The notes under the pieces: model-generated
What the model was told of the DNA's origin: nothing
What the model saw: only the letters and a program-made list of their open reading frames with translations
Databases searched by the model: none
Position numbers and translations under genes: made by a program
Source: an uncultured bacterium
Lineage (GTDB): Bacteria > Verrucomicrobiota > Kiritimatiellia > CAIKKV01 > CAIYGI01
Assembly: GCA_903925685.1 (NCBI GenBank)
Contig: CAIYGI010000096.1
Span: forward strand, 1-51,703
Length of the DNA stretch: 51,703 nucleotides
Direction: 5' to 3'
Shown: positions 1 through 51,703 of the stretch, one piece after another
Layout of the letters: every line of letters begins with the position of its first letter
Position numbering within the stretch: position 1 is the first letter of the stretch

Positions 1-23
1 ATCGTGCCCGGTGTCCCTTCCCC

Positions 24-141
24 GCTCCAAATCCGCCACGAAACCAGCCCCGTTCGTCTCGTTGCGCTCCTCCTTGCCCGCTCCTCACGCTCGCTCCGCC
101 CACTCCGGGGGCGTCACGGCCCTTACGCGCGGATTTGGGGC
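24..141. repeat. Long-range inverted repeat upstream of the pilin genes
   Basis: A 13-bp arm at 24-36 is repeated in reverse complement at 129-141 with one G/T-type mismatch; the central 10 bp (27-36 against 129-138) match perfectly. The 92 nt between them hold no convincing gene. It could be a long hairpin in an upstream leader or the two ends of a small element. It lies just upstream of the candidate promoter for the first pilin gene. Confidence 0.4.
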
Positions 142-153
142 AAAACTCAGTTC

Positions 154-182
154 TTGACAATATCCGCGGTCTGTTGTACGCT
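154..182 (+). promoter_or_regulatory. Sigma70-type promoter for the Tad/Flp locus
   Basis: TTGACA at 154-159, a 17-bp spacer and TACGCT at 177-182 form a good housekeeping promoter. The predicted transcription start is at about 189-190, which is the A of the first ATG (190), so the transcript would be leaderless or nearly so. This is the only strong promoter seen before the pilus genes and may drive the whole locus. Confidence 0.5.
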
Positions 183-189
183 GATAAGA

Positions 190-360
190 ATGATGGTTCA
201 GTCAAAGGCTAGAAAACGGCGAGGTCAGGCCATGACGGAATTCATGATCGTGGCGGGGTTGTTGGTGTGGGCATTTGGCTTTTTTATGTTTATTTTTATG
301 CCCATCCTGAAAGAATACGGTGGCAGAATATTGAATTTGGTGGGGTCGGAATATCCATAA
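190..360 (+). CDS. Small Flp/TadE-like prepilin (56 aa)
   Basis: The product has a basic N-terminus, then RRGQAMTEF followed by about 25 hydrophobic residues. A processing site G|QAMTEF places Glu at +5, as in type IVb Flp prepilins cut by a TadV/CpaA-type peptidase; the usual Tyr at +6 is Phe here. Such proteins sit in the inner membrane and are assembled into, or prime, the Tad pilus. ATG 190 was chosen because longer upstream extensions have no domain and the candidate promoter fires at this position. The Flp pilin gene follows 25 nt later. It could equally be a minimal TadE-type pseudopilin. No clear Shine-Dalgarno sequence precedes it, consistent with a leaderless message. Confidence 0.6.
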   Translation: MMVQSKARKRRGQAMTEFMIVAGLLVWAFGFFMFIFMPILKEYGGRILNLVGSEYP

Positions 361-385
361 ATTGCACACGAAAGAGGAACCGCAC

Positions 386-586
386 ATGAAGATTAATCGT
401 CGCGGACAGGGCATGGTAGAGTACATCATTATTGTCGCCGTTGTTGCATTGGCGGCCCTCACGATCTTCGGCATCTTTGGCGACACGATCCGCGAAAAAC
501 TTGGCGGCGCCGTCAAGTCACTCAGCAACACAGCCGGCACGGACAATTCGACCAAGTCGGAAGACTATCTGAAGGCCCTCAAGTAA
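386..586 (+). CDS. flp: Flp family type IVb pilin (66 aa)
   Basis: This is the probable major subunit of the Tad pilus. It carries the canonical motif RRGQGMVEY, with cleavage after Gly and Glu-Tyr at mature positions +5/+6, then a hydrophobic helix of about 22 residues and a short polar C-terminal tail rich in Ser, Thr and Lys. The length is typical for Flp pilins. ATG 386 is preceded by an AGAGG ribosome site at about 373-377. The adjacent TadE-like, CpaB, CpaF, TadB and TadC genes support the assignment. It should be exported by the inner-membrane Tad machinery after processing by a prepilin peptidase, whose gene is not in this window. Confidence 0.85.
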   Translation: MKINRRGQGMVEYIIIVAVVALAALTIFGIFGDTIREKLGGAVKSLSNTAGTDNSTKSEDYLKALK

Positions 587-609
587 GCGGGCGCGCCGGG
601 TTGTTTGTG

Positions 610-830
610 AGCGAAGAGTGGACTGCGAAGAGCGAAGAGTAAACAGTGAACAGTGGTCGACTCTTCGCCGCGTTAGACTGTTCACCGTTCGTAATCGGTC
701 AGTTACAGTGGAAAGCATTGGCGGGGCCTCGTCGAGGCTGCCGAGCGTGGTGCAAGCGAGCGTGGCGTGAATGGTCCAAGACGACGCGCTCCCCACTGTT
801 TACTGTTCACTATTTACTGTTCACTGCTTA
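610..830. repeat. Heptamer arrays in inverted orientation (AACAGTG / CACTGTT family)
   Basis: The flp-tadE gap (587-845) has no supported gene. At 610-656 the sequence runs in 7-bp steps: GCGAAGA units pass into GTAAACA and GTGAACA units. At 794-828 five consecutive heptamers (CACTGTT, TACTGTT, CACTATT, TACTGTT, CACTGCT) are the reverse complement of the same family. The two arms could pair into a large imperfect hairpin with a loop of about 140 nt. The arrays end just before the ribosome site of the next gene. Confidence 0.7.
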
Positions 831-845
831 CCGAACGGAGGACGC

Positions 846-1424
846 ATGTGGCGCTGCCTAAACCAGTCTAATCGCCCGCCGGCTCAAGTCCGGCAGGTCC
901 GGCGCGGACAGGCGATCATCGAATCCTCGCTGGTTCTGGCCCTGGTCTGCCTCGTGCTCTTCGGTTTGTTCGAAATTTCGCAGCTTTTCGCCGCGCAGGA
1001 GATTCTGGACTACGCCGCCGCCCGCGGCGCGCGTGCGGAAACGGTTGGGTTCAATAGTTTCATGGTGCAGAAAATCGTCCGCGTGGGGGCTATTCCGAAC
1101 GCCGGACGTTTGATCAATCCCGTCATCATCGGCGGGCCAGCCGCGCAATCCGATGCCGAACTGGCCCGCATCCCGCTTTACCTTGGCGGCGAGAACGCCG
1201 GTCGCCTGACGGGCATCCTCGACTACGACCACTGGGATTCCGTCGGCCTCCCAGTATCAACGCTGGTCGGTGGGTTGATCCGTGAACATCTAAGCCAGAC
1301 CTACGATCTGCGCGGCTTCCCGTTCAGCCAGGCCTTCTACAGTGGCGACACTCTGCCGCTGGAGGGCGAAGCCTACATCGAAAGCCACTATCCGCTCTAT
1401 ATGAACGAGGGCTATGGACCATAA
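846..1424 (+). CDS. TadE-like pilus assembly pseudopilin
   Basis: TadE-like proteins are membrane-anchored minor pseudopilins of the Tad pilus. The N-terminus has a basic stretch, then RRGQAIIES (processing site with Glu at +5) and a transmembrane helix of about 22 residues at roughly 25-48. A periplasmic domain of about 140 residues follows. ATG 846 has a CGGAGG ribosome site 5 nt upstream, and a more upstream reading frame would pass through repeat DNA. Its last codons overlap the proposed start of the next pseudopilin gene at 1414. Family membership rests on the prepilin-like N-terminus and the locus; the periplasmic part is not recognisable by eye. Confidence 0.7.
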   Translation: MWRCLNQSNRPPAQVRQVRRGQAIIESSLVLALVCLVLFGLFEISQLFAAQEILDYAAARGARAETVGFNSFMVQKIVRVGAIPNAGRLINPVIIGGPAAQSDAELARIPLYLGGENAGRLTGILDYDHWDSVGLPVSTLVGGLIREHLSQTYDLRGFPFSQAFYSGDTLPLEGEAYIESHYPLYMNEGYGP

Positions 1425-2979
1425 CACGAACGGCTCGCGAGGACGCTCGCCCTCCCTGGCGGGTTATTGTGACTCACGAGATGATTCCATGGGAGGGCGA
1501 GCGTCCTCGCGAGCCGCAACGCCGCGCGCGAGCCGCAGCGCACGCCGCGGGCAGACGATGATCTTCATCATCTTCGCCCTGGTCATCGGCGCCTTGCTGG
1601 TGCTCTTCAATGCCGATTTGCACCGGACCATCTTCGCCAAGTTCGTCAGCCAGAACGCCGGCGACAGCGCCGCGCTGGCCGCCGCGCGCTGGCAGGGCGC
1701 CACGCTCAACCTGATCGGCGACCTCAACGTGCTCAAGGCCGTCGCCGTCAGCCGCAACGACCCCGACACCGTCAACACGCTGACGGAACTTCAGAAACGT
1801 TTGAACTTCGTCGGGCCCATGGCCGGCCTCGTCGCCGCCCAGCAGGCCGCCAAAAACAACGGCATTTTCGACAATCCGGACTTCAAAAGAATACTACTAG
1901 AGCATGCCCAGGTCGTGCGCACGGAATATCCATCGAAAACCGATCCGAACAGCGGCCAGTTGCTTTTCCCCGAGCCGTGGATAGGCGCCTGGCGCGACTA
2001 TGCCGACATGATCGAGATGGTTGCAAACGACGGCGTGGCGGCGGCGCCCGACAACGCGCGCTACTACACGGACTTCACCGGCGGCCACATGCTGTTGCGC
2101 CTGGATTTTTACAACGCCGTCGCCAGTGCCGACTGGTGCTGGTTTCTACACCACGCCATGACTCTTTTGCGGACCTATCAGAATTACCATTCCTGGCCGC
2201 CGTTGCCGCCGCAAGTCACGCTCAACCATCCGGTTAATTGCGAATACTTCGGACTCGGCCTGGCTTGCGCCAGCGGCACCGTCTCAAAAGCAGACGGCAC
2301 CATCGATGCCATCAATGTTGCGCTTGACGAGCGCCGTCCCAGCGGCGTCAGGGAATCCGTCATCACCAACCAAACGCTGACTGCCGCCTGGTTCTGGTTC
2401 GATCCGGGCGCATGGACCGCGTGGTCCGGATTCTCGCCCGCCGACGGCGAAATATTCCCGGCCAAGGGCTCGATCAAGCCGCAGTACAATTATCTTGGGG
2501 CCGACTCCGTCGTTCGCATCCAGACGGAATTCGACCGCCTGACGCCCAGCGTCTCCAATGCCGCCATCACCTGGACCGCGGCGGCGAAGGCCTTCGGCTG
2601 CATGACCAACGACCAGGCCATGCTCGAACGCCCCGACACGCTCAGCCTCGTGCTGCCGGTTTTCTCCGAGGTGCGTCTTTTCCCCGTGGATGTCTCCACG
2701 GCGCCCGAAGGCGGCGCCTTCAACATCGCCTGGCGCGAACACATCGAAAAACACCTCACGGGCTGGACCGACTATCAAGGGTACCATTCCGGCTACGCGC
2801 AGTACGGCCCGGGCTTGCTCAATACGAGCTGCTTTTACTGCCGCCAACTGGTACGTTGGGAAGACCCGCTCTTTCGCGGAACAGGGATCCAGTGGCTGGC
2901 GCAACCGGGAAACGCCGCAAAATGCCAGCTTACCGGCGGCGGCGGCGGACCGGGCGGGGGCACGCATCGTGGACATTAA
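1414..2979 (+). CDS. TadG-like pilus assembly protein
   Basis: After an odd N-terminal leader, RRGQTMIF and a single transmembrane helix begin at about residue 46. The following segment (QNAGDSAALAAARWQGATLN) matches the post-helix region of TadG/TadE-like pilus proteins, and a periplasmic domain of about 430 residues with a Gly-rich tail ends the protein. ATG 1414 overlaps the previous stop (1422-1424) and has GAGGG upstream. With this start, residues 6-35 are encoded by a perfect 26-bp inverted repeat (1431-1516). An alternative start at ATG 1489, inside that repeat, would still keep the membrane anchor. The family is fairly secure; the exact start is not. Confidence 0.65.
   Translation: MDHNTNGSRGRSPSLAGYCDSRDDSMGGRASSRAATPRASRSARRGQTMIFIIFALVIGALLVLFNADLHRTIFAKFVSQNAGDSAALAAARWQGATLNLIGDLNVLKAVAVSRNDPDTVNTLTELQKRLNFVGPMAGLVAAQQAAKNNGIFDNPDFKRILLEHAQVVRTEYPSKTDPNSGQLLFPEPWIGAWRDYADMIEMVANDGVAAAPDNARYYTDFTGGHMLLRLDFYNAVASADWCWFLHHAMTLLRTYQNYHSWPPLPPQVTLNHPVNCEYFGLGLACASGTVSKADGTIDAINVALDERRPSGVRESVITNQTLTAAWFWFDPGAWTAWSGFSPADGEIFPAKGSIKPQYNYLGADSVVRIQTEFDRLTPSVSNAAITWTAAAKAFGCMTNDQAMLERPDTLSLVLPVFSEVRLFPVDVSTAPEGGAFNIAWREHIEKHLTGWTDYQGYHSGYAQYGPGLLNTSCFYCRQLVRWEDPLFRGTGIQWLAQPGNAAKCQLTGGGGGPGGGTHRGH
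1431..1516. repeat. BIME-like double REP hairpin inside the tadG-like gene
   Basis: Arms 1431-1456 and 1491-1516 are perfect 26-bp inverted repeats separated by 34 nt. Read outward, each arm is GGAG followed by a 20-nt imperfect hairpin with a TCCT loop, which is the head and foot layout of REP sequences; two inverted REPs make a BIME. The element lies within the N-terminal coding region of the TadG-like protein. Two elements of similar layout occur at 5600-5687 and 25626-25713. Confidence 0.75.
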
Positions 2980-2980
2980 T

Positions 2981-3631
2981 ATGAAGTCAGAAGTCAGAAG
3001 TCGGAAGTCAGAGGTCGGAGGTCGGAGATCGGAGATCGGCATCAATCGTCCGACCTCTGACCTCCGCCTTCCACCTTCCGCCCTCCGCCTTCCGACCTCC
3101 GACCTCCGACTTCTGACCTCCGACCTCCGACCTCCGACCTCCGACTCCCGGCACGGCCAGGCCATCATCGAACTGGTCGTCGGCCTGGTCGTGATGTTGA
3201 TCGTCTTTGCCGGTTTGCTGCAAATCGGCGGACTCAACCGTTTGCACACACGCACCATGATCGAAGCGCGCAGCGATGCCGCCAACCGCATGTTCTTCGG
3301 CGCCGCCACGCCCGATGCCCACTACATTCTCGATTGCACACCCGGACCGGACGGCCGCCGATATACCCGCGACGACGCGTTTGACACGGCCGCCGTGGGC
3401 AACTTTCAGGGCCATGTGCTGGCCTATGCCAAATTGATTCCGCTAGAGGGCGTCAGGCCCCACAATTCCATCAACAATTTGGACACCGATCCGACCGCCT
3501 TGGACCTGGTTCATGGACAACAGACTTACGCAACCAACCTCTATCCGATCATGCGCGATCTGGTTTACGGCACCAATTCCATTGACGTGCATTCCGATGT
3601 CTTCATGACCAGGATCGAGGGTTTGCCTTGA
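2981..3631 (+). CDS. TadE-like pseudopilin with a repeat-encoded N-terminus
   Basis: The recognisable part starts at about residue 60: RHGQAIIEL (prepilin-like, Glu at +5) followed by a transmembrane helix and a periplasmic domain of about 130 residues. The first 55 or so residues are a seven-residue-periodic peptide (motifs such as KSEVRSRKSEV and PTSDLRLL) translated straight through a heptamer DNA array at 2984-3146. ATG 2981 lies 2 nt after the previous stop, so translation is probably coupled. Whether the repeat-encoded leader is made, or initiation occurs further in, cannot be decided here. It is the third TadE/TadG-type pseudopilin in a row. Confidence 0.6.
   Translation: MKSEVRSRKSEVGGRRSEIGINRPTSDLRLPPSALRLPTSDLRLLTSDLRPPTSDSRHGQAIIELVVGLVVMLIVFAGLLQIGGLNRLHTRTMIEARSDAANRMFFGAATPDAHYILDCTPGPDGRRYTRDDAFDTAAVGNFQGHVLAYAKLIPLEGVRPHNSINNLDTDPTALDLVHGQQTYATNLYPIMRDLVYGTNSIDVHSDVFMTRIEGLP
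2984..3146. repeat. Heptamer arrays forming a large hairpin (GAAGTCR / CCTCCGA family)
   Basis: About eight consecutive 7-bp units of the GAAGTCA, GAGGTCG and GAGATCG kind run from 2984 to 3039. After a 9-nt gap, about fourteen reverse-complement units (TCCGACC, TCTGACC, TCCGCCT and similar) run to 3146. The arms can fold into a near-continuous stem of about 50 bp. No stop codon interrupts the coding frame, so the array is read as a seven-residue repeat in the TadE-like protein. Confidence 0.85.
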
Positions 3632-4362
3632 AACACACGCGCTCCTCGATTCTCATGCTGGCGGCAGCGCTGTTTGCGGCCGCGCTGCTGGCTGTCGCTC
3701 CGGTCACGGCCAGCGTCTTTCAACGCCTTGGCCGCGGCGACGGGACGGAAGACTGGCTGCGCCGTCTACCCGGGCGTCTGCTTTACAGCGCTGTCGTCGA
3801 AGTCAACGGCGCCGCCGCCAGCGTCGCGGCCCTGGCCCTGGATGGCGCCGCCGCGGTGGCATTGCGGCAGCATCTCAGGCAGACCGCCGAAAGTCTCGGG
3901 CGGGTGGTCGAGCATTATGCCGGCGACGGGGTTGAACGTACGGACACTGTGTCCGGCGATCGCCGCCGCATGTTGCTGGCGCTGACGCCCCCCGGCGGCT
4001 CGGCCATGCTGCTGGCCGTGGATCAGCCAGCCGCCGAAATACCCGCCGGCGCCCCACCCCGCGCCGCGCCCGCCGGCATTCCGGTCTTTCCCGGCGCACA
4101 GTCCTTATGCTATATGAGCAATCGTTCTTCGGGGTCCACGCTGGCGACCGCGCAGACCACGGCATCGCCGTCGGCGGTGCTGGCGTTTTACGCCGTGGAA
4201 CTTGACCGCGCCGGCTGGGCGCCGGCTGGACCCGGCGCCGGAGGCGGCGCGGCCGGTGTGCTGCTCTCGCGGCGCGGCCGTCTGTTATGCTGTGTGTTTG
4301 CGCAGATGGATCCCCAGGGGAGCGGCAGCCGCATTGCGGTGCTGACGCGGGGGACGGAGTAA
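3628..4362 (+). CDS. Uncharacterised exported protein in the Tad locus
   Basis: A TTG start overlaps the previous stop (TTGA at 3628-3631). A signal peptide or anchor of about 28 residues (hydrophobic core LAAALFAAALLAVAP) is followed by an Ala/Gly-rich domain of about 210 residues. The C-terminal third contains AVLAFYAVELDRAGWAP, reminiscent of periplasmic FYxxxLxxxGW domains. I do not recognise the family. Position between the pseudopilins and cpaB suggests a periplasmic role in pilus assembly, perhaps as a pilotin-like or structural factor; this is inference from context only. Confidence 0.6.
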   Translation: MKHTRSSILMLAAALFAAALLAVAPVTASVFQRLGRGDGTEDWLRRLPGRLLYSAVVEVNGAAASVAALALDGAAAVALRQHLRQTAESLGRVVEHYAGDGVERTDTVSGDRRRMLLALTPPGGSAMLLAVDQPAAEIPAGAPPRAAPAGIPVFPGAQSLCYMSNRSSGSTLATAQTTASPSAVLAFYAVELDRAGWAPAGPGAGGGAAGVLLSRRGRLLCCVFAQMDPQGSGSRIAVLTRGTE

Positions 4363-4366
4363 AAAT

Positions 4367-5185
4367 ATGAAACAGAAGACCGTTTTGATTTTTTCGCTGA
4401 TCGCCGGACTGATCGCCTTCCTGCTCACGCGGCAGTATTTCGCCGCCAAGGCCTCCCAGCTCGACAGGGAGCGCGAACGCCTTTTCGCGGGGGTTCACAT
4501 GGTGCGCGTGATCGCGTCGTTGCGCGATCTGCCGGTCAACACCGTGCTGCGGCGCGAAGACCTGGCCGAAAAACAATCGCTGGACCACGATGTCAGCAAG
4601 AATACGGTTCTGCCGGACGACGTGGACCAGATCATCGGCAAGAAGCTGAAATACTCCATCGAAAAGGGCAATACGCTCTTCTGGTCCGATGTGGACGTGC
4701 CCTACCGCGCCGGCGGCGGGCTGGGCGCGATCGTCACGCCCAAGATGCGCGCGCTCTCGATCAACGTCAGCGGCGCCGCCGCCGTCAGCGGGCTGGTGCA
4801 GCCCAACGACCGGGTGGATGTGCTGGGCACCTTCTACCTGCCCGGCAAGACCGAGGCCGACCTGGAGGCGATCACCCTCACGCTGCTGCAGGACGTGACG
4901 GTCCTCGCCGTCGGCCAGCGCACCGCCCGCCTGGGCGAGAGCGCCGATCGCAATGCCGCCAGCGGCTACAGCATGGTTACCTTCGAGATCACCCCCCGCG
5001 AGGCCGAACTGCTGGTCTTCACCGAGACCATGAAGGGCCGCCTCACGCTGGCGCTGCGCAACCCAAGCGACGTCAGTTACGAAAACGAACTGCCGTCGCT
5101 GAACTTCGACCAGGTGCAAAAAATGCTGCCCGTTTTGAACCAGTACCGGCAAATCACCATCCGTCAGAAAGGCCGGACGCTCTAG
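4367..5185 (+). CDS. cpaB: CpaB/RcpC family Flp pilus assembly protein
   Basis: CpaB/RcpC is a periplasmic, membrane-anchored component that works with the outer-membrane secretin of the Tad system. The 272-aa product has one N-terminal transmembrane segment (residues 5-22), a SAF-like domain containing LRDLPVNTVLRREDL at about 52-66, and the RcpC-type core at about 110-240 (ALSINVSGAAAVSGLVQPND, then VDVLGTF). Length and domain order fit the family. ATG 4367 begins 4 nt after the previous stop. The RcpA/CpaC secretin gene that usually accompanies it is absent from the visible locus. Confidence 0.85.
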   Translation: MKQKTVLIFSLIAGLIAFLLTRQYFAAKASQLDRERERLFAGVHMVRVIASLRDLPVNTVLRREDLAEKQSLDHDVSKNTVLPDDVDQIIGKKLKYSIEKGNTLFWSDVDVPYRAGGGLGAIVTPKMRALSINVSGAAAVSGLVQPNDRVDVLGTFYLPGKTEADLEAITLTLLQDVTVLAVGQRTARLGESADRNAASGYSMVTFEITPREAELLVFTETMKGRLTLALRNPSDVSYENELPSLNFDQVQKMLPVLNQYRQITIRQKGRTL

Positions 5186-5221
5186 GCCGCGCGCCGCGGA
5201 TTGTCCGGAATTTCGACCACC

Positions 5222-7029
<1,808 letters not shown>

Positions 7030-7033
<4 letters not shown>

Positions 7034-7917
7034 TCGAACTGCTCCTGCCCTGGCTGATTCCGCTGCTGGCCGCCGCCGGCGCCGCGGGCGTGGTTTGGTT
7101 CATGCTGCGCGCCCTGCAGGCCGGCGCGGAGGAATATTCCAATGCCTACACCTCGGCCGCCGCGGAAAGGCTGGAGGACATGTTCCTCTTCATTCCGCCG
7201 CGGCGCATCCTGGAACTGGCCACGGCCCTCTCCGCCACCTGCGGCGTGATCGGTTTCGGACTGGCGGGCGGTTTCACGCTGGACACCGTCATCCGCGGCC
7301 TGCTCGTGGCCACGCTCTTCGCCTGGGGAGGCTGGCAACTGCCGTCGCTGATTCTGACCGTCATGCGCCGCCGCCGCCTCAGCCAGTTCAACGAACAACT
7401 GGTGGACACGCTAAATACCATGAGCAACGCCCTGCGCGCCGGCTTCAGCATCCAGCAGGCTTTCGAGACCATCGCCCGCGAGAACCGCGCGCCGATTTCC
7501 CAGGAGTTCGGCGTTTTCCTGCACGAGACGCGCGTCGGACTGAACATGTCCGAAGCCATGAACAATCTCGAAGCCCGAGTCGGCAGTCAGGACCTGATGC
7601 TGATGGTCGCGGCCATCGAAACGGCGCGCCAGACCGGCGGCAATCTGACGGAGGTCTTCGACAAGATCGCCCATACCATCCGCGAGCGCATGCGTGTCGA
7701 GCGCCGCATCCGCACGCTCACCGCGCAAGGCCGCCTGCAGGGCATCGTCGTCGGCGCCATGCCCTTTCTGCTGGCTGCCGCCATGAGCCTGCTCGACGCG
7801 CGCATGATGACATCCTTCTTCCATTCGACCATGGGCGTCACAATCTGCGTCGCGGTCCTGCTGCTGGTGGGTTTCGGCGGTCTTTTGATCCGCAAGATCG
7901 TGAGGATTGACGTATGA
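7030..7917 (+). CDS. tadB: TadB-like type II/IV secretion F-domain protein
   Basis: TadB is an inner-membrane platform protein that couples the CpaF ATPase to pilin extrusion. The 295-aa product has N-terminal transmembrane helices (about 5-27 and 68-105), a T2SSF domain (about 120-245; NTMSNALRAGFSIQQAFETI and AIETARQTGGNLTEVFDKIA are characteristic) and C-terminal helices at about 240-290. It begins within the last codon of cpaF (ATGA) and overlaps tadC the same way, so the three are translationally coupled. Confidence 0.88.
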
Positions 7918-8846
7918 CCGCCGCCGAATTTTCCTACACCATCGCGCTTTGCGCGCTCTGGTCGGTTTTCGCCGCCGGCGTGGCATGGTACAGCCTGGGC
8001 GTGCTGGGGCAGGTCACTTACATCACGCTCGCCGACGGCCGCCGGCAGGAACGCCGCCTGCCGTTGCTCTTCCGTCTGCTGCTGCCGCTCTCCGTTCATG
8101 TGGCGCCGCTCTTCCGCCGTCCCTCCTTCGCGGCCACCCTGAGTCTGACCGAAGCACGCCTCGTGGCGGCCGGTTTCCAGGGACTGCTCAGCCCGGTGGA
8201 GTTTTGGTCGCTGCGTATTCTGCTGCCGCTGATTCCCGGCCTGCTGCTGAGCGTGTTGATCTGGATGCTCGTGGCCCTGGCGCCGGGACAGACGGGCGCC
8301 GTGATGGCCCGCCAGACAGGTTCGGCAACCCTGCTGATCCTACTGTTATATTTCGCCTGGCCGGGACTCTGGTTGCGCAGCGCCCTGCGCCGCCGACAGC
8401 ACAACATCCAGCGCGCCCTGCCCTTCGTATTGGATCTGCTGACGCTTTCGGTCGAGGCCGGACTCGATTTCATGACCGCCATGCAGCGCATCACCACCCG
8501 CCGCCAGACGGACGAACTCGGCGAGGAGATGCTGCAGGTGATCCGCGAGATTCAGCTTGGCAAGACCCGCCGCCTGGCGCTGGGCGACATGGCCAAGCGG
8601 GTCGATCAGGCGGACGTCCGCACCGTGGTCAGCGCCCTGATACAGGCCGACGAGCTGGGCGTCGGGATCGCGCAAATCCTGCGCATCCAGTCCGACCAGA
8701 TGCGCCAGCGCCGTTTCGAGCGCGCCGAAAAACTGGCCAACGAGGCGCCCGTCAAACTGCTCCTGCCGCTCGTCGCCTTCATTTTTCCAGCCGTCTTTCT
8801 GATCCTGCTCGGCCCCATTATCCTGCAGATGCTCCGCCACCTGTAA
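7914..8846 (+). CDS. tadC: TadC-like type II/IV secretion F-domain protein
   Basis: This is the second inner-membrane platform protein of the Tad system, paired with TadB. The 310-aa product has transmembrane helices near residues 8-30, 95-125 and 285-308 and a T2SSF domain with FVLDLLTLSVEAGLDFMTAM at about 170-190 and the later motif DELGVGIAQILRIQSDQMRQ. Start ATG 7914 overlaps the tadB stop by 4 nt. It is the last pilus gene in the window; repeat-like DNA and a toxin-antitoxin pair follow. Confidence 0.88.
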   Translation: MTAAEFSYTIALCALWSVFAAGVAWYSLGVLGQVTYITLADGRRQERRLPLLFRLLLPLSVHVAPLFRRPSFAATLSLTEARLVAAGFQGLLSPVEFWSLRILLPLIPGLLLSVLIWMLVALAPGQTGAVMARQTGSATLLILLLYFAWPGLWLRSALRRRQHNIQRALPFVLDLLTLSVEAGLDFMTAMQRITTRRQTDELGEEMLQVIREIQLGKTRRLALGDMAKRVDQADVRTVVSALIQADELGVGIAQILRIQSDQMRQRRFERAEKLANEAPVKLLLPLVAFIFPAVFLILLGPIILQMLRHL

Positions 8847-8879
8847 GCGAGTAGTGAGCGGGGAGTTAGTGAAGGCATG
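8847..8879. repeat. Weak heptamer-like array after tadC
   Basis: The short 3' flank of tadC reads GAGTAGT, GAGCGGG, GAGTTAG and TGAAGGC in 7-bp steps. It is too short and diverged to be certain, but it sits in a gap as the clearer arrays do. Confidence 0.35.
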
Positions 8880-8932
8880 ATTTCCAAACGCTTCAGGATC
8901 GGCGGGCACGGCGACAACGGCGCGAACACGAC

Positions 8933-8972
8933 TTGACAATCAAGAGCGTCTATGGTCACATGTCCATGGTCA
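8933..8972 (+). promoter_or_regulatory. Promoter and operator-like repeats for the toxin-antitoxin pair
   Basis: TTGACA at 8933-8938 with a 17-bp spacer to a weak TCACAT box (8956-8961) could be the promoter. Two copies of ATGGTCA (8952-8958 and 8966-8972) lie 14 bp apart across the predicted start of transcription. Phd/VapB antitoxins normally repress their own operon, so these are candidate operator half-sites. Confidence 0.4.
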
Positions 8973-9005
8973 TATTACCCGATACAGCGTTCGCGGGAGG
9001 TGGTT

Positions 9006-9233
9006 ATGGATGTCGCGGCAGGCTTGTTCAAGGCGCAGTGTTTGAAGTTGATGGATCGTGTGGCGGAGAAGCGTGAAACGATTACGGTCACCAAGCGGGG
9101 CAAGGCGGTGGCCAGACTGGTGCCGGTTGCGACGACTCTGAATCGTCGGCTGTTCGGCTATCTTCGCGGGAAGGGGAAGATCACGGGTGACATCGTCGCC
9201 CCCACCGGCGAGGCGTGGGAGGCGCAGCGATGA
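9006..9233 (+). CDS. Phd/YefM family antitoxin
   Basis: This 75-aa protein would bind and neutralise the PIN toxin encoded next to it and repress the shared promoter. The N-terminal Phd/YefM fold is visible as VAAGLFKAQCLKLMDRVAE, then TITVTKRGKAVARLVPV; the C-terminal part (from about residue 45) is the toxin-binding tail. ATG 9006 has a GGGAGG ribosome site about 6 nt upstream and fits the known N-terminus better than upstream starts. Its stop overlaps the toxin start by 4 nt. Confidence 0.85.
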   Translation: MDVAAGLFKAQCLKLMDRVAEKRETITVTKRGKAVARLVPVATTLNRRLFGYLRGKGKITGDIVAPTGEAWEAQR

Positions 9234-9664
9234 CGCGACCGGTTCTGCTGGATACCCATGTGTGGGTGTGGCTGATGCTGGGGGACAACCGCTTGGGCAG
9301 CGCCAATCGCCGGATGTTGGAAACGGCCGTTCCGGATGGGCGACTGCGCGTTTCGGTCATCTCGGTATGGGAAGTCGCGATGTTGGAGGCCAAGGGACGA
9401 CTGACCCTGGCGGCGGATTGCGAGGGTTGGATTCTTGAGGCGCTCGCCGCGCCGGGTATCCGGCTGGCGGAAATCACCCCCCGCATCGCCATCTCCAGCA
9501 CCCGGTTGCCGGGTGTGTTTCACGGCGACCCCGCCGACCGCATGCTCGTCGCCACCGCCCGCGAATCCGAGGCCACCCTTCTCACCGCCGATCAAGCGAT
9601 CCTTCAGTATGGAAGCGAAGGTTATGTACACGCCATGCGCGCAGAACCGTTGTCTGGTCGCTGA
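9230..9664 (+). CDS. PIN-domain toxin (VapC-like ribonuclease)
   Basis: PIN-domain toxins are Mg-dependent RNases that cleave tRNA or rRNA when the antitoxin is degraded. The 144-aa product keeps the acidic active-site set: D8 (LLDTHVWVW), E48 (SVWEVAML), D103 (DPADRML) and D121 (LLTADQAI). The THVWVWLMLGD start is typical of the PIN subgroup paired with Phd-type antitoxins. ATG 9230 overlaps the antitoxin stop (ATGA). All catalytic residues are present, so it looks functional. Confidence 0.88.
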   Translation: MTRPVLLDTHVWVWLMLGDNRLGSANRRMLETAVPDGRLRVSVISVWEVAMLEAKGRLTLAADCEGWILEALAAPGIRLAEITPRIAISSTRLPGVFHGDPADRMLVATARESEATLLTADQAILQYGSEGYVHAMRAEPLSGR

Positions 9665-9686
9665 ACTTTTTCGTTCGCATGGGCGT

Positions 9687-9714
9687 TTGTACAATCATCC
9701 GCAATTCGTATCGT
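9687..9714 (+). promoter_or_regulatory. Candidate sigma70 promoter
   Basis: TTGTAC (9687-9692), a 16-bp spacer and TATCGT (9709-9714) lie just ahead of the AGAGAGG ribosome site and ATG 9734 of the prenyltransferase-fold gene. Confidence 0.4.
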
Positions 9715-9733
9715 ATTAACAAGAGAGGCAAAC

Positions 9734-10864
9734 ATGAAAAACGTTCCGCAAATCCATTCGTTTATAATTATGACTGGGGCGCTGATGTTGGCGGGAGGCG
9801 CCGTGCTGGCCGCCGATCCGCCCGCGGTGTCGAATGACGCGCCGGCGGCAATTCGCAGGGGGTTGGACTGGCTGGCAGCGCAACAAAAGCCCAACGGCGC
9901 CTGGTCCAACGACGACTTTCCCGCCATCACGGCGCTGGCGCTGGAAGCCTTCCTGCACGGCTCGCATCCGATGAAGACCGCGATCGTCGCGCGCGCCACG
10001 GCCTACCTGGGCGCCTGCGTGCAACCCGACGGCGGCATCTATCGCAAGATCCCCGGCAAGGGCGGCGCGATGATCAATTACAACACCGCGATCTGCATGG
10101 CCGCGCTGCACGCCACGGGCGATCCGGCATGGCGTCCGATCGTGCTGCGGGCGCGCCGTTTCGTGGCGGCCGACCAGCATCGCGGCGACGATCTTTACGC
10201 CGGCGGCATGGGTTACGATTCCGGCTCGGGGCGGGAATATGCCGATCTGAGTAATTCCTGGATCGCCTACGAGGCCATGCGCCGCACGCAGTCCGCGGAG
10301 GATCGGCGGCCGGCCGGCGAGGTCAAGGTGGACCTGGACTGGGATGCGGTGCAGCGTTTCGTGTCTCGTTGTCAGAACGACGCCACGGCGGGCAGCGAAG
10401 AAGCGGGCGGATTTTTTTACCGGCCCGGCGAAAGCAAGGCCGCCTCGACCACCAACGCGGCGGGCAAGGTGATTCTACGCGCCTACGGATCGATGACCTA
10501 TGCCGGACTGATGAGCCTGATCTACGCCGAGGTCAAGCGCGACGATCCGCGTGTGCGATCGGCTTTCGACTGGGCCGCCCGGCACTGGTCGCTGGACGAG
10601 AACCCGGGGCTGGGTCAGCAGGGCTACTATTATTTCGCGCAAACACTGGCCAAATGCCTGGATGCTTACGGCGCCAACGCGATTCCCACGCCCAACGGTC
10701 CGGTCAGCTGGCGCACCGCTTTGTCGGCCAAGCTGGCCGCGCTGCAGAAACACGCCCCGGCGGGCGATTACTGGGTCAACGAAAACGCGCGTTTTTGGGA
10801 AAACGACCGCGTGCTGGTCACCGCCTATGCGCTGATCGCGCTGGAAACGGCGGGGAATAAATAA
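9734..10864 (+). CDS. Exported prenyltransferase/squalene-oxidase-repeat protein
   Basis: A signal peptide (residues 1-27, cleaved near VLAAD) is followed by an alpha/alpha-toroid domain of the terpene cyclase/prenyltransferase-repeat class. Visible repeats include GLDWLAAQQKPNGAWS at about 43-58, YLGACVQPDGGIYRK and LSNSWIAYEAMRR. Many PVC bacteria encode such exported toroid proteins with no known substrate, and the DxDD motif of true squalene cyclases is not seen, so enzymatic cyclisation is unlikely. AGAGAGG precedes ATG 9734. Its stop overlaps the next start (TAATG at 10862-10866), coupling it to an M50 protease gene. Confidence 0.75.
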   Translation: MKNVPQIHSFIIMTGALMLAGGAVLAADPPAVSNDAPAAIRRGLDWLAAQQKPNGAWSNDDFPAITALALEAFLHGSHPMKTAIVARATAYLGACVQPDGGIYRKIPGKGGAMINYNTAICMAALHATGDPAWRPIVLRARRFVAADQHRGDDLYAGGMGYDSGSGREYADLSNSWIAYEAMRRTQSAEDRRPAGEVKVDLDWDAVQRFVSRCQNDATAGSEEAGGFFYRPGESKAASTTNAAGKVILRAYGSMTYAGLMSLIYAEVKRDDPRVRSAFDWAARHWSLDENPGLGQQGYYYFAQTLAKCLDAYGANAIPTPNGPVSWRTALSAKLAALQKHAPAGDYWVNENARFWENDRVLVTAYALIALETAGNK

Positions 10865-11691
10865 TGTTTTCCTTCCGTATCGCCAAGTTGTTCGGCATAC
10901 CGATTCGGGTGCATATCACCCTGATCTTGTTTGCGCCTTTGATCGTACGTTACCAGGGTTTACCGCTGGGGGCCGGCCTGGCGCTGTTGTCGCTGATTTT
11001 TGCGAGCATCGCCCTGCACGAACTCGGCCATTCGCTGGTGGCGCGCGCCTTTGGCTGCCGCGTGCGAGAGATTCTGTTGCTGCCCTTCGGCGGTGTGGCG
11101 CAATTGGAGTCCATGCCGCGCCGGCCGCTATATGAGTTTTTGGTGGCCGTCGCCGGGCCGGCGGTTAGTTTGCTGCTGGCGGCGGGTTGCCTGGGCGTGA
11201 CTTGGGCATGGCCGGTAACACCCGGCGCACCCGTCTGGCTGCAATATTGCGCGGTATTGCTTAAATTCACGGGCTACGCCAATCTGGTTCTGTTGCTCTT
11301 CAACCTGCTGCCGGCCTTTCCAATGGACGGCGGCCGGGTTTTCCGCGCGGCCCTGACGCCGTGGCTGGGGCGCTTGCGCGCGACACGCTGGGCGAGCCGC
11401 TTGGGCCGCCTGTCGGCCGCGGGCTTTGGCGTCTGGGCGGTCATGGGCAGGGAGCATACGGACTGGATGCTGCTGGTGATCGCCGTCTTCCTCTATCTCG
11501 TGGCGGGACAGGAGTATCGCTCGGTGCAGGCCGACGAACTGCGCCGGGCCCAGCAATGGAACAATCCATGGACGCCGGGCGCCGAACCGCCCGACGGCGT
11601 GGACCGTGTGGTCGTCTCGCCCCCGCCTTACGCCCGCGGAGGCCGTGAAGAGCTGCCGCTGCGCGTGTTGGATCGCGATGCGCGTCACTGA
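10864..11691 (+). CDS. M50 family site-2-type zinc metalloprotease
   Basis: This is an intramembrane zinc protease of the SpoIVFB-like M50 group, which cuts membrane-embedded substrates. HELGH at 52-56 supplies two His ligands and the catalytic Glu, and NLLPAFPMDGGR at about 145-156 supplies the third ligand (Asp). There are about five or six hydrophobic helices and a polar C-terminal tail of about 50 residues. No CBS or PDZ domain is present. It starts within the stop of the toroid-protein gene, suggesting the two act on a common envelope process; the substrate is unknown. Confidence 0.85.
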   Translation: MFSFRIAKLFGIPIRVHITLILFAPLIVRYQGLPLGAGLALLSLIFASIALHELGHSLVARAFGCRVREILLLPFGGVAQLESMPRRPLYEFLVAVAGPAVSLLLAAGCLGVTWAWPVTPGAPVWLQYCAVLLKFTGYANLVLLLFNLLPAFPMDGGRVFRAALTPWLGRLRATRWASRLGRLSAAGFGVWAVMGREHTDWMLLVIAVFLYLVAGQEYRSVQADELRRAQQWNNPWTPGAEPPDGVDRVVVSPPPYARGGREELPLRVLDRDARH

Positions 11692-11786
11692 GTAAATAAT
11701 ACACGAGTCGGTACCTTTGCGAATGTGGTAGAGTTGCACATTCTTGAAACCCGAACACTGCCGCCCGGAGCACTGGCGAAAAACCA

Positions 11787-11815
11787 TTGCGCAAAGCGCG
11801 GAAGCGGCCTATAAG
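11787..11815 (+). promoter_or_regulatory. Promoter for the TPR gene, predicted leaderless
   Basis: TTGCGC (11787-11792), a 17-bp spacer and TATAAG (11810-11815) place the transcription start at about 11822, exactly the A of the ATG. The pattern matches the promoter at 154-182. Confidence 0.5.
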
Positions 11816-11821
11816 GTTGAC

Positions 11822-14722
11822 ATGAATTTGACATCAAACTTGCCTGTGCGGACGAGGTTGGGGCTGACCGTTGTGCTGCTGTTGGCCGCCGCCTCCCTGG
11901 GAACGGCCCGTGCGGCCGACGATAACACCGTGATCGACAGCGAGGTGACCTTCGCTTCGAAACTCGTCGGATTGGGCATGCCCGACTACGCCCAGAAGGT
12001 CATGGACCGGCTGGTCGCCAAGTTCCCCGACGCCAAGGGGCGCGCCGTCGCCGTTCAGATCGAAATCCTTACCTCGCGCGGCCAGTTCGACAAGGCCAAG
12101 CAGTTGATCGACGCCATGCCGGCCAACGCCCCCGAAACGACGACCATGAATCTGGCCCTGGGCCGGGCCTATTACGGCGCCAGCAAGATGCCCCAGGCGC
12201 GAAAAATCTACGACGCGTTTTTCCTGCAACACACCAATGGACCGCCGGCCAGCATGGCCAAGCTCTATGCGGATGCCGCCTACGATTACGCCCAGATGCT
12301 GCAGCTCAAGGGCGACACGACGGGCGCCATCCAGGCCTACCGTTACCTGCTGTTGGGTAAGCCCGACCGCGACACTGAGCGCCTGGCCAAAACCGAGCTG
12401 GCCGATCTGCGGGTCAAGTCCGGGGCGGCCACCAACGGCGCGGCGCAGAAGGCGGCATTCGACGAGGCGCGCAAACTCTGCAACGACATCCAGTTCGGCG
12501 GCACGGACCTGTTCTTCGGACGGACGGTGCTGGTTCTGTCGACGATCAAGCTCGCGGAAGGCAATCGTGCCGGCGCGCGCGTGTTGATCGACGGCTACCT
12601 GCCGATGCTCCAGGAGATCGACACCCAGCTGCGCGAAGAGAAGATTTCGCTCAAGTACAGCCCGATGGCCGAATGCCGCTTCCTGCTCGGAGAACTCAAC
12701 GACGATGACGGCCGCAAGGAGTTCGACGCCGGCAACAAGGAAGCCGGCATCAAGCTGCTGACCGCGGCCCTCAAGCATTACTATGTGGTTTACACCAAGT
12801 ATCTCGCCAGCCGCTGGTCCCCCGAAGCCGGACGCCGCATGGACGCCCTCGTCGAGTACTGCCAATCCAAGGGGCTCAACGTCAAGCGGCCCGCGGTGGA
12901 CCTGGCTCCGATGCTGGACGCGCAGGTTAAAGAAGCGTATCAGATGTACAATGACCAGAACTATGCCTCCGCCGCCAAGCTTTATCTCGACCTGCTGAAC
13001 AGTTACCCCTCCCAGGCCGGCATGCCCGGCGCGCTGGGCAAACTGGCGCGTTGTTACATCGAGCAGAACGACGACACCTACGCGCGCGCGGTCACGGAAC
13101 TGCTGGCCGAAAGCTGCCACAGCCGCACGAATTTGAGCAATGAAGCCGGATCGGCGCTGCTGGACGCCGCCAGTCTTTACGACGAGCGCAAGGACAAACT
13201 GCATGCCGGACAGGTCTACGGTCTGTTCATGCGCTACTTTCCCACCCATGCGCGGGCGTCCGCGACGCTTTACAATCTCGGCAGCGCCCGCGTGCGCGAT
13301 GAGCAGTATGCCGAGGCGCTGCCCTACTACAAACAGGTGGTCGAGCAATACCCGCGCGAACGGGCCTACGTCGAGTCGCTCAACCAATTGTCCGCCGTCT
13401 ACATCAGGCTCGAGCAACCGACCAACGCCATTCCGATCCTGAAGCTCTACATAGCGGAAGTTTCACCCGGCGCCGATCAGATTGCCGGACGCATGCGCCT
13501 GGCCGATGCCTACCGCCTGGCCGGGCAGATGCCGGCGGCGATCGAGGAATATTCCGGCGTGATCAAGGTGCTCGCCGAAGGCGGCGCCAAACTCAACCGC
13601 ACGCTGGACGAAACCGCTCGCAACCAGAAGAGCCTCGAGCGGGCCTTGTTCTGGAAGGGCAACACCTATGCCGCGCTGCGTGAACCGGCCGCCGAATTGA
13701 ACGCCTTCCGCACCCAGGCGATCGAAAGTTTCCAGCAACTGCTCAAGCAGTTTCCAAAAACGGAGATGGGTCCGGTCGCCCTCAGCAGCGTGGGCACGCT
13801 CTATTTCCTGCTGGGTAAGCCCGCCGAGGCCAATACCGCCTATGTGCAACTCAAACGCGACTTCCCCGACGCACCCCAGGCGAAAAACATTGTCTTCGCC
13901 CGCGGCCAGAGCCTGTTGAACCTGGGCCGGGCGGACGACGCCGTCAAGGTTTTCGAGGAAATGTTCACCAATCCCAAGACTTACACCGCTGCACAATTCA
14001 TGATGGTCGGCGACGAGATGCAGAAGATCGGGCAGTCGCCGACGGCGGCGCGCGCCTATCAGCAGGCGGCCGCGTTGTCGGCGTCCGACACCAATAGCGC
14101 CGCGCGTTCGGTCTGGGAAACCTCCATGATGGGCCAGAGCCAGTCGCAGATGGCGCAGAGCAATTACGTGGAAGCCGCCCGCTCCCTGGAACAGTTGTTC
14201 CAGAAATATTCGAACTCGTTCTTCCTGGTGGAAGGCAATTTCCAGCTCAGCCGCGCCTATGCCGCGCTCGCCGCCACGCAACCCGAGAAGGAGCGCGCGG
14301 CCAGTTTCACCAAGGCCTCCCGCGCGCTCAACCAGGCCCGGCGTTTCACGAAGGATCCCGATATGAAGGTGCGCGCCGAAATCGAAACCGGCGCACTGCA
14401 ACTTCAGCAGGGGCTCAAGCAGGAGGCGATAGCTTCCTATCAGCGGGTGCTGTTGCTGACCGATCCGAATCGCGCAAAAACGGCGACCTATATTGACACC
14501 GCCTTCCTGCGGGTGGTCCCGTTGCTGCGCGAATTGAACCGGCTTAACGACGCCATGGAAGACTGCGAGTCCTATCTCCGCATGTTCCCTGACGGCCCGC
14601 AGGCGGATCGCGCCAGAACGTGGCGTTCCGAACTGCGCGCCCGCGGTGTCGGCGTCGCAGGCGGCCAGGAAACCACGGCGCCGGTCGCAATACCAACCGC
14701 AAAACCGGTCGCGAAACCATAG
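11822..14722 (+). CDS. Large exported TPR-repeat protein (966 aa)
   Basis: A signal peptide (about 1-36, ending in TARAAD) is followed by tetratricopeptide repeats along the whole length, for example YNLGSARVRDEQYAEALPYYKQVVEQYP and SVGTLYFLLGKPAEANTAYVQLKRDFP-type units. TPR arrays bind partner proteins, so this is probably a periplasmic or outer-membrane scaffold. A TolA-binding-protein (YbgF/CpoB) role or a part in a cell-envelope complex is possible but not shown. ATG 11822 was chosen because it begins the signal peptide and coincides with the predicted transcription start; a TTG at 11744 would add 26 residues without a domain. A second, smaller exported repeat protein follows. Confidence 0.8.
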   Translation: MNLTSNLPVRTRLGLTVVLLLAAASLGTARAADDNTVIDSEVTFASKLVGLGMPDYAQKVMDRLVAKFPDAKGRAVAVQIEILTSRGQFDKAKQLIDAMPANAPETTTMNLALGRAYYGASKMPQARKIYDAFFLQHTNGPPASMAKLYADAAYDYAQMLQLKGDTTGAIQAYRYLLLGKPDRDTERLAKTELADLRVKSGAATNGAAQKAAFDEARKLCNDIQFGGTDLFFGRTVLVLSTIKLAEGNRAGARVLIDGYLPMLQEIDTQLREEKISLKYSPMAECRFLLGELNDDDGRKEFDAGNKEAGIKLLTAALKHYYVVYTKYLASRWSPEAGRRMDALVEYCQSKGLNVKRPAVDLAPMLDAQVKEAYQMYNDQNYASAAKLYLDLLNSYPSQAGMPGALGKLARCYIEQNDDTYARAVTELLAESCHSRTNLSNEAGSALLDAASLYDERKDKLHAGQVYGLFMRYFPTHARASATLYNLGSARVRDEQYAEALPYYKQVVEQYPRERAYVESLNQLSAVYIRLEQPTNAIPILKLYIAEVSPGADQIAGRMRLADAYRLAGQMPAAIEEYSGVIKVLAEGGAKLNRTLDETARNQKSLERALFWKGNTYAALREPAAELNAFRTQAIESFQQLLKQFPKTEMGPVALSSVGTLYFLLGKPAEANTAYVQLKRDFPDAPQAKNIVFARGQSLLNLGRADDAVKVFEEMFTNPKTYTAAQFMMVGDEMQKIGQSPTAARAYQQAAALSASDTNSAARSVWETSMMGQSQSQMAQSNYVEAARSLEQLFQKYSNSFFLVEGNFQLSRAYAALAATQPEKERAASFTKASRALNQARRFTKDPDMKVRAEIETGALQLQQGLKQEAIASYQRVLLLTDPNRAKTATYIDTAFLRVVPLLRELNRLNDAMEDCESYLRMFPDGPQADRARTWRSELRARGVGVAGGQETTAPVAIPTAKPVAKP

Positions 14723-14748
14723 CGTTCATGTTAAAGAGAGATACTATT

Positions 14749-15561
14749 GTGAAAACTTCACGCTTTGTTAGTCCGTCCACATTCGCCGCCGCCGGGGCGT
14801 TGCTGCTGCTTGGGTTCGGCTGGCCGTCAACGGCGCTGGCCGTCAACAAGTTGACGCTTGCCAACGGCAAGGTCATGGAGTTTCGTTCGATCGAATGGCG
14901 GTCCAGCACAAAGGAATACCGCGTCGATACCGGCCAGGGGATCATTCCGGTTCCCAAGGCCGAAGTCGCCGACATTCAAGTTGACCGTCCCGCCGACCTG
15001 GACAAGGCCATTCAGTTGATCGAAACAGACAAGGGCGCCGAAGCCATAACCATCCTGGAGCCCCTGATCGCCACTTACAAGATGACCAAGATCGAGCAGG
15101 AGGCCAGCGGCTACCTGGCGGAGGCATATTTCGCGAACAAGAACTTCGCCAAGGCCGCCAGTATGCTGGAGGATCAGATAAAGGAATCCGCCCCCTCCGA
15201 CATTCCGCTGGAGAACCGGCGCCGTTATTGGCAGTCGTTGCTGGCGCTCAAGCGCGAAGCAACCCTCAACAAGGCGCTGGACGAAGCTGTGGCATCCTCC
15301 AACCGGGCTTTCGCCTGCGCCGGACGCCTGACGAAGGCCGACGCAAGCCAGATGGGCGGCCAGCGCGAGGACGCTCTGCTCGATTACCTGCGCGTGGTCA
15401 CGCTCTACGAAGACCTGAAGGAGTTCCAGCCGGCCGCACTGGCGGGCGCCGTAACAGTGCTGGAGGATTTGCGCGATCCGCGCGCCGATCTTTTCCGCAA
15501 AAAATTGGCGCAGCAATATCCTGCCAGCCCGGAAGCCAAACGCGCCGCGGCAACGCTGTAG
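14749..15561 (+). CDS. Exported TPR-like protein
   Basis: The product has a signal peptide (hydrophobic core FAAAGALLLLGFGWP, cleavage near ALAVN), then a short beta-rich segment (NKLTLANGKVMEFRSIEW) followed by helical repeats with TPR character (ASGYLAEAYFANKNFAKAA). GTG 14749 is preferred because AAAGAGAG lies 8-9 nt upstream; ATG 14728 would add seven residues but lacks a ribosome site. It probably forms an operon with the large TPR gene 26 nt upstream and may be its partner in the periplasm. Function unknown. Confidence 0.7.
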   Translation: MKTSRFVSPSTFAAAGALLLLGFGWPSTALAVNKLTLANGKVMEFRSIEWRSSTKEYRVDTGQGIIPVPKAEVADIQVDRPADLDKAIQLIETDKGAEAITILEPLIATYKMTKIEQEASGYLAEAYFANKNFAKAASMLEDQIKESAPSDIPLENRRRYWQSLLALKREATLNKALDEAVASSNRAFACAGRLTKADASQMGGQREDALLDYLRVVTLYEDLKEFQPAALAGAVTVLEDLRDPRADLFRKKLAQQYPASPEAKRAAATL

Positions 15562-15576
15562 CGCGCTCCAGATTTA

Positions 15577-15586
15577 CCCCCCCCCC
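15577..15586. repeat. Homopolymeric C10 tract before the nusG-like gene
   Basis: Ten consecutive C residues lie 15 nt before the ATG at 15602. No Shine-Dalgarno sequence is visible between the tract and the start. Poly-C tracts of this length slip during replication in other bacteria. Confidence 0.7.
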
Positions 15587-15601
15587 GGCCTTCCACGGTT
15601 A

Positions 15602-16105
15602 ATGTCGGACGTCGTTCCAATTCCCTGGCATGTGCTGCACGTCAAGCCCCGTTGCGAGAAAAAGCTGGCGGCGCAGGTTGGCGGATACTTGGGATTGGAA
15701 TCGTTTTTGCCGCTTCGCGAGGAGACCAAGATCTACCAGCGCCGCAAGGTCACGGTGAGCAAGCCGGTCTTTCCGGGTTATCTGTTCGCCGCCTTCACCA
15801 GGGAACAACAGGTCTTGGTGCTCAAGACCAACCAGGTGGTGCGCGTGCTGGATGTGGTGAATCAGGAGGGCTTTCTGGCCCAACTCGACCAGGTGCGCAA
15901 GGCGCTGGAGGTGGACCCGACGCTGGGCGCCTGCGAGGCCTTCCAGACCGGTCAGCGCGTACGCATCCGGGCTGGCCCCTTCCAAGGCATTGAGGGCGTG
16001 GTTCAGGTTGTGCGCGGCCAGACCCGGGTGGTGTTGAACATCGAATTGATCGGTCAGGCTGTTCCGGTTGAAGTGGACACGGCCGCCTTGGAAAAGCTTT
16101 CATGA
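15602..16105 (+). CDS. NusG-like specialised transcription elongation factor
   Basis: The 167-aa protein has an N-terminal NGN domain (WHVLHVKPRCEKKLAAQVG at about 9-27; PGYLFAAF at about 59-66) and a C-terminal KOW domain (GQRVRIRAGPFQGIEGVV at about 118-135). Such paralogues (RfaH, UpxY, LoaP) travel with RNA polymerase and suppress termination in a dedicated long operon. It is shorter than housekeeping NusG from this group and is not next to secE, rplK or rpoB, so a specialised paralogue is likely. Its stop overlaps nspC by 4 nt. The poly-C tract upstream could affect its expression. Confidence 0.8.
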   Translation: MSDVVPIPWHVLHVKPRCEKKLAAQVGGYLGLESFLPLREETKIYQRRKVTVSKPVFPGYLFAAFTREQQVLVLKTNQVVRVLDVVNQEGFLAQLDQVRKALEVDPTLGACEAFQTGQRVRIRAGPFQGIEGVVQVVRGQTRVVLNIELIGQAVPVEVDTAALEKLS

Positions 16106-17286
16106 CCGTCCTGAAACAGACAGCGCAGGCGGAAGTTTCCGCGGCCGCGGAGCTGGACCCGGCGCAGTGCCCCTCCCCCAGTTTCGTGGTGGACGAGGCG
16201 CGGCTGAACGCCAACCTTGCGATTCTCGACGAGGTCCAGCGTCGCACGGGCGCCCGGGTGCTGCTGGCGCTGAAGGGCTTCGCCATGTGGCCGCTTTTTC
16301 CCGGCATCCGGCGCGTGCTGCACGGCGCGGCGGCCAGTTCGCTCCACGAGGCCCGCCTGGCGTCGGAAGAGTTCGGCGGCGAGCTTCACGCCTACGCTCC
16401 GGCCTTCCGCGACGACGAGTTCGACGCGCTGCTGGGCTATGCCGACCACCTGGTCTTCAACTCCTTTAGCCAGTGGGACCGCTTCAAGGACCGCGTGGCC
16501 CGCGCACCGCACCCGGTTTTGTGCGGGGTGCGCGTCAACGCGCGCCAGTCGGAGGTTAAAACCCCGCTCTACGATCCCAGCGCGCCGGGTTCGCGACTGG
16601 GAATCCCGGTGGAAGAATTCAGCGGCCGCAACCTGGACGGCATCACGGGGCTGCATGTGCATAATCTCTGCGAACTTGGCGCCGACGCGCTGGAACGGAC
16701 GCTGGCCGCCGTCGAACGCCAGTTCGGCGCGTGGCTGCCGCGGATGCAGTGGGTAAATTTCGGCGGCGGCCACCATATTACCCGCCCCGGCTACGATCTC
16801 GACCGCCTCTGCCGCATCATCGGCGATTTCAGGAAGCGCTATCCAATCCCGGTCTATCTGGAGCCCGGCGAAGCCGTGGCGCTGAACGCGGGCACGCTCG
16901 TGGCCTCCGTGCTCGACATCGTACACAACGCCATGGACATCGCGATCCTCGACACCTCGGCCGCCGCGCACATGCCCGACGTTCTGGAAATGCCCTATCG
17001 CCCGCAAATCGCCGGCGCCGGCGCGCCGGGGGAATTTCCGCACACCTATCGCCTGGGCGGCATGACCTGCCTGGCGGGCGACGTGATCGGCGACTATTCC
17101 TTCCCCGCTCCGCTGCAGCCCGGCATGCGCCTGGTGTTTCTCGACATGGCCCACTATACGATGGTCAAGACCACGATGTTCAACGGCGTCAACCTGCCGG
17201 CCATTTGCGTGCGCCGCGCGGAAACCGGACGCATCGAGGTGCTGCGCCGTTTCGGCTATGAGGACTACCGCGGACGGCTGGGCTGA
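16102..17286 (+). CDS. nspC: Carboxynorspermidine/carboxyspermidine decarboxylase
   Basis: NspC is a PLP enzyme that decarboxylates carboxy(nor)spermidine to (nor)spermidine in the alternative polyamine pathway. It has the alanine-racemase-like fold of group IV decarboxylases. Visible landmarks are the PLP lysine K58 in LLALKGFAMW, HVHNLCE, the phosphate-binding FGGGHHITRPGYD, YLEPGEAV, TCLAGD and DMAHYTMVKTTMFNGVNLP near the end. The 394-aa length is normal. ATG 16102 overlaps the nusG-like stop. The partner carboxy(nor)spermidine dehydrogenase is not in the window. A perfect heptamer array follows its stop. Confidence 0.93.
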   Translation: MTVLKQTAQAEVSAAAELDPAQCPSPSFVVDEARLNANLAILDEVQRRTGARVLLALKGFAMWPLFPGIRRVLHGAAASSLHEARLASEEFGGELHAYAPAFRDDEFDALLGYADHLVFNSFSQWDRFKDRVARAPHPVLCGVRVNARQSEVKTPLYDPSAPGSRLGIPVEEFSGRNLDGITGLHVHNLCELGADALERTLAAVERQFGAWLPRMQWVNFGGGHHITRPGYDLDRLCRIIGDFRKRYPIPVYLEPGEAVALNAGTLVASVLDIVHNAMDIAILDTSAAAHMPDVLEMPYRPQIAGAGAPGEFPHTYRLGGMTCLAGDVIGDYSFPAPLQPGMRLVFLDMAHYTMVKTTMFNGVNLPAICVRRAETGRIEVLRRFGYEDYRGRLG

Positions 17287-17294
17287 AGATGGTT

Positions 17295-17356
17295 GTTAGG
17301 TGTTAGGTGTTAGGTGTTAGGTGTTAGGTGTTAGGTGTTAGGTGTTAGGTGTTAGG
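17295..17356. repeat. Perfect heptamer array (GTTAGGT)8.9
   Basis: Eight identical GTTAGGT units plus six further bases run without a mismatch from 17295 to 17356. It fills the gap between convergent nspC and dapL, and the dapL stop codon (17352-17354, complement) lies inside the last unit. It is the only perfect array in the window, suggesting recent expansion. A short reverse-complement tail (CCTTAGG) follows at about 17361-17367. Confidence 0.95.
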
Positions 17357-18578
17357 AAAACCTTAGGTTCGCGCGCATTAGACGCGCTTCCATCTCGGCG
17401 ATCACGCGGTCGTCGTCTTTTTTGTCGCGCGACTCGAAGGTGGCTGAGAAGCGCAGGAAGGCGCCACTGTCGTCCCACGGCACGGTTGAGATCGAACTTT
17501 CACGGATCAGATGCTGGGAGGCATCCTCGGCCGTTTTGAACTCGACCAGGCCAGCGGCCTTGGGGGCCGGCACATAGAGATAAAATGTGCCGCCGGGCAT
17601 GCGCACTTTGAAGCCCACGCGCTTGAGCGCGGCCACGATTTTTTTCAGCCGGCGCTGGTAGTGTACGCGAATGTGGTCAGCCAGCTTGCGGTCGGCGATG
17701 CCCGCGCAGGCGGCGGCCTGGATGGCCTTGAACTGACCGGAATCAAGGTTGTCCTTGATCTCGGCGAAGGCCTGCACGATGCGCGCCGGCCCGGCCACGA
17801 AACCAAGCCGCCAGCCGGTCATGTTGTAGCTCTTGCTCATCGAGTGCAGCTCGATCGCGCACTCGCGGCCGCCCGGCCGGCTCAGGATCGAAAGCGGTTC
17901 GCGACCATAGACCAGCGTCGCATAGGCGGCGTCCTGCACGATCAGCAGATTGTAGCGCTGGGCGAAGGCGATCAGACGGTCGAAAAACTCCTCCGACGGC
18001 GCCGCGCCGGTGGGATTGTTGGGATAGTTGACGTAAAAGAGCTTGGCGCGCTGAGCAATGGCCGGGTCGATCTTTTCCAGATCGGGATAGAAATGATTTT
18101 CGCGGCGCAGCGGAACCTGGACCACCTCGCCGCCAAGATAGCGCGTGTGCGTGGCAAGCACGGGATATCCCGGCACGGTGACCAGCGCGACATCGCCGGG
18201 GTTGATGAAGCCCAGCGGCAGCAGCGCCAACGCGGACTTGGAGCCGATGCTGTGGTTGATCTCGGTGTCGGGATTCAAATCGCCGACCCCGAAAAAGGTC
18301 TTCATGTATTCCGCGGCGGCCAGTTTGAAGGCGCGCGGACCGTTGTCGGCATAACCGCGGTTGGCGGGATCGTCCACGGCCTTTTTGAGGGCCTGACGGA
18401 TGATTTTCGGGGCCATCTGGTCCGGTTCCCCGACGCCGAAATCGAGCAGTTCGACCTCCGGCCGGGCGGCGCGAGCCGCGGACTTGGCGCGTTTAATCTT
18501 CTCGAATTTGTAAATTTCGTTGGCAACGCCAAATCCGGCGCCACCGATGCGGTTCGCGAACAGTTTTTGCAGATCCAT
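17352..18578 (-). CDS. dapL: LL-diaminopimelate aminotransferase
   Basis: DapL converts tetrahydrodipicolinate directly to LL-diaminopimelate in lysine and peptidoglycan synthesis, bypassing the succinylase/acetylase steps; the route occurs in plants, chlamydiae and many PVC bacteria. The 408-aa fold-type I PLP protein shows LDFGVGEPDQ at 45-54, NYPNNPTGA at about 184-192, the PLP lysine K249 in SMSKSYNMTGWRLGF and a C-terminal Arg region (LRFSATFE). The start MDLQKLFANR (18578) has GGGAG about 10 nt upstream and fits the family; upstream extensions do not. The stop lies inside the GTTAGGT array, so array changes could alter its last residues. Confidence 0.93.
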   Translation of the reverse strand: MDLQKLFANRIGGAGFGVANEIYKFEKIKRAKSAARAARPEVELLDFGVGEPDQMAPKIIRQALKKAVDDPANRGYADNGPRAFKLAAAEYMKTFFGVGDLNPDTEINHSIGSKSALALLPLGFINPGDVALVTVPGYPVLATHTRYLGGEVVQVPLRRENHFYPDLEKIDPAIAQRAKLFYVNYPNNPTGAAPSEEFFDRLIAFAQRYNLLIVQDAAYATLVYGREPLSILSRPGGRECAIELHSMSKSYNMTGWRLGFVAGPARIVQAFAEIKDNLDSGQFKAIQAAACAGIADRKLADHIRVHYQRRLKKIVAALKRVGFKVRMPGGTFYLYVPAPKAAGLVEFKTAEDASQHLIRESSISTVPWDDSGAFLRFSATFESRDKKDDDRVIAEMEARLMRANLRFS

Positions 18579-18802
18579 GTCAGTTGCTCCCAAGGCGATT
18601 GCGGAAATACGCCAGGCGCCGTGTCGTTCGTTTCGTGCAGATTGGCGCCCTGCGAATTCGCGGCCAACTCTACCACCAAAGCCGGTCTCCTTACAGCAAT
18701 TCTCATCATGTTCATTTGCTTCCCCGCAAGCGGGTGTTGCGCTAGGATACAGGTTATCAGGGTTCGGACGGTTCGTCTCAAAGCTCAAGAAAGGCGGCGC
18801 GC

Positions 18803-20338
18803 ATGCTGGCACGGGTGCATTCGGGGGCGGTTCTGGGCGTCGAGGCGTACGCCATCGAGATCGAGGTCAACGCCGGCCACGGCGATCCTCAGACCGTGAT
18901 TGTCGGGCTGCCCGACGCCGCGGTGCGCGAGAGCAAGGATCGCGTCTTCACGGCGATTTTGAATTCCGGTTTCCGTCCGCATGTCGGGCGCACCACGATC
19001 AACCTGGCGCCGGCGGACATCCGCAAGGAGGGGCCGTGCTTCGATCTGCCGATCGCGGCGGGGATTCTGGCCACCCAGGAGGAAATTTCCGGCGAGGCGC
19101 TGGCCGCCTACGCGATGATCGGCGAACTGGCGCTGAGCGGCGAAGTGCGGCGGGTGAAAGGCGTGCTGCCGATCGCCATGCGGGTCAAGGAGGATGGGTT
19201 GCAGGGGTTGCTGGTGCCGGTGGATAATGCCGAGGAGGCGGCGGTGGTGACTGGACTGGATGTGATTCCCGTGCGCACACTGCGCGAGGCAGCCGAATTC
19301 CTGGCGGGGCGTCAGCCGATTCCGCCGCACCGGGTTGACGTCGAGGCGCTTTTCAACTCGCACGAGGAACACGAGGACGATTTCGCCGACGTGAAGGGAC
19401 AGGAGTCGGTCAAACGCGCAATCGAGGTCGCCGTCAGCGGAGGCCACAACATTCTGATGATCGGGCCCCCGGGCGCCGGCAAGACGATGCTGGCGCGGCG
19501 CATTGCCTCCATCCTGCCGCCGCTGACGATGGGCGAAGCGGTGGACGTGACGCGCATTCACAGCATCGCCGGCTCGTTGCCGCCGCATCAGGCGTTGATT
19601 ACGCGCCGCCCCTTCCGGGCGCCGCATCACACGATTTCCGACGCCGGCCTCCTGGGCGGCGGCGCGCATCCCATGCCGGGGGAAGTCAGCCTGGCCCACC
19701 GCGGTGTGCTTTTCCTCGACGAACTGCCCGAGTTCCACCGCAACGTGCTGGAGGTGCTGCGCCAGCCGCTGGAGGACGGCACGGTGACGATTTCGCGGGC
19801 GGCGGCGACGGTGACCTTCCCGTGCCAGTTCATGCTGGTGGCGGCGATGAATCCCTGTCCCTGCGGCCACTACGGCGATCCGCATCGCGAGTGCCGCTGC
19901 TCCGCAACGCAAATCCACAATTACCGCAACCGCATTTCAGGACCACTGCTCGACCGGATCGACATCCACATCGAGGTGCCCGCCGTGCGCTATCAGGATC
20001 TGGCCGGCGCCGCCGTGGGCCTGCCGTCAACCCACTACCGCGAGCGTGTTCTGACGGCGCGCGGCGTGCAGCACGAGCGCTACCGGACGCTGCGACGCGT
20101 GCACAGCAACGCCGGACTGAGGCCGCGCGATCTGGCGCGCTTTTGTCCGATGACCGACGACGCCCAGCAGACGCTGCGCATGGCCATCACCGAGTTGCAG
20201 TTCAGCGCGCGGGCCTATGACCGGATCGTCAAGGTGGCGCGGACAATCGCCGACCTGGAGGGCATGGAGCGCATCGAGGTCATGCACATCCAGGAAGCGA
20301 TCCAGTTCCGTTCCCTCGACCGGCAATTGTGGGTGTGA
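18803..20338 (+). CDS. comM: YifB/ComM family AAA+ Mg-chelatase-like protein
   Basis: ComM is a hexameric helicase that promotes branch migration during natural transformation. The 511-aa protein has the N-terminal S5-like domain (QTVIVGLPDAAVRESKDRV at 30-48), Walker A GPPGAGKT at 221-228, Walker B with GVLFLDELPEF, and the C-terminal Mg-chelatase domain including the Cys-rich NPCPCGHYGD motif. Length and order are standard. The start ATG 18803 begins the conserved MLARVHSGAVLGVEAY. Divergently arranged with dapL. Its presence hints at competence but does not prove it; some family members have other roles. Confidence 0.92.
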   Translation: MLARVHSGAVLGVEAYAIEIEVNAGHGDPQTVIVGLPDAAVRESKDRVFTAILNSGFRPHVGRTTINLAPADIRKEGPCFDLPIAAGILATQEEISGEALAAYAMIGELALSGEVRRVKGVLPIAMRVKEDGLQGLLVPVDNAEEAAVVTGLDVIPVRTLREAAEFLAGRQPIPPHRVDVEALFNSHEEHEDDFADVKGQESVKRAIEVAVSGGHNILMIGPPGAGKTMLARRIASILPPLTMGEAVDVTRIHSIAGSLPPHQALITRRPFRAPHHTISDAGLLGGGAHPMPGEVSLAHRGVLFLDELPEFHRNVLEVLRQPLEDGTVTISRAAATVTFPCQFMLVAAMNPCPCGHYGDPHRECRCSATQIHNYRNRISGPLLDRIDIHIEVPAVRYQDLAGAAVGLPSTHYRERVLTARGVQHERYRTLRRVHSNAGLRPRDLARFCPMTDDAQQTLRMAITELQFSARAYDRIVKVARTIADLEGMERIEVMHIQEAIQFRSLDRQLWV

Positions 20339-20351
20339 GGGGTGAATTCAG

Positions 20352-20383
20352 GTTGTTTGGGCTGAAGACTGAAGGCTGTCAGG
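20352..20383. repeat. Short heptamer array (GCTGAAG family)
   Basis: GCTGAAG, ACTGAAG and GCTGTCA follow one another between the convergent comM and solenoid-protein genes. It is short and imperfect but in the same 7-bp phase and the same kind of location as the longer arrays. Confidence 0.45.
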
Positions 20384-20394
20384 ACGGCGGCGGC

Positions 20395-22764
20395 TCAATT
20401 ATTGGACTGTTTGAGCAGGTTCTGCCTTTTGTCGAGCGGCAGCGACGATTGATTGATCCATCTTTCCGCGCTGGTCCGGTCATTCTGAAGCCAGTTTCGG
20501 GCAATGTTTTCGATGGTACGGATGCGCTGGTTTTGATCGGCAATGGTCTCGGCCCAGACGGCCGCCATGCCGGGGTTTTCATAGGTCGTGCTGCTGATGT
20601 AGGACTGAACAAGGCGGTCGCGGGATTTGTCGGCGGGTAACGATGCCAGCCATTGACTGGCGGCGTTGGGTTCGCTACTGGCCCATTGGGAAATCACTCG
20701 CTGAAGAGCGTTATCGCGAGTCTCGCCCTGGGGAAAACTGTTTGCCCAGGCGGCCGCAGACTGGGGATCGCTGGAGGCCCACTGGGATATGACCGCCTGG
20801 GCGGCGCGATTTTGCGACGGGCCTTCGGCCTGGGCGGCTACAAAAGCGGCCGCTTCTTCCGGCGCATTTCGCGCCATGCCGGAGGCAAGCCCTTCGATGA
20901 AGGCGCTGCGCGCTTCACCTTCCGGCAGCTGGCTTGCATATGCCGCGGCAGTCTTGGGATCTGCGGCGCCCATGGTGGCGGCAATGTTGTTCAGCATGGC
21001 GGTTTGCGCTTTTCCGGCAGGCATGTTTTGCACAAAAGCCATGGCTCCTTTGGCGTCATATTGCGCCCATTGCGGCACAATGCGCCCGAACGCTTCCTGA
21101 GCTGATTTTTCATCGGGCAGTTGCTGCACCCACTCGATTGCGCCCGCGATGTCCGAACTCGCCCAGGCGTTGGCCAGGTTGCCGATGAAGTCCGAACGCG
21201 CGCGGTCCGGGGGAAGCGTGTCAGCCAATTTGGCTACGGCTTTCGGATCGGTCTGTCCAAGCGACCAGCTCAGATTCTGCAGGGCGTTGCGTTTGGCCGA
21301 ACCATCGGGCAGCGAGGCGTACAGCTCCAGCGCCGCGGCGGGATCGCTGTGGGCAAGGCTGCCAAGCACCTGCGCGTTGGCCTGCATCTGCAGCTGTCCT
21401 GGCGGTAGCGCGGCGGCGAAGGACATGGCTGTTTTGGGGTCCTGCCATGCTAGTTGCTGGACGACGGCCTGGATCATATGGTTGCGCTCGCTTCCCGCGG
21501 GAACCGTTTGCAGGAAACCTAATGCGGCTTGCGAATCGTTGCGCGCCCATTGACCCAGAACCATTCCCAGCATCTCGGTTTTCTTTCCGCCTGCGTTGAG
21601 ACTTTGCGCGTAGTCCAGGGCGGCCTTGGGATCCGTTTGCGCCCACTGATTGCAGAGCTGGCCCATCGCGCTTGCCTTCGCGGGGCCATCAGGCAATTCG
21701 CGGCTCCAAGCCAGGGCGGCGTTCAGATCGCTATTGCCCCAGCTCGACGCAATGAATCTGATGGCGTTGTTGCGCGCTTCGCCGACAGGCAGACTGTTGG
21801 CGTACAAGGCGGCTTGTTGCGGATCGCTGTCGGCCCATTGCGAAAGAATGGACGAGATGAAACCATTCTTCTGCTGGCTCATCGGCAGCGTCTGGACCCA
21901 GACGATCGCGTTCTTGGGATCCTTGGCGCCCCATGCGGATGCAATGGACTGCAAGGCCTGATTGCGCAGTTGTCCGGTTAATTCGCCGGCTTTCAAGACG
22001 GCCGCCGCAGGGTCAAGCCGGGCCCAACTGTCGAAGATCTGGGACAAAATGCCCGTTTGCCGCTGGGATTTGGCACCGCTCTTATAAAGGTCGTATGCCG
22101 CCGCGGGGTCTTTATCGGCCAGTCCCCGGACGACGGCATCCATGGCCTGATCCCGAATCTGTCCCGCCGGCAAGGTGCGGACCCAAGCCTCCGCGGCGGC
22201 GGGATCATTCATGCTCCAGGTGCCGGCAATCGTTTGAATCGCGCGATCGTGCGCGTTTTTCCCCTTGATGTTGGAGGCATAGGCGATCGCCGCATTGGGG
22301 TCGCTTTCGGCCCAGCGGGCGAATAATTGGTTGCTGGCGAAATCGCGCAAAGACCGTTGGGGTTCCTTTTCAATCAACGCCATGACGCGCGGAATGTCTT
22401 CCGCACGGACATCCGCGATGATTTTTTGCAGCTCCTGGTAACGCCGGGACATACTTCCCCCGGAAAGAGCCTGAATTCGTTCGGTAATCTCGGCAAAAGA
22501 GGCGCCTTTTTCGGCGACGCCGACCGGAGCGCGCGAGTTCTTCCACGAGGCCGGTTTTGATTGGGCCGGGAAAATCGATCGTTTCTCTGGTGGGGCCGAT
22601 CTTTGGTCATTGGTTTGTTGAGACGTCGGCTTGGCCAATCCTGTCTGTTGAAACTCCGCAAGCTGCGCACGCAAGCGGGCATTTTCCAGATATTGCAGCA
22701 GCGTGGTTGTCGCAAACACCGCCACACCTGCCAGAGCCGCCAAACCAACCAGTGATTTTGCCAT
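20395..22764 (-). CDS. Membrane-anchored solenoid of about 20 WASSDP-type helical repeats
   Basis: The 789-aa protein starts with a transmembrane segment (about 4-22), then a coiled or linker region, then about 20 units of 31-34 residues. The consensus is roughly WAxxDPxAAxxWxxxLPxGxxRxxA, best seen in ISQWASSDPQSAAAWANSFP. The repeats should stack as two-helix units into a superhelix, similar in logic to TPR or HEAT proteins. Long proteins of this type recur in Verrucomicrobiota and relatives; their function is unknown and a scaffold on the periplasmic face is likely. The start MAKSLVGLAAL (22764) begins the anchor; an upstream start would translate heptamer-repeat DNA. Confidence 0.75.
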   Translation of the reverse strand: MAKSLVGLAALAGVAVFATTTLLQYLENARLRAQLAEFQQTGLAKPTSQQTNDQRSAPPEKRSIFPAQSKPASWKNSRAPVGVAEKGASFAEITERIQALSGGSMSRRYQELQKIIADVRAEDIPRVMALIEKEPQRSLRDFASNQLFARWAESDPNAAIAYASNIKGKNAHDRAIQTIAGTWSMNDPAAAEAWVRTLPAGQIRDQAMDAVVRGLADKDPAAAYDLYKSGAKSQRQTGILSQIFDSWARLDPAAAVLKAGELTGQLRNQALQSIASAWGAKDPKNAIVWVQTLPMSQQKNGFISSILSQWADSDPQQAALYANSLPVGEARNNAIRFIASSWGNSDLNAALAWSRELPDGPAKASAMGQLCNQWAQTDPKAALDYAQSLNAGGKKTEMLGMVLGQWARNDSQAALGFLQTVPAGSERNHMIQAVVQQLAWQDPKTAMSFAAALPPGQLQMQANAQVLGSLAHSDPAAALELYASLPDGSAKRNALQNLSWSLGQTDPKAVAKLADTLPPDRARSDFIGNLANAWASSDIAGAIEWVQQLPDEKSAQEAFGRIVPQWAQYDAKGAMAFVQNMPAGKAQTAMLNNIAATMGAADPKTAAAYASQLPEGEARSAFIEGLASGMARNAPEEAAAFVAAQAEGPSQNRAAQAVISQWASSDPQSAAAWANSFPQGETRDNALQRVISQWASSEPNAASQWLASLPADKSRDRLVQSYISSTTYENPGMAAVWAETIADQNQRIRTIENIARNWLQNDRTSAERWINQSSLPLDKRQNLLKQSNN

Positions 22765-22788
22765 ACGATCCGATCTCCATGTGTTGAA

Positions 22789-22868
22789 TATCCAACATCC
22801 AACACCCAATGTCCAATGGAATCGGTATTCACTTGGATATTGGTCATCCCTTGTTGGATATTGGTCAT
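22789..22868. repeat. Heptamer arrays in inverted orientation (TATCCAA / TTGGATA family)
   Basis: Units TATCCAA, CATCCAA, CACCCAA, TGTCCAA (22789-22818) are followed after about 13 nt by the complementary family TTGGATA, TTGGTCA, TCCCTTG, TTGGATA, TTGGTCA (to 22868). The arms could form a hairpin between two divergently transcribed genes. The same family reappears at 32290-32392. Confidence 0.85.
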
Positions 22869-22947
22869 TCGGTTCTTCCCCCGATTCCCTTCAGTCCAAA
22901 AGGCTTCAGTCTATCCACCTGCGCAAATACCCGCTAGGATACCATCC

Positions 22948-24285
22948 ATGCGCCTGCGTTTCTGGACAGCCTTGTTTTTCGTGGCGATCGCGGCCCTGCC
23001 CTATTTGCTGCTTGTCGCCACGCGGGCGCCGCGCGAGACGCCAGCCCCGGCGCAGGCCGAGGTGTTGACGATTCTTTCGCCGCACCGGCGCGAGGTGCGG
23101 GGCGAGTACCGCCGCGCCTTCCGCGACTGGATGCGCCGCACACAGGGCCGCGAGGTGGATATCCGCTGGCTCGACGTCGGCGGCGCTTCCAAGACGCTCA
23201 AGGAGCTGGAATCGCGCTACGCCGCCGCGCCCGACAATCCCGGCGCCGACCTGCTTTTTGGCGGCGGCATCGCGCCGTACGTGACGGCCGGCCGGCAGGG
23301 CTGGCTGCAAACACTCACGCTTACGCCCGACGCCCGCGCGGCCATTCCCCCCACTTGCACCGGCGCGCCGGTCTATGATCTGACCAACGGCTGGGCCGGG
23401 GTGGCGCTGAGCGGTTTCGGCATTCTGTATAACCGGCCCGTGCTGGAACGTCTGGGCTTGCCCGTGCCGCGCGATTGGGACGACCTCGGCCGTCCGGAGT
23501 ATTTTTCCTGGGTGGGCTCGGGCGACCCGCGCTCCAGCGGCTCGGTGCATATGTGCTACGAGATCATTTTGCAGGCGGGCGGTTTCGATGCCGGCTGGAA
23601 CCTGATCGTGCGGATTTGCGCCAATGTGCGCGCCTTCGGCGAGAGCGGCGGCGTCGTGCCGCGCGAAGTGGCGGCGGGCGACATCGCGGCCGGCATGGCG
23701 ATCGACCAGTACGCCATGACGGTGACGAAAGCCGTGGGTGGCGACCGGCTGGTCTTCGTACTGCCCGCGCGGCGCACGGTGATCAATGCCGACCCGATCG
23801 GCCTCCTGCGCGGCGCGCCGCATGCGGCGCTGGCGCGCGAATTTATCGCCTTCACCCTTTCCGAGGCAGGCCAGCGGCTGCTGTACCAGCCCGCCGGCGT
23901 CAACGGGCAACAAGCGGCGCTCTACCGCATGCCCGTGCGCGCCGACCTTTACCGCGATCCACTTGCACCGCGGCCCAATCCCTACACGCTGCCCGAAGGC
24001 ATGACCTACGACACGGAGAAATCGTCGCGCCGCTGGGACACGCTGAACGACCTCTGCGGCGTGTGGCTGCTCGACGCCCACGCCGGACTGCGCCAGGCCT
24101 GGCAGGCCGTGATCCGGCGCGGCTGCCGCCCGGAAGAGGTCGCGCGCCTCACCGCCCCGCCCATCAGCGAGGCCGGGTTGGATGCGCTGCGTAAAATCTG
24201 GAGCGACCCACGCCAGCGCGAAGCCGTCATGCGCCACTGGGCCGAAGAAGCCCGCACCCGCTACCGCGCCCTGGCCGATAGGTAA
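22948..24285 (+). CDS. Extracellular solute-binding protein (family 1 type)
   Basis: An N-terminal signal or anchor (residues 4-25) is followed by a periplasmic-binding-protein fold of the iron/spermidine/sugar-binding kind: DLLFGGG at about 108-114, FGILYNRPVLERLGLPVPRDWDDL at about 155-178, then AAGMAIDQYAMTV and AREFIAFTLSEAGQRLL. Such proteins deliver a small solute to an ABC importer, but no permease or ATPase of an importer lies nearby, so it may serve a distant system or act as a sensor. ATG 22948 starts the signal peptide. A GCTAGGAT element ends 7 nt before the ATG and an identical 10-mer (GCTAGGATAC) occurs upstream of comM at 18741-18750. Confidence 0.75.
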   Translation: MRLRFWTALFFVAIAALPYLLLVATRAPRETPAPAQAEVLTILSPHRREVRGEYRRAFRDWMRRTQGREVDIRWLDVGGASKTLKELESRYAAAPDNPGADLLFGGGIAPYVTAGRQGWLQTLTLTPDARAAIPPTCTGAPVYDLTNGWAGVALSGFGILYNRPVLERLGLPVPRDWDDLGRPEYFSWVGSGDPRSSGSVHMCYEIILQAGGFDAGWNLIVRICANVRAFGESGGVVPREVAAGDIAAGMAIDQYAMTVTKAVGGDRLVFVLPARRTVINADPIGLLRGAPHAALAREFIAFTLSEAGQRLLYQPAGVNGQQAALYRMPVRADLYRDPLAPRPNPYTLPEGMTYDTEKSSRRWDTLNDLCGVWLLDAHAGLRQAWQAVIRRGCRPEEVARLTAPPISEAGLDALRKIWSDPRQREAVMRHWAEEARTRYRALADR

Positions 24286-24289
24286 CCAT

Positions 24290-24434
24290 GGTGGAGGGTT
24301 GAAGGTAGAGGGTGGATGGTGGAGGGTGGAGGGTGGAGGGAAAACGGCCGCTTTCTCACTGAGCGGGCCATCCTTGGGCCTGCCACCGCACACATCAGCC
24401 TTCCCTCCACCCTCCACCTTCCACCCTCCACCCT
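24290..24434. repeat. Heptamer arrays forming a large hairpin (GGTGGAG / CCACCCT family)
   Basis: Seven 7-bp units (GGTGGAG, GGTTGAA, GGTAGAG, GGTGGAT, then three GGTGGAG) fill 24290-24340. After about 58 nt, CCACCCT/CCACCTT units run from 24399 to 24434 as the reverse complement. It occupies the gap between the convergent solute-binding and MacB-like genes, where it could act as a bidirectional structural terminator. Confidence 0.88.
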
Positions 24435-24442
24435 ATTTCAGC

Positions 24443-26458
24443 TCAGCCGTCGCGCAACGTTTCGGCGGGCGGCAGGCGGGCGGCGACGCTGGCTGGCGAC
24501 CATGCTGCTAGCGCCCCGAGCACGAGACCGGCGAGGAGAGGCAATAGCCAGACCGCCGTCGTGATGACAAAGGGCACCGGACCGAGTTGCGAAAGCAAAC
24601 GCGCGGCGGGCAACGCCAGGAGCAGTCCAAAGCCGGCCGCGGCGGCGGTCAGCAGGCAGGCCTCTGTCACAAAAAGCGCGGCAATCGCGCCGCGCCCGGC
24701 GCCGAGCGCGCGGCGCAAACCAATCTCCAGCGTGCGGTCGCGCACACTGGCGCCGAGCAGTGTCGCCAGCAATGCCGCGCCAAGAAACAAACCGAACCCC
24801 GCCGCGCCGCCGGCCAGCAGGCCGACGTTGCGTTGCAGCCGGCGCAGGCCGGCAAGCAGCATCTCGGGCGTCGTGGCCGCAAGCGCGCCAGCGCGCAGAT
24901 CGGGCTGACGCAGCAGCGCCAGCGCGGCGGCGGCCGTATGCGCCGGCCCGCGCGGTCCGCGCACCAGCAGCATGTCGAGCCGCGCATCGGCCACCGGCCA
25001 GGCGGCCAGCGGCACAACCAACAGCCCTTCGGCGCCTCCGTCCGCGGCGGCGCCATCGTCGGGCAAGCTCCCGACCAGCGTAAAAACCTGGCCGCCGATG
25101 GAAATCGCCGCGCCCGGCCGCCAGCCATTGCGGGCGCAGGCGGCGGCGCTGACGACGGCGCAGCGGGCGCCATCAAGTTCGTCCGCGCCGTCAAGCAGAC
25201 GTCCGGCGACGGGCCGCCAGCCGCGTATTTCGGCGAGCGCGGGCGATGCGGCAAGCGCGGTGAGTTTCGTTCCGTCGCCGCCCGGGGTCGGAGTGAAGCG
25301 GCGCACGCCGGCCATACACCATGCGGGAAAATTCCGGCTCAGACAGCGCAGATGCGCCTCGGTCAACAGCCCGCCGCCGCTTGCCCGCTCCCCGGCCGGC
25401 ACGATGGCGACCACCTCCGCGCCCAGTTCGGTCTGTAGCGTGCGCGCCGCGGCGCGCAGTCCGGACAAGGCGGCCAGCAGCAGCGTCAGCACCGCGAATC
25501 CGGCCGCCAGCGCGCCCAGCACCAACAGCATGCGGCCGGGACGCAGCGTGAGCCCTTCGGCCAGGTCGCGCAGGGCGGGGCGGACGGTTACCAGTGGGTG
25601 AATTTCGAGGTTTTCGCAAACATACGGCGGACGACACGGAGGTCGTCCCTCCATTGTCGAAAACAAATCGTTTTCTCCGTCTTCTGGAGGGCCGGGCTCC
25701 GTCCCGGCCGTTCTTGCTTTGGAAACCGGGATGGCGTCTTGCTCGACGCAACCGTCGCGGCAGCGCAGGTGGCGGGTGGCGATCTTGAGCAGGGCTTCGT
25801 TATGCGTCACCATTACGATGGTCAGGCCGTCGGCGTGCAGCCGCCGGAAAATATCCAATACTTGTTCCGCGGCGGCATGGTCGAGATTGCCGGTGGGTTC
25901 ATCGGCCAGCAGCAGTCGCGGCGGATGGGCGATGGCGCGGGCGATCGCCACGCGCTGCATTTCGCCGGCCGAGAGCAGACGCGCGCGGCGGTTGGCCTGT
26001 TCCGCGAGACCGACCGATTCCAGCGCGGCCAGCGCGCGCGCGCGCGCCGCATGGCGCGGGACAGGCAGATAGCGGAAGCGGAACAGCACATTCTCCAGCG
26101 CCGTGCGATGCGGCAGCAGACAGAAGCGCTGGAAGACCATGCCCAGCCGCGCCGCGCGCCAGGCGTTGCGCTGAGCTTCGGTCAGGGCATCGGTGGCCTG
26201 GCCGTCGAACCACAGACGGCCCGCGGTCGGCGTATCGAGCAGCGCCAGCAGGTTTAGCAGCGTCGTCTTGCCCGCGCCGGAGGGACCGGTGAGCAGCACG
26301 AATTCGCCGGGCATCACGTCAAAAGAAGCCTCGCGCAGGGCCGCCACCGGTCCGCCAAGCGCCGGAAATGCGCGGGCGACGTGGGTCAGACGAAGAATGG
26401 GAAGACGGAGGTCGGAGGTCGGAAGTCCGAGATCGGAGGTCGAAGGGAGTGCGGTCAT
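24443..26458 (-). CDS. MacB-like ABC transporter: ATPase fused to FtsX-type permease
   Basis: Residues about 20-240 form an ABC ATPase of the MacB/LolD group: Walker A GPSGAGKT at 58-65, signature LSAGE (usually LSGGE) at 162-166, Walker B LLLADEPTGNLD at 182-193 and the switch His at about 219. The rest is a permease with one transmembrane helix (about 305-330), a periplasmic domain and three C-terminal helices, like MacB. MacB works with a MacA adaptor and TolC to export peptides, lipids or antibiotics; matching adaptor and TolC-like genes lie at 31051-33839, beyond an accessory island. The first 20 residues are encoded by a heptamer array and the linker at about 247-277 by a BIME-like repeat, so the true start is uncertain. 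Confidence 0.8.
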   Translation of the reverse strand: MTALPSTSDLGLPTSDLRLPILRLTHVARAFPALGGPVAALREASFDVMPGEFVLLTGPSGAGKTTLLNLLALLDTPTAGRLWFDGQATDALTEAQRNAWRAARLGMVFQRFCLLPHRTALENVLFRFRYLPVPRHAARARALAALESVGLAEQANRRARLLSAGEMQRVAIARAIAHPPRLLLADEPTGNLDHAAAEQVLDIFRRLHADGLTIVMVTHNEALLKIATRHLRCRDGCVEQDAIPVSKARTAGTEPGPPEDGENDLFSTMEGRPPCRPPYVCENLEIHPLVTVRPALRDLAEGLTLRPGRMLLVLGALAAGFAVLTLLLAALSGLRAAARTLQTELGAEVVAIVPAGERASGGGLLTEAHLRCLSRNFPAWCMAGVRRFTPTPGGDGTKLTALAASPALAEIRGWRPVAGRLLDGADELDGARCAVVSAAACARNGWRPGAAISIGGQVFTLVGSLPDDGAAADGGAEGLLVVPLAAWPVADARLDMLLVRGPRGPAHTAAAALALLRQPDLRAGALAATTPEMLLAGLRRLQRNVGLLAGGAAGFGLFLGAALLATLLGASVRDRTLEIGLRRALGAGRGAIAALFVTEACLLTAAAAGFGLLLALPAARLLSQLGPVPFVITTAVWLLPLLAGLVLGALAAWSPASVAARLPPAETLRDG
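25626..25713. repeat. BIME-like double-hairpin element (copy B) within the macB-like gene
   Basis: This is the homologue of the 88-bp segment at 5600-5687 (76 of 88 identical). The left REP is a perfect 7-bp stem (GGACGAC/GTCGTCC) with loop ACGGAG. The right REP is GGAG, stem GGCCGGG, loop CTCCGT, stem CCCGGCC. The two loops are exact complements, so loop-loop pairing is possible. It encodes a linker between the ATPase and permease and lies in the opposite orientation to its gene compared with copy A. Confidence 0.8.
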
Positions 26459-26633
26459 CTCAGGTGGAAGGTGGAGGGTGGAAGTCAGAGATGCGAGGTC
26501 AGAAGGCTATGGCGCATACGGGCCTGTCTGCGTGCGCACACGCACAGGCAGGCATGAAGGTGAGAGGCAGTACTCGCAGAACTCATTGCGTACTTGATGG
26601 ACAAATTCACCCTCCACCTTCCACCTGAACCTC
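26400..26633. repeat. Mixed heptamer arrays upstream of the macB-like gene
   Basis: Units of the GGAGGTC kind run from 26400 to 26446. A second block (26462-26507) starts as AGGTGGA/GGGTGGA and passes into AGTCAGA, GATGCGA and GGTCAGA, so two families share one 7-bp phase. Reverse-complement CCACCTT-type units follow at 26607-26633. An imperfect hairpin rich in TGCGTG/CACGCA lies between them at about 26523-26552. The first block supplies the N-terminal codons of the macB-like gene. No gene is seen in 26459-26675. Confidence 0.8.
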
Positions 26634-26675
26634 TAACGCAGCGCCAGTCGTATCCGGTTAGGTGAATCGGTTTTG

Positions 26676-27188
26676 TTAGGTCGTACCTTGTGACGCATAG
26701 GACTCGGCCGCTATATGGATCAGTCGAATCAACCGATTTATCGTCCTGCTGCCATCGTCGATGTTCGGAAAACTGTACTCACAGGGAACACGCACGCGTC
26801 CGCTTCCGTCGAGCCATGGGTACTCACTGTTGTCTTTGCGAGTACCCTCATCGTCGCAGGCAGGCGCGAGCACCTCTATCTCGTGAGCCAGGCGTTTGAT
26901 CTCTGAAATCTCCCGACGGGATTTCTCGGTATTGTCGTTGATAACTGTGTAGAAATGACGTGCGATGATCGGGAGATTCTTGGCAACATAGGCATGGGTT
27001 CGCCGGACGTGCTCATGTCCATTCACAATTGTCAGGTGGGCTTTGCACGCCTTCTCAACAGCCATTTGCAGGAAGTGGAGACGGTGACATTTGTGCGCAT
27101 CCGTACCAACCAATTTTTCTCGCACCGCTAAATCCGACAAGGCCTGGATAGCGTAGCCTCTCGCCCAGTCTTGGTCAGTCGCCGGCAT
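26676..27188 (-). CDS. HEPN-like protein, possible RNase toxin or effector
   Basis: This 170-aa all-helical protein resembles HEPN domains: an N-terminal helix containing DWARGYAIQALSDLAV, a core helix LHFLQMAVEKACKAHL, and a C-terminal helix NRLIRLIHIAAESYA. That last helix holds an R-x5-H arrangement compatible with the Rx4-6H motif of HEPN ribonucleases, but the match is by eye. ATG 27188 has a TGAGGA ribosome site; a GTG at 27200 is the alternative. It lies 12 nt downstream of a small gene on the same strand, giving a two-gene layout like toxin-antitoxin or defence modules. Identification is tentative. Confidence 0.5.
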   Translation of the reverse strand: MPATDQDWARGYAIQALSDLAVREKLVGTDAHKCHRLHFLQMAVEKACKAHLTIVNGHEHVRRTHAYVAKNLPIIARHFYTVINDNTEKSRREISEIKRLAHEIEVLAPACDDEGTRKDNSEYPWLDGSGRVRVPCEYSFPNIDDGSRTINRLIRLIHIAAESYASQGTT

Positions 27189-27200
27189 GGGAATCCTCAC

Positions 27201-27521
27201 TCAATCTGCCTTGAGTTCTTTGCCCATAGCCCATCCACGGCAACGGATGTCAAGCCCATCACTCTGAATCTTCTGGTACTCCCTGGGCGACACCTCGACA
27301 ATCACCGATGGGTAATCGATCCCGTGGGTTGGGTCAGCAGTGAAAGCGATCGGTTCTATACCTCGCTCAAGCGTGCCTTCCACCACTTCGAGAAGTACGA
27401 TCGATCCAGTGGCAGCGCCATCGTTTATCGGTTCAAGGACGAATACATGCTTGAGATTGGGTTCCACCTGAAAATGCGCCTTGGCCAGAATTTCGGCGGT
27501 TTCGATTTTTGTCTTTTTCAT
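27201..27521 (-). CDS. Small protein of unknown function paired with the HEPN-like gene
   Basis: A 106-aa soluble, acidic-to-neutral protein with no signal peptide. Recognisable segments include HVFVLEP, IVLLEVVEG, EPIAFTADP and YPSVIVEVSPREYQKI, suggesting a compact beta-rich fold. I do not recognise the family. ATG 27521 has GGGAG about 7 nt upstream. Its stop is 12 nt before the HEPN-like start and probably within one transcript, so it is the candidate antidote or partner. An antisense reading frame covers most of it but has no ribosome site or recognisable domain. Confidence 0.55.
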   Translation of the reverse strand: MKKTKIETAEILAKAHFQVEPNLKHVFVLEPINDGAATGSIVLLEVVEGTLERGIEPIAFTADPTHGIDYPSVIVEVSPREYQKIQSDGLDIRCRGWAMGKELKAD

Positions 27522-27715
27522 GATTGCTCCCTTGTGAGCATTTTGCAAAATACGGTGACGCACAGACTGAAAAGCTACGACGGGAGAGAGTTTGCGCACT
27601 TCGTGGACGTCGTGCAAGTTAAATTTACGAACTGATTTATGACCTTGCACACTGCTGCCAATTGGAATAGCTTGCTGGTGACGCCCGCGCTCACGATCTC
27701 GAAAGGGTTGACATT

Positions 27716-28786
27716 ATGAACTCCTCCGACATCCATTTCGACTGCCCAAAATGCGGAAAATCGTTGGTAATTGACGAGGAAGGTTCTGGACGGACAATCA
27801 AATGTCCTGACTGTTCTCAGCCGATCATTGTGCCGCCAAAATCTACTACTACGCAACCAGCACCCGCGCCGAAAGCCAGGGAACAACCAGTACCCCGACT
27901 ACACACCGCGCCAGCCTCTTCTCCACCTGCTCCGCCGACCGTGCCAACCAGCCCAGCACCTGGTATCGCAATCAAGCAGAAGACGCTCGTTATCGCCGGT
28001 GTCGTTTTGGTTGCCGTGATTGCGGTCGTTGTCATTGCTACCGGGTTGCTGGTAAGTGATAAAAACTCCAAACCAATGCCGGAAGCGGGACGGGCAGACC
28101 AGGAACACCGCAAGCAACCCGCCGGTGCAGAACCGCAACCGACCGTGGAAAGTTTGAAAGAATGCGTCTTGACCGTCACGAAGCAGATGAACGATAGGTT
28201 AGCATCCGAGGCGGAACAGAAATGGTCGTTGATTGTTAAGGTCAGTGGAAAGAAGAAAGGATACATTTTGGAGGACGCCAATTGTCTTCTTAAGGAGGGT
28301 TCGCAAATCGCTGTTGGGATGGGACTGAGTCAGGCTCTGTGGGAATTACAAGACAAGATTGACAGTGCGAAAAACGAAGGCGAACCACGCCCCGTTCTTG
28401 CGCCTGACGCCGAAGTGTGGGCGTACAGCAAATACAGCAAGTTTGCTGCCCCGGTCGTCGTCGACATCAAGACGGACTCTTCTTCGACCATTTATTCGCA
28501 CGAAGGCATCGTCCGGTTCTCAAGCCGGAAAGTGTCGTGCAGAGGCAAAGCGACACTAACGGGATTCTTCAGCGAAAATGAACTCGACAAGGATTGGGGA
28601 AACCCGTTCGCCGATGGGCCAGGACAAGAAAATGCGAAGCGAAAAGCCGTGACGGATGCGGCGATGGAGATGTTCAAGACCTCGCCCATCATTGAAGAAG
28701 GTGATAGCCTCCCATATACCACTGTCATCTACCGCTGGCACCGTGAAAAACGGTGTTGGGTGGGGCAGAAAATCGAGAAGGATTAG
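27716..28786 (+). CDS. Zinc-ribbon membrane protein
   Basis: The 356-aa protein begins with a four-Cys zinc ribbon (FDCPKCGKSLVIDEEGSGRT, then IKCPDCSQPIIVP, residues about 8-41). A Pro-rich linker, one transmembrane helix (about 87-112, IAGVVLVAVIAVVVIATGLL) and an extracytoplasmic domain of about 240 residues of unknown fold follow. PVC genomes encode many proteins with this cytoplasmic ribbon plus membrane layout; the ribbon may sense metal or bind a partner. ATG 27716 begins the ribbon motif. It is divergent from the HEPN-like pair in the accessory island. Confidence 0.65.
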   Translation: MNSSDIHFDCPKCGKSLVIDEEGSGRTIKCPDCSQPIIVPPKSTTTQPAPAPKAREQPVPRLHTAPASSPPAPPTVPTSPAPGIAIKQKTLVIAGVVLVAVIAVVVIATGLLVSDKNSKPMPEAGRADQEHRKQPAGAEPQPTVESLKECVLTVTKQMNDRLASEAEQKWSLIVKVSGKKKGYILEDANCLLKEGSQIAVGMGLSQALWELQDKIDSAKNEGEPRPVLAPDAEVWAYSKYSKFAAPVVVDIKTDSSSTIYSHEGIVRFSSRKVSCRGKATLTGFFSENELDKDWGNPFADGPGQENAKRKAVTDAAMEMFKTSPIIEEGDSLPYTTVIYRWHREKRCWVGQKIEKD

Positions 28787-28828
28787 CATCTCTTCCGGCA
28801 GGACTGCGCTCGGTCATTCGCCGCTCGC

Positions 28829-29080
28829 CTATTGCTGCTTCCTGAACTCCCATGACGGCGTGGGATTCGTGTCTGACCACACCCCGACCCGATTCGCCCA
28901 CGCCTTTTGCTCGGCGTTCAGTAAGTCTTTGTCTTTCGTGAACGCCCGATAGACCCACGCCCGGCCGCCCTTGACCATCTCCAGATTCACCCGCGTCCCG
29001 CCGAGGAACACATCGCTCAGGGTGCGACCGTATTTATCCTTATCACTGGACTCGACGCGCACCAATCCCGGTGAACCCAT
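28829..29080 (-). pseudogene. C-terminal remnant of a staphylococcal-nuclease-like (thermonuclease) gene
   Basis: The 83 codons match the C-terminal half of SNase-like proteins: DKYGRTLSDVFLGGTRVNLEMV, then GGRAWVYRAF and the ending VGVWSDTNPTPSWEFRKQQ. The N-terminal half, with the secretion signal and the catalytic Asp/Arg residues, is missing. The break is next to a heptamer array (29080-29110), so deletion at that repeat is plausible. An ATG at 29080 opens the fragment by chance; translation would not give an active enzyme. Confidence 0.7.
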
Positions 29081-29110
29081 GGTTGGGGGTGGAAGGTGGA
29101 GAGTGAATAA
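29080..29110. repeat. Short heptamer array (GGTGGAA family)
   Basis: GGTTGGG, GGTGGAA, GGTGGAG and AGTGAAT follow in 7-bp steps immediately upstream of the truncated nuclease gene. Same family as 24290-24340. Confidence 0.6.
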
Positions 29111-29171
29111 TGGGTTGCGAAGTCCAAAAAGTTACCAGCCGTTATGGGTCCAGTAAATTATTCGCTGCATT

Positions 29172-29735
29172 CTAGTCCATACAAACCAAGGTGTGAGATT
29201 GACCTCCGAGACCTTTAAATGTGATCGGCGGATGGATATTAATCTGTGTGGATTCTAGCAAAGATTCGTTCACGTATATACGTGCGGTTTGGGGGATGCA
29301 TCCCGCCTGCCTCTGTTTCTGGATTTCATCCTCTGCATAGAACAGATTCGCGAAATCGTCTCCCAAGCCGGCTATGTGTACGTAGCGCTGTTCGCAGTTC
29401 TGATTGATTTCTACGGGCAGGATATCGTGCAGTATGTTCGGGTCTGCTTCAGATCCGGTATTGGCTATTGCGTAGAACTCTGTCCCAGTTGCCTTCTTCA
29501 ATCCATCAAGCAAGTTCCTTATCCATATAACGAGTTTTACCCCAGTTGGTACATCCTTCTGTGGTATGAAGACAAGAGCGGAGTCCGAGAAGGTCACATA
29601 ACGTGAGCCAATGTCGTCATTAAGTGCCTTCACCTTGATCGAATTCCAGAAGTGCTGGCACTTGTTGATGGCCTCTTGCTTGTTGGTTTGGAATAGTTGT
29701 TTGATGCCTATTGCATCGATCAAGATGTATGCCAC
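29172..29735 (-). CDS. Uncharacterised protein, possibly nucleotide-cyclase-like
   Basis: The 187-aa product has AYILIDAIGIKQLF at its start and SRYVTFSDSALVFIP at about 44-58. This spacing resembles a group of poorly described proteins with DILGF and FSDS motifs that I take to be distant class III nucleotidyl cyclase relatives; the resemblance is by eye. The start is GTG 29735 with a strong GGAGGGTAGGAG ribosome site. It sits in the accessory island between a truncated nuclease and an MNT/HEPN module. A defence-type signalling role is possible but unproven. Confidence 0.4.
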   Translation of the reverse strand: MAYILIDAIGIKQLFQTNKQEAINKCQHFWNSIKVKALNDDIGSRYVTFSDSALVFIPQKDVPTGVKLVIWIRNLLDGLKKATGTEFYAIANTGSEADPNILHDILPVEINQNCEQRYVHIAGLGDDFANLFYAEDEIQKQRQAGCIPQTARIYVNESLLESTQINIHPPITFKGLGGQSHTLVCMD

Positions 29736-29800
29736 TCCTACCCTCCTTCAGCGACAGGGCATCAGCGACGGCGCGTGTTGCCGTCCGCTGCATGCCCTTG

Positions 29801-29938
29801 TCAGTCAACTGCGCCCTCAGCCTCGATGCTCTTCATGAGCGCCGAGCACTCGGCGCGTAACACACGCACGTCGTGGTCCGCTATCGCCCACACCAAGGCG
29901 TCGTCGACGGTCGGATAGGCGAGTGCGTCACGCGGCAT
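29801..29938 (-). pseudogene. Internally deleted HEPN (DUF86) toxin partner of the MNT gene
   Basis: These 45 codons join a DUF86-type N-terminus (MPRDALAY) to a DUF86-type C-terminus (YPTVDDALVWAIADHDVRVL, then RAECSALM). From memory of the family, about 60-70 residues normally lie between, including the catalytic RNxxxH segment directly before the Tyr-Pro. The reading frame is kept. The ATG at 29938 overlaps the MNT stop, as in intact MNT-HEPN pairs. The product would lack the RNase core. Confidence 0.6.
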
Positions 29939-30236
29939 AGAGGACCTGTTTCGTCCGTTCGATGTCGGCTGCGATATAGCGGTTCTTGACCGCGTCCACC
30001 ATCACCAAATCGACCTCGATGCCGAGAATGCCTCTGAGGTCATCGAAAAGGCCGAAGTAGGCGTCGACGCGAGCGTAAGTTTCCATCGGGCAGAACTCGA
30101 CCAGGAGGTCGACGTCGCTGTCGCCCGGGCGGAAGTCCCCGTGGACCGCGGATCCAAAAACGTCGAGGCGCAGCACCCCATGACGCACGCATGCCGCTGC
30201 AATCTGTTCATGCTGGTTCTCAAGGACTCCGATCAT
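29928..30236 (-). CDS. mntA: MNT-domain minimal nucleotidyltransferase (antitoxin type)
   Basis: In HEPN-MNT modules the MNT protein neutralises the HEPN RNase, in studied cases by adding AMP to it. This 102-aa protein has the GSAVHGD motif at 28-34, the metal-binding pair D41/D43 in SDVDLLVEF and a third acid at D76 (IEVDLVMV), so it looks catalytically intact. ATG 30236 has a GAGGTG ribosome site. Its stop overlaps the start of the HEPN remnant. A promoter and a perfect inverted repeat lie directly upstream, so it should be expressed and self-regulated although its toxin is disarmed. Confidence 0.8.
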   Translation of the reverse strand: MIGVLENQHEQIAAACVRHGVLRLDVFGSAVHGDFRPGDSDVDLLVEFCPMETYARVDAYFGLFDDLRGILGIEVDLVMVDAVKNRYIAADIERTKQVLYAA

Positions 30237-30248
30237 GATGCACCTCAA

Positions 30249-30298
30249 TAATCAACGAAATGATTAGCAGGTTACAGCGGCCTTGGCGGGATTGTCAA
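30249..30298 (-). promoter_or_regulatory. Promoter and palindromic operator for the MNT gene
   Basis: On the minus strand TTGACA (30293-30298), an 18-bp spacer and TAACCT (30269-30274) form a promoter. Immediately downstream, TAATCA-N6-TGATTA (30249-30266) is a perfect inverted repeat covering the expected transcription start, a good position for autorepression. Confidence 0.55.
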
Positions 30299-30330
30299 TG
30301 TCGTTGGGGCGGGATGTCGTTGGGGCGGGA
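30299..30330. repeat. Perfect tandem duplication of a 16-bp unit
   Basis: The unit TGTCGTTGGGGCGGGA occurs twice back to back (30299-30314 and 30315-30330), just upstream of the MNT promoter -35 box. No function is evident. Confidence 0.85.
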
Positions 30331-30397
30331 ACAGGCAGTCTGGATGACCACGCTGTGGCCGCCGCGCGCCGTCTCGTCTTGTTCGACGTCATTCACG

Positions 30398-30700
30398 TCA
30401 GGCCACAGCGCGTTTCGGCTCTACAGCCAGTTTGAGACCCAGTGCGTCCAGCAATGATGCCAGGCTGGAAAGTTGCGGATTACCCCTTTCCGAGAGAATG
30501 CGGTACATGTTCTCCCGGTTGAGCGATGTTTCCCGCGCAAGTTGCATGAGGCCGCGTGCATTCGCAACATCTCTTAGAGCCATGAGGAAGACATCCTGCG
30601 CGCCGTCCTCCAAGGCGGCATTGAGATATGCAGCGGCTTCCGCCGGATCGGCCAGGGATTCATCCAGCCCCTGCTCATAGTTAACAAATGGTTTTTTCAT
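30398..30700 (-). CDS. HigA-like HTH antitoxin of an addiction module
   Basis: The 100-aa protein matches the probable addiction-module antidote family: YEQGLDESLADPAEAAAYLNAA at about 8-29, then a helix-turn-helix with GLMQLARETSLNRENMYRIL and the ending LASLLDALGLKLAVEP. Such proteins bind a RelE/ParE-like toxin and the operon promoter. ATG 30700 begins the family N-terminus; an in-frame ATG seven codons upstream (30721) is possible. No cognate toxin gene is seen on either side, so it is an orphan or its toxin has been lost. Confidence 0.75.
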   Translation of the reverse strand: MKKPFVNYEQGLDESLADPAEAAAYLNAALEDGAQDVFLMALRDVANARGLMQLARETSLNRENMYRILSERGNPQLSSLASLLDALGLKLAVEPKRAVA

Positions 30701-30732
30701 GTAGTGTCTGCGGTACGGCATCCATATCGAAT

Positions 30733-30761
30733 AGTGTAGCTTATGCGCTACGTGGCGGCAA
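30733..30761 (-). promoter_or_regulatory. Promoter with embedded operator for the HigA-like gene
   Basis: On the minus strand TTGCCG (30756-30761), a 17-bp spacer and TACACT (30733-30738) form a promoter. GTAGC-N6-GCTAC (30736-30751) is an inverted repeat occupying the spacer and -10 edge, where binding of the antitoxin would block RNA polymerase. Confidence 0.55.
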
Positions 30762-30788
30762 TGCCTATTTTCGATGCGTGCCGTAGTC

Positions 30789-30959
30789 TTACTGTCCGCG
30801 TCGCCGCGGGCACGGTCTCTTGTTCTTCTGAAGGGTATTGCGGGCGTAGTCTTGCAGTTTCGCCATTTCAACTTCGCGGTGTTTGATCGGCGTCCATTCT
30901 CCGCGTTCAAAGGATTCGAGAAGTTCCTTTTCGTCTGGATCAAGGATCGCTTTTTTCAT
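30789..30959 (-). pseudogene. Truncated ribbon-helix-helix antitoxin (BrnA/CopG-like)
   Basis: The 56 codons match the N-terminal part of a common antitoxin: MKKAILDPDEKELLESFERG, EWTPI and DYARNTLQKNKR. Homologues continue from KNKR into the RHH DNA-binding strand and helices, but here the frame changes to a short basic tail and stops. The C-terminal 25-30 residues are therefore absent. Only about 30 bp separate it from the promoter of the HigA-like gene. It is probably a deletion remnant. Confidence 0.6.
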
Positions 30960-31008
30960 TGCCGTCTCCCATGTATCGGCATCGGCATCGCAATCGACAC
31001 CGATTTTC

Positions 31009-31038
31009 TGAACACCGAACACTGAACACCGAACACCT
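31009..31038. repeat. Heptamer array (GAACACC family)
   Basis: GAACACC, GAACACT, GAACACC and GAACACC follow without interruption between the truncated antitoxin and the 3' end of the MacA-like gene. It marks one border of the accessory island; the array at 26400-26633 marks the other. Confidence 0.8.
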
Positions 31039-31050
31039 TGTGAGTTACGG

Positions 31051-32384
<1,334 letters not shown>

Positions 32385-32388
<4 letters not shown>

Positions 32389-33839
32389 TGGGAGGGCTCC
32401 GATCCGGATTTGAGACAGTTGGGAACGTCGGTCAGTGTGCCCATGGTCCAGAGCAGGCGGTAGGCCGCGACGGTGACGGCCGAACGGGCGGCCAGCCAGC
32501 GTTCGTCGGCGTCGCGCCATTGCGTTTCGGCATCCGAGACATCGAAGGTGGTGGCGCGGGCGCTGCTGTAAAGGCGGCGCATGAGTTCAAGCCGTTGCCG
32601 GGCGGCGGCAAGGGTTGTCCCGGCCAGCGGCAGTTCGTCATTGCTGCGGTGCAAGACGTCGAGGGCTTGCAGAACCTGCAGTCGGATGGCGGATTGCACG
32701 GTGTCGGAGCGCAGGCGGGCGACGCGTTCGGTGATCTCGGCCTGCGACAGGGCGCGCTTTTCGGCGCGCGGGGGAAAGTCCGAGAGCAGGCGCACACCGA
32801 CCATCCAGGCGTTGTGATCCAGCGACATGGCGGCGGACGCGGTATCGCCCTGTCCCTGACGTTCGTAGCGCGAGGCAAGTTCGATGTCGGGCAGAAGCGT
32901 CTGCCGGGCGATGCGCACGCCGCGGCGGGCATCGTCGATGTCCTGCAGAATCTGGGCATAGTCCAGGCGATTGCTGAGCGCGATGGCGGCGGCCTCGTCG
33001 GCGGCGGGCGCGGTGACAACGAAACGCGGCCCCGACAGCGCATCGAACGGGACGCTGGGCGGCAGGCCCAGCAGCTCGGCGAGCTCGGCGCGGCGGGCGG
33101 TGAGGCGGGCCGCTGTATCGGCCTGCTGCTGATGAATGGTACCGCTGGCGATTTCAGCGCGCAGCGTATCGCCGCGGGCGGCGCGGCCCTGGCGATCGCG
33201 GGCGCGGGTAAGGCGCAGGAAGGCATCCAGGCGGGCAACGGCGGCGGTATCGTTCGTGAGGCGGCGCTGCAGGCGATAGAGTTCCTCGTGCAGTTCCACC
33301 ACGCGCAATACGATGTCGGCGCGCTGGAGTTCGAGATCGCGGCGGGCGGTCTGCACCTCGCGTGTGGCGCGCACGAGTGGTTCGGCGTTCACCAGGCTGC
33401 CGCCGCGGCGCAGGAGCGGCTGGCGGACCTCGATGGCCACACGGCCCTCGTTCACGTCGGGGGCGTTGTCGAGCGTGGTCTGCTGGAAGCGCGGTCCGGC
33501 GCTGAGCACCGTGCCGGCCTCGGTGGCGCGCGTGGCAAACAAGCCGGCGTCAATGTAACGGCCATCGTCGCGCGCCTCGGCGCCGCCCACCGGGCGCAGC
33601 GTCCAGCGGTAGGTATCGGCGGCGGCCCCGGCGCCAACCTGCCGGGATTCGAGCCCCAGGCGGCGGGACTCGATGGCGCGGTTATGGGCCAGGGCGTAGT
33701 CGATGGCGGCGGGCAGGGTCCAGGCGCACGGCGCGTCATTCGTCGCTTCGGACGCCGCGGCTGCGCGCGGAGCACCGCCGGCCAATGCGGCGAGCAGCCC
33801 CACGGCGGGCAGCCAGCGCCTGAACGCGCGAAAGGTCAT
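32385..33839 (-). CDS. TolC-like outer membrane efflux protein
   Basis: The 484-aa product has a signal peptide (about 1-30, ending AAAASEA) and two outer-membrane-efflux (OEP) half-repeats of long helices. Typical segments are WTLPAAIDYALAHNRAIESRRLGLE near the start and RLDYAQILQDIDDARRGVRIARQTLLPDIELASRY in the second half. TolC trimers form the exit duct of tripartite pumps. It overlaps both neighbours by 4 nt, downstream of a glycosyltransferase and upstream of the adaptor gene, so an export function linked to a glycosylated product is possible. Confidence 0.82.
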
Positions 33840-34705
33840 GGCGTGCGGTCCGGAGTCTTGGTCTTGGCCCGGGGAAAGACGGCCGGCAGGATGTCGAAGC
33901 GGCCGCGGCTCTTGTGGTTCATCTCCCAGAGTTTGGCGTACTTGATGAAGACGCCGTAGGAATTGAGCATCGCGATGATCAGCCCGTGCATTCCGTCCAG
34001 AAACCCCAGCCGGACAAAGTAGCCTTTCAGGAAACGGATCGGCGGCCGCAGCAGCAGGTCGGCCCAGCGGAAGGGGCTTTCCTGGACGAACTTCTGCTGG
34101 GCGGTGATGGTGGAGAAACGGTTCAAGGTGTCCAGATGGTCGCGAATGTCGTCGTAGGTGTAATGGTAGAGCGGATTGCGCAACCGCTTGACGGGACCGT
34201 TCACGATCACATGATCGTGCGGTTCCTCGCCTTCGGTGCGTCCGTTGTTCTTTTTGAAGAGGCGCAGTTTGACATCGGGATACCACTCCCCGTGCCGGAT
34301 CCAGCGGCCTAGGTAATAGACTTGCCGTGGAAACTCGAAGCCGACGTAGTGATGGGGCTTGCCGGCCTGCAACTCGGCTTTTATTTCCTGGATCAACCCG
34401 GTCGAGACCTCTTCGTCGGCATCGAGAAAGAGAATCCAGGGATGCACGGTCATTTCGCGCACCAGATTCCGCTGGCCGACGTAACCAAGCCAGGCGTGCT
34501 GGTATACACGATCCGTGTAACGCCGGCAGATTTCCAGCGTGCCGTCGGTGCTGAAACTGTCCATGATGACCAGTTCGTCGCACCAGGTCAAGCTGCGGAG
34601 GCAGCGCTCGATCTTGCTTTCTTCGTTGAAAGTGAGCACGCAGGCTGAGATGCGTTCGGTTGTCGCCGGAGACTTGTCTTCGTCAGGCATGGTGAGTCGG
34701 CTCAT
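33836..34705 (-). CDS. Family 2 glycosyltransferase (WaaE/KdtX-like)
   Basis: The 289-aa GT-A enzyme shows ISACVLTFNEESKIERCLRSL at about 19-39, VIMDSFSTDGTLEIC, and the metal-binding LFLDADEEV. These match the LPS-core type GT2 group (WaaE/KdtX, inner-core glucosyl transfer). The C-terminal half (RFLKGYFVRLGFLDGMHGL) is membrane-associating in this group. Start ATG 34705 overlaps the FHA gene stop by 4 nt; its stop overlaps the TolC-like start. The donor and acceptor cannot be told from sequence. Confidence 0.85.
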   Translation of the reverse strand: MSRLTMPDEDKSPATTERISACVLTFNEESKIERCLRSLTWCDELVIMDSFSTDGTLEICRRYTDRVYQHAWLGYVGQRNLVREMTVHPWILFLDADEEVSTGLIQEIKAELQAGKPHHYVGFEFPRQVYYLGRWIRHGEWYPDVKLRLFKKNNGRTEGEEPHDHVIVNGPVKRLRNPLYHYTYDDIRDHLDTLNRFSTITAQQKFVQESPFRWADLLLRPPIRFLKGYFVRLGFLDGMHGLIIAMLNSYGVFIKYAKLWEMNHKSRGRFDILPAVFPRAKTKTPDRTP

Positions 34706-35982
34706 GGGGCGGATTTCGGGGCTGCATTCGATTCGTCGAGCAAGTTATGGGGCTGGGCATCCGCGGCCAGCAGGCGCGCGCCGTCATAGACCCGCACCAC
34801 GAAACCGTAGTAAATCGCGGCACGCGGCGTGCTCCCGCCGGCACGGCGCGGCACCACGTAGGTCGCGCCCACCGAGTACTGCCCGGACCCCGCTTCGCCG
34901 GCGGACTGCACGGTCCTGGGGGTGACGATCGCCTGGGAAGGCACGATCGCGCCATCGCGGCCAAGGCGATCGAAGAACCTGACCTCGACCCGCAAGGCCT
35001 TGACAGAGGCGTTCGCAGGCGTGGCCTGCAGGCTGGCGGTGACGATGCGCATCTCTTCAAACTCATCCGTGGCCGGAAATTTATTCTGCCGCAGCTCCGC
35101 CAGGACAAAGGCGCCGGAAACGGCCGGCGGTTTCGGACGGGGCACCACCGTGCCGGCCTGCGGCGGCGGTTCCGGTGGCACAGGCGGGGCGATCTGAAGC
35201 GGCGCATTGGTGACAACCGCCGCCGCGACGACAACGGAACGATTGTTCGAAAGGCTCTGCATGGTGACGCGCAGCGAGGCCAGTTCCTGCTCGATGCGAT
35301 CCAGTTTTTCGGTCGCGACGGCCGCCGGCGCGAAGGCGGCCCCGGTGAACACATTCATGGCCGGCGGGGCGGAAGTCGCCGCCGCGATCGCCACGGCGCC
35401 GGTCATCATTTCATCCAACTTGACGGCGGGGGGTTTCGCCGCTGCTTCGGCCGCCGCCGCCGCGGTCGAAACGCCTACCGGCGCCGCGAGATAGGTGTCC
35501 AGCGCCAGCGGATTGGGTACCGGCTGCGGGGTGCGGGGCGACCGGGTGCTGCGATGCCAGGTAACGACGGCCACGGCGAGGGCCGCGACCAGCAATCCGT
35601 TCATGACAAGCCCGACGGGAAAACGGTGGCGCGGCAGCAGGTCGTCATCAACCGGCGCAGGAGTCGGAGGCGCATCCACTTCCGCCTGCACCATCGCCTG
35701 CACGAGCAACTTGGTGCGGCCGAGTTCGATGGTGTCGCCGTGCTTGAGCTGGGCTTCGGAAACGGCGCGGCCGTTGACCAGCACCCGGTTCATCGAGCCC
35801 AGGTCGTGGATCGCCAGCTTGCCGTCCCCGCTGTGCACAATGCTGGCGTGGCGGCGGGCAACTTCCTCGTCCGGGATGCAAATCTCCGTGTCCGGATCAT
35901 GACCGATAACCATCGGCGTCCGTTCCACGGTGATTTGACGGCCCTTCTGGTCGCCGCTCAAAACTATCAGTCTAAAAATCAT
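34702..35982 (-). CDS. FHA-domain membrane protein
   Basis: The 426-aa protein has an N-terminal FHA domain (about 1-95, with VIGHDPDTEICIPDEEVARRH and LGSMNRVLVNG), a cytoplasmic linker, one transmembrane helix (about 120-140, VGLVMNGLLVAALAVAVVTW) and a Pro/Ala-rich periplasmic region. It ends in a beta-rich domain of about 130 residues that I do not recognise. FHA domains bind phosphothreonine, so it may relay kinase signals across the membrane. ATG 35982 has a GGAGG ribosome site. It heads a four-gene, fully overlapping operon with glycosyltransferase, TolC-like and MacA-like genes. Confidence 0.78.
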   Translation of the reverse strand: MIFRLIVLSGDQKGRQITVERTPMVIGHDPDTEICIPDEEVARRHASIVHSGDGKLAIHDLGSMNRVLVNGRAVSEAQLKHGDTIELGRTKLLVQAMVQAEVDAPPTPAPVDDDLLPRHRFPVGLVMNGLLVAALAVAVVTWHRSTRSPRTPQPVPNPLALDTYLAAPVGVSTAAAAAEAAAKPPAVKLDEMMTGAVAIAAATSAPPAMNVFTGAAFAPAAVATEKLDRIEQELASLRVTMQSLSNNRSVVVAAAVVTNAPLQIAPPVPPEPPPQAGTVVPRPKPPAVSGAFVLAELRQNKFPATDEFEEMRIVTASLQATPANASVKALRVEVRFFDRLGRDGAIVPSQAIVTPRTVQSAGEAGSGQYSVGATYVVPRRAGGSTPRAAIYYGFVVRVYDGARLLAADAQPHNLLDESNAAPKSAP

Positions 35983-36125
35983 AGCCTCCACGCAAACTCC
36001 GCCGGGCACGGCCCGACGCACCTACTGTCCGCCACACCCTGCCATGGAGTCAAGGGCGGGATGCGCGGCCGTCTCGTTTCGCCATGATTGTTATCATAGT
36101 ACTTTGAGGATTTACAGGCCAGTAA

Positions 36126-37343
36126 TCAGACCTCCACGATCTCCGTCAGCGCCTCGGCCAGGCGGTCGATGTCGGCTTCGGTGTTGAAAACGTGCGTTGA
36201 TGCGCGCACCGTGCCCTCCAATTTGAGGCGGTGGTGAAGCATGTGGGCGCAGTGGTAGCCGCCGCTGACCAGGATCTGATGGCGATCGCAGAGCAGGCGG
36301 GCGATGTTTTCCTGCCCGAGTCCCGGCGCGTGGACGATAAAGGTCGCCAGGCCGATGCGCTGACCGTCCGGGACGGAATCCGCCAGAATCTCGATGCCCT
36401 TGATGGCGCGCAACCGCGTAACCAGCCGGCGGCCAAGCTTGACGGAGTGGCGCTGGACGGCCTCCATGCCCAGGTTGCGCAGGTAGGAGACGGCCGCGCC
36501 CAGCCCGATCGCGCCTTCGATGTTGGGCGTGCCGGCCTCGAAACGCCACGGCACGTCCTGCAGCACGAAATGCTCCTCCTCGTGCAACTTCACCATGCCT
36601 CCGCCGACCTGATAGGGAGCCAGGGCTTCGAGCCGTTCCCGCTTTCCGTAAAGCACGCCGATTCCCGATGGCCCCAGCAGTTTGTGGCCGGACATGACCA
36701 GGAAGTCGCAGTCCATGGCCCGCACGTCGATCGGCAGATGGCTGGCGCTCTGCGAGGCGTCAACCAACGCGGGAATTCCCTGGGCGTGGGCGGCGGCGAT
36801 CCAGCCGGCGACGGGCGCAATCGCGCCGAGGGTGTTCGAAACCTGCGCCAGCGCCACCAGCCGCGTCTTCGGCGAGAGGCGCCCGCCGATCTCCTCGTAA
36901 CGCGGCACGCCGTCGGGCAGCAGACCGACCGGCACGGCATGCGCATGGACGCGCCACGGCATGTAGTTGGAATGGTGCTCCAGCGCCGTCACAATCACTT
37001 CGTCATCTTCCCGCAGGCCCAGGCCGCTGGCGACCAGGTTGATGCCTTCTGTGGAATTGCGGGTGAAGACGATTTCGGAGGGCGCGGCGTTGATGAAGGA
37101 GGCCACTTCCTGCCGCGCCCGCTCGAACAGTTCCGTGGACTCCTCGGAAAGCACATGCACGCCGCGATGCACGTTGGCCGTGTGTTCAAGATAGAAACCG
37201 GTCACGGCGTCGATCACGCAGCGCGGCTTGGGCGCGGTCGAGGCGCTGTCCAGATGCGTGATGGGCCGGCCGTCGATGCATCTTTGCAGCAGCGGAAAAT
37301 CCGCGCGCGTACGCGCCAGTGGATTTGCGTCGGGTTGCGTCAC
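36126..37343 (-). CDS. SufS-like cysteine desulfurase / class V aminotransferase
   Basis: The 405-aa PLP enzyme matches group II (SufS/CsdA) cysteine desulfurases. It has THLDSASTAPKP at about 29-40, VHRGVHVLSEESTELFE, HHSNYMPW, the PLP lysine K221 in MSGHKLLGPSGIGVLYGK and the persulfide-forming Cys365 in SGGYHCAHMLHHRL. It removes sulfur from cysteine as an enzyme-bound persulfide. No SUF/ISC scaffold genes are nearby; instead it overlaps an adenylate-forming ligase by 4 nt. That pairing suggests sulfur transfer to an activated carboxylate or another dedicated product rather than general Fe-S assembly. Confidence 0.85.
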   Translation of the reverse strand: MTQPDANPLARTRADFPLLQRCIDGRPITHLDSASTAPKPRCVIDAVTGFYLEHTANVHRGVHVLSEESTELFERARQEVASFINAAPSEIVFTRNSTEGINLVASGLGLREDDEVIVTALEHHSNYMPWRVHAHAVPVGLLPDGVPRYEEIGGRLSPKTRLVALAQVSNTLGAIAPVAGWIAAAHAQGIPALVDASQSASHLPIDVRAMDCDFLVMSGHKLLGPSGIGVLYGKRERLEALAPYQVGGGMVKLHEEEHFVLQDVPWRFEAGTPNIEGAIGLGAAVSYLRNLGMEAVQRHSVKLGRRLVTRLRAIKGIEILADSVPDGQRIGLATFIVHAPGLGQENIARLLCDRHQILVSGGYHCAHMLHHRLKLEGTVRASTHVFNTEADIDRLAEALTEIVEV

Positions 37344-38668
37344 GGCCGGTCTGTCTCCTGTTCGAAAAGCGTCTCCGGGTCCCAGGTGAAAAGGGTGCGG
37401 GCCAGCCGGAACTTGCCGGACTGTTCGGCTACGATGGCGCTTTCCCTCTGCGTCGTCAACCGCGCTGACGTTCCGTAGAGGGCGGCCAGCCGGGCGCTGG
37501 ATTCGTTCGAGACGGTGGCCTCGGCGCCGGGCTCGGCCACAAACAGGAAGCGGTAGTTCTCCCGGTCATGCTGCTCGATCCGATAGGCCAGCAACCCCTC
37601 GATATCTCCCAGCCTCCGGTCCACGGCGCCGAGCGTAACGGCGTCGCCGTCCGTCGTAAAGGTGAGATCGCGGGTCCGGCCTTCGATCGAGTCCAGCGTC
37701 AGGCCGGCGCGGCCGCACGGACAGGGGGCAGCGGCCAGCCGACCAAGGTCGCCGACATCGAAGCGCAGCAGGGAGACCCATGGATTTTGGAGGATTGTGG
37801 CCAGCATGCGCCCGATGGCCGGACCGCCATGCCGGGCGCAGAGCGGCTGCAGATCCACCCGGCAGTAATCCGCGTTGAGGTGGAAATGGCCGCGCTCGCA
37901 CTCGGTGAAGACATGCCCGGTTTCGGTCGAGCCGTAGGAACTCAAAATGGGCGTCAGCGGGAACAGCCGGCGGATTTGACGGTAGTGCAGGCGGGAGGGA
38001 AACTCGAAAGTCAGCGATATGAAGCGCGGCGCTTGAACCGTGATTCCCTTGTTCGCCGCATGGCGCGCCAGAATCGCGAGATAGGCCGGATCGGCTTCGA
38101 GCAGTTCCGGCGCAAAACGGTTCAATTCGTCGAGCATGCGCTCCATGTCGCCGCTCGTCCAATGCGTCGGATCGGGCTTTTGGTTCAGGAAGAGCAGCCG
38201 CCCCATGGTGCGCTCGGCCATGGATAGGTCGCCGATGTGACAGATATTGCCCGCGCAGAGCGGCGTGGCGAGAACGGCCTCGCGCTGCGAGCCATTGATC
38301 ACCCGGTCGAGTCCGGCGTGCAGCCGGGCCGCCGCATGCTCGGAGGCGTCCCACCAGGGCTGGTGCCAGACGATCGTCGCGCGGTCGTCGGAGGTGCCGC
38401 TGGTTGTGACCAGCTCGATGGCGCCGGATTCGATGCCGGTCTTGAAATCGCGCCCGCGCGGAATGAATCCTTTCGGCATGTGAACCCGGATGTCGCGCTT
38501 GGTCAGGATGGGCAGGGCCGCGTAGCGCCCGTCAATGTGACTCAGCGGCCCTGGATCGTGATTGCGCCAGCGCTGGTAAAAGGGGGCGTCGGCAAGGGCG
38601 GATTCAAGCGCGGCCACGCTGAGCGTACGGCTGGCGCCGGAGGCCGGCGTGATTGAGGACGCAGTCAT
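37340..38668 (-). CDS. PaaK/CapK-like adenylate-forming ligase
   Basis: The 442-aa protein resembles phenylacetate-CoA ligases and coenzyme F390 synthetases. It has TTSGTSDDRATIVWH at about 89-103 (P-loop-like motif), ILSSYGSTETGHVFTEC at about 239-255 (adenylate-binding motif), a CPCGR element and EGRTRDLTF near the C-terminal domain. These enzymes activate a carboxylic acid as an acyl-adenylate. It starts 6 nt after the preceding gene on the strand and its stop overlaps the desulfurase start (ATGA). Substrate unknown. Confidence 0.78.
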   Translation of the reverse strand: MTASSITPASGASRTLSVAALESALADAPFYQRWRNHDPGPLSHIDGRYAALPILTKRDIRVHMPKGFIPRGRDFKTGIESGAIELVTTSGTSDDRATIVWHQPWWDASEHAAARLHAGLDRVINGSQREAVLATPLCAGNICHIGDLSMAERTMGRLLFLNQKPDPTHWTSGDMERMLDELNRFAPELLEADPAYLAILARHAANKGITVQAPRFISLTFEFPSRLHYRQIRRLFPLTPILSSYGSTETGHVFTECERGHFHLNADYCRVDLQPLCARHGGPAIGRMLATILQNPWVSLLRFDVGDLGRLAAAPCPCGRAGLTLDSIEGRTRDLTFTTDGDAVTLGAVDRRLGDIEGLLAYRIEQHDRENYRFLFVAEPGAEATVSNESSARLAALYGTSARLTTQRESAIVAEQSGKFRLARTLFTWDPETLFEQETDRP

Positions 38669-38674
38669 CTTGGC

Positions 38675-39523
38675 TTACGGAGCGGGGGCCGGCGGCCTCC
38701 TGGTGGACGAAGGCCCACCGCCGGAGATGCCCCTGCCCCTGATGCTTGGAAGAATGGTGCGCAGGGAGGTGTTCGAGGTGATTTGATTGATGTAGGTCAC
38801 CATGGCGGCGGCGTCCTGCGCATTATGCCCCATGGCCACGGCCGCATCGTAGTATTCCCTGTTGCGTTCGCTTTCAAGCAATGGCACCAACGCCGTGACA
38901 TTGCTCCGCAAGGTGGAGGACACCTGCTGGCGCAAGTCGGACGGCAATCCGCTCTGCAGTTGCTGGCTCAAGGACGCCGTCTGATTCAGCAACGAGAGCA
39001 TCGTTTTGTACTCCTCCTGATCCGCCTGCGACATTTTCGAGGTGTCCCGATTCAAGAAGTAACTGTTGGCCTGACCCCAGGCGTCTTGCATGTTCTGTTG
39101 GGTCTCCTGGCGTCGTTGCTGGAATTCCGCATAGCGTTGGGGATCGTTGGTCCGCATATTCTCCAGCCAGTCCGAAGCCCGCTGGCGGTTTCGCCCGGAA
39201 TCGGCGGAGCGCGGGGCCGCCGTTACCTCCGCCGGCGGCGCGGCTTGCCCGTTCACGAAGTCTTGCGCTTCCTGTTCCCGACGTGGCGACTCGCGGTTGA
39301 CAACATTCCGCGGTGCATCCGGCATCTTTCGCGCGCTCTCCATGCGCGGGACGGCGGGTTCCTGCGCCGGGGACGCGGCGGCCATTTTTTCGAGCCGCAG
39401 CGCGGCCGCGCCATATTCCTGCTGAAAATAGACGGCCTGGCTCCTGTAATAAAGCGCCAGCGACGAGGTAGTCAGCAAAACGACGGCGCCTACTCCCGTC
39501 AACACGGCATATTTCATGCGCAT
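38675..39523 (-). CDS. Uncharacterised membrane-anchored coiled-coil protein
   Basis: The 282-aa product has an N-terminal transmembrane helix (about 5-26), a variable charged region, and a helical domain at about 110-255. The ends of that domain are marked by RASDWLENMRTNDPQRYAEFQQRRQE and by YDAAVAMGHNAQDAAAMVTYIN. The C-terminus is Gly/Pro/Arg-rich. ATG 39523 has AGGAG about 8 nt upstream. It is the first gene of the run leading into the ligase and desulfurase genes. I do not recognise a family; helix-rich periplasmic proteins of this type occur in PVC genomes. Confidence 0.6.
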   Translation of the reverse strand: MRMKYAVLTGVGAVVLLTTSSLALYYRSQAVYFQQEYGAAALRLEKMAAASPAQEPAVPRMESARKMPDAPRNVVNRESPRREQEAQDFVNGQAAPPAEVTAAPRSADSGRNRQRASDWLENMRTNDPQRYAEFQQRRQETQQNMQDAWGQANSYFLNRDTSKMSQADQEEYKTMLSLLNQTASLSQQLQSGLPSDLRQQVSSTLRSNVTALVPLLESERNREYYDAAVAMGHNAQDAAAMVTYINQITSNTSLRTILPSIRGRGISGGGPSSTRRPPAPAP

Positions 39524-39774
39524 ACGCGGATCTCCTGATTTTTAAGCGATATTATCCTTAGTATGCGACGTTCCTCACGCGTTCTTTATTGTGCCTCGCA
39601 CTCTGGAGATCGACGGTTTTTCCACGAAAACACCCTGAATTCGTTCCGCCAGTATCATGCAACTTCCATCACCCGCCGTCAATCTCGGAACCCTGAAAGA
39701 GCTGGACAAAGCTCAGCGTGAGGGCGTATAGGACGCAGAAGAACGGTCGTTTCGTTGACGGGGGGAATTGCCCA

Positions 39775-41748
39775 ATGCGTACTAGACTGATCTGCGGCTG
39801 CGCGCTGTTGCTGGCATTGTTGGCTGGCGCACAAGCGCGCGCCTCGGAAGGCTTCGAAGAGCTGGTCGCCCAGGTGCGATCGGGCACAAACGATGCCGCC
39901 CTCGCGGCATACATCGCCGCCTCGCCGGTAGCCTACGATCTGACGGTTGATGAAATCCTCTTCCTGAGCGACCTCGGAGTATCGTCCGAGACGATCGCAG
40001 CCGCGATCGACCACGGCAAGAAACTGTCCGCGGCGGCGCCGTCCGTTCCGCCGCCCGCCGATACGCCGGTTCCACCGACGTCCGTCCCGCCGACCGAAGA
40101 TACGCCTGTTCCACCGCCGCCGCCCGAGGAAACACCCTTCGTCGATCTCTCCGGCGGACAGGCCACGGTGCCGCCGGCCACGGCGGTGGTGCAGGCGCCG
40201 GTTTATGCCGCGCCGACGGCTGCCCTGCCGCCGCCCGAGTCCACCGATGTCTCGTACTTCTACCAGAGCATGGCGCCCTACGGAAGCTGGCTGAACCTCG
40301 AGGACGGCTGGTACTGGCAACCGACAGTCATGGTTGTCAACCGGGAATGGCGCCCCTACTGCGAACGCGGCCACTGGGTCTACACAGACTGCGGCTGGTT
40401 GTGGCAGTCGGATTATTCCTGGGGCTGGGCGCCCTTCCACTATGGACGCTGGCGGCATCACGCGCGCTATGGATGGGTCTGGATGCCGGATACGGTCTGG
40501 GGTCCGGCCTGGGTGGTCTGGCGCGGCGGCGAAGCGGCGGTCGGCTGGGCACCCTTGCCGCCGGGCGCCGTGTTCGAACCAGGCGGCGGGTTCTCCTTCC
40601 ACGACCGGCACGCCCAGGCCGGATTCGCCTTCGAACTGGACGAGGGTGCCTTCACCTTCGTCGAGTCCGCCCATTTCTGCGAGCCGGCCCTGTCCCGGCA
40701 CCGCCTGCAGCGCGAAGAGGCACTGCGCGTATACAACAACACCACGATCATCCAGGACAGTTACACCTTCAACGACCGCCGCATTTTCAACCACGGCCCG
40801 CCTGTCGGCAGGATCGCAGGCGCAACGCACCGCAAAATCAGTCCGATTCGCATTCTCGACCAGCCGGCCCCGTCCGGCCGTCCATCGCGGACGGGCGTCG
40901 CCGCCGGGGAGACGATTAACGTATTTCGCCCGCATGTGTCGCCCACGACGCACGAAATGCCGGACGCCATTGCGGTCCGGGCTCGCGCACAGTCTGCTGC
41001 CGCACGTCACGTCGGCAGCGCCGTCCGCGATAGCCGTCCCGTGGCGGGCGCGCCGCAACCCGCGCTGCTGGACTACGGCAATGGATCGAACACGCGCACT
41101 TTCAGCGAACGCGGCCTCTCCAGCCGCGCTGCGGCGGGCGCGACGATAGTCCGCACGCCCGTGCCGTCGGCCATGGGCTCCGAGGCGGCCGCCGGGCGCA
41201 ACCACGCCGACCTGGAACAACAGGCGCATGCGGTCGCAGCGGCCGCACGCCAGCGTCAGGCGGAGGAAGTCGCGGCGCGACAGCAGCAGCAACAGGAGCT
41301 CCAGCGGCGCATGCAGGACACGGCGCGGCAACAGGAATTACAGCGGCGCACCCAGGACACCCAGCGCCAGCAGGAGACGCAAAGGCAGGCGCAGGATGCG
41401 ATGCGCCAGCAGCAACAGGAGTTGCAGCGGCGCATGCAGGACGCGGCGCGGCAGCAGGATGTACAGCGTCGTGTCCAGGAATCGCAGCGCCAGCAGGAGG
41501 CGCAACGGCAGGCGCTCCAGTCGCAACGCCAGGCGGAGGAGGCAGTCGCGCGGCGGCAGGAAGTCGTGGTTCGCCAGCAGGAGGCGCAGCGTCGCGCCCC
41601 GGACACTGTTGTCCGTGAGCGGGCGCAGCGTCCGGCGCAATCGCCGTCGGCGAACGCCATTCAGGACTACGGTAACGGACAACTGACGGGCGCCGCCAGC
41701 GCGCGCGGCGCGTCAAGCCGCGACGGAGCGAGCCGCGGCGGCAGATAA
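39775..41748 (+). CDS. Exported DUF6600-type protein with a Gln/Arg-rich coiled-coil tail
   Basis: The 657-aa protein has a signal peptide (about 1-23), a Pro-rich region, and a central DUF6600 domain at about 160-270. Typical segments there are FYQSMAPYGSWLNL, GWYWQP, WRPYCERGHWVYTDCGW and YSWGWAPFHYGRW, whose Trp/Tyr spacing suggests a beta-structure. The last third is an internally repeated stretch of QQQQELQRRMQDTARQQ-type units (DNA 41270-41560), probably a long coiled coil. ATG 39775 has a G-rich site upstream. It is followed 20 nt later by a DUF2950 gene; secreted proteins of these kinds are often neighbours. Function unknown. Confidence 0.75.
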   Translation: MRTRLICGCALLLALLAGAQARASEGFEELVAQVRSGTNDAALAAYIAASPVAYDLTVDEILFLSDLGVSSETIAAAIDHGKKLSAAAPSVPPPADTPVPPTSVPPTEDTPVPPPPPEETPFVDLSGGQATVPPATAVVQAPVYAAPTAALPPPESTDVSYFYQSMAPYGSWLNLEDGWYWQPTVMVVNREWRPYCERGHWVYTDCGWLWQSDYSWGWAPFHYGRWRHHARYGWVWMPDTVWGPAWVVWRGGEAAVGWAPLPPGAVFEPGGGFSFHDRHAQAGFAFELDEGAFTFVESAHFCEPALSRHRLQREEALRVYNNTTIIQDSYTFNDRRIFNHGPPVGRIAGATHRKISPIRILDQPAPSGRPSRTGVAAGETINVFRPHVSPTTHEMPDAIAVRARAQSAAARHVGSAVRDSRPVAGAPQPALLDYGNGSNTRTFSERGLSSRAAAGATIVRTPVPSAMGSEAAAGRNHADLEQQAHAVAAAARQRQAEEVAARQQQQQELQRRMQDTARQQELQRRTQDTQRQQETQRQAQDAMRQQQQELQRRMQDAARQQDVQRRVQESQRQQEAQRQALQSQRQAEEAVARRQEVVVRQQEAQRRAPDTVVRERAQRPAQSPSANAIQDYGNGQLTGAASARGASSRDGASRGGR

Positions 41749-41768
41749 AAAGTGGAAGGGGAAAGATC

Positions 41769-42734
41769 ATGCGAACAAGATTGAAGATCGCCCGCTTGGG
41801 GCGGAATTTTGCGATGGCTGGCTTTGCTCTGGTACTGGCGGGCCAGTCATGGGCGGCGGCCGATGCGACCAACTCGCAGAGCCTGTTCGAGTCGCCCGAT
41901 CAGGCCGTAACGGCCCTGCGCGAGGCGGCGCGCAATCATGACACCAACGCGCTGGATCTGATTTTCGGACCGGGCGCGAGCGAGACCGCCAATCCCGACG
42001 CCGTGCAGCGGGCGCGCGGACTGGAAATTTTCGCCCGCCACCTGGCCGAGTTCTCGGAGGTCTCCACCCAGTCGAACGGCACGGCGATCCTGCGCCTGGG
42101 CAAAGAACACTGGCCCTTCCCCATCCCGCTGGTCAAGCAAGGCGACCGCTGGTTCTTCGACGCTCTGGCGGGCAAGGACGAGATCCTCAACCGTCGCATC
42201 GGGAAAAACGAATTGAGCGCGATCGAAATCTGCACGGCCTACGTCCAGGCTCAACGCGAGTACTCCCTCAAGGACCGCGCGGGATTCGGGACCATGGAAT
42301 ATGCCCGGCACATCCGGAGCCGGGCGGGAAAGAAAGACGGACTCTACTGGGAGGCCCGGCCCGATGAAGAGCAGAGCCCCTTCGGCCCCCTGGTGACCCG
42401 CGCGCTGGAAGACGGCTATGTCTTCAAGGAAAAAGTTCCGGACGCCCCAAAGGTGCGCGAACCGTTTCACGGCTATTTCTTCCGCATCCTGAAAAAGCAG
42501 GGACCGCAGGCGCCGGGCGGCGCCTGCGATTACGTCATCAACGGCCGCATGCTGGCCGGCTTCGCGCTCGTCGCCTATCCGGCCCAGTGGGGCAACACCG
42601 GCATCATGACATTCATCGTCAACCAGCGCGGCAAGGTCTATCAGAAGAACCTCGGCGCCGAGACCGAAAAGCTGGCCCGCGCCATGACCGCCTACGAACC
42701 CGATCCCTCCTGGACCGCCGCAAACGGCGATTGA
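41769..42734 (+). CDS. DUF2950 family exported protein
   Basis: The 321-aa product has a signal peptide (about 1-32) and the full DUF2950 pattern: FESPDQAVTALREAARNHDT, GKEHWPFPIPLVKQGDRWFFD, GKDEILNRRIGKNELSAI, REPFHGYFFRILKKQGPQAPG and the ending GNTGIMTFIVNQRGKVYQKNLG. The family is widespread in Gram-negative bacteria, is predicted to be periplasmic and has no established function. ATG 41769 has GGAAGGGG upstream. It follows the DUF6600 gene closely and the two probably form an operon. Confidence 0.88.
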   Translation: MRTRLKIARLGRNFAMAGFALVLAGQSWAAADATNSQSLFESPDQAVTALREAARNHDTNALDLIFGPGASETANPDAVQRARGLEIFARHLAEFSEVSTQSNGTAILRLGKEHWPFPIPLVKQGDRWFFDALAGKDEILNRRIGKNELSAIEICTAYVQAQREYSLKDRAGFGTMEYARHIRSRAGKKDGLYWEARPDEEQSPFGPLVTRALEDGYVFKEKVPDAPKVREPFHGYFFRILKKQGPQAPGGACDYVINGRMLAGFALVAYPAQWGNTGIMTFIVNQRGKVYQKNLGAETEKLARAMTAYEPDPSWTAANGD

Positions 42735-42760
42735 GCGCGAAGACAGCAAACTGCCACGCC

Positions 42761-42796
42761 CGCTTCTACCGCATCCACCCGCCCTTTGCGCCGTGA
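42761..42796 (+). pseudogene. Orphan 3' end of an FYRI-tailed secreted protein gene
   Basis: These 36 nt encode RFYRIHPPFAP and a stop, and match the last 36 nt of the leucine-rich-repeat gene (45793-45828) at 30 of 36 positions. Nothing upstream in the same frame is recognisable. It appears to be the leftover terminus of a deleted paralogue, now lying between the DUF2950 gene and the DMT transporter. The antisense strand is used as the C-terminus of the transporter. Confidence 0.6.
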
Positions 42797-43821
42797 TGGC
42801 GATGATGCAGGTCTGGCCAATGATGGTGCGAATGGACGACGGGCATGTGCTCGTGGACGTGGGCGTGTGCCACGCCCATCGCCCGGTCGTCGTGAGAATG
42901 CTTGTGATGCCCGTCGTCGTGCCGATGCTCATGCTCGTGCCCCACACGCTCGTGTTCGTGGGCGTGGGCGTGCCGATCCAGGAAGATTACGGCAATCGAT
43001 CCGGCCAGGACGATCGCGGCGATGGACTGAAGCACGCTCAGTCCTTCTCCGAGCCATAGGATCGACCCCAACACGCCGAAGAACGGGGCTGCGGCGAAAA
43101 TCATCTGTGTACGTGTGGCGCCCAGCCCGTGCGAGGCCCGGATGTACAGGACGATGCTGGCCCCATATGACAACCCGCCCAGCAGAATCGCCCACGCCCA
43201 GTCGGCACCGACCTGCCAATCGAACAACGTCAGGCCGATAACCAGGTTCGTCGCACCGGCGACCAGGCCCTTCCAGAAGGTGCTGTCCTCGGGGCTGATG
43301 CCGTCGATGACGGCGGTGAAATTGTTGTCCAGCCCCCACGCCAGGCCAGCCCCCGCCACGCAGACCAGTCCGAGCCATCCCGCCCAGCCTTGACCGTAGT
43401 TCAACAGCAACCCGGCAACCACCACGCCCGCATTGCCGAGCCAAGTCCACCAGCCCAGATGCTCGCGGAACAGAAGTACCGCGAGCACGGCTGTCGCGAC
43501 AGCCTCCAAATTCAGCCACATCGAGACCGAAGCCGCCAGGGTGTGCTTCAGCCCGACCAACAGCAGTACCGGTCCAATCATGCCGCCGAACAGAATGGCG
43601 CCGAGCAGGTTGCGGAAGTTCCGCCCGTCACGCGGGAAGACCATCTTGCCAGACAGGCGGCGGCGCAACACAAAAGGCAGCAGACACACGGCCGCTCCGA
43701 GGTAGAGCAGTCCGGCGAGTTGATTGGTCTGCAACCTATTCAACAGCGTCTTGCTGAACGGCGTGGCAATGCCGAACAGCAGCGCCGACATCAATGCCTG
43801 GAAGAAAAGCCGGTTTTTCAT
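42766..43821 (-). CDS. DMT/EamA family transporter with a His-rich C-terminal tail
   Basis: The 351-aa protein contains two EamA repeats with about ten transmembrane helices (residues about 1-290), for example FGIATPFSKTLLNRLQTNQLAGLLYLGAA and VLGSILWLGEGLSVLQSIAAIVLAGSIAV. A cytoplasmic or periplasmic tail of about 60 residues carries over 20 His residues interleaved with Asp and Glu, which should bind divalent metals such as Zn, Ni or Co. Metal export or metal-controlled drug/metabolite export is plausible. ATG 43821 has AGGAGG upstream. The last codons (GAKGGWMR) are antisense to the FYRI remnant. Confidence 0.82.
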   Translation of the reverse strand: MKNRLFFQALMSALLFGIATPFSKTLLNRLQTNQLAGLLYLGAAVCLLPFVLRRRLSGKMVFPRDGRNFRNLLGAILFGGMIGPVLLLVGLKHTLAASVSMWLNLEAVATAVLAVLLFREHLGWWTWLGNAGVVVAGLLLNYGQGWAGWLGLVCVAGAGLAWGLDNNFTAVIDGISPEDSTFWKGLVAGATNLVIGLTLFDWQVGADWAWAILLGGLSYGASIVLYIRASHGLGATRTQMIFAAAPFFGVLGSILWLGEGLSVLQSIAAIVLAGSIAVIFLDRHAHAHEHERVGHEHEHRHDDGHHKHSHDDRAMGVAHAHVHEHMPVVHSHHHWPDLHHRHHGAKGGWMR

Positions 43822-43918
43822 CGTCCTCCTTGCCCGGCGCCAAGGATACAACCGTCCGATGCCGGATGCACTCCCTGAAGTCGACCGTCTTATTGATCAC
43901 GACTTCCAACGGCGCCTG

Positions 43919-43946
43919 TTGCATCCTCCGAAAATTGGCGTAAGAT
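43919..43946 (+). promoter_or_regulatory. Candidate promoter for the zinc-ribbon gene
   Basis: TTGCAT (43919-43924), a 16-bp spacer and TAAGAT (43941-43946) lie about 32 nt before ATG 43978, which also has a GGGGAGG ribosome site. Confidence 0.45.
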
Positions 43947-43977
43947 GATGGCGTAACTTCTCTGGGGAGGACTGCCA

Positions 43978-44259
43978 ATGGCTGACATGCTGTTCAAGTG
44001 CCCGCATTGTGCGCGACACCTAGTCGTTGAAGATTCCGCTGCCGGCGAGACGCTTGAATGCCTTGCCTGCAGGCAGCCTGTCCTGGTGCCGAAATCGGCA
44101 AATGCCTTCAAGTGCCCGTCCTGCGCCTACGACTTGTCAGCCCCGACGAAAGTTGCGGGTAAGTTCTTCCATTGCCCCAACTGCGGCAGTTCGTTGATCG
44201 TGCCCGCAACTCCCACAATGAGGCTGCCGGTCAACTCGTTCGGCGACTGGGCGCGTTAA
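43978..44259 (+). CDS. Small double zinc-ribbon protein
   Basis: The 93-aa protein consists of two four-Cys zinc ribbons. The first has FKCPHCARHLVVEDS, then LECLACRQPVLVP (about 6-38); the second has FKCPSCAYDLSAP, then FHCPNCGSSLIVP (about 44-76). It has no membrane segment. The ribbon type is the same as that at the N-terminus of the membrane protein at 27716-28786. It may bind nucleic acid or a protein partner; no function is known. It starts with a GGGGAGG ribosome site and precedes the leucine-rich-repeat gene. Confidence 0.7.
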   Translation: MADMLFKCPHCARHLVVEDSAAGETLECLACRQPVLVPKSANAFKCPSCAYDLSAPTKVAGKFFHCPNCGSSLIVPATPTMRLPVNSFGDWAR

Positions 44260-44322
44260 CATGGCAAGGCCTATGATCGCCCTCTGCTTTGGCTGGACTT
44301 GATACGTGAAAAGCGGGCAGCG

Positions 44323-45828
44323 ATGAAAGTGCTGGTTCGACTGGGACTGATTCTGGCATCGTCGGTGATATTGTCGGCATTGCCCGCCCTCGTGCAGGCC
44401 GAAGATTATTCCTACACGACCAATGACGACAACACGATCAACATCACGGGCTACAACGGCCCCGGCGGTGCGCTTTCCATCACCAATATGCTCAACGACC
44501 TGCCGGTCACTAGCCTCGGGGAAGGGGCCTTCTACGACTGCGCCAGCCTGACCAGCGTTACGATCGGCGACGGCGTAACCAATATCGGGGCCTCGGCCTT
44601 TTACTTCTGCATCGGACTGACAAACGTAGCGATCCCCGCCAACGTTACCGCCATTGGAGAAGGTGCGTTCGCATCGTGCCCCAGCCTGACTGCAATAATG
44701 GTCAATGAATCGAATGCGGTCTTCAGCAGTTTGGATGGGGTATTATTCAACCAAAACCAGACCACGCTGATCAGATGTCCGGAAGGCAGGGCGGGAAGTT
44801 ACGCCATTCCCAACGGCGCAACCGGCATCCTGGCCTTTGCGTTCTCGGATTGCGCCATCCTGACCAACCTAACGATTCCCGCCAGCGCCACCGGCATCGG
44901 GGACGGGGAGTTCTCGTCGTGCCGCGGCCTGACCGCCATCATGGTCAATGAGTCCAATTCGGTCTTCAGTAGTCTGGACGGGGTATTGTTCAACAAGAGC
45001 CGGACCACGCTAATTCGATATCCGGCTGGCAAAACGGGACGTTACATCATCCCCGGCGGCGTCGCCAGCATCGGGCAAGAATCTTTCGTTATCTGCACCA
45101 ACCTGACCGGCATTACGATCCCCGCCAGCGTAAGCAGCATAGGACAACAGGCCTTCTATAGCTGCTCAAGTCTGACCAACATTGCGATCCCCAACAACGT
45201 CAACAGCATCGGGGACAGGGCCTTCGTGTGGTGCATCGGTCTGACCAGCCTCACGTTCGGCAACAGCCTCACCTCCATCGGAAACGGGGCGTTCATGTGG
45301 TGCGTCAGCCTGACCAGCGTCGAGCTCCCCAACAGCCTGGTCAACCTCGGAAGCGGGGCGTTCGAAAACTGCTTAAGCCTGGTCAGCCTCACATTTGGCG
45401 ACGGCGTCACCAACATCGGGAGTCAGGCGTTCTATTACTGTCCCAACCTGACGGAAGCCTACTTCGAAGGCAATGCCCCCGGCCTCGGCGCCCCGGATGT
45501 GTTCGCCTATACACCCGATGTAATCGTCTACTACCTGCCGGGAACGACCAACTGGGTCTCATCGTTCGCCGGCCGTCCGACCATGCTATGGAACCCGCAC
45601 ATGCAAAACGACGCCACTTTCGGTGTGCAGGCGAACCAGTTCGGGTTCACCATCGCCGGGACGAGCAACCTGACAGTCGTCGCGGAATCCTGCACGAACC
45701 TGCTGAATCCCGTCTGGTTCCCTGTAGGAACCAACACGCTGGCTGGCGGCTCGTCCTATTTCGGAGATCCGCTGTGGACGAACTATCCCGTCCGTTTCTA
45801 CCGCATCCATTCGCCGTTCGCACCGTGA
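44323..45828 (+). CDS. Secreted BspA-like leucine-rich-repeat protein
   Basis: The 501-aa protein has a signal peptide (about 1-27, ending VQAED) and about 12 LRR_5/BspA repeats of 23-25 residues, such as AFYDCASLTSVTIGDGVTNIG and SFVICTNLTGITIPASVSSIG. Two copies of a longer insert (AIMVNESNAVFSSLDGVLFN and AIMVNESNSVFSSLDGVLFN) reveal an internal duplication. The C-terminal 90 residues form a separate domain ending in FYRIHSPFAP, a tail also found as an orphan remnant at 42761. BspA-like proteins bind host or surface molecules; the target here is unknown. Confidence 0.82.
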   Translation: MKVLVRLGLILASSVILSALPALVQAEDYSYTTNDDNTINITGYNGPGGALSITNMLNDLPVTSLGEGAFYDCASLTSVTIGDGVTNIGASAFYFCIGLTNVAIPANVTAIGEGAFASCPSLTAIMVNESNAVFSSLDGVLFNQNQTTLIRCPEGRAGSYAIPNGATGILAFAFSDCAILTNLTIPASATGIGDGEFSSCRGLTAIMVNESNSVFSSLDGVLFNKSRTTLIRYPAGKTGRYIIPGGVASIGQESFVICTNLTGITIPASVSSIGQQAFYSCSSLTNIAIPNNVNSIGDRAFVWCIGLTSLTFGNSLTSIGNGAFMWCVSLTSVELPNSLVNLGSGAFENCLSLVSLTFGDGVTNIGSQAFYYCPNLTEAYFEGNAPGLGAPDVFAYTPDVIVYYLPGTTNWVSSFAGRPTMLWNPHMQNDATFGVQANQFGFTIAGTSNLTVVAESCTNLLNPVWFPVGTNTLAGGSSYFGDPLWTNYPVRFYRIHSPFAP

Positions 45829-45868
45829 TCTGCCATCCGCTTTCGCCGTTGGTCGGCGACCTGTCTTG

Positions 45869-46213
45869 TCAACTCTGCTTCCTGGTGCCTCGCAAGGCCA
45901 GCACGGCGACCAGCGAGAGGACGCCCCAGACCACGTGTTCCAGCAAGTTCAGCCAGGTGAGAAGACCGCCCATCGTGAGACGGCCCTGCTCGACAAGGGT
46001 GAAAGGAAAGATGCTGACTCGCTGTCCAAGGATCAACCGGTCTACGCCCGTCTGAAGCCAGAGGGCAAGCGGCAAAGCCACGAGCGGCAACAGCACCAGC
46101 GGCAGACCAAGCCAGAGTAGGCCCGCATCCCCTGTCCTGCGGTACTTCCGAACCAGCAGCACGGCCACCGCGGAGTAAAGGACGAACGTGGTCGCAACCA
46201 GAACGACAATCAT
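45869..46213 (-). CDS. Small three-helix membrane protein
   Basis: This 114-aa protein has hydrophobic segments at about 2-20, 32-52 and 85-107 and a short basic tail. ATG 46213 has GGAGG about 8 nt upstream and overlaps the stop of the preceding frame (ATGA at 46210-46213). I do not recognise the family. It is the last gene of the minus-strand run that contains the eroded restriction island, converging on the leucine-rich-repeat gene. Confidence 0.55.
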   Translation of the reverse strand: MIVVLVATTFVLYSAVAVLLVRKYRRTGDAGLLWLGLPLVLLPLVALPLALWLQTGVDRLILGQRVSIFPFTLVEQGRLTMGGLLTWLNLLEHVVWGVLSLVAVLALRGTRKQS

Positions 46214-46665
46214 TCCCGCTTCCTCCTTCTGGGGTGCAACGCCCCCCGAATCCGTTTGGACGGAGAATCTCCCGCACTTCCGTCCCGCCAGCTCCCTATA
46301 TGCCGCTGGTCACTGCATCGGAATTCTACCACCGACATGCGGATTTTTACAAACCGTGTCGCCGAATATGCCCGAAGTTCTCCGATTAGACTCTGGAAGT
46401 AAGGGTGGTCCTGCGCGCCGTCAATTTCGTTCACCAGGTTGCTTAAACTGGCTGCCGGATCAACGGCGGGAATCGTGGCGTAGAACTGGGGATCGAATAG
46501 GACATCTGCCCGGCGTTGGGCTTGGCGAACCTGTTTGACCGTGGCCCGAAGACGCGCGAGCGTGACGTCTTTGGGACTGAAGATGACGCCGTCAATCAGA
46601 CCTTGGGTGAGACCGTCGGCCGTCTTCTGGCCGTCGCCATAACCACTTTGCGCGTAGAGTTTCAT
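46210..46665 (-). CDS. Uncharacterised defence-island protein, probably C-terminally truncated
   Basis: The first 105 or so residues look like a conserved soluble domain (KLYAQSGYGDGQKTADGLTQ, IDGVIFSPKDVTLARL, ADVLFDPQFYATIPAV), while the remaining 45 are basic and low-complexity in character. This suggests that the original frame was lost at about residue 105. ATG 46665 has GGAGGGG upstream and overlaps the stop of a kinase fragment by 4 nt, so kinase and this protein were once a coupled pair. Function unknown. Confidence 0.45.
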   Translation of the reverse strand: MKLYAQSGYGDGQKTADGLTQGLIDGVIFSPKDVTLARLRATVKQVRQAQRRADVLFDPQFYATIPAVDPAASLSNLVNEIDGAQDHPYFQSLIGELRAYSATRFVKIRMSVVEFRCSDQRHIGSWRDGSAGDSPSKRIRGALHPRRRKRE

Positions 46666-46986
46666 CGCTTCCCCTCCATGGCTGCGATCAACGCCGCCAG
46701 ATCGGACGGGCGGAGTTGCGGCTTCTTTTTGAGCATCTGGTCAATCAGCTCGCAAAACCCTTCGCTGAAGTCGGGGCGTTCGGTTCTGAAGCGGCGCGGG
46801 GGTTGATGCAGAGCCCGCGAGATGGTCTAAATGAGATCGTCCTGGGTCTTGGCCAGGGGATGAATTTGCGCACTGTATTCGAACACCGTGAGCGCCGCCG
46901 TGTAAAGATCGCTCCGGAAGTCCAGGCTGCGGCGGAAGTCGGGTCTCGCCATTTCCGGGGCCAGATAACGAGGGGTAGAAGCAGTT
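46662..46986 (-). pseudogene. C-terminal half of a Ser/Thr protein kinase, with an in-frame stop
   Basis: Reading the minus strand from about 46986, the frame gives TASTPRYLAPEMARPDF (activation segment and APE motif), then SLDFRSDLYTAALTVFEY, DDLI, a TAG stop at about 46829, then TISRALHQPPRRF and FCELIDQMLKKKPQLRPSDL, as in the C-lobe of Hanks-type kinases. The TAG sits where a CAG (Gln) would fit. The N-lobe and catalytic loop are missing, replaced by a fragment of another gene. It ends at CGATGA, overlapping the next start. Confidence 0.65.
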
Positions 46987-47305
46987 TGGTTTGATGGAGT
47001 TGCACACTGGGGGCACCCGCTTCTTCAATCACTTTAAGCAGGTAGCGCCTTCCCCAGACGTAGTGGCTTTCGCGATCCAAGTATTCGCGCTGACTTTCCC
47101 GCTCCTGTGCCCAGAGTTTCTTCTGCTGTTGCCTGATCCATCCGAGTTTGGAGATCGCGAATAGGCTGATCGTTTCGAAATTCATCCGCAGTGGAGCCGA
47201 AATGCGCACCTTGCCGTTCGGCGGATAGACGCTAAGATGCACATTCTTGATGTCCCTTAGAACAACATCCAGAACGATCCCCCCGATTTCGATCTGCGCT
47301 GGCAT
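46986..47305 (-). pseudogene. N-terminal half of a YgjP-type (DUF45/M48-like) metallohydrolase
   Basis: The fragment encodes MPAQIEIGGIVLDVVL, HLSVYPPNGKVRISAPLRMN, FAISKLGWIRQQQKKL and YVWGRRYLLKV, the N-terminal part of the metal-dependent hydrolase that commonly follows hsdR in this type of locus. The HExxH half is absent: homology stops near 46986, where kinase sequence begins in another frame. ATG 47305 overlaps the hsdR stop (TGATG). Confidence 0.7.
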
Positions 47306-50017
47306 CAATATTCTTTCTGCGCTTTGATGATGAGGAAGATGCGCTCGACTTCCTGAACGTCGTCGTGCAGTAGCGGCAGCAAGGCGCGTTTGATCTCTTT
47401 TTCTTTGGTGATTGTCCCGCGCCAGTCGTCTGGTCGTACGCGTCGCACCGCGGCGTCAATCTTCACAGCCAATTCCAATGGCAGGTCAGGAATAACCCCC
47501 ATGTAAGACGTGGGCCCTTCAGATGGGCGGAATCCTTTTTTGGCAGCGATGTCCTGTTGGAGGTTGTTGTAAATGGCCCGCAAGGCTGGGCTCTTCTTAA
47601 GCGGTTCCGGCGTGTCATCCACCAGTCCGGTCTGCACCTTTTTCGCCAGTTCGGCGACCCGTTTTAGATACTCCGCGTATTTAATCCGCTTCGCTTGCAG
47701 GTCCGCGAGGATCTCGTCCAAGAGAACCGACATCTTATCGTAGAATGCCGGGTCGTTGAGGTGCTCCTTGATGATCTTGCTGCGGACATTATTCGCGATC
47801 GTCTCGGCAACGGCGTTCTTGTTACCCCTGATCCCGCCGGGCAGGCTGTTGATGGCGGCGGCGATGCCGCTTTTCACAATCAGCTCCAACAGTCCCATGT
47901 TGTCGAAGTCTGAAATCTTTCTGGGTTCATCGGCTTGAATGTAGGTGTCTATCAGATGCCGCATGTCGGCCTCGTAGGCTTTGAGGTCCAGGGTCTCGCC
48001 GCTCGCCTTGCGAATGATCTCGCGCAGGTTCAGATAGCGATCGAGGTCCCGTTTGATACGGGCGATCTCGGCAACACTGTACTTGGCGGCGGCCAGGTCA
48101 TCGGCGATGTTGGCGTAGGCACGCACCAGCGCGACCGTCGCCTTGTAAAGCGCCTCGCGCTGGGGGGCATGGTCGGCCAACGCCGTATCAATTTCCGTAT
48201 TGCCGCAGAAGTAGTGTATGTGCTCCAACTCGCCCTTCGGCGGTTTCACCGGCTCGCACAGCAGAGCGACGGCTTCCAGCGCGTTGTCCAGTCGCTCGCG
48301 GCCCTTGGTCAAGCGATCTTGCAGCATAATTTCGGGGTCAGCCCCACCCGCGCTGTTCCAACTCGGAGGTGTAAACCGCAATCGCGTTCTCCACCTTCGG
48401 AAGAAGGTCCTTGTAGTCCACGATGTAGCCGAAATCCTTGTCGTCACCGTCAAGCCGGTTTGGCCGGCAGATCGCCTGAAAAAGGCCGTGATCCTGCATG
48501 GACTTGTCGATGTATAGGTAAGTGCAGTGCGGCGCATCGAAGCCGGTGAGCAATTTGTCCACAACCACCAGCAACTTCATGTTGGCCGGTTGCTTTTTGA
48601 ACAAATCCTTTGCCTGATCCTCGTAAGTTTCGGTCTTGGACTTGCCGGATTGCGCTTCCACGTCCTGCAACAGCGCGGTGTATGTGTTGAAGAGGAACTG
48701 TTTGGCGGTCTCGGTATTGGCGCCAGTCTCCTCCCGTGTCACGTCCTGGACCTGCGGGTTGTAGGAAGTCACGACCGCGCACTTGCCCTTGAAAACGGTC
48801 TTCTGGAACATTTCGAAGTATTTGCACGCCTCGTAGATGCTGGATGCCACCAGGATGGCGTTGCCACGTTGGCTGGAAAGGCGCGGTTTCACGGCAAAGT
48901 CGAAGACGATGTCCTGTACGACGCGCTCCATGCGTGAACGGGAACTGAGTACGTTCTGCATCGTACCCCACTGTTCACGCAGGGCGGCCTTCTGCCACTC
49001 GTTCAGGCCCTTGGTTTTGGCTTCAAACCACGTATCAATCTTGTCTTCCGAGCCGAGTCTTTGTTCAATGTCACGCGCTTCATAGATCAAGTCGAGAATT
49101 ATTCCATCTTCCACGCCTTCATTGAATTTGTAGGTGTGGATGTAGCCGCCGAAAACTTCAAAGCTGGTTTCTTTGTCCGTTTTGAGTAGTGGCGTGCCGG
49201 TGAAGCCGATGAAGACCGCATTCTTCAGGATGGCCTTCATGGTCTTGCGGAGTTTGCCGCTTTCGGTGCGGTGGCACTCGTCCACGAAGACGAACAACTC
49301 GCCCACGGTCTGGCAGGGTTGCGCCTCCAGTTCCTTGATAAAGGCGTCGAAATCGTCCACGCCATGCCGCCCGAACTTGTGTACCAGCGAGCAAAGCAGG
49401 CGCGGCGTGGCCTGACCGAGTTGTGTCAGCAGGTCGTGCCCACTGTTGGTGCGGGTGATGGCCTCCCCGGCTTCGGTGAAAACGGCCTCGATCTGCTTGT
49501 CCAGTTCGTCGCGGTCGGTCACGATCACCACGCGGGCCTTGGAGTTGTTCTCTAAAATCCACTTGGCCAGCATCACCATTACGATGCTTTTGCCACTGCC
49601 CTGCGTGTTCCAGATGATACCGCCCTTGTAGGCATTCACATGTTGTTGTGCGGCCTTGATGCAAAAATACTGGTGGACGCGGGGCAGTTTCTTGATACCG
49701 CCGTCGAAGAGCACAAAGTCCTGCATCAGTTCGATGATCCGATCCTTGGCGCAGATCTTGAGCAGGTACTTGTCCAGTTTGAAGCGGCTGTTGTCGGCTT
49801 CGTCTTCCTTCCACTTGAGGAAGTACTTCTCCTCTGTGCCGATGGCTCCGTATTGCAGGCCCTCGGAGTCGTTGCCCGCAAAGACGAGTTGCACGGTGCT
49901 ATTGCTGTTGTCCGGGCGGTCGGTCCAATCGCCGATGTAGCGATAGCCGAGTTCGTCGCGGAACAGGGCAAGCAGCCGGTTCTGCGTGGCGCGTTCTGGT
50001 TGGCCGATGGGGCTCAT
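47305..50017 (-). pseudogene. hsdR: Type I restriction enzyme HsdR: nuclease domain deleted and frameshifted
   Basis: ATG 50017 (GGAGGAATT upstream) opens MSPIGQPERATQNRLLALF. After DWTDRPDNSN the protein jumps to STVQLVFAGNDSEGL. From knowledge of the family, about 150 residues with the PD-(D/E)xK nuclease are missing at this in-frame join. The motor remains: NTQGSGKSIVM, VDECHRTESGK, FIGFTGTPL and GFDAPHCTYLYIDKSM. At about 48340-48350 the frame is lost (SELEQRGWG, stop) and continues in another frame as GGADPEIMLQDRLTKGRERL to the normal end at 47305; a 2-nt loss would explain it. The result cannot cleave DNA and may not translocate. Confidence 0.8.
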
Positions 50018-51368
50018 TTCAATTCCTCCCAATGGCCGCCTTTAGCGGGGCCGATGCGTTTCAGCATTCCCTTGGTCTTCATGCGTTTGAGGGATTTTTC
50101 AATGGCGGTGGTGCTGATCGCCAACTGCCGGCCAAGTTCGGTGATGCTGATCGTCGGCTTCGCTTTGATGAGTCGGAGGATCCGGGACTGGGGAGTATCA
50201 CCCAACCCATCACCCAACCCATCACCCAACCCATCATCGGACTTTCCCTCAGAACTGTCGGATGAAACGTCCGGGAACAGAAACTCGATCCAGAGGCCGT
50301 TACTGTCGCAATTAAAGAGTGGAGCCGGGTAGCCTTGTTCGAGACAGGTGTTGCGGATCAGGTCGATGCCGCGTCCCCAGGATTCGATCTTGCCTGCACG
50401 GAAAAAGGCGTTGGCAATGTCAGGGTTGGCTGGCTGCGATGCGTGTTTTGCGAGCAGCCGGTCCAGTGACCAGTCGGGCGGCAGTTGGCCGGGATTCCAC
50501 ATCATCAGTTTGTTGTCATAAACGCTGATTTGGATCGGGATTGCTGAGGCATAATCCTTGTGGACGATGGCGTTGATCAGGGCTTCGCGCAGTGCCGCTT
50601 CTGGAACGGGGAAGCGTTCAAAACGCTGCGTGCCGCGGTAGGAGATGCCGGCGCGGAGGTATTTGGTCAGAAGAAGGTCCAGCGCCTTATCCGCCTGGGT
50701 AAACAGGCCGCCTTGGATCACATCGTGGTAAAGCAGGTCGGAATCGGTGCGGAAAAAGCCGATTTGATACAGGCCCCGGTGGTGAATTTCTCGGGGTCGG
50801 AGTGGAAGAGAAGCGTGGCCGCCCGTTTGAGGTAGCGGTTCTCTTTGAGGTGCAGTTTCTCAATGAGTTGAGCGTCACTCTCCGCCAAAAGTTCGGCACT
50901 GAGGCGACCGCTCTGGGCCGCCAACTTGCGGAATTCCTTGATCGCCTGTGGATCGAGGTCATCCAAGCCGACGTAGGGAATGGGCACGGCGTCCCAGTGC
51001 TTCCCCTGTTTTCGCAGGAGGAACTTATCAAGTGCCGCTCCCTTCAACTCCTGCTTCGTGCTGCCACTGCGGTAGTGGTATTCGCCTTTGTAACTCACCG
51101 GGTAGGGGTATGGATCCACCACAATCTCCAGATACTCTTTCCCGGCTTCTTCACGAAGGTTAACCTGCACCATGATGCCGAGGATGTCCCGCGCCTTGTT
51201 GGGGATGTCTTCCAGCAACTTCGCCGCGTTCGGCAGCCCCGTGACCACACCCTTGTCATTCCTGCCGATGACCAGCACCCCGCCCTCCGCGTTCGCAAAG
51301 CCGCAAATCCAGCGCAGATACTCGTCCCGCCAGGACTGCTTCCACTCGATGTGCTGGGCTTCTTTCAT
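50014..51368 (-). pseudogene. AlbA_2 (Schlafen AAA_4) domain gene split by a one-base frameshift
   Basis: The first part (51368 to 50718) has the AlbA_2 ATP-binding domain: WRDEYLRWICGFANAEGGVLVIG, then a beta region ending FTTGACIK before an out-of-frame stop. The second frame restores IGFFRTDSDLLYHD and continues RGTQRFERFPVPEAALREALINA, FFRAGKIESWGRGI and a winged-helix C-terminus (TISITELGRQLAISTTAIE). Loss of one A from an AAAA run at about 50759 explains the break; a sequencing error is possible. The gene overlaps the hsdS stop and the hsdR start by 4 nt each. Such proteins often sit between hsdS and hsdR. Confidence 0.75.
50197..50236. repeat. Tandem 12-bp coding repeat
   Basis: Three copies of ATCACCCAACCC plus a partial unit encode a GLGD repeat in the linker before the winged helix of the AlbA_2 protein. 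Because 12 is a multiple of 3, unit changes keep frame; similar GDGLGD linkers are common in this family. Confidence 0.85.
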
Positions 51369-51565
51369 ACGAGGTGGACCCTCCCGCTCAACAATTCCTG
51401 CATCATACCATGCTTGAGGGCGCGGGTTTTGTCGCGGCGTTGGGTGAACGCCGCCAGTTCCGTGTCCATGTCCGACAGCACCTCGGCGATGGCGATTTGT
51501 TCGGGGAGGGGTGGAAGCGTGACGGGAATGGCGTCGGCAATGCGCTGATTTATGTTCGTCAGTGG
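51365..51565 (-). pseudogene. hsdS: C-terminal remnant of the specificity subunit HsdS
   Basis: The frame gives LTNINQRIADAIPVTLPPLPEQIAIAEVLSDMD-type sequence (NINQRIADAIP, LPPLPEQIAIAEVLSD), then RRDKTRALKHGMMQELLSGRVHLV. This matches the second conserved helical spacer and end of HsdS. Upstream of about 51565 the match stops and an unrelated frame with a stop appears, so both target-recognition domains are missing. Its stop overlaps the AlbA_2 gene start. The AT-rich tract at 51643-51661 may mark an insertion or deletion border. I see no supported gene in 51566-51703. Confidence 0.65.
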
Positions 51566-51703
51566 TAACTGCTCAGGTAGGCATCACTCAATGCCGCCTG
51601 CATGACGGATGGTTTACGCCCTTCCCGCGAGGGCTGCAAGGCTAAAAATAAAATTATTTTTTGCTGGACTCGGACGGCGGGATGCCGTAATCTGTAATCC
51701 ATG

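Follow-up and report, generated by a model that had tools for sequence, protein, structure and literature searches.

A probable GGAG-tagged REP dimer lying in frame near the start of a TadG-like gene

The window, by which we mean the whole stretch of 51,703 nucleotides that was analysed, carries genes of a tad pilus locus near its left end. The product of an open reading frame on the plus strand (1414–2979) matches the Pfam family Tad (TadE/G-like) at 22.4 bits against a cut-off of 22.3, i.e. just at the cut-off; an earlier note on this DNA had taken the product for a pseudopilin, which this match does not bear out, and we refer to the gene as TadG-like. A TadE-like gene on the same strand (771–1424; Pfam TadE) lies directly upstream and overlaps the TadG-like start by 11 nt, a gene with weak Flp/Fap pilin and class III signal matches (below the cut-offs) also precedes the TadG-like gene, and an RcpC/CpaB gene is found further downstream. 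The next gene (ORF 2690–3631) bears heptamer-like repeats with inverted halves (GTCGGAG / CTCCGAC; 2983–3147), in frame in its N-terminal tail and just ahead of its hydrophobic segment; a same-genus relative has a tail that is related to, yet different from, this one.

Within the TadG-like gene lies a perfect inverted repeat of 86 bp (1431–1516), composed of two 26-nt arms (1431–1456 and 1491–1516) that are complementary at 26 of 26 positions (100%) and a 34-nt spacer (1457–1490). Each arm consists of GGAG followed by GGCGAGCG-TCCT-CGCGAGCC, where TCCT is the loop and the stem of 8 positions holds 6 Watson-Crick pairs and a central tandem G.A/A.G mismatch. The left unit reads GGGAGGGCGAGCGTCCTCGCGAGCCG on the minus strand and the right unit has the same sequence in inverted orientation on the plus strand, so that both GGAG tags face inward, as in a tail-to-tail REP dimer (REPIN layout). 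Comparison of the arms confirmed the 26-bp perfect inverted repeat with REP layout and TCCT-loop hairpins that had been reported here; the short hairpin of each arm is present, with the refinement that its stem is imperfect. A tetranucleotide tag directly 5' of a short hairpin, which is a feature of REP/REPIN elements, occurs in both arms, the tag being GGAG and not GTAG. RNA folding of 1414–1560 gave −89.2 kcal/mol as compared to a shuffle mean of −58.9 (z −7.0; 0 of 200 shuffles were as stable). Matches of the element to Rfam were all far below gathering scores, and we rejected a known Rfam RNA family as its identity. The 24-nt arm has no stop codon in any of the six frames, which is not by itself surprising given its GC content.

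At up to 3 mismatches, the 51.7-kb window holds no further copy of the arm, and shuffled controls likewise gave 0. Two other dimers of GGAG-tagged hairpins (~5598–5687 and 25624–25713) have inward tags, CTCCGT loops and different stems, and represent a second REP family in the window; the likeness in layout that had been noted between these 88-bp elements and the repeat studied here therefore extends to tags and loop-bearing hairpins, and not to the stems. A tandem array of TGTTAGG repeats occupies 17280–17363.

The element lies in frame across codons 6–35 of the TadG-like gene. It had been described as lying across the start region, and it does fall within the N-terminal codons; the start codon itself is not covered, the element beginning at nucleotide 18 of the ORF. 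The insert encodes ~30 extra residues, mostly arginine-rich, in the N-terminal tail that precedes the membrane segment; if translated, it is predicted to yield the peptides SRGRSPSLAGYCDSR and GRASSR and the N-terminal stretch SRGRSPSLAG... Reading of the sequence and the ORF also reveals an in-frame ATG at the border of spacer and right arm (1489–1491, plus strand; MGGRASSRA...), a possible internal start.

A genome of the same genus, G001, has an orthologue of the TadG-like gene (79% identity from residue 39 on) that lacks the element: its N-terminus is MFHNISKNSPPNARRGQTM, as compared to MDHNTNG...SARRGQTM in the window, a net in-frame difference of 90 nt. G001 keeps the start ATG, the GAGG in front of it and the overlap of 11 nt with the upstream gene. 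Inspection of relatives had been proposed as a check: the encoded peptide, whose conservation would have told against the note's reading, is absent from the closest homologue. The net insertion of 90 nt exceeds the 86-nt element, and at the window copy no target-site duplication can be seen flush with the arms; a pair of near-tandem 20-nt repeats (75% identical; 1508–1546, plus strand) at and beyond the right edge blurs the junction, whose exact position is therefore uncertain. Among the orthologues whose N-terminus was readable by automatic reading (9 of 30 loci, the window's own included), the N-terminal tails vary and are short in L065, L070 and L081. Over 473 codons aligned with G001, dN is 0.13 and dS is 0.53; these values show constraint on the TadG-like gene, over a period that may lie mostly before the insertion.

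Positions 1421–1526, searched against the draft genome that contains the window (G000), gave 35 matches, which group into 15 places at E<=0.005 when the window is included and weaker matches at C12, C84 and C148 are dropped; the arm itself has 16 matches at up to 2 mismatches. Five of the 15 copies are cut by contig ends, so the true copy number is probably above 15. The genome-wide search for further copies that had been suggested as a check has therefore found them. Several of the other copies have a common 34-nt spacer. The window spacer is of the same length and identical to it at 17 of 34 positions, a level reached by 85 of 20000 composition shuffles (either orientation), so that kinship of the two is likely, not certain. 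In most other own-genome copies the likeness continues past the arms into the flanks; this is not so in the window copy. Several copies, among them the one at ~2753–2838 of L038 (G000:C87), form the middle of a longer composite that has terminal inverted repeats of its own (AAATCCTCGCCTAA... / ...GTGAGGATTTGG). At L032 (G000:C63; 1250–1275 and 3425–3450) and L033 (G000:C29; 195–220), arm copies continue inward into a common 33-nt sequence, inverted, and look as if they bound a longer element that is not assembled there.

The same arm is found well beyond this genome. The 25-mer occurs at up to 2 mismatches in 14 of 58 genomes, own included (control 0), and the 24-nt arm at up to 1 mismatch in 51 of 288 genomes of the class (reversed-pattern control 0), with the highest copy number in G250 (299 arm matches). 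The exact 25-mer is present in 89 stretches of the genome collection; 80 of these, for which taxa were obtained, are mostly MAGs titled Kiritimatiellae, Lentisphaerae or Verrucomicrobia, and include as outliers one Puniceicoccaceae, one Phycisphaerae and one Fimbriimonadaceae MAG, which could stem from mis-binning. That an arm family should appear almost unchanged across so wide a range of MAGs is an unusual point. Arms occur singly and in head-to-head, head-to-tail and tail-to-tail order: in G012 tail-to-tail dimers dominate (15 of 20 sites) and their spacers vary, and in G022 arms are mostly single or head-to-head (tail-to-tail at 0 of 19 sites). Several arm scans used a fuzzy-match setting able to skip sites, which makes their absences weak; the counts relied on here were redone by plain mismatch counting.

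In other genomes, the arm is associated with genes for RAYT transposases. A RAYT ORF in G186:C206 lies between two exact arms, at distances of 68 and 111 bp; its score of 72.5 bits against NF047646 (REP-associated tyrosine transposase) falls slightly short of the cut-off of 80, and homologues of it occur in 121 of 288 genomes at E<=1e-10. Among 70 scanned RAYT loci (30 fetched by search and 40 chosen, partly because arms had been seen nearby), 7 have an arm, allowing up to 3 mismatches, either in the RAYT match or no more than 250 bp from it (L347, which is the query's own locus, L381, L388, L393, L394, L395 and L402); the same scan with 50 shuffled arms found 0. In G235 (L394), the RAYT gene lies between dimers whose tags point inward. 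In a RAYT tree, whose labels predate the addition of L393 (not in the tree), the 6 arm-flanked rows of 67 do not group as one clade: there are 4 label changes, a count that 5 of 500 shuffles matched or undercut; the idea of one RAYT clade for one arm is thus not supported.

The own genome, a draft that is 96% complete and in 347 contigs, has no match to the G186:C206 RAYT at E<=1. Its two Y1_Tnp matches, a fragment and a protein of ~340 aa, are both unlike that RAYT, and we rejected them as mobiliser: no arm was found beside them in a fuzzy-match scan, which is a weak absence. Genome-wide presence of Y1_Tnp was uninformative as to which genomes carry the arm: Y1_Tnp occurs in 47 of 58, and PF01797 under-detects this RAYT group (21.8 bits, cut-off 23). 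Around several RAYT or Y1_Tnp genes (L322 in G104:C21, L330 and L331 in G250, and L317 in G106) lie GGAG or GTAG hairpins that belong to other families; several REP families thus coexist in the class.

Elements of this general type are in print. Tagged REPs in the PVC group, with tail-to-tail dimers, variable spacers and RAYT association, are described by Di Nocera et al. (2013; PMC3733652), as are in-frame intragenic REPs, which among GTAG repeats are most numerous in Opitutus terrae (Verrucomicrobia). Going by the available portion of that paper, our element resembles these REPs in its tetranucleotide tag beside a short, sometimes imperfect hairpin, its dimers, its in-frame copies and its RAYT link, and differs in the tag: the variants given are GYAG, GYRG, GTRG, GTMG and GTGG, and GGAG has 0 matches in the available text. 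We therefore consider the GGAG family new; it is set apart from the 24 families of PMC3733652 by text, as far as available, and may coincide with one of them. Searches for papers on the encoded peptides and 20 nt of the arm found none, and searches on palindromic repeats and RAYTs of Verrucomicrobia, Kiritimatiella and Lentisphaerae found nothing on this family beyond PMC3733652. We accordingly file the family as new within the known REP/RAYT type, that paper describing the type in its available text. The REPINs of Pseudomonas fluorescens (Bertels and Rainey, 2011; PMC3116915, available in part) are alike in having two inverted REPs and a spacer that fold into one long hairpin, a spacer less conserved than the arms, and RAYT proximity; unlike the window copy, which lies inside a gene and in frame, they are reported from extragenic space. 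This location is usual for REPs and REPINs and is not a defining feature, since in-frame REPs have been published. Rickettsia palindromic elements, as summarised in the available part of PMC3733652, likewise insert in frame into protein genes with the frame running through the repeat; they are CGTC-tagged or longer, and the likeness is one of description.

Together, the repeat is real and mostly explained: it is very probably a tail-to-tail REP dimer of a GGAG-tagged REP family, moved by a RAYT and inserted into the TadG-like gene. Membership in the REP/REPIN type is supported by the tag and hairpin, the many copies, the inverted doublet and, in other genomes, RAYT genes with the arm at their flanks; cleavage and joining of the single strand by its RAYT is a candidate mechanism. 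The proposal that the repeat is a mobile element is likewise upheld by its many copies, the empty site in the relative and the RAYTs flanked by the same arm elsewhere. RAYT, a Y1 HUH transposase, would move copies of the family as folded single strands, as the anatomy of the element and the REP/RAYT literature suggest (PMC8266576, PMC3116915; both available in part). In E. coli, the GTAG motif and a stem mismatch matter, and GGAG and the G.A mismatch may play these roles here. The window copy would have inserted just past the start codon after the split from the same-genus relative, or else been lost there; we infer the direction. An arm free of stops in all six frames and a net gain of 90 nt would have kept the TadG-like gene open, and the insert, if translated, would now lengthen an N-terminal tail that varies among orthologues. 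The insertion may have been near-neutral, and tolerance is plausible because the tail is arginine-rich, lies ahead of the hydrophobic segment and is variable. Against this explanation stand the missing RAYT match in the own draft, GGAG in place of the canonical GTAG, G022 with its lack of tail-to-tail pairs, the failure of the arm-flanked RAYTs to group as one clade, and the small share of orthologue loci (9 of 30) with a readable N-terminus.

Perfect 26-bp terminal inverted repeats on an 86-bp unit would also suit a MITE moved in trans by a DDE-type insertion-sequence transposase, for which Correia/NEMIS elements are the comparison. Many own-genome copies do lie in a longer composite whose flanks are inverted repeats as well, and the net insertion of 90 nt (86 + 4) could include a 4-bp duplication. 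However, the same arm also occurs singly and in every relative orientation, it flanks RAYT genes, spacers vary where arms stay constant, and the window copy shows no flush target-site duplication; we regard a MITE as quite unlikely. The repeat might instead be an RNA hairpin built into the tad operon and kept by selection for control of translation or for mRNA processing, and its great stability, its place inside the operon and its start at nucleotide 18 of the ORF fit such a role. Yet the hairpin is missing in the same-genus relative, its arm recurs at unrelated genome places, Rfam scores are far below gathering, and predicted folding shows no masking of the start region: comparing the element with its in-silico deletion, mean unpaired probability is 0.30 versus 0.38 at the Shine-Dalgarno region and 0.62 versus 0.75 at the ATG, a small change. 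Control of translation, which the earlier note had raised, thus found no support, and a selected regulatory hairpin seems very unlikely. An effect of the element on elongation or RNase III cleavage is possible; it is speculation that RNase III could act on the perfect stem of 26 bp.

A further alternative concerns only where translation begins: were the element part of an untranslated leader, with translation from 1489 or later, its left half would encode no peptide. The in-frame ATG at 1489 allows this, and many N-terminal REPs have been argued to be extragenic for such a reason (PMC3733652, available part). Conservation of the ATG at 1414, the GAGG and the upstream-gene overlap in a relative without the element argues against it and makes it rather improbable. 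With the REP dimer as the preferred reading, the REP/RAYT world extends to a family whose sequence is nearly identical in MAGs of Kiritimatiellae, Lentisphaerae and Verrucomicrobia, the window and G001 form a clean pair of filled and empty sites for an in-frame insertion into a pilus gene, and G186:C206 offers biochemistry a concrete RAYT with exact flanking arms.

Arms also lie in frame in other coding sequences. Of 16 long arm-spanning ORFs, chosen for length from 78 listed and their like, 15 have a Pfam domain in the arm's frame, with the arm outside the domain in most. Sequence comparison points to three clear cases: a BioA-like aminotransferase (L125), in which ~28 residues replace 2 between two well-aligned halves; a ProRS-like enzyme (L138), with the arm at residues 430–437 in a change-tolerant region; and a kinase (L121), with the arm at residues 104–112, inside Pkinase 8–236. 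The copies of G250 were set aside as examples, being mostly short frames in composite repeats. A more tentative idea, which we hold to be possible and on balance doubtful, is that this near-invariant 24-nt hairpin has spread through PVC bacteria partly via its tolerance inside coding sequence, including, repeatedly, one loop of its own transposase, and so would work as a natural mutagen by peptide insertion, extending the loops and tails of host proteins such as those of the tad pilus. Annotators should note that peptides like GGRASSRA or GRASVLASR in proteins of PVC bacteria can derive from the repeat.

At L388, L394 and L402 the RAYT match itself contains arms, which is an unusual point. Here (L388, 1331–1864; L394, 1073–1585; L402, 934–1539) the arm is in frame within the RAYT and in about the same loop (~residue 100). 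The RAYT of L402 has an array of five arms; in its protein, A(R)(V/A)DARPP-type peptides stand in an array between the two conserved halves.

Follow-up and report, generated by a model that had tools for sequence, protein, structure and literature searches.

Heptamer repeat arrays recur in the predicted prepilin leader of TadE-like genes in Kiritimatiellia

The TadE-like pseudopilin gene of an uncultured bacterium of the class Kiritimatiellia begins within an array of heptanucleotide repeats. Judged from its reading frame and available start codons, this array is obligatory N-terminal coding sequence—barring non-standard start codons—in its own and in a sister genome. Such border repeats are probably tolerated where the protein sequence is disposable, chiefly in the TadE leader, which is predicted to be cleaved; they are not a dedicated leader-making device or a neuO-style phase switch. 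The window analyzed here is the whole stretch of 51,703 nt (contig CAIYGI010000096.1 of assembly GCA_903925685.1) and part of a 4.12-Mb genome in 347 contigs. It had been interpreted before from its letters alone. This sequence-only reading, which saw heptamer arrays as the N-terminal coding sequence of a TadE-, a MacA-, and a MacB-like gene and as a source of variable protein leaders, is partly supported, with its generalization on arrays and leaders being too broad.

The array-coded leader of TadE

The TadG-like gene (1414–2979, forward strand; Pfam Tad PF13400, E = 1.5e-4) ends in ..GGTHRGH with its stop codon at 2977–2979. This type of TadG ending—..GGG/TxRGH before the stop—is kept directly 5′ of TadE through most of the class. 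The TadE-like gene (2981–3631, forward strand) starts at ATG 2981, 1 nt past the TadG stop, which is the single in-frame start of the array region. The array itself consists of two inverted arms around a short loop: a purine-rich arm (GTCRGAR)n at 2983–3039, coding KSEVRSRKSEVGGRRSEIG on the forward strand, and a pyrimidine-rich arm (YTCYGAC)n at 3049–3146, coding PTSDLRLPPSALRLPTSDLRLLTSDLRPPTSDS on the same strand. It is degenerate, with the longest run of identical units comprising only a few, and its RNA is predicted to fold at about −80 kcal/mol (z = −4.7 versus dinucleotide shuffles). The 58-residue array-coded leader is followed by GQAIIELVVGLVVMLIVFAGLLQIGG, which bears the predicted prepilin-peptidase site G↓QAxxE (3155–3172, forward strand), a motif present in 40 of the 41 TadE orthologues scanned. 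From the end of the array to the conserved core there is no ATG, GTG, or TTG, and the next start codon after 2981 falls within the membrane helix, past GQA..E. Only the used frame is open across the array, while both other frames contain TGA; the earlier expectation of a repeating peptide in each frame thus fails for TadE.

Between 2981 and 3628, no Pfam family is matched at E ≤ 0.001, the TadE model included; the neighboring TadE paralogue (ORF 771–1421, gene 846–1424) matches Pfam TadE at 3.4e-9. The assignment as a TadE pseudopilin comes from the prepilin site G↓xxxxE with a hydrophobic helix after it (HGQAIIELVVGLVVMLIVFAGL) and from the surrounding Tad locus, which includes Flp-like, RcpC/CpaB, T2SSE/FHA, and T2SSF genes. 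The genome holds one Peptidase_A24 (prepilin peptidase) gene. TadE maturation is attributed to TadV in the title of Tomich 2006, a paper listed among the references of PMC11067988 and PMC12075869.

In the sister genome (about 90% nucleotide identity), TadE likewise has its ATG 1 nt beyond the TadG stop, and the GQA core is kept as well. The leader, however, comprises 37 residues there versus 58 here, that is, it is 63 nt, 9 units, or 21 codons shorter.

The Tad locus shows further variable elements. A GC-rich hairpin with 25-bp arms (1432–1515, forward strand) lies in the TadG leader and is absent from the sister—a different element in the same type of slot, so that the leaders of the adjacent genes TadG and TadE contain unlike repeats. 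Past the tad genes, a slot (8952–9664) holds, as read by eye, a Phd/YefM-like antitoxin and a PIN-like toxin; its sister counterpart (G001:C85, ~10328–10530, likewise read by eye) holds a HicB-like gene and hence a different toxin–antitoxin module.

TadE leaders across the class

TadE orthologues were found in 40 of 58 relatives, and lag-7 repeats (identity of at least 0.71, shuffle p ≤ 0.01) were scored over the 186 nt that precede the GQA codon. Such repeats are present in 15 of 40 TadE leaders (37%)—phylogenetically non-independent cases from seven families, six of them from the single family f7—versus 16 of 1182 other windows at the same loci (Fisher 6e-16); of the MacA and MacB 5′ ends, 2 of 48 pass. 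In G015 the array is mainly upstream of the TadE start; the other 14 have it mainly downstream of the start, ahead of the GQA codon. All 15 leaders are in frame and open from ATG to GQA. Their units vary by genome (AGAATGC, GTCAGCG/GTCTGTC, GACGACA/AAAATCG, GTCRGAR, CCCTTTT), and a single repeat unit for the whole TadE slot is accordingly rejected.

The arrays go along with longer leaders, the distance from the TadG stop to GQA having a median of 125 nt with arrays versus 44 nt without (p = 1e-4). In another genus, g30, leader lengths in G036, G060, and G061 are 21 and 42 nt apart, and G059 breaks this 21-nt rule. In family f24, G034 carries its array between MDTN and KSGQA, where the family member G092 reads MDTNHKKSKSGQA; the 28 extra codons correspond to 84 nt or 12 units. 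Six further TadE orthologues of this family are negative, five other than G034 being array-free by the lag-7 test. The proposal that leaders vary by gain or loss of units is therefore borne out for TadE, by the sister pair and by the steps in g30.

MacB- and MacA-like genes

The MacB-like ABC transporter gene (24443–26458, reverse strand; Pfam ABC_tran, MacB_PCD, FtsX) has the N terminus MTALPSTSDLGLPTSDLRLPILRLT, in which a heptamer array (26400–26446, reverse strand) is translated as residues ~5–20. A second purine-rich arm, GGTGGAR (26463–26502), lies just 5′ of the start and has an inverted partner at 26609–26628. The ATG at 26458 is kept in the sister, which supports the MacB case, while the array residues differ, the sister coding MRAPSDLRPPLLRLT at the same place. 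This length difference amounts to 30 nt—in frame, and not a whole number of units. In this genome, no ATG, GTG, or TTG occurs between array and conserved core; the sister has a TTG after its array. For this genome, the start-codon survey supports the MacB array as obligatory N-terminal coding sequence, again barring non-standard start codons. The MacB N terminus is cytosolic and not cleaved. The linker between the ATPase and permease parts (25586–25739) contains hairpin repeats unrelated to those of the sister (AGGGTTC heptamers), both in frame.

The MacA-like (HlyD-type) gene (31051–32388, reverse strand; Pfam HlyD_D23, E = 3.9e-6, just below the cut-off) begins with repeat DNA as well, as had been noted, though of another kind. 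The repeat (~32283–32388, reverse strand; coding MNIPQPTFNSQCPRKCGDVQLDIGHSLLDIGYSV) belongs to a dispersed palindromic element of ~105 bp, loosely built from TTGGANA heptads, which occurs several times in this genome and also in the sister and a further family; ten copies aligned from three genomes have a mean column identity of 76%. Every in-frame standard start of MacA in this genome (one ATG, three TTG) lies inside the element. In the sister, the element is absent from this place and the DNA at the MacA start is unrelated, a GTG start being possible beside the signal peptide; in most relatives, the MacA start directly precedes the signal peptide. The ATG (32388–32386) shares bases with the stop codon of the gene for the outer-membrane efflux protein (32385–34583; Pfam OEP), and this ATGA had been taken as support for the start. 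It says little on the array, since the sister has the same overlap before unrelated DNA. An array-coded MacA N terminus is hence plausible, and the weaker case.

All three genes thus start within repeat DNA with no standard start downstream in any of them, and initiation downstream of the repeats in all three is impossible with ATG, GTG, or TTG. The peptides quoted for them earlier (KSEVRSR..., LDIGHSL..., PTSDLRL...) are correct translations.

Heptamer arrays at gene borders

In the window, lag-7 runs number five and cover 321 nt, and every other lag in the range 2–12 gives 0–2; the arrays at 2983–3146 and 26400–26446 were identified by TRF and direct reading. A GTCRGAR-type pattern has 88 matches in the genome, and the reversed pattern, as a control, has 7; the units are GTCRGAR/GGTGGAR and others. 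The genome-wide statistics cover ~284 kb around these matches, sampled by unit sequence and not by gene context, and gene edges were called with an in-house hexamer model that had been trained on this DNA itself. For the 47 intergenic arms therein, the median distance is 13 nt from the outer edge to the flanking gene and 198 nt from the inner edge to the other gene, the outer distance being the smaller in 41 of 47 (p = 1.8e-7). Thirty-two of the 47 arms lie within 25 nt of a gene, versus 8.9 expected at random placement. The purine-rich strand points outward from the gene, alike at 5′ and 3′ ends.

Examples between genes are an inverted pair GGTGGAG/CTCCACC filling a convergent intergenic region (24290–24434, non-coding) and a perfect, likewise non-coding (TGTTAGG)9 between convergent genes (17294–17356). 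At the counterpart of the latter, the sister has about three GGTGGCA-type units instead, which reads as array turnover at a fixed place, outside genes too. The literature on tandem repeats in Kiritimatiellota offered nothing useful.

Arrays as a general source of N-terminal leaders find no backing in this genome. Most of about 23 other array-bearing 5′ ends have a good start downstream of the array, which often touches the ATG, and some arrays elsewhere code C-terminal tails or internal loops in frame. The repeats at the TadE-like gene at 846–1424 and at a solute-binding-protein gene (22948) are non-coding, lying upstream of conserved starts. Inside a gene, an array codes GWSPEVGGRRSEGGGQ in a loop of a putative isoleucyl-tRNA synthetase (G000:C192, L221, ~2449–2495; identity read from sequence). 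A single ORF on G000:C284 (L229, 1228–1511) includes a 94-residue stretch coded by several successive, different heptamer families. The window also contains long in-gene tandem repeats at 41284–41515 and 44617–45130, with periods of 123 and 243 bp, of which the array at 44617–45130 reads as repeated coding sequence.

Proposed explanation and alternatives

Heptamer arrays, often as inverted arms, would originate and expand chiefly in intergenic DNA and be turned over there, and these border repeats would occupy any unconstrained DNA. From the conserved TadG C terminus to the mature TadE helix, the sole unconstrained DNA would be the TadE prepilin leader. The tadG–tadE intergenic DNA is almost nil; the array lies within this leader and would be translated as 58 Arg-rich residues. 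Prepilin peptidase would then cut at the predicted site HG↓QAIIE and remove the leader, therefore leaving the mature pseudopilin unchanged, and the array would be neutral. Frame selection would allow only in-frame array states to survive; therefore, length changes would be multiples of 3 nt, often 21 nt—which is three units or seven codons. MacB and MacA might be further sites tolerating an N-terminal extension, and the in-frame arrays in the IleRS-like loop, in other loops, and in C-terminal tails occur as tolerance predicts.

The architecture is reminiscent of neuO of Escherichia coli K1 and the CUS-3 prophage, where AAGACTC repeats are translated as an N-terminal repeat of RLKTQDS heptads (PMC3046976). 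As in neuO, heptanucleotide repeats directly behind the TadE start codon would be translated and are variable, with three units making seven residues; slippage by one heptamer would shift the frame and toggle TadE together with the Tad pilus. The 7-nt unit just behind the start (PMC13001214, PMC3046976) and the 21-nt steps expected between ON states would fit such phase variation. The neuO units, however, are identical, turn expression ON or OFF through the frame, and are retained in the mature protein, whereas the units in most TadE leaders are imperfect and often inverted-paired, with no long identical-unit tract in this genome, and belong to a leader whose cleavage is predicted. Moreover, 65.6% of neuO genomes are OFF (PMC13001214), while the 15 TadE leaders, one genome sequence each, are without exception open and give no mixture of in-frame and out-of-frame alleles, which makes a switch very improbable. 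We give equally little credence to the arrays being 5′ untranslated DNA with the true starts downstream. Downstream starts do hold for most array-bearing genes here, and for the first TadE gene (846) and the gene for the solute-binding protein (22948); four codons ahead of GQA, G060 and G061 offer an ATG, and the TTG of the sister MacB could serve likewise. Against this stand the lack of standard starts from array to core in TadE and MacB of this genome and the confinement of the MacA starts to the element. Starts that are translated are predicted to yield the array-coded peptides KSEVRSR.. (TadE, 2981) and PSTSDLGLPTSDLR.

Palindromic repeats are found in frame inside unrelated proteins in Rickettsia (PMC10969869), and the arrays might be copies of a comparable mobile family inserted into proteins. 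The MacA element, a dispersed repeat common to several genomes and families, is the nearer match and does behave as a conserved family inserted at many sites, and there are in-frame array copies in the IleRS-like and other proteins. Unlike the Rickettsia elements with their conserved ~150-bp families, however, the TadE arrays share periodicity and position only, with different units at the same position between genomes, and neither they nor the MacB array show such a family; the GTCRGAR/GGTGGAR arrays share the unit alone, without fixed sequence or length and with varying loops. Mobility is hence quite unlikely as the general account. Only slightly better placed, and still unlikely, is selection for RNA hairpins that would fix the expression ratio of TadE to TadG or shield the mRNA, with the peptide being incidental. 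Strong hairpins are predicted in G059 (z = −6.8), G000 (−4.7), and G036 (−2.7), with arms that are genome-specific yet complementary, and their position at the tadG–tadE junction is recurrent. Yet there is no excess fold stability in the sister G001 (z = 0.0) and most other array-bearing leaders (G061, G017, G047, G030, G026, G012, and G049), the two arms in G060/G061 are different heptamers, and many class members have no TadE array at all. A conserved hairpin at the TadE leader is weakened by the sister value in particular. Tolerance of border repeats remains the preferred explanation, but the TadE enrichment is far above that at ordinary gene borders, and something may favor this slot beyond plain tolerance; the uncleaved MacB N terminus and the step lengths of G059 likewise count against it. 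This leaves room for the TadE leader as a selected hypervariable site, where heptamer-coded, Arg-rich leaders, acquired repeatedly and stepping by 21 nt, would tune pseudopilin insertion or processing and hence Tad pilus assembly, the unit being interchangeable; we regard this as doubtful.

Relation to other known repeats

Outside of the systems discussed above, G-rich, G-quadruplex-forming heptamers (GGGNATC) of Xanthomonas and Nostoc lie within 0–50 bp of genes, with the G-rich strand being the non-coding one upstream and the coding one downstream (PMC4692102). Arrays at gene ends throughout the genome and the same polarity are found here in the 47 arms, but the unit is not GGGNATC, many arms form inverted pairs, and some of the arrays encode protein. 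In Beggiatoaceae, according to the parts of PMC4679880 consulted, TAACTGA direct repeats end within a few nucleotides of start codons, few of them with Shine–Dalgarno sites, and some overlap ORFs. They resemble the present arrays in adjoining start codons and differ from them as a single unit, mostly in one orientation, proposed as a regulator-binding site; the same parts report no recurrent protein leader among them. In Borg genes, tandem repeats give rise to extra disordered peptide without loss of frame (PMC9879509), their units being perfect and divisible by three, whereas the heptamer unit here is neither a multiple of three nor perfect. In the literature on related repeats, we found no description of arrays recurrently occupying the leader of one protein across a class.

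Conclusions

For genome annotation, the TadE case is a warning that array-coded N termini can be real, even though most similar arrays at start sites are non-coding. Within this class, border repeats appear to have entered a protein many times and where this could be predicted, in the dispensable leader of a single secreted-pilin gene. The TadE slot thereby offers a natural series of no array, array, longer array, and different unit, which might allow for an understanding of how repeats become coding. The same series bears on how far prepilin leaders can change, and on whether frame selection alone explains the 21-nt steps.
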